Under the pieces are notes generated by a model that was not told the DNA's origin, made no database searches, and saw only the letters and a program-made list of their open reading frames with translations. Source: a virus. Taken from it: 28,345 bases of DNA. Shown piece by piece: positions 1 through 28,345 of the stretch. How positions within the stretch are numbered: position 1 is the first letter of the stretch; each line of letters starts with the position of its first letter. The stretch covers positions 1 to 28,345 of IMG/VR virus record IMGVR_UViG_3300030101_001083. One strand, given 5' to 3'. A program made the position numbers and the translations under genes.

Positions 1-150
1 GTTGTGGAATGGAGAGGCATGGTGAGTAGAGGTCGGGCGAGGCAAGGCGGTCATGGTGCGTTTCGGTTGGGTCTCGTAAGGTTCGGCTGGGCACGGCGGT
101 CGTGGTGTGTTCCGTTGGGGTGGGTTGGCTTTTGGCGAGGCGGTTAACTT
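1..150. repeat. Degenerate GGNNN pentamer-repeat tract
   Basis: The tract is G-rich on the plus strand and has GG dinucleotides recurring mostly every five bases, with occasional one-base slips. It contains an imperfect 27-base direct repeat at 46-72 and 95-121, with about five mismatches. No open frame or promoter is visible. Similar GGCNN pentamer tracts are known in other phages, where they have been suggested to aid recombination. The tract begins outside the window, so its left limit is unknown. Confidence 0.6.
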
Positions 151-165
151 TAAAAGGAGGAGTAA

Positions 166-672
166 ATGAGTAATTTTGCAAGAAAAACTAAACAGCGGAT
201 AATCGACGAGTATCTGCAAGCTACTGGTTTGAACATATTTAAAGCTGATGAGTTTGTGGACTGGCTGGCTAACCAGCCGGAACATGAAATGTATGACGCA
301 TTTTATGGCGTGGACGATAGCACGGCAGCACGTAACTGGCGTATCGACATGGCACGGCGCATGGCCAGCGGACTACGGATCGTGGTTAAACAAGAAGAAA
401 TACAACAAAGTGACGTCGTGTCAATCAAGGTCGCTGAGTATCCGGCATACATATCACCGGTAGCCAAGCGCAAAGAAGGCGGCGGCTACGAACCGTTTGA
501 CCCCGACGATGAAACCTCGCAAGAAGAATTACGGCGGCAAGCTGGCGTGGCACTGGCCGCGTGGCTCAACCGCTTCCGTGGGTCCGCGGAACATATCGGG
601 CTCGACATGACGCCAATCGAAAATATTGTCCGCATTCTGCGCGATGATAAAGACGAAGCAGTTGGGGCTTGA
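166..672 (+). CDS. Hypothetical phage protein, 168 aa
   Basis: The product is not recognised. It is a soluble, mixed-charge protein with no signal peptide or membrane segment. A basic N-terminus (SNFARKTKQR) is followed by an acidic aromatic stretch, a Gly/Pro hinge near residues 103-115 and a helical C-terminus. The ATG follows a very strong ribosome binding site (AAGGAGG at 154-160), unlike the ACGGGAG leaders of the genes that follow. The stop codon TGA lies inside the -35 hexamer of the next promoter. It could belong to the early gene set, but no function can be assigned. Confidence 0.7.
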   Translation: MSNFARKTKQRIIDEYLQATGLNIFKADEFVDWLANQPEHEMYDAFYGVDDSTAARNWRIDMARRMASGLRIVVKQEEIQQSDVVSIKVAEYPAYISPVAKRKEGGGYEPFDPDDETSQEELRRQAGVALAAWLNRFRGSAEHIGLDMTPIENIVRILRDDKDEAVGA

Positions 673-697
673 CAATATGTTGTCACCGTAGTATATA
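669..697 (+). promoter_or_regulatory. Strong sigma70-like promoter
   Basis: TTGACA at 669-674 is followed by a 17-base spacer and TATATA at 692-697. The -35 box overlaps the stop codon of the upstream gene. The ACGGGAG leader motif starts 47 bases after the first base of the -35 box, the same distance as in several other units. Confidence 0.75.
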
Positions 698-715
698 GGA
701 GTTATCTTATGTACT

Positions 716-722
716 ACGGGAG
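716..722 (+). promoter_or_regulatory. ACGGGAG leader motif
   Basis: This copy of the recurrent leader motif, extended to ACGGGAGAT, lies six bases before the ATG at 729 and fixes that start over the second ATG at 741. Confidence 0.65.
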
Positions 723-728
723 ATTGAG

Positions 729-914
729 ATGAAAGTAACAATGAAACCTGAATTGTGGGAAGCCGTTATCGTCGCTATTGATAATGATCTTGATGATTAT
801 CACTCAATAGGCACTGAAGGTGACCCAGAGTTAGACATCCGTTACGGCAAAATGCTTCAAGCACGGGGTGAAATTCTTCTTGAAATGAGGGAGAACAACG
901 ATGCCAAAGTTTAA
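729..914 (+). CDS. Small hypothetical protein, 61 aa
   Basis: The product is not recognised. It is a short acidic protein with a DNDLDDYHS stretch and a predicted C-terminal helix (YGKMLQARGEILLEM). It is the first gene behind the promoter at 669 and is preceded by an ACGGGAG leader. Its end overlaps the start of the next gene by 14 bases, so the two are likely translated in a coupled fashion. Confidence 0.65.
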   Translation: MKVTMKPELWEAVIVAIDNDLDDYHSIGTEGDPELDIRYGKMLQARGEILLEMRENNDAKV

Positions 915-1158
915 AATAACCGCCACGATGGACGTGGGCTACGAGCTAATCGTCGAAGCTGATAACGAAGCCGAAGCATGGCGGATGGCTGAAGGTGACG
1001 ATGCCGACTGGCTGCAAGTTGACGAAGGTCACGACTGGACGTTGGAAAATGTTTATGAGGTTGAGGATAAAACAAAATACCCAGAATGGAAAGTTGTTGA
1101 CCCCTACTTTACGGAGAAGAAGTTAAAAGAAAGGAGGCAGAGTGATGACGGCAGTTAA
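901..1158 (+). CDS. Small hypothetical protein, 85 aa
   Basis: The product is not recognised. The N-terminus (MPKFKITATMDVGYELIVEA) reads as two beta strands followed by an acidic helix (DNEAEAWRMAEGDDADW). This is a layout common in small single-domain phage proteins. A GAGGGA ribosome binding site lies inside the preceding gene. The coding end overlaps the next gene, which supports a small operon from 729 to about 1900. Confidence 0.65.
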   Translation: MPKFKITATMDVGYELIVEADNEAEAWRMAEGDDADWLQVDEGHDWTLENVYEVEDKTKYPEWKVVDPYFTEKKLKERRQSDDGS

Positions 1159-1393
1159 AGATAAGCGGATATCCTATGAGGATATGTATGACCGGTTGCT
1201 CGACGTGACCGAAGAGTTTTCCCTTCAAGGGGCAAGCCCTTTTCATGTGGCAAATGTTATGTCACGCTTTGTCGTCGAGTTGTCCTTTGATTGTGCGCCA
1301 AATGACGCAGAAGCAACGCATCTGCTACTGGACGCAATCACCGCTCGTATTGAAAGAGATCGTGAAGATGCTGAGTGTAACACGGTGTCATAA
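1145..1393 (+). CDS. Small hypothetical protein, 82 aa
   Basis: The product is not recognised. It is a helical, acidic protein with a conserved-looking LLDVTEEFSLQGASPFHVANVMSR N-terminal half, of which only the composition can be judged. The ATG at 1145 is preferred over the in-frame GTG at 1142 because AGGAGG at 1132-1137 is seven bases upstream. It overlaps the previous gene by 14 bases. The sequence 'GASPFHVANVM' resembles small regulatory-type phage proteins, but this is not enough to assign a role. Confidence 0.6.
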   Translation: MTAVKDKRISYEDMYDRLLDVTEEFSLQGASPFHVANVMSRFVVELSFDCAPNDAEATHLLLDAITARIERDREDAECNTVS

Positions 1394-1592
1394 TTGTAAC
1401 GAACAGGCCGCCGCAAAAGACGGTGACCTGTTCCTTTGTTCCAATTGCTGGTTTAACGTATGGGCACCACGGGAGATGATACATGGATCTGAAGAAAGAA
1501 ATTTTAGAAATTTCACGGGAGATGGATTGGCCAACAGCCGTCCAAAACATCAATCAGGTGGTAAGTCTATACGCTTCCCGTATAGCACATGA
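1368..1592 (+). CDS. Possible small zinc-ribbon protein, 74 aa
   Basis: From an ATG at 1368 the frame encodes CHNC at residues 7-10 and CSNC at 24-27. This CxxC-x13-CxxC pattern is typical of a zinc ribbon. It fills the otherwise empty 1394-1482 gap. It overlaps the preceding gene by 26 bases and the following one by 110 bases, which is unusual, and its C-terminal third (after about residue 40) looks like a shadow frame. The real product may be this ORF, a shorter or frameshifted form, or nothing. The Cys pattern is the only support. Confidence 0.4.
   Translation: MLSVTRCHNCNEQAAAKDGDLFLCSNCWFNVWAPREMIHGSEERNFRNFTGDGLANSRPKHQSGGKSIRFPYST
1469..1475 (+). promoter_or_regulatory. ACGGGAG leader motif
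   Basis: An ACGGGAGAT copy lies seven bases before the ATG at 1483 and supports that gene's start. A second chance match occurs inside the gene at 1515-1521. Confidence 0.55.
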
Positions 1593-1668
1593 GGGTCAAT
1601 TTAGCAGGGAAGCTGTAAAGCGGTCTTGTGAGGTTCAAGCCGCTTGGGAAAGGATCAAACGTGGATAA
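1483..1668 (+). CDS. Small hypothetical protein, 61 aa
   Basis: The product is not recognised. It is an all-helical, soluble small protein (MDLKKEILEISREMDW…) with one Cys and a basic end. The start is set by the ACGGGAGAT leader. Its last eight bases (GTGGATAA) contain the start codon of the next gene, an overlap typical of translational coupling. Confidence 0.65.
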   Translation: MDLKKEILEISREMDWPTAVQNINQVVSLYASRIAHEGQFSREAVKRSCEVQAAWERIKRG

Positions 1669-1903
1669 CACCGATAGCTTTGATGAAGCCGGTCACCGGA
1701 CCGAAGAACTGCTGGATGAAATGGCCAGCGAAGGACACAACGCAGGGGCCGTCATGGGCGGCGCACTGACCGCGCTGGTCTTCCGGCTGATAATATCCTC
1801 GCCAGACTCCACGACGGCCATTGGCATGATCACGTCGTGCATGGCCAGCGGCGCACGGGCCGCGGTCGAGTATGAAAGCGAAAAAGAAGAAACAGCGCAT
1901 TAA
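1661..1903 (+). CDS. Small hypothetical protein, 80 aa
   Basis: The product is not recognised. The GTG at 1661 is chosen over the in-frame GTG at 1628 because AAAGGA sits at a suitable distance upstream and the overlap with the previous gene is then only eight bases. The central part (GAVMGGALTALVFRLIISS, then IGMITSCMASGARAAVE) is Gly/Ala-rich and weakly hydrophobic. It may be a helical hairpin rather than a clear membrane anchor. A bidirectional terminator follows. Confidence 0.6.
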   Translation: MDNTDSFDEAGHRTEELLDEMASEGHNAGAVMGGALTALVFRLIISSPDSTTAIGMITSCMASGARAAVEYESEKEETAH

Positions 1904-1906
1904 AAA

Positions 1907-1932
1907 AGGGCGGCACATGGCCGCCCTAATTT
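1907..1932. terminator. Bidirectional rho-independent terminator
   Basis: GGGCGGC at 1908-1914 pairs with GCCGCCC at 1920-1926 around a five-base loop. An A-tract lies on the left and a T-rich tract on the right. It sits between convergent genes and can serve both strands. Confidence 0.85.
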
Positions 1933-2043
1933 TTACTTTGGCTTTTTAACAGGTTTTGGTTTTGGTTTCTTGACCGGCTTGGGCGGCTGGATCAACGGCC
2001 CAAGTATTTCGTCCAAGAAACCCATAGGATCTTTCTTTCCCAT
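1933..2043 (-). CDS. Minus-strand 36-aa Pro/Lys-tailed peptide
   Basis: This is the only convincing minus-strand gene in the window. A short helix (MGKKDPMGFLDEILGPLIQ) is followed by a tail made only of Pro, Lys and Val (PKPVKKPKPKPVKKPK), a highly basic polyproline-like stretch. The start is set by an ACGGGAG leader on the minus strand six bases upstream. A much longer in-frame extension to 2214 is rejected for lack of such a leader. It converges on the 1661-1903 gene and shares its terminator. Its position opposite a divergent promoter pair suggests a regulatory or accessory role, but the function is unknown. Confidence 0.55.
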   Translation of the reverse strand: MGKKDPMGFLDEILGPLIQPPKPVKKPKPKPVKKPK

Positions 2044-2049
2044 AGCTTT

Positions 2050-2056
2050 CTCCCGT
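2050..2056 (-). promoter_or_regulatory. ACGGGAG leader motif on minus strand
   Basis: Read on the minus strand, CTACGGGAG precedes the ATG at 2043 by six bases. This shows that the motif follows gene orientation. Confidence 0.6.
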
Positions 2057-2089
2057 AGTTGTAAAAGGTAGATTACTACCATGTATAAG

Positions 2090-2118
2090 AGTCTATCATA
2101 GAATCCCATACTTGTATA
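2090..2118 (-). promoter_or_regulatory. Candidate minus-strand promoter with operator-like spacer
   Basis: On the minus strand TATACA (2118-2113) and TAGACT (2095-2090) are separated by 17 bases. Both boxes are weak. The overlapping CAAGTATGGGAT is identical, in opposite orientation, to the sequence in the plus-strand promoter at 2313. This makes a shared regulator binding site plausible. Confidence 0.4.
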
Positions 2119-2312
2119 GAGGGGTGCGACACCATGTCGCAGGTGCTCTGTAACCAAGGCTGGAAGCCAAAAACGTCGTTGGCCGGTCGAGGGTAGTAAA
2201 CCACCGGAAAACACCTAAAGCCTGTGTATGGGCTTCTATGGGACATTATGGGGGTTTAACTCAATTTAGGTTAACATAGATTTTACCGCTAAAACTTTCT
2301 AAAATTTTATAC
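2119..2312. other. Intergenic region between divergent promoters, with small hairpins
   Basis: No gene is supported here. The stretch holds three small inverted repeats: GCGACA/TGTCGC at 2126-2140, GGCT/AGCC at 2158-2168 and AAGCC/GGCTT at 2218-2235. An AT-rich segment follows. A non-coding RNA is possible, but no promoter for one was found. Copies of the TATGGGA core (2238-2253) resemble the operator-like motif on either side. Confidence 0.4.
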
Positions 2313-2341
2313 TTGACAAGTATGGGATAATATGTTATAGT
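2313..2341 (+). promoter_or_regulatory. Sigma70-like promoter with operator-like spacer
   Basis: TTGACA at 2313-2318, a 17-base spacer and TATAGT at 2336-2341 make a near-consensus promoter. The spacer contains CAAGTATGGGAT (2317-2328), repeated in inverse orientation at 2103-2114. It also contains ATAAT at the same distance from TTG as in three other upstream regions. Confidence 0.75.
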
Positions 2342-2347
2342 GTAAGA

Positions 2348-2385
2348 ACAATCAGAAATGATTGTGCTTGCCCCGATGGGCGGGG
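2348..2385 (+). promoter_or_regulatory. Double hairpin at the predicted 5' end of the transcript
   Basis: ACAATCA pairs with TGATTGT around a GAAA loop (2348-2365), exactly where transcription should begin. CCCCG pairs with CGGGG around ATGGG (2371-2385). The leader then runs to the ACGGGAG motif. A role in mRNA stability or regulation is inferred. Confidence 0.5.
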
Positions 2386-2411
2386 TGCGCTGTTTCACAT
2401 TGTTAATTACT

Positions 2412-2418
2412 ACGGGAG
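2412..2418 (+). promoter_or_regulatory. ACGGGAG leader motif
   Basis: A TACTACGGGAGAT-type copy lies six bases before the ATG at 2425. It is nearly identical to the copy at 716 over more than ten bases. Confidence 0.65.
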
Positions 2419-2424
2419 ATCAGT

Positions 2425-2808
2425 ATGACTGATACTGTTAAAGACTGGGTGTTGCCTAACGGCTTCACTTTTATCGCTTCAACCGCCGGATGGTACGGCT
2501 CATGGGCCAAAGCCACCGATCCGCTGACCGCGGCTCGTAACGCTGTTAGAAATAACGGCGGTAACTATCCGGATTTCGTGTCCGTGTGGTACGGGCCCTC
2601 CGAAACCACTTATATAAATGAGATGGGTGGACTTCAATACCATGCCGATACAGCGGATAAAATGGTCCCTATCGGGTTTTTTGAAGTAAAAAAGAACTCA
2701 ATAAAGCCGTCCAAAGATGAGCGTTACACGCATTCGGAGTTCATGGACGAAAACATGAAAAACTTCGTTAGATCGTTTGAACGGTGGAATGAAGAACAAA
2801 AACAATAG
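2425..2808 (+). CDS. Hypothetical protein, 127 aa
   Basis: The product is not recognised. It is soluble, aromatic-rich (WYGSWAKATDP, SVWYGPSETTY) and has a charged helical C-terminus (FVRSFERWNEEQKQ). It has its own promoter, a structured leader and a terminator, so it forms a single-gene unit like those in the 4-7 kb array. The pattern of a small globular early protein would suit host take-over or regulation, but nothing in the sequence proves it. Confidence 0.7.
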   Translation: MTDTVKDWVLPNGFTFIASTAGWYGSWAKATDPLTAARNAVRNNGGNYPDFVSVWYGPSETTYINEMGGLQYHADTADKMVPIGFFEVKKNSIKPSKDERYTHSEFMDENMKNFVRSFERWNEEQKQ

Positions 2809-2815
2809 CTTAGAG

Positions 2816-2842
2816 AGCGCGGCCCACGGGTCGCGCTTTTTT
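2816..2842 (+). terminator. Rho-independent terminator
   Basis: AGCGCGGCC at 2816-2824 pairs with the GGTCGCGCT arm, with one G-T wobble, and a run of six T follows. It closes the 127-aa gene's transcript. Confidence 0.85.
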
Positions 2843-2898
2843 AGTTACGCGTTACATATATAGGCTCAAAAATAAAAAAATATTTTTTAGTAAAAGTA

Positions 2899-2999
2899 GG
2901 TGTAACAGGTGTAACGGTGTAACATTTCTTGTAACAGGTTATATTTTATAGACTTTTTTTGTTACACCTTTGTGTTACACCATACGCTAGAGGTGTAAC
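2899..2999. repeat. Iteron-like cluster of GGTGTAAC repeats
   Basis: Direct copies of GGTGTAAC lie at 2899-2906, 2908-2915, 2916-2923 and 2992-2999. Inverse copies (GTTACACC) lie at 2961-2968 and 2974-2981, and a partial TGTAAC lies at 2930. AT-rich tracts flank the cluster (2866-2895 and 3031-3062). The layout is that of a replication origin with iterons and an unwinding region, or of a terminase recognition site, because the small terminase gene follows directly. The repeat unit is similar to the GGTGAACAG type I iteron of phage P4 as I recall it. Confidence 0.75.
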
Positions 3000-3111
3000 A
3001 CAGAAAACGGCCTTATTGCGATCCTATTTGGTTTTTTATAAAAATAATTTTTGCTCTATATAGTGTAATGCGTTACTAATATCTGAACGTGACCTTTTTA
3101 ACGGGGTAATT
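3000..3111. other. AT-rich leader of the small terminase gene
   Basis: The stretch from 2843 to 3111 holds no gene. This part contains an AT-rich block and a TATATA at 3057-3062 with no good -35 partner. ACGGGGT at 3101-3107 is a variant of the ACGGGAG leader, four bases before the ATG. Confidence 0.45.
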
Positions 3112-3744
3112 ATGGCAAGAGTGGCGGCGAGTAAAGTAACAGGTAAACCTAGAGAACGGCGAGGCAGACCACCGGCTGGTGTAGATCAGCCACTGACGCG
3201 CAAACAGGAGCTTTTTGTAAAAGAACTGGTGAGCAAAGACGGGCAGATTACGTTACGAGAGGCGGCCATCAATGCTGGATATGCTGTAACGTCGGCGCAT
3301 AGTCGAGCTTATGAACTGACTAATCCGCACATATCGCCCCATGTTGTGGCGGCTATACAATCTTATCGTCGAGAGCTTGACGAAAAGTACGGCATCACCT
3401 TTCACCGGCACGTCAGAGACTTGCAGAACATACGGGATATTGCTTTGCAGAACGGGGCATATAGTGCCGCCGTGCAAGCTGAATACCGACGGGGACAAGC
3501 GCAGGGGGACATATACGTCAATAAATCAGAAATCCGTCATGGCTCTATCGACAGTATGAGCAAAGAGGATGTTTTGAAAGCGTTAGAGGAAATCAAACAA
3601 AGCTATGCCCCAATCACAATCGACGTCACTCCCAAAGAAAAAGAGAATGCCAGCAATCGCAACAAAGCGCGAAAGCGGCTTTTACAAGCAGATAAAGGAA
3701 GCGGCGCAGAGGTCGAAGCGGAAATTACTGCTGACGCGGATTGA
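3112..3744 (+). CDS. terS: Terminase small subunit (TerS)
   Basis: TerS binds the packaging site on the genome concatemer and hands it to the large terminase at the portal. The frame has an N-terminal basic segment with an AT-hook-like RRGRPP (residues 17-22). A helix-turn-helix of the Terminase_2 type follows, at about residues 28-85 (LTRKQELFVKEL, then LREAAINAGYAVTSAHSRAYEL). A helical central domain and a charged, probably disordered tail come next. A length of 210 aa suits the family. It directly follows the GGTGTAAC cluster, which could be its binding site. The large subunit gene lies about 4 kb away, an unusual separation. The next gene overlaps its 3' end. Confidence 0.8.
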   Translation: MARVAASKVTGKPRERRGRPPAGVDQPLTRKQELFVKELVSKDGQITLREAAINAGYAVTSAHSRAYELTNPHISPHVVAAIQSYRRELDEKYGITFHRHVRDLQNIRDIALQNGAYSAAVQAEYRRGQAQGDIYVNKSEIRHGSIDSMSKEDVLKALEEIKQSYAPITIDVTPKEKENASNRNKARKRLLQADKGSGAEVEAEITADAD

Positions 3745-4069
3745 AAACTATGTGGGAGCCGGAATACCAGACTTACTTATATGTGACGAGTTTGGTGTGT
3801 TTCATTTTGTGGAACTTAAATTTCTGACAAGTAATGGCGTTACGTTACAGCCGTCACAAGTAGCGTGGTTATCCCGTCACCATCATAGCCCGTCATGGAT
3901 ACTGATAAAGAAACAGAACAAGCCGACAGATGAGCCGGAAATGTTTTTGTATCCGGCCAGTGCGGCGGTTGATTTGAAAATGGACGGCTTGCAATCCGTC
4001 GAGCCGTTGCATCACCAAAAAGGAAAATTTAACTGGGATGTGCTTTTCGACTTGATTTGTCCCACATAA
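3647..4069 (+). CDS. PD-(D/E)xK (VRR-NUC-like) nuclease, 140 aa
   Basis: The frame has GAGIPDLLICDEFGVFHFVELK, of which the GxPD...(V)ELK core is the catalytic signature of VRR-NUC/Holliday-resolvase-like nucleases. An upstream helix (ESGFYKQIKEAAQ) and a following QxxW-type helix (LQPSQVAWLSRH) fit the fold. Such small phage nucleases cut branched DNA during replication or packaging. An ATG at 3647 is chosen; an earlier ATG at 3605 would lengthen the overlap with terS from 98 to 140 bases. Either way the conserved N-terminal helix lies inside terS, so this is a genuine long overlap in different frames. The next promoter overlaps its stop. Confidence 0.78.
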   Translation: MPAIATKRESGFYKQIKEAAQRSKRKLLLTRIENYVGAGIPDLLICDEFGVFHFVELKFLTSNGVTLQPSQVAWLSRHHHSPSWILIKKQNKPTDEPEMFLYPASAAVDLKMDGLQSVEPLHHQKGKFNWDVLFDLICPT

Positions 4070-4080
4070 TCCTATATGTA
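4052..4080 (+). promoter_or_regulatory. Candidate promoter overlapping the nuclease stop
   Basis: TTGATT at 4052-4057, a 17-base spacer and TATGTA at 4075-4080 are seen, with TATATG two bases earlier as an alternative. ATAAT sits 14 bases after TTG, as in the 2313, 5498 and 6943 regions. The ACGGGAG motif starts 47 bases downstream of the -35 start. Confidence 0.5.
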
Positions 4081-4098
4081 GAGGCATCGTTAATCAAT

Positions 4099-4105
4099 AC
4101 GGGAG
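4099..4105 (+). promoter_or_regulatory. ACGGGAG leader motif
   Basis: This copy lies nine bases before the ATG at 4115. Confidence 0.6.
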
Positions 4106-4114
4106 TTTTAGCGA

Positions 4115-4300
4115 ATGAAAAAATATAATAGCGTTTTGACGTTTTCTTTTTCCGTCGATCATAACGAAGAAAACGGGACAGATTTAAACCCTGATGATGT
4201 ACGCGCCGCATTTAACAATCGGTTGTCATCTATGACCGATCAAGAGTTATGGGAAAGTGTCGGCGGTGGCGCGTATCTCGACGGCACTATCCAAAACTAG
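4115..4300 (+). CDS. Small hypothetical protein, 61 aa
   Basis: The product is not recognised. The N-terminus (KYNSVLTFSFSVDH) reads as a beta strand. The middle (LNPDDVRAAFNNRLSSMTDQELWESVG) is helical and acidic. It is the first gene of the unit array between the terminase genes, with its own candidate promoter and leader. A second tiny gene with its own ACGGGAG leader follows within 20 bases. Confidence 0.65.
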   Translation: MKKYNSVLTFSFSVDHNEENGTDLNPDDVRAAFNNRLSSMTDQELWESVGGGAYLDGTIQN

Positions 4301-4301
4301 C

Positions 4302-4308
4302 ACGGGAG
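4302..4308 (+). promoter_or_regulatory. ACGGGAG leader motif
   Basis: An ACGGGAGAT copy lies 11 bases before the ATG of the 33-aa gene. It is the main reason to call that gene. Confidence 0.55.
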
Positions 4309-4319
4309 ATTGCGAACTA

Positions 4320-4421
4320 ATGTTTATATTTAGTCTTATTGGCCGGTTGTTGTATGGGCCGGATTGGGAAAAACACACACAAAAACGAACGCGACATATA
4401 AGCCGACGCCGACGTCGTTAA
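4320..4421 (+). CDS. Very small Arg-rich protein, 33 aa
   Basis: The product begins with a hydrophobic FIFSLIGRLLYG segment. It ends in a strongly basic tail (KRTRHISRRRRR, all five last residues Arg). That layout would suit an amphipathic or membrane-touching peptide, or a nucleic-acid-binding one. The call rests on the ACGGGAGAT leader upstream and on the terminator placed 18 bases after the stop. The function is unknown. Confidence 0.5.
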   Translation: MFIFSLIGRLLYGPDWEKHTQKRTRHISRRRRR

Positions 4422-4439
4422 AATTTTAAAAAATAATAG

Positions 4440-4472
4440 GCCCCGTCAAAATATCTTGACGGGGCTTTTTTT
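4440..4472 (+). terminator. Terminator whose 3' arm carries the next -35 box (copy 1)
   Basis: GCCCCGTCAA at 4440-4449 pairs perfectly with TTGACGGGGC at 4456-4465 around AATATC, and a T-tract follows. The first six bases of the 3' arm are the -35 box of the promoter at 4456-4484. A 28-base identical copy occurs 249 bases downstream. Confidence 0.85.
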
Positions 4473-4484
4473 AACTCTTATATA
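4456..4484 (+). promoter_or_regulatory. Promoter built on a terminator hairpin (copy 1)
   Basis: TTGACG at 4456-4461 is followed by a 17-base spacer that is largely the terminator T-tract, then TATATA at 4479-4484. The ACGGGAG leader begins 48 bases after the -35 start. Confidence 0.65.
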
Positions 4485-4503
4485 AGAGAAATCTTATAGA
4501 AAC

Positions 4504-4510
4504 ACGGGAG
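4504..4510 (+). promoter_or_regulatory. ACGGGAG leader motif deciding a TTG start
   Basis: An ACGGGAGAT copy lies six bases before TTG at 4517, the same spacing as for the ATG genes at 729 and 2425. This supports a TTG initiation codon. Confidence 0.6.
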
Positions 4511-4516
4511 ATTAAA

Positions 4517-4681
4517 TTGACTATTGATTATGATGCTATATATGACGCCGTCGATAAAATTTCTAAAACTTCTAATGAAGTTGAAATAAAAAATATTGTT
4601 TACGGTTTGGGAGATATTGAAAGAAAAAAGTTAAAAGAGATTGTGCGGCGTGTTTCTAAATTGCGCCATATCGCAACCTGA
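4517..4681 (+). CDS. Small hypothetical protein, 54 aa, TTG start
   Basis: The product is not recognised. It is a soluble helical protein: an acidic N-terminal half (TIDYDAIYDAVDKISKTSNEV) and a basic C-terminal half (IERKKLKEIVRRVSKLRH). It lies alone between two near-identical terminator/promoter elements. The TTG start is inferred from the leader; no ATG is available in a sensible place. The charge split suggests a DNA- or protein-binding helix pair, but this is only a guess. Confidence 0.6.
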   Translation: MTIDYDAIYDAVDKISKTSNEVEIKNIVYGLGDIERKKLKEIVRRVSKLRHIAT

Positions 4682-4688
4682 ATATTAG

Positions 4689-4722
4689 GCCCCGTCAAAA
4701 TATCTTGACGGGGTTTTGTTTT
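4689..4722 (+). terminator. Terminator whose 3' arm carries the next -35 box (copy 2)
   Basis: GCCCCGTCAA at 4689-4698 pairs with TTGACGGGGT at 4705-4714, and a T-rich tract interrupted by one G follows. It is identical to copy 1 across the hairpin core. Confidence 0.8.
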
Positions 4723-4733
4723 TTGTATATATG
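4705..4733 (+). promoter_or_regulatory. Promoter built on a terminator hairpin (copy 2)
   Basis: TTGACG at 4705-4710 is followed by TATATG at 4728-4733 (17-base spacer), or TATATA at 4726-4731 (15-base spacer). The ACGGGAG leader starts 48 bases after the -35 start. Confidence 0.6.
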
Positions 4734-4752
4734 GGACAAAGCGCATTCAATT

Positions 4753-4759
4753 ACGGGAG
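4753..4759 (+). promoter_or_regulatory. ACGGGAG leader motif
   Basis: It lies eight bases before the ATG at 4768. It rules out the in-frame upstream start at 4705, which would lie inside the promoter. Confidence 0.6.
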
Positions 4760-4767
4760 CTTTTGAA

Positions 4768-5478
4768 ATGCTTAAAACTGTCAAAAATTCTACAGCCAAT
4801 AAAACGGCGGGCTTGGCCGTTACATATAGAGCGGGCAAGGCTAACAATTTTGGGACATGCCCCGCAGATTGTAAGTTAAACGATAGCGGGCGCGGGTGTA
4901 AATCTGATCAAATAGATTTTGAATATTTAGACGCCGTGTTAGATGCCAAGCCGCGACGCGGGGAAAGCTTCACATATTCCCATTTTCACCCGTTATACTG
5001 GGCGCATAAATTGGCCCCGAATAAAACCACAATAAATTTTAGCGCGGATAATTTGGCCGAAGCCGTGCAAATTATGAAAGATAAGGTTGCGCCGGTTGTA
5101 ACAGTCGTAAAAAAATCTTTTTGGAAAAATGGAAAAAACGCAATTGCCGACGGGGTTAGGGTCATACGTTGCCCCGCTGAATATTTAGAAAATTTAGGTT
5201 GCGTCAATTGTGGTGGTAAAGATGGCCCGTTATGTGCGCGGTTAAATCGTGATTTCATTATCGGCTTTACTGGCCACGGGGCCAGCAAAAAGAAAATAGA
5301 AAACGATAAGCGCGGGGGCTGTTATGCGGCGGGCGGTAATGTTGCCATTCATTGGCGGGCAACGGCGGGCCAGAAACAGGACCAAACCGACGGGGATAAG
5401 TTGCGGGATTTTGTCAAAACGCTATCACCCCGCGCTATTATCCGGCATCACGTCGCGGGTGATATAGGGGCCGAATAA
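4768..5478 (+). CDS. Cys-rich phage protein (DUF7227-like), 236 aa
   Basis: The function is unknown. The sequence has a first Cys group (C31, C35, C44) in a TCPADCKLNDSGRGC segment, an SFTYSHFHPLYWAHK block with H72 and H74, and a second Cys group (C135, C145, C148, C156) spread over RCPAEYLENLGCVNC to the LCARL that follows. A hydrophobic strand (DFIIGFTGHG) comes next. The layout suggests one or two metal sites. It resembles the DUF7227 family as I recall it, which occurs in phages and is not characterised; that match is from memory. The start at 4768 is fixed by the leader motif. It lies next to the DUF932 gene, so the two may act together. Confidence 0.65.
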   Translation: MLKTVKNSTANKTAGLAVTYRAGKANNFGTCPADCKLNDSGRGCKSDQIDFEYLDAVLDAKPRRGESFTYSHFHPLYWAHKLAPNKTTINFSADNLAEAVQIMKDKVAPVVTVVKKSFWKNGKNAIADGVRVIRCPAEYLENLGCVNCGGKDGPLCARLNRDFIIGFTGHGASKKKIENDKRGGCYAAGGNVAIHWRATAGQKQDQTDGDKLRDFVKTLSPRAIIRHHVAGDIGAE

Positions 5479-5497
5479 AACTTTTAAAAAATTCAAG

Positions 5498-5526
5498 TTG
5501 CATAATATCCCATAATCTGATATGAA
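5498..5526 (+). promoter_or_regulatory. Candidate promoter before the DUF932 gene
   Basis: TTGCAT at 5498-5503 and TATGAA at 5521-5526 are 17 bases apart. ATAAT lies 14 bases after TTG, as in the 2313, 4052 and 6943 regions. The predicted start would fall at the base of the following hairpin, so promoter and terminator overlap in an unusual order. Confidence 0.4.
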
Positions 5527-5530
5527 AATG

Positions 5531-5562
5531 ACCGGCGGCGCGTTTTGCCCGCCGGTTTTTTA
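5531..5562 (+). terminator. GC hairpin with T-tract, terminator or leader hairpin
   Basis: ACCGGCGG at 5531-5538 pairs with CCGCCGGT around a ten-base loop, and six T follow. It would end the transcript of the Cys-rich gene. If the 5498 promoter is real, it also lies at that promoter's start point. Confidence 0.75.
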
Positions 5563-5568
5563 ACTTTT

Positions 5569-5575
5569 ACGGGAA
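5569..5575 (+). promoter_or_regulatory. Variant ACGGGAA leader motif
   Basis: TACGGGAA lies nine bases before the ATG at 5585. It is a variant of the ACGGGAG leader. Confidence 0.5.
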
Positions 5576-5584
5576 ACTAAAACC

Positions 5585-6883
5585 ATGAATTACACAATCG
5601 AAAATCCAAACAATATGATGCAAATTGACGGACAGCCGCAAAATGGCATATCAGGTGCTAACCAAGGCCCCCGCCATGAAAAGCACACAATCGAAAATAA
5701 CAAAAATTCACTTCAAAACCTACTTTTGAAGGTTCAAGATCAACACGCCCGCGCCGCTGATTATTTGGCCCCGACGCATGATTTACAGAAAATCACGTCT
5801 GACAATGGGCGGCCGCAAGTAGTTATTGAACAGCGCGGCGGGGAACCTACCAAAATTTTTGATATAAACGACGTGGCGTTTACGCAAATTGCTGGCCATG
5901 CGGAAATAGACGCCCGCACGGCCCGCCGGTTGCAATCTGAATATTCACCGGAATTTGACGCGCTTATAAATGCAATCTGGCAAAAAAAGCCCGCCGTTAG
6001 AATGTTGAGAACCCATGACATAGCAACCGAACAGCCGCCCGTATTTGGCGGGGTTGGTTTAAACGTGCCGCCGCGCTCAGAATGGAATAACGCACAAAAT
6101 CCAAACGGCGTTTTGCGGGCTTTTGTTTCTGATAAGTTTAAGACGTTCGACAATATCAACTTGCTGCAATCGGCGTTGCCGCAGCTAATGGATAACCCCG
6201 CCGCGTTTCAGGTTGTGAACGCCGACGTGACCGATAAGAGGCTATATTTGCGGCTTAAATCACTGGTCCAAACCGGCACGGGCGCTAGTGTCGGTGATAT
6301 CATGGCCAATGGTATCGGCTTACAAAATTCGGAAGTTGGCGCGGGCTCAGTTAGCGTTTATCAAATCGCGTGGACGTTGGCTTGCCTTAATGGAATGCAG
6401 ACCCAAAACAAAACGCGGTCCAGCCATATTACAAGCGCCCGTGATAGCGACGACTGGGGCTTGTTATCTGACGCGGCAAAAGACGCCGATAATAAAGCGC
6501 TTGAATTAAAAATTCGCGATTTAGTCGGCGTTTATTCCAGCCGTGACGCATTCGATCAAGTTATTGAGCAAATGAAACAAGCCGCCGCCGACGTGATCGA
6601 CGGCGTGGCCGTCGAGAAAACCGCCGTTGTTGAAAACCTTGGAAAGGTTATGCAGCTAACGAAAAAAGAAACTAGCAGCGTTCTTGACGGGTTGCTGGAT
6701 ACAATCGGTCAAGCCGGTTATGAAACCGGCAAGCCGTTATCCCGTGCGACGTTAGTCAATGCGGTGACCGCCGTTGCGAATAAGGCCGACGCCGACGACG
6801 TCGACGCGTGGCAATTACGGGGCGGCCAAGTGCTAAACATGAAAGCCGCCGACTGGCAACGCGTGGCCGCCGTGGCCGCATAA
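5585..6883 (+). CDS. DUF932 domain protein, 432 aa
   Basis: The central part (RAFVSDKFKTFDNINLLQSALPQL at about residues 178-201, shown by RAFVSDKF and FDNINLL) is the recognisable core of DUF932. This is a phage- and plasmid-associated family of unknown role. The N-terminal 40 residues are Asn/Gln-rich and likely disordered. Residues from about 290 on form helical segments with acidic and Ala-rich stretches. DNA composition is richer in GCC/CCG codons than in the head genes, so a separate history is possible. It forms a single-gene unit closed by a strong terminator. It could be a DNA-processing or replication accessory factor, but this is not shown. Confidence 0.75.
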   Translation: MNYTIENPNNMMQIDGQPQNGISGANQGPRHEKHTIENNKNSLQNLLLKVQDQHARAADYLAPTHDLQKITSDNGRPQVVIEQRGGEPTKIFDINDVAFTQIAGHAEIDARTARRLQSEYSPEFDALINAIWQKKPAVRMLRTHDIATEQPPVFGGVGLNVPPRSEWNNAQNPNGVLRAFVSDKFKTFDNINLLQSALPQLMDNPAAFQVVNADVTDKRLYLRLKSLVQTGTGASVGDIMANGIGLQNSEVGAGSVSVYQIAWTLACLNGMQTQNKTRSSHITSARDSDDWGLLSDAAKDADNKALELKIRDLVGVYSSRDAFDQVIEQMKQAAADVIDGVAVEKTAVVENLGKVMQLTKKETSSVLDGLLDTIGQAGYETGKPLSRATLVNAVTAVANKADADDVDAWQLRGGQVLNMKAADWQRVAAVAA

Positions 6884-6906
6884 CCGGCCCCGCAATATTC
6901 CACACT

Positions 6907-6935
6907 GGCCCGCCGGTTAAGGCGGGCCTTTTTTT
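6907..6935 (+). terminator. Rho-independent terminator
   Basis: GGCCCGCC at 6907-6914 pairs with GGCGGGCC at 6921-6928 around GGTTAA, and seven T follow. It closes the DUF932 unit. Confidence 0.9.
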
Positions 6936-6942
6936 ATGGGGG

Positions 6943-6971
6943 TTGCATTGTATGCGATAATATGAGACAAC
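6943..6971 (+). promoter_or_regulatory. Candidate promoter or operator region
   Basis: TTGCAT at 6943-6948 is followed by TATGCGATAATATG, which matches the 2321-2334 sequence at 13 of 14 positions. The -10 at a 17-base spacing is poor (GACAAC). GATAAT at 6956-6961, with an upstream TG, is an extended -10 alternative. Confidence 0.45.
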
Positions 6972-6979
6972 AGGGCATC

Positions 6980-7000
6980 GGGTGGCCGTGGTGGCCGCCC
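6980..7000 (+). promoter_or_regulatory. Leader hairpin near the predicted 5' end
   Basis: GGGTGGCC at 6980-6987 pairs with GGCCGCCC at 6993-7000 around GTGGT, with one wobble. It lies just after the candidate promoter and before the ACGGGAA motif, as in the 2348 leader. Confidence 0.5.
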
Positions 7001-7011
7001 CTGTTTAAACT

Positions 7012-7018
7012 ACGGGAA
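7012..7018 (+). promoter_or_regulatory. Variant ACGGGAA leader motif
   Basis: CTACGGGAA lies seven bases before the ATG at 7026. Confidence 0.5.
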
Positions 7019-7025
7019 TAAAAAA

Positions 7026-7163
7026 ATGGAAAATTTAAACATTGTGGACATGATCGACGAAAGATTGCCGGAAGGGTTGGATGATGAAAGCCGGACAGAA
7101 GATTTGAAAGCCGCAATTAAAGAAGTTTTGGCCGGTGCAACCCCGACAATGGATATTGAATAA
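7026..7163 (+). CDS. Very small acidic protein, 45 aa
   Basis: The product (MENLNIVDMIDERLPEGLDD…) is acidic and helical throughout, with no membrane segment. It is not recognised. The start follows the ACGGGAA leader. Its stop codon TAA overlaps the next ATG (TAATG), so the two genes are probably translated together. Confidence 0.55.
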   Translation: MENLNIVDMIDERLPEGLDDESRTEDLKAAIKEVLAGATPTMDIE

Positions 7164-7258
7164 TGGCTAGCCAGTTAATCAGGGCCTTGCGTGATATCCT
7201 GATTAGAACGCTGATTTGTTACGGGGTTATTTGCGTGATCGTAATATTAGCGATTTAA
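7163..7258 (+). CDS. Single-span membrane peptide, 31 aa
   Basis: A short basic N-terminus (ASQLIRALRDILIR) is followed by a hydrophobic span (TLICYGVICVIVILAI) that runs to the C-terminus. The layout predicts a tiny inner-membrane peptide with its N-terminus in the cytoplasm. The start overlaps the previous stop (TAATG), and a terminator follows 22 bases after the stop. It could be a modulator of host membrane proteins; the function is unknown. Confidence 0.5.
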   Translation: MASQLIRALRDILIRTLICYGVICVIVILAI

Positions 7259-7280
7259 GCCCCAACAACGCCAACAACGC

Positions 7281-7314
7281 GCCCCGCTGGTACATTACCG
7301 GCGGGGCTTTTTTT
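7281..7314 (+). terminator. Rho-independent terminator
   Basis: GCCCCGCTGGT at 7281-7291 pairs with ACCGGCGGGGC at 7297-7307 with one wobble and a five-base loop, and seven T follow. It closes the last small unit of the array. Confidence 0.9.
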
Positions 7315-7327
7315 ATGCCCGCTCACT

Positions 7328-7551
7328 GGCCCGCGTTGCCGGTTTAAAAGAGTTAATGAAGCCGCGCCGTGGCCCGCGCTCATTTCCCCAAACTTACCGG
7401 CCCGTGGCCCGTGGCCAGTTGGCACCGGTCACCTTATCCGGTAATTAGCCCGGCAATCGCTGCATTTGGCCCGCTGGCCGTGGTCACCGGCAACCGGCCC
7501 GTCAACCGTGCAACGGGAACGAAAGCCCGTGTTTTGCGGCCCGTGGCCCGT
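7328..7551. repeat. Non-coding GGCCCG repeat region before terL
   Basis: Eight GGCCCG copies lie within 224 bases (7328, 7371, 7399, 7406, 7468, 7496, 7538, 7545). The 14-mer GGCCCGTGGCCCGT occurs twice, at 7399 and 7538. A 109-aa frame across it (7369-7698) has no ribosome binding site or protein-like pattern and is not called. A packaging recognition site next to the large terminase gene is one possible role. Confidence 0.55.
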
Positions 7552-7753
7552 TGTCGGGTCCCTTCCGGTATCGGGTCAAAAACCGCAGAAATCCGCCAAA
7601 AAATCGCGATTTTCGCGCCGCCGCCCACGTGGTCGCAAGCGGGAGCATGGGCCATGTTTCTCGCAAATATTTATGTGAAAAATGATATGGGTTGTTAACT
7701 GCCTAATTATTGTGCATATTTGTGCACATCTTTTATGCAGTTAGGGGCCCCCT
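7552..7753. other. Leader region of terL with palindromes
   Basis: No gene is supported. Visible elements are the perfect palindrome AAAATCGCGATTTT at 7600-7613 and a TGTGCA pair at 7711-7726. An inverted repeat, TAACTGC (7696-7702) with GCAGTTA (7737-7743), is also present, as is GGGGCCCCC directly before the terL start. No clear promoter was found. Confidence 0.45.
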
Positions 7754-9199
7754 ATGGATGTGTCTGATCAAGAGGCGAAACTTCGTCTTCGACTAGCCCA
7801 GATTGAGAAGAATGAAGCTTGTCGGGAGGAGTTTCTGATCTTTGTAAAAAATATGTGGCCAGAGTTTATTGCTGGTCGTCATCACAAAATTATTGCTGAC
7901 AAGTTGCAGAGAGTGGCTAGTGGTGAGTTGAAGCGTTTGATCATCAACATGGCTCCGCGTCATACCAAATCAGAGTTCGCTTCGTTCTTGTTTCCCGCGT
8001 GGATGATGGGTAAGAATCCAAAGATGAAGATTATTCAGGCAACGCACACCACGGAGCTTGCTGTTAACTTTGGACGAAAGACGAAGAACTTAATTGATAG
8101 TGACGATTACAAAGACATATTCCCGGAAGTGCGTCTGGCTGCTGATAGTAAAGCGTCGGGACGATGGGACACGGCTAGTGGTGGAATGTACTATGCCGTT
8201 GGTGTTGGATCGAACTTGGCGGGACGCGGTGGTGATCTCGTAATCATTGACGATCCGCATTCGGAGCAGACGGCAATGTCGGCGAATGGTTTTGACGACG
8301 CATGGGATTGGTACACAGGGGGCCCCCGGCAGAGGCTCCAGCCGGGTGGGTCGATAGTTCTGGTTCAGACCCGGTGGTCCGAGAAGGACATGACGGGTCA
8401 GCTTCTCCGTGCAATGGCTAAAGATCCGTTAGCCGATCAGTGGGAGGTTGTGGAGCTTCCGGCTATTTTTGAAGATGACACGCCGTGCTGGCCGGAGTTC
8501 TGGTCTCTTGATGATCTCACCGCGGTCCGCGCATCTATCCCGCCTAGCAAGTGGAATGCTCAGTACCAGCAGAACCCGACTGGTGAAGAGAATGCGATTA
8601 TCAGGAGGGAATGGTGGAAGCGTTGGGACAAGTCGAACGTGCCCAACTTGGAGTTTGTGATCCAGAGTTATGACACGGCGTTTAGTAAGAGAGAAACGTC
8701 TGACTATTCTGCGATTACGACGTGGGGTGTATTTCATCCGGAAGAAGCTGGGGGTCCCCCGGCCTTGATACTTCTTGATAGTAAAAAGGGGCGTTGGGAT
8801 TTTCCGGAGTTGAAGGAGGTAGCTCTGGATCAGTATAAGTACTGGGACCCCGACACCGTCATCGTGGAGGCGAAGGCGTCTGGTTTGCCGTTGACGCATG
8901 AATTAAGAAATGTCGGAATACCCGTTGTTAACTTTACGCCGAGCAAAGGGAATGATAAGGTAACGCGAGTTCATTCTGTATCTCCGTTATTTGAGGCGGG
9001 TATGGTTTGGGCACCGGATGAGGTATTTGCAGACGAGTTGATTGAAGAGGTAGCTGCTTTTCCGAATGGTGAGTACGACGATTTAGTGGATAGTATGACC
9101 CAAGCGTTGATGCGTTACAGGCAGGGTAACTTCATACAGCTTCCGTCTGATGACTGGGATGAAGAAGATAATTACGCTAGGGTACACGCTTATTATTAG
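7754..9199 (+). CDS. terL: Terminase large subunit (TerL), ATPase and nuclease
   Basis: TerL powers genome translocation into the prohead and cuts the concatemer. The ATPase domain shows a P-loop-like MAPRHTKS (residues 66-73), a Walker B LVIIDD (162-167) and a coupling-type VLVQTRW (202-208). The nuclease half has SYDTAFS (D307), VEAKASGLP (E372) and YDDLVDS (D442, D443, D447), the acidic triad expected of the RNase H-like fold. A length of 481 aa is normal. No good Shine-Dalgarno precedes the ATG; a GGGGCCCCC palindrome sits there instead. It starts the packaging and head module with the portal two genes on. Confidence 0.93.
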   Translation: MDVSDQEAKLRLRLAQIEKNEACREEFLIFVKNMWPEFIAGRHHKIIADKLQRVASGELKRLIINMAPRHTKSEFASFLFPAWMMGKNPKMKIIQATHTTELAVNFGRKTKNLIDSDDYKDIFPEVRLAADSKASGRWDTASGGMYYAVGVGSNLAGRGGDLVIIDDPHSEQTAMSANGFDDAWDWYTGGPRQRLQPGGSIVLVQTRWSEKDMTGQLLRAMAKDPLADQWEVVELPAIFEDDTPCWPEFWSLDDLTAVRASIPPSKWNAQYQQNPTGEENAIIRREWWKRWDKSNVPNLEFVIQSYDTAFSKRETSDYSAITTWGVFHPEEAGGPPALILLDSKKGRWDFPELKEVALDQYKYWDPDTVIVEAKASGLPLTHELRNVGIPVVNFTPSKGNDKVTRVHSVSPLFEAGMVWAPDEVFADELIEEVAAFPNGEYDDLVDSMTQALMRYRQGNFIQLPSDDWDEEDNYARVHAYY

Positions 9200-9214
9200 A
9201 GGGACAGCGGACGC

Positions 9215-10285
9215 ATGGGAAATTCTGTAGTAGATCTTGGTCAAGGGGGTTTCCGTCCTGAGATATCTTTTTCTGGGGGTATCATGGAAAGCACTCCGCA
9301 GATTGCATCTATTGATGGTGATCCTGTTTACGGGGATTTAAGAACCAAGCAGGCTAGTGGAAGAATAGGGGGTTCTTATGAAACCTCTAGCGGGGATGTA
9401 TTTGGCGCAGGTGTTTCTGGTGGCATGGAGAAATCCAGATTAGAACTTCCGTCCTCTTTACAGGCTTTTGGGGCCCCCGCCCGTATTGATCGGGGCGAGG
9501 GAAAGATTGTAGCTCAAAGTTATGATGCTTTTGCGGAATTGTCCGATGTTTTCGGTATAGAAGGGGCTAAAGCTTTAATTCGTGGTAATTACACTCCCAG
9601 TTCTATGGGGGAGGACTCTTATGAAGCAGGGGTTAATTTAAGCATTCCTTTTGAAAACGGCGGTGAAGTAGGAATTATGTCCGCGCTTCTCGACCCACGA
9701 ATTGATTTACCGAACTCTGCGCAGCAGACCGCGGTCCGTCAATCAGGCCGAGAGGGTAGTGCCCTTTCCTCACAGTTTTATCCTGAAGGGTCTTTGACCT
9801 TTGAACAGATTTTGGAAACAAAGTACGGGTATCCTTCTGACGTGGACCGTGAGATATATGAATCTGATAGCACTGAGGTTATGAGAGCCGAGCGTCCCCG
9901 GCATGATTTGCCTACGTATCAGGAGTTGGAGGATGCGCGAGCTCATGCCTTGCAGACGGCGTTATTGGCGCAGGAGTTAGGGCCGAAGACGGCAACGAAG
10001 CTTGGGGGCATTGCTGAGTTTTCGGACAGGATCTTTAGTAGCGCAACTTCTGAAGATGTTGTTATGGATAAGAGAAACAATGCTTTTGGTGCTAAACTGT
10101 TGCAACAAGCTGGCATAAACGCTACGCCGCAACAGATTACCAAGATGGTTGATGATGAGGTTTTTAAACAACTAGACGTAGTGCTTGGTCGTGAGAAGGG
10201 TGAGCGTAGGTTTAAGTCACCGGAGTCTGGGTTAGACATATTTTTTCCCAGAGATAAACAAGGCTTTTTTAACGTAACAAGGTAG
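9215..10285 (+). CDS. Unrecognised protein between TerL and portal, 356 aa
   Basis: The function is unknown; a virion or ejection protein is likely from its position. The N-terminal half is Gly/Ser-rich with alternating polar and hydrophobic residues (GSYETSSGDVFGAGVSGG, SYEAGVNLSIPFENGGEVGI), which reads as a chain of amphipathic beta strands like an outer-membrane barrel. The C-terminal half (from about residue 225) is helical, with an AHALQTALLAQELG segment and an ending GLDIFFPRDKQGFFN. There is no signal peptide. The ATG is 15 bases after terL, with a GAGGGA site. The barrel reading is speculative. Confidence 0.6.
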   Translation: MGNSVVDLGQGGFRPEISFSGGIMESTPQIASIDGDPVYGDLRTKQASGRIGGSYETSSGDVFGAGVSGGMEKSRLELPSSLQAFGAPARIDRGEGKIVAQSYDAFAELSDVFGIEGAKALIRGNYTPSSMGEDSYEAGVNLSIPFENGGEVGIMSALLDPRIDLPNSAQQTAVRQSGREGSALSSQFYPEGSLTFEQILETKYGYPSDVDREIYESDSTEVMRAERPRHDLPTYQELEDARAHALQTALLAQELGPKTATKLGGIAEFSDRIFSSATSEDVVMDKRNNAFGAKLLQQAGINATPQQITKMVDDEVFKQLDVVLGREKGERRFKSPESGLDIFFPRDKQGFFNVTR

Positions 10286-10301
10286 AAGACGGAGATAACA
10301 C

Positions 10302-12734
10302 ATGGCTCGTGAACCGATTGCCGGAATGATAGACAAGAATGTCCCGTCTCAGTTGGACATGGAGGACTTAGCTGCGGAAGTTGAGCTAGAGATTCCCGGC
10401 AGCATGGACGACAACGTCGTTGCTTTTGAGGGTGTTGCCGAGGGCATGGACATAGAGATGATCCCGGATGAGGACGGTGGTGTAACCATTGATTTTGATC
10501 CGCAGGACCAGCGCGGCAAAGGTGATGATTTCTACATGAACTTGGCCGAGGAGATACCGGACCGTGAGTTGTCCCGTATTGCTGGCGAGTTAATGTCTGA
10601 GTTTGATGCTAATAAGTCGGGACGACAGGAGTGGGAAGATGCTTACGCCAACGGTTTGGAACTTCTTGGTTTCTCCTATGAGGAGAGAGCGCAGCCATTC
10701 CGAGGAGCTTCCGGAGTTACGCACCCCTTGCTCGCAGAGGCTGCTACACAATTCCAAGCGCAGGCGTTTAACGAGTTGTTGCCAGCGTCGGGTCCCGTGC
10801 GAACTGCTGTCTTGGGAGCCGAAACAAGGGAAAAAGAGCAGCAGGCCATCCGCGTAAAGCAGTTTATGAACTACTACATCACCAACGTGATGGAGGAATA
10901 CACCCCTGAACTTGACCAGATGTTGTTCTTTTTGCCTTTGGCGGGGTCTACGTTCAAGAAAGTTTACTATGATGAGACAAGAGGACGTGCTGTAAGTAAG
11001 TTTGTACCGGCAGAACACCTAGTTGTGCCGTATGAAACGTCAGATTTAGAGACTTGTCCCAATATAACGCAGGTTATCCGCATGTCATTGAACGATTTGC
11101 GGAAGAAACAGGTGTCTGGGTTCTATCTGGACATGGATGTGTTGCCCGCGCAGGGTGAGTCAGGGTCCGTGGAGGACGAAATACAGCGTATTGACGGTGT
11201 AACACCCACTCAGATCGACTATGACTGCACGATTTTGGAGTGTCACGTTGATTTGGACCTTGAGGGGTATGAAGAAGAGGATGAGGACGGTGAATTAACC
11301 GGTATCAAGATACCATATATTGTCACCATCAGTCAGGATAACGGTCAGATACTGTCAATTAGGCGAAATTATCGTGAAGATGACGAAGATAAGCGAAAAA
11401 TACAGTATTTTGTGCATTATAAGTTCCTTCCGGGATTTGGTTTTTACGGTTTGGGGCTTATTCACACGATTGGCGGGCTGTCACGGACCGCCACAGCGGC
11501 ACTGCGACAGTTAATCGACGCTGGTACGTTGTCCAACCTCCCAGCGGGTTTCAAAGCCCGCGGACTACGGATCAGGGACGACGATGACCCGTTGCAGCCC
11601 GGTGAGTTTCGCGATGTGGATGCTCCCGGAGGGGCTATTCGTGACAGCCTGATGCCGCTGCCGTTCAAAGGGCCTGATGCGACGCTGTTTAACTTGCTTG
11701 GGTTTGTTGTTCAGGCGGGTCAGCGGTTTGCGACGATTACAGACCTGAAAGTGGGTGATGGTAACCAGCAGGCGGCTGTTGGAACGACTATTGCGATGCT
11801 GGAGCAGGGTTCTCGTGTGATGAGTGCGGTGCATAAGCGGTTGCACTATGCCATGCGTATTGAGTTCAAGATGCTGGCGCGGGTTATGTCGGAGAGTCTG
11901 CCGCAGGAGTATCCGTATTCTGTAGAGGGTGCGGAGTCTGCCGTAATGGCGAGTGACTTTGACGACAGGATTGACGTGGTTCCTGTATCAGATCCGAATA
12001 TGTTTAGTCAGGCGCAGCGAATTGCGCTGGCACAGACCAAATTACAGCTTGCTGGTGCCGCTCCAGAGCTTCACAACATGCACGAAGTGTACAAGGACAT
12101 GTATGAGGCGCTGGGTGTTAAGGACACTGACAGGATAATGAAGCGTATCCCTGATGAGGAGCCAGCGCCAAAAGATCCGGCGCAGGAAAATATAGACGCT
12201 ATGGACATGGTGCCTTTGCAGGCGTTTGAGGGTCAGGAGCATGAGGCGCATATAATGGCGCACATGGTTTTTGGGTCTACACCAATGGTTGCAGGAATGC
12301 CTGCTATTGCCATGTCTTTGCAGAAGCACATTATGGAGCATGTGCGGATAGCGGCTCGTGAGCGGGCGGCAGTACAGTTTATTCAGTCTAGGCAGGCTGT
12401 TGGAGGGGCTGCGGCCACAGAAGAGGAGATGTTGCAGGTAGAGGGCCTGACTGCACAGTTTGTGGCTGAAGGTATGCAGATGGTCAAGCAGATGTCTCAG
12501 CAGGTATCAGGTCAGGGCCCGGATCCACTGGTTCAGTTGAAAGAGCAGGAGCTACAGATTAGAGCACAGGCTGAACAGGCAGATGCTCAGAATGATGCGG
12601 CTAAACTAAATCTGGATGCACAGAACCAGCAGATACGGGCATCTCAGTTCCAACAGAAGCTTGCCAGTCAGGAAAAACAGACCCAAGCACGTATTCAGTC
12701 TGCAATGGAGAGGGAACTACTCAAAAAACAATAG
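10302..12734 (+). CDS. Portal protein, 810 aa
   Basis: The portal is the dodecameric ring at the capsid vertex through which TerL loads DNA and to which the tail attaches. The frame has an acidic N-terminus and then the portal core (GASGVTHPLLAEAATQFQAQ, with the FNELLPASGPVRT that follows), with helices through about residue 640. The last 120 residues are a Gln/Ala-rich coiled coil (QLKEQELQIRAQAEQADAQ). The length fits the large podovirus-type portals. It is placed after TerL, as usual. The assignment rests on these conserved stretches and on synteny; the start follows GGAGATAACAC. Confidence 0.85.
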   Translation: MAREPIAGMIDKNVPSQLDMEDLAAEVELEIPGSMDDNVVAFEGVAEGMDIEMIPDEDGGVTIDFDPQDQRGKGDDFYMNLAEEIPDRELSRIAGELMSEFDANKSGRQEWEDAYANGLELLGFSYEERAQPFRGASGVTHPLLAEAATQFQAQAFNELLPASGPVRTAVLGAETREKEQQAIRVKQFMNYYITNVMEEYTPELDQMLFFLPLAGSTFKKVYYDETRGRAVSKFVPAEHLVVPYETSDLETCPNITQVIRMSLNDLRKKQVSGFYLDMDVLPAQGESGSVEDEIQRIDGVTPTQIDYDCTILECHVDLDLEGYEEEDEDGELTGIKIPYIVTISQDNGQILSIRRNYREDDEDKRKIQYFVHYKFLPGFGFYGLGLIHTIGGLSRTATAALRQLIDAGTLSNLPAGFKARGLRIRDDDDPLQPGEFRDVDAPGGAIRDSLMPLPFKGPDATLFNLLGFVVQAGQRFATITDLKVGDGNQQAAVGTTIAMLEQGSRVMSAVHKRLHYAMRIEFKMLARVMSESLPQEYPYSVEGAESAVMASDFDDRIDVVPVSDPNMFSQAQRIALAQTKLQLAGAAPELHNMHEVYKDMYEALGVKDTDRIMKRIPDEEPAPKDPAQENIDAMDMVPLQAFEGQEHEAHIMAHMVFGSTPMVAGMPAIAMSLQKHIMEHVRIAARERAAVQFIQSRQAVGGAAATEEEMLQVEGLTAQFVAEGMQMVKQMSQQVSGQGPDPLVQLKEQELQIRAQAEQADAQNDAAKLNLDAQNQQIRASQFQQKLASQEKQTQARIQSAMERELLKKQ

Positions 12735-12746
12735 CTTGGGGGCTAA

Positions 12747-13229
12747 ATGGAACCGATTACCACGGCGTTAGCCGGTTTTGCGTTATTTAAAAGTGCTGTC
12801 GATGGCATCAAGGGTGCTATCGGAACGGCTAATGACGTGTCCGAAATAGCTGGTTATATTGATGCTTTGTTCGATGGTGAGAAGCAGGTCCAGCAGGAGC
12901 GCAACCGAAAATCAGGCATAGGCATGGGGGACCAGCTTGGCGTAAAATCTGTAGCAACAGAGATTATAAATGCGCGTCTGGCTCAAGAGCAGATGCAAGA
13001 GATCGCCACTATGGTTGATTTTCGTTTTGGTCATGGCACATGGAAATCTATTACTGAAGAGAGGGCTAGGCGCATACAAGCTGCCAAAGAGGCGGCGATG
13101 CAGGCAAAGCGACAGAAATTGAGAGAGCAGAGAGAGTTGGAAGAGACAATAAAAAATGTCGTTTTGACTTTAACCGTGGTAGTGGTGGCTTTTGGATTTT
13201 TTGTATTCTTGTTTATGGTGGTGCTATGA
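12747..13229 (+). CDS. Membrane-anchored coiled-coil protein, 160 aa
   Basis: The product is not recognised. A mildly hydrophobic N-terminus (ITTALAGFALFKSAVDGIKG) is followed by an amphipathic region and a charged coiled coil (ARRIQAAKEAAMQAKRQKLREQ). A C-terminal membrane span (NVVLTLTVVVVAFGFFVFLFMVVL) ends the protein. Its stop overlaps the next start (ATGA). It may be a virion inner or ejection protein, or a lysis accessory. It opens the run of overlapping small membrane genes. Confidence 0.6.
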   Translation: MEPITTALAGFALFKSAVDGIKGAIGTANDVSEIAGYIDALFDGEKQVQQERNRKSGIGMGDQLGVKSVATEIINARLAQEQMQEIATMVDFRFGHGTWKSITEERARRIQAAKEAAMQAKRQKLREQRELEETIKNVVLTLTVVVVAFGFFVFLFMVVL

Positions 13230-13546
13230 AACAGAAAAAATTGTCAGAGAACTCACGGTTTGCACAGTTTGACCTAGATAATGACGGCACTGTGACAGAT
13301 GATGAGATTGCTCACGCAAAGGACATGCTGGAGTTAGAACTCCGTGAGGAGAAGGCTGATGCACAAAAGCGAATGGCTTGGATCGCTGTGGCTAGTATGG
13401 TTGGCTTTGCGCTTTTGCCGCTTGTTCCGTGGATACCAGAAAGCAGGCTAACTTTTCTAGCTAGTCTCAGTGACATGCTGTTTTTGAGTCAGGCATCTAT
13501 TGTTGGCTTTTACTTTGGTGCACAGGCGTACATGGCGAAAAAATGA
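13226..13546 (+). CDS. EF-hand membrane protein, 106 aa
   Basis: Residues 16-27 form a canonical EF-hand calcium loop (DLDNDGTVTDDE, with D16, D18, D20 and E27 at positions 1, 3, 5 and 12). After a charged helix the protein has two hydrophobic spans (MAWIAVASMVGFALLPLVPW and LFLSQASIVGFYFGAQAY). It likely sits in the inner membrane with a Ca-binding head. EF-hand proteins of this kind occur in marine phages as I recall. It overlaps both neighbours by four bases (ATGA). A holin-like or lysis-timing role is possible but unproven. Confidence 0.75.
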   Translation: MKQKKLSENSRFAQFDLDNDGTVTDDEIAHAKDMLELELREEKADAQKRMAWIAVASMVGFALLPLVPWIPESRLTFLASLSDMLFLSQASIVGFYFGAQAYMAKK

Positions 13547-13755
13547 TCCACGCTTTTGTGCTTGTACTGGTTTTGGGCGGCAAGGTTCAGAGCCAAGACA
13601 TGTACTTCCGTTCAGTAACTGATTGCAATTTTTTCGCATCACAGGTAACAAAGAGGTATGGGAATTATCAGCATTATAGCGGAGTTCCCTCAGAACATAA
13701 GGCAACTGCGTATTGTAAACCTGTAAAAGTGAGTGCAGACAAAGAGTTATATTAA
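13543..13755 (+). CDS. Small exported two-Cys protein, 70 aa
   Basis: The N-terminus (MIHAFVLVLVLGGKVQSQ) looks like a signal peptide with a QSQ-type cleavage region. The mature part carries two cysteines (C28 and C58) that could form a disulfide in the periplasm. It shares a general pattern with the products at 13755 and 14641: a hydrophobic start, a mid Cys and a late YxC or similar Cys. It may be a paralogue. The start overlaps the previous stop (ATGA). The function is unknown; an envelope role is inferred. Confidence 0.6.
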   Translation: MIHAFVLVLVLGGKVQSQDMYFRSVTDCNFFASQVTKRYGNYQHYSGVPSEHKATAYCKPVKVSADKELY

Positions 13756-13976
13756 TGGCCTTGAGAGAGTACATTTTGGTAATCTCCATGTGGGGAAATG
13801 ATGGGGTAACGGATCACTACATTGGTCAGATGTCACTTCAACAGCCCATGAGCCAAAAACAATGTCACTGGATGTTGGATGATAAACGCTGGTCAGCCGC
13901 GTATGATAATAAACATTATAAAATGGCCATGCACTGTTTTCCAAAGGACTGTGCAGGAAAGGAACGCTGTGAGTGA
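13755..13976 (+). CDS. Small Cys-rich protein, 73 aa
   Basis: The protein starts with a beta-like REYILVISMWG. It has four cysteines in the second half (QKQCHWML, MHCFPKDCAGKERC). The pattern resembles the gene before it and the one at 14641. No clear signal peptide is seen. The start overlaps the previous stop (TAATG). It is not recognised; cysteine content and context suggest an envelope or lysis-related accessory. Confidence 0.55.
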   Translation: MALREYILVISMWGNDGVTDHYIGQMSLQQPMSQKQCHWMLDDKRWSAAYDNKHYKMAMHCFPKDCAGKERCE

Positions 13977-14181
13977 GGAAAAGAAAAAGCCGATATCGCT
14001 AGCTGTTGGGGAGAACAGCTTTGAGTTAGTGCTTCGTATATTAGGTAATGAGTTTATAGCCATACGGATAGGGTCAACTAATTTCTCCGGTAAATTAATC
14101 GCAGGTGGCGTGTTGCTACTCTTCTTCACATTTATGCTTATGGAGGTCTTTGGCCTGTCTCGTATAATGGGTGTTGAGTGA
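13969..14181 (+). CDS. Single-span membrane protein, 70 aa, GTG start
   Basis: The GTG at 13969 is chosen, with AAAGGA a suitable distance upstream and an eight-base overlap with the previous stop. An upstream start in the same frame at 13879 would overlap deeply and is rejected. A charged N-terminus (SEEKKKPIS) and an amphipathic middle lead to one span (LIAGGVLLLFFTFMLMEVFG). The stop TGA shares its A with the next ATG. The function is unknown; it is part of the membrane-gene run. Confidence 0.6.
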   Translation: MSEEKKKPISLAVGENSFELVLRILGNEFIAIRIGSTNFSGKLIAGGVLLLFFTFMLMEVFGLSRIMGVE

Positions 14182-14243
14182 TGTTATATCTTTTACCGCC
14201 TCTATGGCTTTTTTCGTTCTTTTGCGGGTATTTGTTTGGATAA
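14181..14243 (+). CDS. Hydrophobic 20-aa peptide
   Basis: MLYLLPPLWLFSFFCGYLFG is almost entirely hydrophobic, without charge. It starts on the last base of the previous stop (TGATG) and ends three bases before the next gene. Its overlap fits the rest of the run, which is the only reason to call it. It could be a small membrane peptide or a coupling leader for the gene that follows. Confidence 0.4.
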   Translation: MLYLLPPLWLFSFFCGYLFG

Positions 14244-14246
14244 ACG

Positions 14247-14651
14247 ATGGCCACTAAATTAAACGAGAATACTGAATTATCCATGCCCATTCGAAATTTA
14301 ATTGCGTTGCTTATTGCGGCAACTGTTGGTACGTGGGCGTATTTTGGTGTGATTGAACGCCTTAACACCATTGAGAATAAGATACTTTTGATGGAAACAG
14401 ATTTGGGAATGAATACAGAATTTAGGATTAAATGGCCGAGGGGCGAGATGGGATCGCTTCCGGCCGACTCTGAACAATTTATGCTTATTGAGCACCTGTC
14501 TGAGCAACTTGCTAAATTACAGGAGCAGATAGATGAGGGTCGCGCTCCACATGACCAGCAACAAAAATTAACTTTGGATTTTTACGAAAAGCGGTTAACT
14601 AATATTGAGGAACAGATTGAGAAAATAAGGAACGCCCAACGTGGTAATTGA
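14247..14651 (+). CDS. Membrane-anchored coiled-coil protein, 134 aa
   Basis: An N-terminal span (IRNLIALLIAATVGTWAYFG) is followed by a long, charged helical region (LNTIENKILLMETDLG, LIEHLSEQLAKLQEQIDEG, LTNIEEQIEKIRNAQ), probably a coiled coil outside or inside the membrane. The layout resembles i-spanins, which join the inner membrane to an outer-membrane partner. No lipobox gene is seen beside it, so this is only a suggestion. The next gene starts 11 bases before its stop. Confidence 0.6.
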   Translation: MATKLNENTELSMPIRNLIALLIAATVGTWAYFGVIERLNTIENKILLMETDLGMNTEFRIKWPRGEMGSLPADSEQFMLIEHLSEQLAKLQEQIDEGRAPHDQQQKLTLDFYEKRLTNIEEQIEKIRNAQRGN

Positions 14652-14859
14652 GACAATTACATTAATATTATACATGAGCGGTGACGTTACAGAACATACA
14701 GCATTTGAGCAAATTGCTAAGTGTCTCAAAGCAAAACGCACTATTGAGCGCAATCTGTATAAAAAAACTTCTTCTGTTCGATATGCTTGTGAAAACAAGA
14801 CGGTTGAGGTATCGAAGAATACAGATGGCACAAATTATATTGTAAGGATAGTGGAATGA
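14641..14859 (+). CDS. Small two-Cys protein, 72 aa, GTG start
   Basis: The GTG at 14641 has AAGGA about ten bases upstream and overlaps the previous stop. The product begins with a hydrophobic strand (VIETITLILYMSG), has an amphipathic helix with one Cys (IAKCLKAKRTIERNL) and a late RYACENKTVEV. It shares the general layout of the products at 13543 and 13755, so a small paralogous set is likely. The stop overlaps the next start (ATGA). Confidence 0.55.
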   Translation: MVIETITLILYMSGDVTEHTAFEQIAKCLKAKRTIERNLYKKTSSVRYACENKTVEVSKNTDGTNYIVRIVE

Positions 14860-15242
14860 TACAGGCTCTTATTGGCCCCATCTCCTCTCTAGCTGGCACA
14901 TGGCTAGAGGGTAAAGTCGAAAAGACAAAGGCTGAAGCTGGCGCAAAAGTAGCAAAAGCCCAAGCGGAAGCTGTCATTATGCAGAAAAAAGCTACCGGAG
15001 AAATCGACTGGGATCTGAAGATGGCTGATGCTTCGGCACATAGCTGGAAAGACGAGTGGCTTACTATTTTGTTTTCGATCCCGCTTATACTATCATTCTG
15101 TGGGGATTGGGGTAGAGAGATTGTTCAGAACGGTTTTGCGGCTCTTGAGGCCATGCCGCAATACTATCAATATACGCTTGGAGTTATCGTGAGCGCGAGT
15201 TTTGGAACACGAGCGGCAACAAAGTTTTTTGGGAAAAAATGA
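14856..15242 (+). CDS. Holin, three-span (GTA_holin_3TM-like), 128 aa
   Basis: Holins form the lesions in the inner membrane that let the endolysin reach the wall. After an Ala/Lys-rich helix (residues 20-45) the frame shows WLTILFSIPLILSFCG and a second span near LGVIVSASFG, with a GTRAATKFFGKK end. This matches the 3TM holin family of phages and gene transfer agents as I recall it. It overlaps the endolysin start by four bases. Position and composition make the call good. Confidence 0.75.
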   Translation: MIQALIGPISSLAGTWLEGKVEKTKAEAGAKVAKAQAEAVIMQKKATGEIDWDLKMADASAHSWKDEWLTILFSIPLILSFCGDWGREIVQNGFAALEAMPQYYQYTLGVIVSASFGTRAATKFFGKK

Positions 15243-15754
15243 TGGAAGCAAACTTTTTTAAAAGTCTTGAGATGGTTCTCAAGCACGAAGGTGGTTTTGT
15301 GGATCACCCTGAAGATCCGGGGGGCGCAACTAACAAGGGCATTACACACAAGACTTACTCTGATTTTTTGGGTAGACCCTTAGAGGACGTAAGTGAATTG
15401 AAGAATATTCCGGATGAGCATGTTCAACAAATCTATAAAGATGGTTACTGGAATAGAGTAAAAGCAGATCAACTCAGCAGTGGGGTGGACTTTTGTGTTT
15501 TTGATTGGGCCGTTAATTCTGGTCCCGGAAGAGCGGCGAAAGCTTTACAGAAGGCCGTTATGGTTACACAAGATGGTGCGATAGGGCCTATGACTTTAGC
15601 TGCGGTTGAAGAAGAACTACCAGAAGAGGTTATCGAAAAGATAACTAAAGAAAGAGAAGAGTTTTACCGTAGCCTAAGAACTTTTGATACTTTCGGAAAA
15701 GGGTGGCTACGTCGTAACGAAGAAACTCGTGACTTTGCGTTGGAAATGATATAA
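15239..15754 (+). CDS. Endolysin, GH108-type muramidase, 171 aa
   Basis: The enzyme cuts the glycan strands of peptidoglycan for host lysis. The N-terminus has the GH108 signature (LKHEGGFVDHPEDPGGATNKG), with the catalytic Glu at residue 17. A PG_binding_3-like C-terminal part (about 85-171) follows, with DWAVNSGPGRAAKALQ and IGPMTLAAV. No signal peptide is present, so it depends on the holin. The overlap with the holin gene is ATGA. A second ATG three bases later is equally possible. Confidence 0.9.
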   Translation: MMEANFFKSLEMVLKHEGGFVDHPEDPGGATNKGITHKTYSDFLGRPLEDVSELKNIPDEHVQQIYKDGYWNRVKADQLSSGVDFCVFDWAVNSGPGRAAKALQKAVMVTQDGAIGPMTLAAVEEELPEEVIEKITKEREEFYRSLRTFDTFGKGWLRRNEETRDFALEMI

Positions 15755-15786
15755 CACTATATCGGATTTAACGCGGAGATATACGA

Positions 15787-15984
15787 GTGGATGAGATACA
15801 TTTTGCGGAGGCCGTTTTCCGTATAGTTAAAGAGAGACGGCAGGCTATTTATGATTTGTTGATATATGACAACGTAAGTAGCATAGAGCAATATCGTGAG
15901 CTCATGGGTAATTTAAAAGCCCTAGATCATGTGGAACAGGAACTCAAGAGCCTGCTAGATAAACAGGAGCAAAGCAATGGTTGA
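15787..15984 (+). CDS. Small helical protein, 65 aa, GTG start
   Basis: The product is not recognised. It is all-helical and charged, with EAVFRIVKERRQAIYDLL and a C-terminal heptad-like KALDHVEQELKSLLDKQEQ. The GTG start has GCGGAG nine bases upstream; the ATG four bases later is out of frame. It overlaps the co-chaperonin gene by eight bases and probably belongs with the head-assembly set. A role as a small assembly factor is a guess. Confidence 0.6.
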   Translation: MDEIHFAEAVFRIVKERRQAIYDLLIYDNVSSIEQYRELMGNLKALDHVEQELKSLLDKQEQSNG

Positions 15985-16414
15985 CTTGAAGGCAGCAGCC
16001 GAAGGTGTTGCAAAAATTTCAGAGGCTTATAAAGAGCCTGAAGACAGAGTATTAGACCCCGAAGCGATTGGGGCTTCCCTCCTAGAAAGAATGCCGACTC
16101 CGACAGGATGGCGTCTGTTGGTTTTGCCTTACAGAGGTAAGGGTAAAACAGATGGTGGTATTTATCTACCGGATGCGGTTGTTCAAGAACAAACGGTTTC
16201 TACACAAGTAGGATACGTCCTTAAAGTTGGATCTCTAGCTTATAAGGATTCAGAAAAGTTTCCCACCGGAGCTTGGTGTGAACAGGGTGATTGGGTGATG
16301 TTTGCCCGTTATTCTGGCTCACGCTTCAAGATAGATGGCGGGGAGGTCCGTATACTCAATGATGACGAGGTACTGGCTAAAATTATGGAACCCGAAGACA
16401 TTCTTCATTTCTAG
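15977..16414 (+). CDS. groES: GroES-like co-chaperonin, 145 aa
   Basis: Co-chaperonins of this type cap GroEL and help to fold capsid proteins. The core (about residues 40-140) shows GWRLLVLPYRG, a mobile-loop-like TDGGIYLPD, a VGYVLKVGSLAY strand, then GDWVMFARYSG and the dome-like DGGEVRILNDDEVLAKI. The 40-residue N-terminal extension is longer than in bacterial GroES (about 97 aa in all). No GroEL is in the window, so it probably works with the host chaperonin. It sits just before the scaffold and capsid genes, as expected for a capsid-folding aid. Confidence 0.85.
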   Translation: MVDLKAAAEGVAKISEAYKEPEDRVLDPEAIGASLLERMPTPTGWRLLVLPYRGKGKTDGGIYLPDAVVQEQTVSTQVGYVLKVGSLAYKDSEKFPTGAWCEQGDWVMFARYSGSRFKIDGGEVRILNDDEVLAKIMEPEDILHF

Positions 16415-16423
16415 GAGCAGAAT

Positions 16424-17296
16424 ATGGCAGAGGAAGATAAGCAACAAATTGAATTAGAGCTTGAGGACACACAAGACACTGAGGTTGAGGTAAAAGCTGG
16501 AGAGGCAGCCGAAACTGAAGTAGAGGCGTCAAGCGACGATCAGTTTGAAAAAGCAGAGAGTAATACGCAGAAACGTATAGATCGTTTGACTAAGAAAATG
16601 CGGGAAGCAGAGCGTCAGAAAGAGGAAGCTCTGAGATACGCTCAAGGTGTTCAAGCTGAAGCGGACGGTTTGAAAAGCCGTATGAATGCTTTAGACACTA
16701 ATTATGTTAATGAGTATAGTAACCGTGTTACTAGCGAGATGGCTTCTGCTGAAGGAGAACTGGCTAAATCTATAGAGATTGGTGACACGAATGGAGTTGT
16801 TGAGGCGCAAAGAAAGATCACGAGACTCGCGATTGAGAATGATCGCGCGGAACAAGCTAAAGCGCAACAGGAGAGGGCGGCGCAACAAATTAGAGCGCAG
16901 CAGGAAGCACAGGTCCATGCTCCTATGCCACAGCAGCAACCTCGCCGTCCGGACCCGAAGGCTGAAAGCTGGGCGTCGAGAAACGAGTGGTTCGGCACTG
17001 ATGAGGCTATGACATATGCTGCTTTTGGAGTGCATAAAAAGCTTATCGAAAATGAAGGGTTTGACCCGCAGAGCGATGAGTACTATAGTGAGTTAGACAA
17101 GCGTATGCGAGAAGAGTTCCCGCATAAGCTAAAAAACGGGGAAAGCCGACGGCCCGCTCAGACCGTTGCTTCCGTATCCCGGTCGTCATCTGGGCGCAGT
17201 AGTGGGAAAAAGGTTAGACTCACCCCTAGCCAAGTCGCGATAGCGAAGAAATTGGGTGTGCCGCTTGAAGAATACGCGAAATACGTGAAGGAGTAA
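16424..17296 (+). CDS. Scaffolding-type protein, 290 aa
   Basis: Scaffolds guide capsid assembly and leave or are cleaved afterwards. The frame has an acidic N-terminus (about 50 residues rich in Glu and Asp), then long charged coiled coils (TQKRIDRLTKKMREAERQ and the AQQERAAQQIRAQQ stretch). A Ser/Arg-rich linker follows, and the short basic C-terminus (KKVRLTPSQVAIAKKLG) would suit capsid binding. The composition and the place between co-chaperonin and major capsid genes make this the best candidate. No protease domain is seen. Confidence 0.75.
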   Translation: MAEEDKQQIELELEDTQDTEVEVKAGEAAETEVEASSDDQFEKAESNTQKRIDRLTKKMREAERQKEEALRYAQGVQAEADGLKSRMNALDTNYVNEYSNRVTSEMASAEGELAKSIEIGDTNGVVEAQRKITRLAIENDRAEQAKAQQERAAQQIRAQQEAQVHAPMPQQQPRRPDPKAESWASRNEWFGTDEAMTYAAFGVHKKLIENEGFDPQSDEYYSELDKRMREEFPHKLKNGESRRPAQTVASVSRSSSGRSSGKKVRLTPSQVAIAKKLGVPLEEYAKYVKE

Positions 17297-17300
17297 GTAA

Positions 17301-17789
17301 ATGACTGAAGAACAAAACGAAATGTTTGAAGGTACAGTTAAACGTACTTCTCGCGCAAACCAGACTAGGGAAAAGACGGCGCAGCGTAAGCCGTGGGCTC
17401 CCCCGTCTATGTTGGATGCACCACCTGCACCGGATGGTTATAAGCATCGTTGGATACGAGTGGAAACTCGTGGTTTTGACGATACTAAAAACATCAGCGC
17501 AAAATTGCGTGAAGGTTATGAACTTGTTCGTAGGGATGAGTACCCAGACTTTGAGGCCCCGGTAATTGACTCAGGTAAATATGAAGGTGTGTTTGGAGTA
17601 GGTGGTCTTATTCTTGCTCGTATACCAGACGAAACAGTTGCTGAACGATCAGCTTACTTCAACCAGAGAAGTGCAGATCAGATGCAAGCGGTGGATTCTG
17701 ATATGATGAGGGAGAATGCACATTCGACTATGACGATCAACAAACCAGATCGTCAATCTCGTGTAACTTTTGGTGGTCCTCAGAAATGA
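17301..17789 (+). CDS. Head-module protein of unknown function, 162 aa
   Basis: The product is not recognised with a function. A basic N-terminus with a PWAPPSMLDAPPAPDG segment leads into a beta-rich middle (YKHRWIRVETRGFDD, LREGYELVRRDEYPDFEAP, GKYEGVFGVGGLILARIPDE). The C-terminus is polar. It lies five bases after the scaffold gene and before the decoration-like and capsid genes. A minor head or assembly protein is inferred from place alone. Confidence 0.6.
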   Translation: MTEEQNEMFEGTVKRTSRANQTREKTAQRKPWAPPSMLDAPPAPDGYKHRWIRVETRGFDDTKNISAKLREGYELVRRDEYPDFEAPVIDSGKYEGVFGVGGLILARIPDETVAERSAYFNQRSADQMQAVDSDMMRENAHSTMTINKPDRQSRVTFGGPQK

Positions 17790-17820
17790 CGGCTACCTCT
17801 TTGTCAAATAGGAGCAACTA

Positions 17821-18453
17821 ATGGCAAATACCCTAACAGGTGGATTTGGCCTTCGTCCTATTGGTAAAACGGGCGGCAATATCAATAACAACGCTACGAC
17901 GATGTATGAAATTGCTAACAACTACACAACTGCTATCTATAACGGTGGGATTGTTGTCCCAAGCTCTGCTGGAACAATTATTTGTTCTGATCAGGCAGTA
18001 GCTCCTTTAGGTGTTCTAGGTGGTGTTGAGTACGTTGATTCCGTTACCGGTAAGTCGACTCACCTTAATTACTGGCCCGGCTCAAACGCTGTAAGTGTTG
18101 ACACTAATCATCCTGTCAAAGCTTATGTGTATGATGATCCAATGCAGTTATATGTTGTAGTGGCAGATGGAACTAATACCAACCGGGCAACCGCGTTGGC
18201 AGATGTTTTTGCTAACTGTGACATGGCGAGTGTTAACAACGGTAGCACAAATACAGGCAAGTCTTCAGACATGCTTGATATTAGCACCGCTGCGACAACC
18301 GCAAACTTGGATGTTCGTATTGTTGGACTCTACGAAGAAGAAGGCAACACGGATTATTCCGCAGTTGGTCATCAGTACATCGTTCGTTTGAATGCACCGT
18401 TCAACTCAGGCTTTGCTGCTGCCGTAGGCACCGCAGCGAACACCGGAATATAG
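17821..18453 (+). CDS. Head decoration-like structural protein, 210 aa
   Basis: The frame is rich in Gly, Asn, Thr and Ser and predicts mainly beta strands (GGIVVPSSAGTIIC, HPVKAYVYDDPMQLYVVVA, YSAVGHQYIVRLNAPF). The length and placement just before the major capsid gene match head-decoration proteins. Its last codons hold the AGGAGG site of the capsid gene. No enzyme motif is seen. A minor capsid protein is an alternative. Confidence 0.6.
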   Translation: MANTLTGGFGLRPIGKTGGNINNNATTMYEIANNYTTAIYNGGIVVPSSAGTIICSDQAVAPLGVLGGVEYVDSVTGKSTHLNYWPGSNAVSVDTNHPVKAYVYDDPMQLYVVVADGTNTNRATALADVFANCDMASVNNGSTNTGKSSDMLDISTAATTANLDVRIVGLYEEEGNTDYSAVGHQYIVRLNAPFNSGFAAAVGTAANTGI

Positions 18454-18464
18454 GAGGCTAGCAC

Positions 18465-19376
18465 ATGGCTATTTCAAGAGCACAACTAGCTAAAGAGCTA
18501 GAACCCGGTCTAAATGCACTTTTTGGGCTTGAGTACGACCGTTACGAGAACGAGCATGCTGAGATCTTCGCAGAAGAGTCTTCAGATCGTTCATTTGAAG
18601 AAGAAGTGATGCTTGGGGGTTTCTCAACAGCACCGACTAAAGAAGAAGGCGCAGCCATCTCTTTTGACGATGCTCAAGAGACATTCACTGCCCGGTACAC
18701 ACACGAGACAATCGCTTTGGCGTTCTCAATTACTGAGGAAGCCATTGAGGATAATCTGTATGACCGTCTGGCATCACGCTACACCAAGGCTCTGGCCCGC
18801 TCTATGGCCCAGACCAAGCAGATTAAAGCTGCGGCTATCCTGAACAATGCGTTCAGCACAGGCGCATCTGCAATCGGTGATGGTGCAGCACTTTGTTCTT
18901 CATCACACCCCTCACTCACAGGTAACCAGCGTAACTTGCTTTCAACCGCTGCTGACTTGAACGAAACTTCGCTTGAGCAGATGTTGATTGATATTGCAGG
19001 TTTCACTGATGAGCGTGGTCTGAAAATCGCAGTTCGTGGAATGAAACTGATCATTCCAAAAGAATTGCAGTTTATCGCAGAGCGTGTGATTAACTCAAAC
19101 TTGCGTTCAGCAACGGCTGATAACGACGCAAATGCTATCAAGAACATGGGCATGCTTCCTGAAGGGGCGGTAGTTAACCATTTCTTGACAGATACAGATG
19201 CGTTTTTCATCAAGACCGATGCACCTAACGGTTTCAAACATTTTAACCGTTCTCCAATCAAGACTGCTATGGAAGGTGACTTTGACACCGGAAACATGCG
19301 GTTCAAGGCCCGTGAGCGTTACAGCTTCGGCGTTTCTGATTGGCGTTGTGTGTTTGGAACACCGGGCGCAGCCTAA
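18465..19376 (+). CDS. Major capsid protein (Mu gpT-like), 303 aa
   Basis: The main shell protein. N-terminal LAKELEPGLNALFGLEYDRYENEH and a central ALARSMAQTKQIKAAAILNN, of which only short parts are quoted here, are typical of gpT-like head subunits. The C-terminal part (FKARERYSFGVSDWRCVFGTPG) has the expected 'R.. fgv.D.r' strand. An AGGAGG Shine-Dalgarno at 18452-18457 is the strongest near a structural gene, as expected for the most abundant product. Tandem terminators follow. Confidence 0.85.
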   Translation: MAISRAQLAKELEPGLNALFGLEYDRYENEHAEIFAEESSDRSFEEEVMLGGFSTAPTKEEGAAISFDDAQETFTARYTHETIALAFSITEEAIEDNLYDRLASRYTKALARSMAQTKQIKAAAILNNAFSTGASAIGDGAALCSSSHPSLTGNQRNLLSTAADLNETSLEQMLIDIAGFTDERGLKIAVRGMKLIIPKELQFIAERVINSNLRSATADNDANAIKNMGMLPEGAVVNHFLTDTDAFFIKTDAPNGFKHFNRSPIKTAMEGDFDTGNMRFKARERYSFGVSDWRCVFGTPGAA

Positions 19377-19377
19377 C

Positions 19378-19404
19378 AACCTCTTTTCCCGTAGAGAGGT
19401 TTTT
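19378..19404 (+). terminator. First of two tandem terminators after the capsid gene
   Basis: AACCTCT at 19378-19384 pairs with AGAGGTT at 19395-19401, with a ten-base loop and a short T-tract. It is the weaker of the two. Confidence 0.6.
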
Positions 19405-19434
19405 AAAGAGCGGCTTCACAGCCGCTCTTTTTTA
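19405..19434 (+). terminator. Second, strong terminator after the capsid gene
   Basis: AAAGAGCGGCT at 19405-19415 pairs with AGCCGCTCTTT at 19420-19430 around TCAC, and more T follows. Its loop and 3' arm overlap a -35-like TTCACA. Confidence 0.92.
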
Positions 19435-19443
19435 TTGTATAGT
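19415..19443 (+). promoter_or_regulatory. Candidate promoter overlapping the capsid terminator
   Basis: TTCACA at 19415-19420 and TATAGT at 19438-19443 are 17 bases apart, each one mismatch from consensus. The -35 lies in the loop and 3' arm of the terminator and the T-tract forms the spacer, as in the 4456 and 4705 promoters. Confidence 0.55.
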
Positions 19444-19502
19444 TTTTTCACTTCCTGACAGTCGCATTGGGCGGCTGACATTAGCCAAGACAGGAGACTC
19501 AA

Positions 19503-20051
19503 ATGGCTACCACTACTTTTAGCGGAGCAGTACGCTCCGAAAATGGTTTCAAGGTTATAAATAAAAACGCATCTACAGGTGCGGTAACAGAAACCTCTTC
19601 TATCGCCTCTACGGGCATTATCACAAACAAATTCGTAAAACACGTTGGTTTTGCAACAGGTGTAACAGTAAACACAACAGCAGGGGATAGTCCTGCTATC
19701 GGTGAGTTTACACAGCCCGCCAACACGATCATTACTGACATTAAAATCTTTTGTGTTACCGCCCCAGTTATTGGAACAGGTGATATTGGATATGAGGTCG
19801 GCACTTCTAGTTCTGGAGCACAGATTGTTGCAGCTATAACGGATGAGATCCTTGATGGTGGAACAACTGTTGTTGTTGGTAACGTGACAACTACCACATT
19901 AGTTGCGACAACACAAAATGCAACTACTGCGCCAGTTTCTCCTCAATACACTTCGGCTGAAAGAACAATTTTCTGTAACATTACAAACACTGTAGATGCT
20001 ACGACAGCCGGGTCTTTCACGTTCATCATTGAATACGTTCAGGTGGCCTAG
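19503..20051 (+). CDS. Beta-rich virion protein, 182 aa
   Basis: The product is a Thr/Val/Ala-rich beta protein (TGAVTETSSIASTGIITNKF, VVVGNVTTTTLVATTQNATT), typical of phage surface or fibre-like subunits. No enzyme motif or signal peptide is seen. It is the first gene after the capsid terminator, behind the candidate promoter at 19415 and an AGGAG site. It could be a decoration, fibre or tail-tip subunit; the sequence does not settle which. Confidence 0.6.
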   Translation: MATTTFSGAVRSENGFKVINKNASTGAVTETSSIASTGIITNKFVKHVGFATGVTVNTTAGDSPAIGEFTQPANTIITDIKIFCVTAPVIGTGDIGYEVGTSSSGAQIVAAITDEILDGGTTVVVGNVTTTTLVATTQNATTAPVSPQYTSAERTIFCNITNTVDATTAGSFTFIIEYVQVA

Positions 20052-20077
20052 TAAGTTGTTCATAAAAGGAGATTTAC

Positions 20078-20482
20078 ATGGCGGATGCAGTAACCTCACA
20101 AACGCTGATTGATGGTCCTAAACATGCCGTTATGAAGTTTACTAACGTCTCTGACGGGAGCGGAGAGTCTGCCGTAAAGAAGGTAGATGTATCAGCTTTG
20201 GCCAGTAGTTTAGACGGTGTTGCGTGTAGTGAAGTCGTTATAGAACGTATTTGGTGGCAGTGTAACGGGATGAAAGTAATAATCCTGTTTGACGCCACCT
20301 CTAATGCTTTCTGTATTGAGTTGGGTGAAAACCAAAGTGGTCATCACGATTACAACTCTTTCGGCGGTTTAACTAACAATGCAGGCAGTGGAAAAACTGG
20401 AGATATTTTATTTACAACAGTTGGTCACTCCTCTGCGGACACTTATACGATTATGTTATACATGCGTAAGAAGTATGCGTAG
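20078..20482 (+). CDS. Probable virion protein, 134 aa
   Basis: The product is beta-rich, with strands around VIERIWWQCNGMKVIILFD, FCIELGENQSGHHDY and DTYTIMLYMRKKYA. It is like small structural proteins I recall from marine phages. It has AAAGGAGA before the ATG. No enzymatic signature is seen. It is followed after 11 bases by the first of the basic proteins. Confidence 0.6.
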   Translation: MADAVTSQTLIDGPKHAVMKFTNVSDGSGESAVKKVDVSALASSLDGVACSEVVIERIWWQCNGMKVIILFDATSNAFCIELGENQSGHHDYNSFGGLTNNAGSGKTGDILFTTVGHSSADTYTIMLYMRKKYA

Positions 20483-20493
20483 GGAGTAACTAG

Positions 20494-20781
20494 ATGGCAA
20501 CTCGTAAAGCTACGATGCCAAAACGTAACAAGAAAAATTTCCGTCCCACAAAATCTGGGGCGGGAATGACAAAAGCCGGTGTTGCAGCTTATAGAAAAGC
20601 TAATCCCGGCTCTAAATTAAAGACGGCTGTGACGGGCAAAGTTAAACCGGGCAGTAAAGACGCAAAACGTCGTAAATCATACTGTAGTCGTTCTAAAGGC
20701 CAGATGAAGATGCATAACATAAATTGTTCAAAAACACCGAAAAAGCGTATTTGCGCTGCTCGTAGGAGATGGAAATGTTAA
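20494..20781 (+). CDS. Very basic DUF6321-like protein, 95 aa
   Basis: About a third of the residues are Lys or Arg (31 by my count) and only one is acidic. A core, GAGMTKAGVAAYRKANPGSK with the following LKTAVTGKVKPGS, resembles DUF6321 as I recall it. Four Cys lie in the C-terminal third (SYCSR, INCSK, RICAA, WKC), so metal binding is possible. The charge suggests nucleic-acid binding inside the virion or during packaging. It is the first of five such genes. Confidence 0.7.
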   Translation: MATRKATMPKRNKKNFRPTKSGAGMTKAGVAAYRKANPGSKLKTAVTGKVKPGSKDAKRRKSYCSRSKGQMKMHNINCSKTPKKRICAARRRWKC

Positions 20782-21011
20782 ATCAACAGTTTGTGGTAGG
20801 CACTCTTTTTGTTGCTTTAGTGGGTGTGTGCGTAACTGGCGTTACTTGGATATCTTCTACTTTGATAGACGTGGACAAGAATATAGCTGTAATGTCTGTA
20901 CAAACAGATCAAAACAGTAGAAAAATAGATGAGTTACATGTCATGCTGAAGCCTATGTGGGAAGAATTTACAGGGCGCAGCTTTGAGAACAATGCCGTTT
21001 ATAAGAAATAA
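20775..21011 (+). CDS. Single-span membrane protein, 78 aa
   Basis: An N-terminal span (FVVGTLFVALVGVCVTGVTWI) is followed by a charged helix (IDVDKNIAVMSVQTDQNSRK) and a short tail. The ATG at 20775 is chosen over 20769 because AGGAG ends only at 20768. It overlaps the preceding stop (ATGTTAA). It is a membrane protein among basic soluble ones, so it is an odd neighbour. The function is unknown. Confidence 0.6.
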   Translation: MLNQQFVVGTLFVALVGVCVTGVTWISSTLIDVDKNIAVMSVQTDQNSRKIDELHVMLKPMWEEFTGRSFENNAVYKK

Positions 21012-21023
21012 GTGAGGTCTAAC

Positions 21024-21263
21024 ATGACTAGCGCGGTTAATTTAGGAGCAGGCTCCTGTCCAACTCGTAAAAGTAGTGTTGTACGCATGAAAAAAGGGGG
21101 GAAGGTAAAAAGTGGTGGTAAGATCTGTCCCGAAGGCAAGGCATGGGCTAAACGCACATTTGACACATACCCGTCAGCGTATGCAAACTTGGCCGCATCA
21201 AAGTATTGTAAAGACCCTAACTACGCCAAAAAGTCAAAAGGCGGAAAGAGGAAAGGAAAATGA
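21024..21263 (+). CDS. Basic small protein with PSAYAN motif, 79 aa
   Basis: Basic ends (MKKGGKVKSGGK and KKSKGGKRKGK) flank a compact core, ICPEGKAWAKRTFDTYPSAY plus ANLAASKYC. This CP.G.A.AKR.FD.YPSAYAN pattern recurs in small phage proteins I recall, without known function. Three Cys are present. The ATG at 21024 has GAGGT five bases upstream and is preferred over the GTG at 21012. It belongs to the basic-protein cluster. Confidence 0.65.
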   Translation: MTSAVNLGAGSCPTRKSSVVRMKKGGKVKSGGKICPEGKAWAKRTFDTYPSAYANLAASKYCKDPNYAKKSKGGKRKGK

Positions 21264-21388
21264 GCTTAACAAAATCAAATAGGAAAAAAGTTCGTAAAGT
21301 CGTTAAAGGTTTAAACAAAGCCTCTAAATTACACGCAGGTCAGGCAAGAACTTTAAAACGTGTGTTAGGTAAGAAGAAAAGAGCCTAA
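21260..21388 (+). CDS. Very basic 42-aa protein
   Basis: Lys and Arg make up about 40% of the peptide (SNRKKVRKVVKGLNKASKLH…RVLGKKKRA), and no acidic residue is present. It reads as one or two amphipathic helices. The ATG overlaps the stop of the previous gene (ATGA) and an AAAGGAA site lies upstream. Tiny KASKLHAGQA-type proteins occur in marine phages as I recall. A DNA-condensing role is inferred from charge. Confidence 0.6.
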   Translation: MSLTKSNRKKVRKVVKGLNKASKLHAGQARTLKRVLGKKKRA

Positions 21389-21389
21389 A

Positions 21390-21767
21390 ATGGGTCAGCT
21401 TAAAGAATGGGTGAAACAGGACTGGGTTAGGATTGGATCAGATGGCTCTATCAAAGGTAAATGTGGTACTTCAAAAGATAAGAGTAACCCTGATCGTTGT
21501 CTTCCTAGATCTAAAGCTAATAGTTTGTCGAAAAGTGAACGCGCTACGACGGCTCGTAAAAAGAAGCGGGCAGGCTCTAAAGGAAAAACTACAGTCGCTA
21601 ATACGAAAGCTGCGAAGGTAACAGGTTTAAAAAATGGTGGGGCCGTGACAAAGCCCAAAAGACCGTTTAAAGGTAAAAGAATTGCGGGAACCGCGGTAGC
21701 ACGAGGTTGTGGTGCTGTTATGGCTAACCGTAGGAAGAGAACCAAAGGTTCTGTAAGTCAAGCATAG
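21390..21767 (+). CDS. Basic DUF5872-like protein, 125 aa
   Basis: The N-terminal 60 residues (KEWVKQDWVRIGSDGSIKGK, then CGTSKDKSNPDRCLPRSKA) fit DUF5872 as I recall it. The rest (ERATTARKKKRAGSKGKTTV, RPFKGKRIAGTAVARGCGAV) is Lys/Arg/Gly-rich and probably disordered. The end GAVMANRRKRTKG resembles the tails of related phage proteins. The start lies one base after the previous stop. A role in DNA packing or virion structure is inferred. Confidence 0.7.
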   Translation: MGQLKEWVKQDWVRIGSDGSIKGKCGTSKDKSNPDRCLPRSKANSLSKSERATTARKKKRAGSKGKTTVANTKAAKVTGLKNGGAVTKPKRPFKGKRIAGTAVARGCGAVMANRRKRTKGSVSQA

Positions 21768-21776
21768 GAGCGTAAA

Positions 21777-22073
21777 ATGGCAAAAGAATTTATGACAATG
21801 GATGAGTATGCGTCTAGCCTTGTTGGCAACGTAGCCCCTACCATGAAGAAAAAAGGCATGGCTAAAGGCGGTAAAGTAAAAGCTAAAGGCATGGCCAGAG
21901 GCGGTAAGGTTGGCATGAAGAAGAAGGGTTATGCCAAAGGCGGTAAGGTCCAGAAGATGGCCGGTGGCGGCATGATGAAGAAAAAAGGTTATGCTAAAGG
22001 TGGTAAGGTCCAGAAGATGGCCGGTGGCGGCATGATGAAGAAGAAGGGCATGGCTAAAGGCGGCAAGGTATAA
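21777..22073 (+). CDS. KGGKV-repeat basic protein, 98 aa
   Basis: The first 22 residues (AKEFMTMDEYASSLVGNVAP) hold all the acidic side chains. The rest is a repeat of MKKKGYAKGGKV and QKMAGGGM units. The DNA repeats every 60 bases from about 21911 to 22071. The product has no acidic residue after position 22. Similar Lys/Gly repeats are common in small phage proteins of marine viruses. The repeats make length change by slippage or recombination likely. Confidence 0.7.
   Translation: MAKEFMTMDEYASSLVGNVAPTMKKKGMAKGGKVKAKGMARGGKVGMKKKGYAKGGKVQKMAGGGMMKKKGYAKGGKVQKMAGGGMMKKKGMAKGGKV
21911..22071 (+). repeat. 60-bp in-frame tandem repeat
   Basis: Lines of sequence starting at 21901, 21961 and 22021 are near-identical at period 60 (AAGAAGAAGGGTTATGCCAA type units). 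They encode the KKKGYAKGGKV-QKMAGGGMM unit of the 98-aa gene. Confidence 0.85.
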
Positions 22074-22077
22074 GATC

Positions 22078-22755
22078 TTGCCCTATCTTCAAAGTAATAT
22101 TCCGCATTTCAAGTGTTGGGTGCGAAGAGAGTATACGTGTAATCACTCTAATTATCATGGCGAGTTTCTTCACGCTATGGCAATTGCAGTTACCACCATG
22201 CCCAGCCGGTGTTTAAGTTTTCAGATGATATTCACCGGCTGTGAGGCTGATGACACGGACGAACCTAATGTTCACGGTGGAGCCATGTGGGCCCGAATGC
22301 CCATAACAGCCCTTGTTGGTGACACGCCTTATGAAGAATGGCCAGAACCTATGCCTGTCCATTTGGCGCAACCTTGGGACTGTATGTCCCATACACACGC
22401 TGTTTATCGTTTAGATAGAGCTCATCCTTGTCCGTGGTTAGCTAAAATAGGGCCTGATTTTTTTCCGGCTAAATATTATTTCACTGTAGATTATACTGAA
22501 AGTGAGATAGCCGATGACCCTGCACAGCATAAACAAAGCCATGTTTTAGAGTTGTTAGACGCCGGTGAGTGGACTGGAAATATAGTGGCCTTACCTAATA
22601 ATCGTGTTCGTGTTACACACCCAGCTTGGTTTGAAACGGGGCAAGGTGCACCAGATTTCTTACCTTCACAGCATATACACTATTCAAAGTCTGATTTAGA
22701 CTATACAATGGATGTAAATCAGATCTTCGATAATTTGTATGCGAAGGATAAATAA
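22078..22755 (+). CDS. Conserved phage structural-module protein, 225 aa
   Basis: The function is unknown. The sequence has IPHFKCWVRREYTCNH and a His/Cys-rich N-terminal half. Blocks like HGGAMWARMPITALVGDTP, HLAQPWDCMSHTHAVYRLDR and QHKQSHVLELLDAGEWTGN follow; I recall such blocks as conserved in marine phages. The start is TTG at 22078 with no clear ribosome binding site. The TTG lies in a hairpin (GGCAAG/CTTGCC, 22062-22082) formed with the end of the previous gene, so coupled translation is likely. A later start at 22174 would cut the conserved N-terminus. Confidence 0.7.
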   Translation: MPYLQSNIPHFKCWVRREYTCNHSNYHGEFLHAMAIAVTTMPSRCLSFQMIFTGCEADDTDEPNVHGGAMWARMPITALVGDTPYEEWPEPMPVHLAQPWDCMSHTHAVYRLDRAHPCPWLAKIGPDFFPAKYYFTVDYTESEIADDPAQHKQSHVLELLDAGEWTGNIVALPNNRVRVTHPAWFETGQGAPDFLPSQHIHYSKSDLDYTMDVNQIFDNLYAKDK

Positions 22756-23423
22756 TGGCGGTATCAGGAAGCGTAAACTTTGAACTAGACGTAGCTGAGT
22801 ACGTTGAAGAAGCGTTTGAGCGTTGCGGATTAGAAGTGCGAACTGGTTACGATCTAACCACAGCAAGGCGTTCTTTAAATCTTATGTTGGCAGAATGGGC
22901 TAACAGAGGATTAAATCAATGGACCATTGCACAAAGAACGCAAGCTCTTACTTCTGGCACTAGAACTTACGCTCTATCCGAAGATGTTATTGATATACTA
23001 AGTGCGGTGGTAACTCGTAGCAGCACAGACTTTGCTCTAACTCGTGTTAGTCGGGACGATGACTTAAATATTCCAAACAAAGCTACTGAAGGGCGTCCTA
23101 CCCAGTTCTTCTTAGACAGACAAGTAACTCCTAGTCTTCGTGTGTGGCCCACTCCGGATAATAGCACAGATGTTATTGTATATAACGCTTTAACTCGTAT
23201 TGATGATGGGGATGCTGCGGTCAACACAATGGATGTGCCGTTTCGTTTCTACCCCTGTTTAGCGGCGGGACTGGCTTACTACATATCTTTAAAAAGAGCT
23301 CCTAATAGAACTCAAATGTTAAAAGTTATTTATGAAGAAGAGTTTGAAAGAGCTATGGGGGAGGATCGTGACCGGTCTAGTTTCACCGTCACTCCTGAAT
23401 ACTCCTATTTTAGGACAAACTAA
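22755..23423 (+). CDS. P22 gp4-like head-tail adaptor, 222 aa
   Basis: The adaptor ring sits below the portal and links it to the tail. The N-terminal part (VAEYVEEAFERCGLEVRTGY, TTARRSLNLMLAEWANRG) matches the gp4-like adaptor helices with the SLNLMLAEWANRGLN core, and the C-terminal part is mixed. The length suits the family. The ATG overlaps the previous stop, and the next ATG overlaps this one's stop. The adaptor type supports a podovirus-like virion. Confidence 0.8.
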   Translation: MAVSGSVNFELDVAEYVEEAFERCGLEVRTGYDLTTARRSLNLMLAEWANRGLNQWTIAQRTQALTSGTRTYALSEDVIDILSAVVTRSSTDFALTRVSRDDDLNIPNKATEGRPTQFFLDRQVTPSLRVWPTPDNSTDVIVYNALTRIDDGDAAVNTMDVPFRFYPCLAAGLAYYISLKRAPNRTQMLKVIYEEEFERAMGEDRDRSSFTVTPEYSYFRTN

Positions 23424-24208
23424 TGGCTAGGTATGCAACCGGGAAATACGCTTATGCTATTTCAGATCGTTCTGGACTTCGCTACAGATATAAGGACATG
23501 CGTAAAGAGTGGAATGGTTTGCTTGTTGGAAAAGACGAGTTTGAAAGAAAGCATCCACAGTTAGGTCCTTTCCGAAAGGTGTTTGATCCTCAGACTTTAC
23601 GTGATCCTCGTCCAGATAGACCTGAGATTTCTACTGAAAGTGTGACGATTACTTTTCCAATTTTTAACCAGAACACCCTTAGTTATGAACCTAAACTTCC
23701 TTCAATTCTTGGAGAAATAGGGACCGTTACTTTCGGTGGAGATGTGCATACACCTACTAGCCATCTTGTTTCGGGGGCTCAAGCGGCCACGGGTTCTATA
23801 GGTACTGTTACTGTTTCCGTAACAGGCGTTACAATCGCTGCCACATATACGGTTACTGTAGTGAGCGGTAATCCCGCAAATCACCCCTATTACAATGTGG
23901 GTTCTTCTAATAAATTTGCAATCAACGGGTCTACCGCTACGTCAGATGTATTGTTAAGTTTGTCAGAGGGCAGCACCTATAGGTTTGATCAAAGTGACTC
24001 CTCTAATTCAGGACACCCTTTAAGATTCAGCACCACCGCAAATGGGACACATGGTGGTGGATCTCAATACACAACTGGCGTAACCACAAGCGGTACACCC
24101 GGATACTCTGGAGCCTATACACAAATAACAGTAGCTTCCGGAGCTCCTACTCTGTATTACTATTGTACTAATCACAGTGGTATGGGTTGGCAGGCGAACA
24201 CACCATGA
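23423..24208 (+). CDS. Virion protein with cupredoxin-like C-terminal domain, 261 aa
   Basis: The N-terminal 70 residues are charged and helical, a possible attachment part. A Thr/Val/Gly-rich beta linker (about 72-142) follows. Then comes a cupredoxin-like domain (142-261) with SGHPLRFS (H198) and YYYCTNHSGMGW (C248, H251, M254). The His, Cys-x2-His-x2-Met set is the classical type 1 copper site. The domain is also seen in other marine phage virion proteins as I recall. It may be a tail or surface protein; copper binding is inferred from the ligands only. Confidence 0.78.
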   Translation: MARYATGKYAYAISDRSGLRYRYKDMRKEWNGLLVGKDEFERKHPQLGPFRKVFDPQTLRDPRPDRPEISTESVTITFPIFNQNTLSYEPKLPSILGEIGTVTFGGDVHTPTSHLVSGAQAATGSIGTVTVSVTGVTIAATYTVTVVSGNPANHPYYNVGSSNKFAINGSTATSDVLLSLSEGSTYRFDQSDSSNSGHPLRFSTTANGTHGGGSQYTTGVTTSGTPGYSGAYTQITVASGAPTLYYYCTNHSGMGWQANTP

Positions 24209-25059
24209 GTTATACATACACAGAGCTAAAAACGGCTGTAAAAAATTACACAGACAATCAAGAAACAGTTTTTGTGTCTCATTTAGACACGTTTATTCGA
24301 TCCGCTGAAGAACGTATATTTAAAAGTGTAGATTTAGAGTTTTTTAGAAAAAACGCATCTGGAACAATGACTTCTGGTAATCAATTTATGGCCACACCAG
24401 ATGATTATTTAGCTTCTTTTAGTTTATCCATAGTGAACTCTAGTTCTAAAGAATTTTTGTTACAAAAAGATGTTAATTTTGTGCAGGAGTATAACCCTAA
24501 TTCATCAACCACGGGTGTTCCAAAATATTACGCCATGTATGACGTAAATAACTTTATACTTGCACCTACGCCAAACGCATCTTTTGAAACAGAAATTCAT
24601 TATTATTACAGACCTGTTAGCTTAACAAAAAGTAAGGTTAATTTAACGGTAAGCAGTGTTACTGGCACGTTTGCTGCTAATGAGACCATTACAGGTGGAA
24701 CTAGCGGGGAGAGCACGACGATTAACTCTATCACGTCGTCTACTGTATTTGTAATAGTTTTGCCTACGGGAGATTTTACCGTTGGAGAGACGGTTACAGG
24801 GGGCACAAGTGGGGCTACCGGGACAGTTGTATCAACCTCTGCCGATACAACATTAACTTGGTTAAGCGAGAACGCGCCTAATGCTCTTTTGTATGGAAGT
24901 CTTATAGAGGCTTACACCTTTATGAAGGGTGAAGCGGATGTGATGAAGATGTACAGTGAGAGATTTATAGAGTCCTTAGTCAGGCTGAAAGACTTAGGTG
25001 AGGCCCGTGAAAATGATGATGCAAACAGGCAGGGGCTACCAAGAAGGGCCCGTTCGTGA
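24205..25059 (+). CDS. Tail adaptor-type protein with an inserted repeat domain, 284 aa
   Basis: The flanks (YTYTELKTAVKNYTDNQET, and the C-terminal LIEAYTFMKGEADVMKMYSE) are those of a phage tail adaptor or tubular family I recall from marine phages. Between them lies a beta insertion (about residues 148-215) with two GETVTGGTSG/NETITGGTSG copies. The ATG at 24205 overlaps the previous stop (ATGA); a TTG at 24187 is rejected. The role is most likely in the tail connector. Confidence 0.7.
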   Translation: MSYTYTELKTAVKNYTDNQETVFVSHLDTFIRSAEERIFKSVDLEFFRKNASGTMTSGNQFMATPDDYLASFSLSIVNSSSKEFLLQKDVNFVQEYNPNSSTTGVPKYYAMYDVNNFILAPTPNASFETEIHYYYRPVSLTKSKVNLTVSSVTGTFAANETITGGTSGESTTINSITSSTVFVIVLPTGDFTVGETVTGGTSGATGTVVSTSADTTLTWLSENAPNALLYGSLIEAYTFMKGEADVMKMYSERFIESLVRLKDLGEARENDDANRQGLPRRARS

Positions 25060-25733
25060 AAATTGCTATTGTTGGACTAGGGGGCAGCTACGCTGACTAT
25101 ATTTCTGCCAGAGTTGCCTCTCAAGAATTTGATGAAACTTGGGGTATAAATTGTATTGGTGGCATCATACACGTCGATAGGACTTTCATGATGGATCCTG
25201 TATCTAGGTTTATAGACACAGAAAATGCCGGTTCTCAAACAGGCATAGCTCGTGAGTTTTTAGCTAAAAATACGGCCCCCATATATTCTTGTATAGAACA
25301 TCCAGATTTCCCGGCTATAGAGTTGTATCCATTAGAAAAAATAGCTAAAGCAACTGGGCTATGTTATTTTAATAACACGGTAGCTTACGCTATAGCTTAC
25401 GCCATTTGGAAAAAAGTAAAAAAAATATGCCTATTTGGCATAGATTTTACTTACAAAAACGTAAACATGGCTGAGTCTGGAAGAGCTTGTGTAGAGTTTT
25501 GGTGCGCTACAGCTATTTCCAAAGGCATAAAGATAGAGATAGCGCATCGATCGGGCTTAATGGATACCAATGTGCCAGAAAATGAAAAGTTATATGGGTA
25601 TCATAGATTAGAGGATCCTTTAGTTCAAACGGTTGAGAATGGTAGTCTGTTGATAACAAAACAGTCCATGATTCAACCTCCAGAGCCAGTAGAGTCCGAC
25701 CCTATAATTTTTGGGAGACATGACAATGTTTGA
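25056..25733 (+). CDS. Rossmann-like protein (DUF115-like), 225 aa
   Basis: The N-terminus KIAIVGLGGSYADY reads as a Rossmann-type beta strand with a GLGGS loop. The middle (KKICLFGIDFTYKN) and AESGRACVEFWCATAISKG are like DUF115/MptE-type phage proteins as I recall them. A GTG start overlaps the stop of the previous gene (GTGA). It is an enzyme-like gene inside a tail module. A sugar- or nucleotide-linked role on virion glycans is possible, but no catalytic residue can be shown. Confidence 0.6.
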   Translation: MKIAIVGLGGSYADYISARVASQEFDETWGINCIGGIIHVDRTFMMDPVSRFIDTENAGSQTGIAREFLAKNTAPIYSCIEHPDFPAIELYPLEKIAKATGLCYFNNTVAYAIAYAIWKKVKKICLFGIDFTYKNVNMAESGRACVEFWCATAISKGIKIEIAHRSGLMDTNVPENEKLYGYHRLEDPLVQTVENGSLLITKQSMIQPPEPVESDPIIFGRHDNV

Positions 25734-26013
25734 TTTAGGTTCAGGAAGTGTGGGAGCCGTTAATATAATGACTTCCGAAAACGGTGGTTTATCTAATGAT
25801 CAAATAGCAGAGATGCTGGCTAACAAACTTATTTATATTTCTGACGATGCTCCAGAACCCATCCGCTTACAAGCGGAGGCTTTTAAGGATCGAGTCCGAA
25901 ATTTAGCACAATACTATATAGAGTTGGCTAGGAAGGAAGAACGTGCTAGTATTTGCGCCAAGGTCCGTGAGGCGGGTCAACATCAACTAGCTGACGCTAT
26001 AGGGAGACTGTAA
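25726..26013 (+). CDS. Small helical protein, 95 aa
   Basis: The product has LSNDQIAEMLANKLIYISDD and a helical C-terminus (VRNLAQYYIELARKEERA). It is not recognised with a function, although similar small genes follow the previous type in marine phages as I recall. The ATG at 25726 is preferred because GGGAGA at 25713-25718 is seven bases upstream; the in-frame TTG (25711) and ATG (25720) are too close. It overlaps the previous stop. Confidence 0.6.
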   Translation: MFDLGSGSVGAVNIMTSENGGLSNDQIAEMLANKLIYISDDAPEPIRLQAEAFKDRVRNLAQYYIELARKEERASICAKVREAGQHQLADAIGRL

Positions 26014-26465
26014 TGGCAATAGCACAAGCAATGTGTACCGCATTCAAACAAGAATTGATGTTGGGTACGCACAATTTCGCAACAAACGGTAATGCTTTTA
26101 AGCTGGCTCTTTACGCAGAGGGTGGTGGCGGTAAGTCTAGCACTACAGCTACTCTTGGTGCAGCAACGACAGCTTACACAACCACGGGTGAGGTAGCCAA
26201 CAGCGGCTCTTACACGGCGGGTGGTGGTACTCTTACTAAAGTTGCTCCGACCACTTCTGGTACGACAGCTTTGACTGATTTTGCAGATCTTAGTTTCACA
26301 ACAGCTACAATTACAGCAATGGGCGCGTTAATTTACAACGATACAAATAGTGATAAAGCTGTTGCGGTTTTGGATTTTAGTTCAAATAAAACCTCTACTT
26401 CTGGGACATTTACCATTCAGTTCCCAACAGCAGATGCAAGTAACGCAATTATTCGGATAGCCTAA
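26013..26465 (+). CDS. Beta-rich virion protein, 150 aa
   Basis: An N-terminal helix (AIAQAMCTAFKQELMLGTHN) is followed by a Thr/Ala/Gly beta region with SDKAVAVLDFSSNKTSTSGT near the end. This is the type of small tail or surface protein that I recall as common in marine phages. The start overlaps the previous stop (TAATG). The exact position in the virion is unknown. Confidence 0.65.
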   Translation: MAIAQAMCTAFKQELMLGTHNFATNGNAFKLALYAEGGGGKSSTTATLGAATTAYTTTGEVANSGSYTAGGGTLTKVAPTTSGTTALTDFADLSFTTATITAMGALIYNDTNSDKAVAVLDFSSNKTSTSGTFTIQFPTADASNAIIRIA

Positions 26466-26476
26466 TGAGGTAACCT

Positions 26477-26947
26477 ATGTCGTTAACAGGATGGGGTAGA
26501 GGAACTTGGGGTGAAGGTGCGTGGAACCAAAGTGTTCCACTTGCTGTAACAGGGGTTGCTGGAACTACCGCATTAGGGTCTCCTACTGTACAAAATGTTT
26601 TGGAAGTCTCTGTAACAGGAGTTGCTGGAACAGGGGCGGTAGGATCTGTTAGCGTACTAGGTGCAGCAGCTTTTGCGGTTACTGGGTCTGCCGGAACAAG
26701 TGCGTTAGGAAACACTACCGAAACAGGGGCAGCAACTTTCGCAGTTACAGGAGCTTCATCAACTGCTACATTAGGAACAGGGACAGTAGCACCTATAGCT
26801 TCAATAGGCTTCTTTTTAACGGGGGTTTCAGCGACAGGCGCGGTAGGGGAAGAAATACTTTATAGACCAATAATTCCATCACAAACACCAAGTTGGACAG
26901 GAGTTACAGTTTCACAAACACCTAATTGGACGGATATAGCAGCGTAA
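26477..26947 (+). CDS. VTGVAGT-repeat virion protein, 156 aa
   Basis: An aromatic head (GWGRGTWGEGAWNQ) leads into about five copies of a VTGVAGT-like unit spaced 22-23 residues apart, such as AVTGVAGTTALG, SVTGVAGTGAVG and AVTGSAGTSALG. The regular beta units could form a solenoid or fibre segment. The minus-strand frame over this area is a shadow of the repeats. It lies between two probable tail genes. Confidence 0.7.
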   Translation: MSLTGWGRGTWGEGAWNQSVPLAVTGVAGTTALGSPTVQNVLEVSVTGVAGTGAVGSVSVLGAAAFAVTGSAGTSALGNTTETGAATFAVTGASSTATLGTGTVAPIASIGFFLTGVSATGAVGEEILYRPIIPSQTPSWTGVTVSQTPNWTDIAA

Positions 26948-26957
26948 GGACAGAAAA

Positions 26958-27950
26958 ATGGCAAGCACCTATGTAAATGATTTAAGACTTAATGAGCTAG
27001 GTACTGGCGATGGTTCTGGTACTTGGGGAACAACAACAAATACAAACCTTGAACTTATAGCTGAAGCATTTGGTTTTGGCACAGAAGCTATAACAACAAA
27101 TGCTGATACGCACACAAGCACTATAGCTGATGGGGCAGCAGATCCTGTTCGCAATATGTATGTAAAATACACAGGTGCTTTGGACTCTAACTGCACAATT
27201 ACAATAGCCCCAAACACTATAAGCAGAGTTCATATAATTGAGAACGCCACTACAGACAGTGGTAGTTCTGGTCCTTATAGTATTATAATTAGTCAAGGGT
27301 CTGGAGCCAATGTAACTATACCAAATGGTCAGGTATCTATGGTTTATTTGGACGGTGCGGGAAGTGGTGCGGCCGTAGTTGATGCCCTTACTGATTTATC
27401 TATAGCTGGCACATTCAATGCTGCTGCCGATATTGTTGCGGCAGGGGCATTACAAGCCGCAGGAGATACTGCTGCCGGAGATGATGCCGCGATTGGTTTT
27501 ACTGCGGCAGAGGGCCTGATCCTAACGGGCCAAGGCTCTACATCAGATGTTACTATTAAAAATGACGCGGATGCTACTGTGGCTTCCATTGCAACAGGCA
27601 CAACAATTTTAACTGTAAATGATGATGTTACGGTAGTTGGCAGGGCAATCGGCAGCACAATAACGGCTGAAAATGATGCGACTTATGATTTAGCAACGGC
27701 AAATAATTTTACTACTACTACAGCCGGAACTGTAACGATGACTTTTACAAATAAAGCTGCGGGTCAATCAGGCTCTATTAAATTTGTAAATGGCGGTAAT
27801 CATACAGTTAGCGCACACGCAGATGTAGCTATTAATGCAGACATATTAACTGCGCTGAGTGCAACAGGCACTTACTTTGTGACATATTATGTAACTGCGG
27901 CCAGTGGCAATAACACAATTCTTGTAGGTGCTACAGCTATCTTAACTTAG
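26958..27950 (+). CDS. Tail fibre-like protein, 330 aa
   Basis: The N-terminus (STYVNDLRLNELGTGDGSGT, then WGTTTNTNLELIAEAFGFGT) is the conserved attachment part of a fibre family I recall from marine phages. The rest is a low-complexity beta region rich in Ala, Thr, Gly and Asp (SGSIKFVNGGNHTVSAHADV). It would be the distal receptor-binding or shaft part. No enzyme motif is seen. It is followed nine bases later by another fibre gene that runs out of the window. Confidence 0.75.
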   Translation: MASTYVNDLRLNELGTGDGSGTWGTTTNTNLELIAEAFGFGTEAITTNADTHTSTIADGAADPVRNMYVKYTGALDSNCTITIAPNTISRVHIIENATTDSGSSGPYSIIISQGSGANVTIPNGQVSMVYLDGAGSGAAVVDALTDLSIAGTFNAAADIVAAGALQAAGDTAAGDDAAIGFTAAEGLILTGQGSTSDVTIKNDADATVASIATGTTILTVNDDVTVVGRAIGSTITAENDATYDLATANNFTTTTAGTVTMTFTNKAAGQSGSIKFVNGGNHTVSAHADVAINADILTALSATGTYFVTYYVTAASGNNTILVGATAILT

Positions 27951-27959
27951 GACTAAATC

Positions 27960-28345
27960 ATGAGTATAATTCAAGCAGCGGGTTCAGGCGAAGTAAGCAC
28001 AGGCTTTTACAAGCTACTGCTTGACCAGTCGTTGAAGTTTGATGATGGGTTGAGTCAGCGATTAACAAGAACCCCTGCGTCTGCCGGTAATCGTAGGACA
28101 TTTACGTTTAGTTGTTGGGTTAAACGTAGCCTTACATCAAGCGGTGATCATGTACTTTATTCGGCTGGTGCTGATGCTCAAAACCGATTTCAGATTTGGA
28201 TTGATAGCAGTGACAGATTAGCTGTTTACCAAAACACATCTAATAGTGATCAAATTTATGTTTATACCACCGCTAAATTTAGAGATCCTTCAGCATGGTA
28301 TAATGTAGTTGTTACAGTCGATACTACCGATGGCACTGCTGGAAA
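27960..28345 (+). CDS. Lectin-like tail fibre protein, partial (LamG/ConA-type)
   Basis: Only the first 128 residues are in the window; the gene continues to the right. After SIIQAAGSGEVSTGFYKLLL comes a beta sandwich-like FTFSCWVKRSL, with FQIWIDSSDRLAVYQ and WYNVVVTVDTTDG, typical of LamG or concanavalin A-like lectin domains. Such domains bind host glycans. The ATG at 27960 has an AGGA site upstream. Confidence 0.75.
   Translation, partial: MSIIQAAGSGEVSTGFYKLLLDQSLKFDDGLSQRLTRTPASAGNRRTFTFSCWVKRSLTSSGDHVLYSAGADAQNRFQIWIDSSDRLAVYQNTSNSDQIYVYTTAKFRDPSAWYNVVVTVDTTDGTAG

Follow-up and report, generated by a model that had tools for sequence, protein, structure and literature searches.

Two short linkers flanking a small gene in a phage genome are best explained as intrinsic terminators fused with host-type promoters, probably regulated through a dyad and permitting the swapping of small-gene cassettes. 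We give this reading a probability of about 0.8. In each linker, approximately 45 bases appear to end one transcript and to carry half of the start signal of the next.

From the sequence we infer termination, initiation, operator function and a recombination route as follows. RNA polymerase ending the upstream small gene would make GCCCCGUCAA...UUGACGGGG, and this RNA would fold and be released over the T-tract. At the DNA level, the TTGACG shared with this RNA would serve as the -35 box, the T-tract would lie in the spacer of 17 bp, and the -10 box of the next gene would be TATATA or TATATG; the promoter of that gene would probably be regulated via the dyad overlapping the -10 box. Small genes lying between two such blocks could be gained, lost or swapped by recombination, leaving the transcription of their neighbours intact. 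Such block-wise exchange would be possible because terminator, promoter, dyad and ribosome site are contained in one short, near-identical block.

The window, i.e. the whole stretch of DNA analysed, is a virus record of 28,345 bases encoding a small terminase subunit of the Terminase_2 type, a portal of the SU10 type and a Mu-like gpT/Phage_capsid_4 capsid. Its large terminase is closest (61-63% identical) to those of phage 023Pt_psg01 and of Pelagibacter phage HTVC027P, and by this protein the nearest isolates include Pelagibacter phages. A megablast search with the window against 50,697 phage records gave no match, and no relative of its DUF7227 protein was found in the genome collection. 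The window and eight related contigs formed a set of nine records, all contigs being fragments. No T7-type RNA polymerase gene was found in these nine fragmentary records; T7, used as a positive control, was found. The phages carrying the terminator/promoter overlap are a group of marine phages.

Anatomy of the linkers and hairpin-free promoters

The genes and putative signals of the region are the following:

4320..4421, + strand: 33-aa gene (MFIFSLIGRLLYGPDWEKH...), conserved as the gene upstream of the linker in most relatives
4438..4467, + strand: copy 1 terminator hairpin, then T-tract (RNAfold, -20.7 kcal/mol)
4456..4461, + strand: copy 1 -35 box TTGACG, the first half of the hairpin 3' arm
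4462..4478, + strand: copy 1 spacer of 17 bases, made of the remaining 3' arm and the T-tract
4479..4484, + strand: copy 1 -10 box TATATA, with a predicted start at about 4491
4482..4497, + strand: copy 1 dyad ATAAGAGAAATCTTAT, which resembles an operator and overlaps the -10 box
4517..4681, + strand: 54-aa ORF cassette between both linkers, with a TTG start and ACGGGAG at 4504-4510
4687..4716, + strand: copy 2 terminator hairpin, then T-tract TGTTTTTT (RNAfold, -18.2 kcal/mol)
4705..4710, + strand: copy 2 -35 box TTGACG, inside the 3' arm
4711..4727, + strand: copy 2 spacer of 17 bases, made of the remaining 3' arm and the T-tract
4728..4733, + strand: copy 2 -10 box TATATG (TATATATGGGA), with a predicted start at about 4740
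4731..4746, + strand: copy 2 dyad ATGGGACAAAGCGCAT, imperfect (ATGGGAYAAATCGCAT in relatives)
4768..5478, + strand: DUF7227 gene (PF23872, E 7e-34), predicted to be driven by copy 2, with ACGGGAG at 4753-4759

In the window and its relatives, the region 4422-4768 is a hot spot of small genes with several alternatives.

The original prediction placed TTGACG in the 3' arm of both hairpins, 17 bases from TATATA in copy 1 and from TATATG in copy 2, and direct reading confirmed this. A 28-base identity between the copies was also found, both sharing TAGGCCCCGTCAAAATATCTTGACGGGG, but it extends over 4437-4464 and 4686-4713, three bases to the left of the starts first given. The 10-bp stem described as perfect is entirely Watson-Crick in copy 1 (GCCCCGTCAA-AATATC-TTGACGGGGC at 4440-4465, read directly), whereas the outermost pair of copy 2 is G-U. 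The T-tract of copy 2 is interrupted (TTTTGTTTTTT). In both linkers a GC-rich stem-loop lies past the end of a gene and is directly followed by a T-rich tract, as in intrinsic terminators.

The putative promoter half is of the sigma70 type, with TTGAC and TATAT-type hexamers 17 bases apart, conserved and located upstream of a start codon with a ribosome site. The -10 hexamers are without the final T of the Escherichia coli consensus. The alphaproteobacterial sigma70 consensus is CTTGAC-N17-CTATAT (PMC2873474), i.e. the same hexamers and spacing in a notation shifted by one base. Unlike these promoters, the linkers have their -35 box embedded in a terminator arm.

Promoters of the same kind also occur without a hairpin, two of them in the window:

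669..697, + strand: hairpin-free promoter TTGACA-17-TATATA, with a dyad at 695-710 and ACGGGAG
2313..2341, + strand: hairpin-free promoter TTGACA-17-TATAGT, conserved in relatives

Across the window and its relatives, TTGACA-17-TATATR or TTGACA-17-TATAGT precedes other genes of these phages with no hairpin in the -35 box, and many of these promoters share the ACGGGAG ribosome site and the dyad ATNNGANNNNTCNNAT with the hairpin promoters. This dyad was found at 32 sites in the nine records versus about 4 expected in shuffles, an excess of about eight times, and it starts at the fourth base (+3) of the -10 box in 26 of 27 hairpin promoters. It is probably the operator of some phage regulator. 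Hairpin promoters use TTGACG, whereas the free ones mostly use TTGACA, so that the sixth base has apparently been given up to the stem. At 669-697 and in relatives, an inverted repeat, TTGACAATATGTTGTCA, spans the -35 box and the spacer and is possibly a second operator.

The terminator after the capsid gene

A third case of the overlap had been proposed at 19405, where the features are:

19405..19430, + strand: terminator after the capsid gene, with TTCACA at 19415-19420
19438..19443, + strand: TATAGT, resembling a -10 box, located past the capsid terminator and before the Mu-gpT-DE RNA
19453..19505, + strand: Mu-gpT-DE RNA (RF03012), 70.5 bits

TTCACA-17-TATAGT is indeed present and a -10 box recurs in relatives 8-10 bases before the Mu-gpT-DE RNA, but the hairpin-borne -35 box is not conserved, and TTCACA corresponds to the loop plus the closing pair instead of the 3' arm proper. 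We aligned 72 capsid loci (within L109-L188) on the CCTGACA with which the Mu-gpT-DE RNA begins. TANNNT boxes lie 8-9 bases upstream of this start at 27 and 23 of the 72 sites, with few at most other distances, a pile-up suggesting that a -10 box right after the capsid terminator probably starts this RNA. No functional account of the Mu-gpT-DE RNA was found in the literature searched, and the capsid site gives it a predicted start site.

That the site is a third instance of the linker design, with TTCACA as a real -35 box, appears doubtful. TTCACA-17-TATAGT occurs in the window and is kept in a sub-lineage, TTGCCG or a similar hexamer stands at 16-17 in others, and TATANT follows the capsid terminator at 36 of 80 sites versus 9.2 in shuffled sequences. 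However, among these 80 capsid relatives, TTCACA was found in 13 and a TTGCCG-like hexamer in 30, and 37 have neither. Even within the TTCACA group, the only one to keep the complete arrangement, the -10 letters vary (TATGGT, TAGGAT, TAAGAT), and outside the TTCACA and TTGCCG-like sites the -10 box stands without a recognisable -35 box. As judged from these relatives, a -35 box in the capsid hairpin is optional or absent.

Conservation of the overlap and alternative readings

The window hairpin is letter-identical in five other IMG/VR contigs, and its class occurs in many more, in scans selected on the motif itself and with orthologous sites that are not independent. A cleaner set comprised 38 loci with upstream DNA, some of them near-duplicates, found via similarity of the DUF7227 protein. 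TTGAC-N18-TATA with the linker hairpin is present at most 300 bases upstream of DUF7227 in 30 of the 38. The remaining eight are sister lineages; in seven of them, a terminator of the conventional kind precedes a TTTACA-type box.

After removal of 3 mirror rows from 37, 34 distinct related hairpins were compared. The 3' arm TTGACGGGG and the spacing of 17 are found in all 34, and the -10 box is TATATG or TATATA. A further site (L001) has TACATA at 17. The 5' arm, in turn, exists in eight versions (CCCCGTCAA and those ending in CGA, TAA, TAT, TCT, CGC, TGC or TGT), and the spacer varies in its letters, including the T-tract, and is constant in length. No -10 box at 17 was found in the mirror rows for a reverse-strand promoter in the linker. 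A neighbouring terminator devoid of a promoter (the type at window position 7281) varies on both sides, with four 5'-arm and five 3'-arm versions. Part of the one-sided variation may be due to G-U wobble alone, since C-to-T and A-to-G changes in the 5' arm keep the pairing and changes in TTG would not. In short variants, e.g. CCCCGTTCTATTGACGGGG, the fold places the TT of TTGAC in the loop, where it is never changed and the adjoining loop letters vary; these variants would answer the wobble objection only in part. The invariant 3' arm and spacing, the varied 5' arm, the TTGAC kept in the loop and the hairpin-free promoters together argue that terminator and promoter share bases. For the two copies, this strongly supports the proposal that the 3' arm is used as the -35 box and the T-tract as spacer.

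The arrangement also exceeds chance. The window holds 5 cases of TTGAC-N18-TATA, where dinucleotide shuffles predict 0.25, and the nine related records hold 46 versus 2.45 expected, with the distribution of TTGAC-to-TATA spacings peaking at 17. Of the 81 strong terminators of the nine records, 9 have a 3' arm containing TTGAC, with TATA at a spacing of 17. In agreement with the original prediction, randomised hairpins did not give the overlap as often: 300 stem randomisations keeping pairing, loop and tail yielded 0.037 overlaps on average and never more than 2. As the nine are partly orthologous, they stand for two or more kinds of site (the copy 1 and copy 2 types) and not for nine events.

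These data bear on the view that the linkers are terminators only. TTGACG would then be there since CCCCGTCAA and TTGACGGGG make a good stem, TATA would be incidental, and the next gene would be read from further upstream. The terminators of the family do share a CCCCG...CGGGG stem, and the eight sister-lineage sites upstream of DUF7227 are without the overlap. Nevertheless, the 17-base spacing is invariant despite varied spacer letters, TTGAC is kept even with its TT in the loop, and the promoter also exists in hairpin-free copies, all of which makes this view improbable. Slightly less probable still is a site that functions chiefly as a promoter whose -35 box is covered by an operator dyad, the hairpin being a protein-binding site and termination weak or absent: TTGACA dyads with T-runs in an IMG/VR sample have a -10 peak at 16-18 and mostly stems too short for terminators, and a second dyad overlaps the -10 box, but the linker stems measure 9-12 bp, fold at -15 to -21 kcal/mol in most versions (a copy 1-type variant, L034, at only -11.5) and lie directly between stop codon and T-tract, and the 5'-arm changes of relatives mostly keep RNA pairing through G-U. 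When IMG/VR was surveyed for 3' arms that contain TTGACA and are followed by a T-run, 27 of the matches listed had longer stems, and six of these have a -10 box at 16-18.

Cassette exchange and comparison with known elements

Between the 33-aa gene and DUF7227, relatives carry no cassette or an ORF of 54, 61 or 60 aa (the last LKNVYY), and further alternative genes at this place begin with MSYEVEI, MYKIKDE or MQVEDF. Where linkers flank a cassette on both sides, the upstream one belongs to the copy 1 type and the downstream one to the copy 2 type. Copy 1 of the window and of a related contig (L012) is a hybrid, in which a copy 2-type hairpin with its upstream flank is joined to a copy 1-type -10 half. 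This is suggestive of a crossover or conversion within the shared stretch, which would explain the identity of the two window copies. The linkers look like exchange joints at which small-gene cassettes alternate.

Cassettes named PeSL (promoter-early stem-loop) were reportedly described by Arbiol in 2010 and Comeau in 2014 in the T4-like phages RB49, phi1, PST and nt-1. Moron-type insertions place a small gene, together with a promoter and a terminator for it, between conserved genes; the cassettes described here are likewise small genes between conserved genes, but one linker block provides the terminator of one gene and the promoter of the next. PeSL is a composite promoter-terminator mediating gene shuffling in T4-like phages, as cited in PMC4503421. 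The linkers resemble it in being a short composite of promoter and stem-loop, repeated in near-identical form between small genes where cassettes come and go, and the alternative cassettes and hybrid linkers seen among the relatives may reflect PeSL-style exchange.

The geometry differs, however. In the 100 kb of RB49 that were read, 11 promoters have a stem-loop inside the -35/-10 spacer, e.g. TTGAC[AGGGGATCGGTGATCCCCT]ATACT, with no T-tract, so that a terminator would need the -10 box as its tail; three more are fully tandem, lying wholly after the terminator. A description of the RB49 elements as simply tandem was ruled out by the fuller scan, given the 11 sites with the stem-loop in the spacer. 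PeSL-like promoters of this form were seen in RB49 (L108, L312), for instance at 40725, 41138 and 42283 on the minus strand of L312. No stem-loop was found in the spacer of any of 194 promoters of the family studied here. The linkers have their hairpin upstream, with the -35 box in its 3' arm and the T-tract in the spacer. Moreover, they occur in an unrelated phage group, with a SU10-type portal and a Mu-like gpT capsid. Tandem terminator-promoter junctions serve the same function at neighbouring genes of the same phage family, with the -35 box starting 10-14 bases past the stem, but share no bases.

At 12696-12723 (+ strand) of L274, a tRNA-Met-like sequence, recognised by eye, is followed by a terminator, ACCCTGTCAA...TTGACAGGGT, whose 3' arm gives TTGACA-17-TACAAT. 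This geometry suggests that the overlap design arose elsewhere too, and L274 and L231 look like independent overlapping designs. A literature search by phrase found no description of a -35 box inside a terminator arm. Composite overlapping promoter-terminators are already known as PeSL, and what is new is the tighter geometry and the different phage group.

In single-molecule work, polymerase that has finished at an intrinsic terminator can remain bound to the DNA and reinitiate from promoters close by, and the effect is expected to vary with the terminator-promoter distance (PMC6978380; PMC6978322). This distance is below zero in the linkers, which makes hand-over a possible benefit beyond compactness: a polymerase releasing its RNA at the T-tract would already be on the next spacer and could restart at once. 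We consider it rather unlikely that the overlap was selected for this. If it were, the transcription of each small gene would feed that of the next, a natural extreme case of post-termination reinitiation. The linkers offer a ready-made template for the study of polymerase recycling. As we read them, the linkers would represent one stretch of DNA held under two codes, RNA pairing to end one transcript and a DNA hexamer to begin another, with a frozen 3' arm and a free 5' arm as the signature. They may also constitute a second geometry among the composite cassettes that assist phages in shuffling their small genes.
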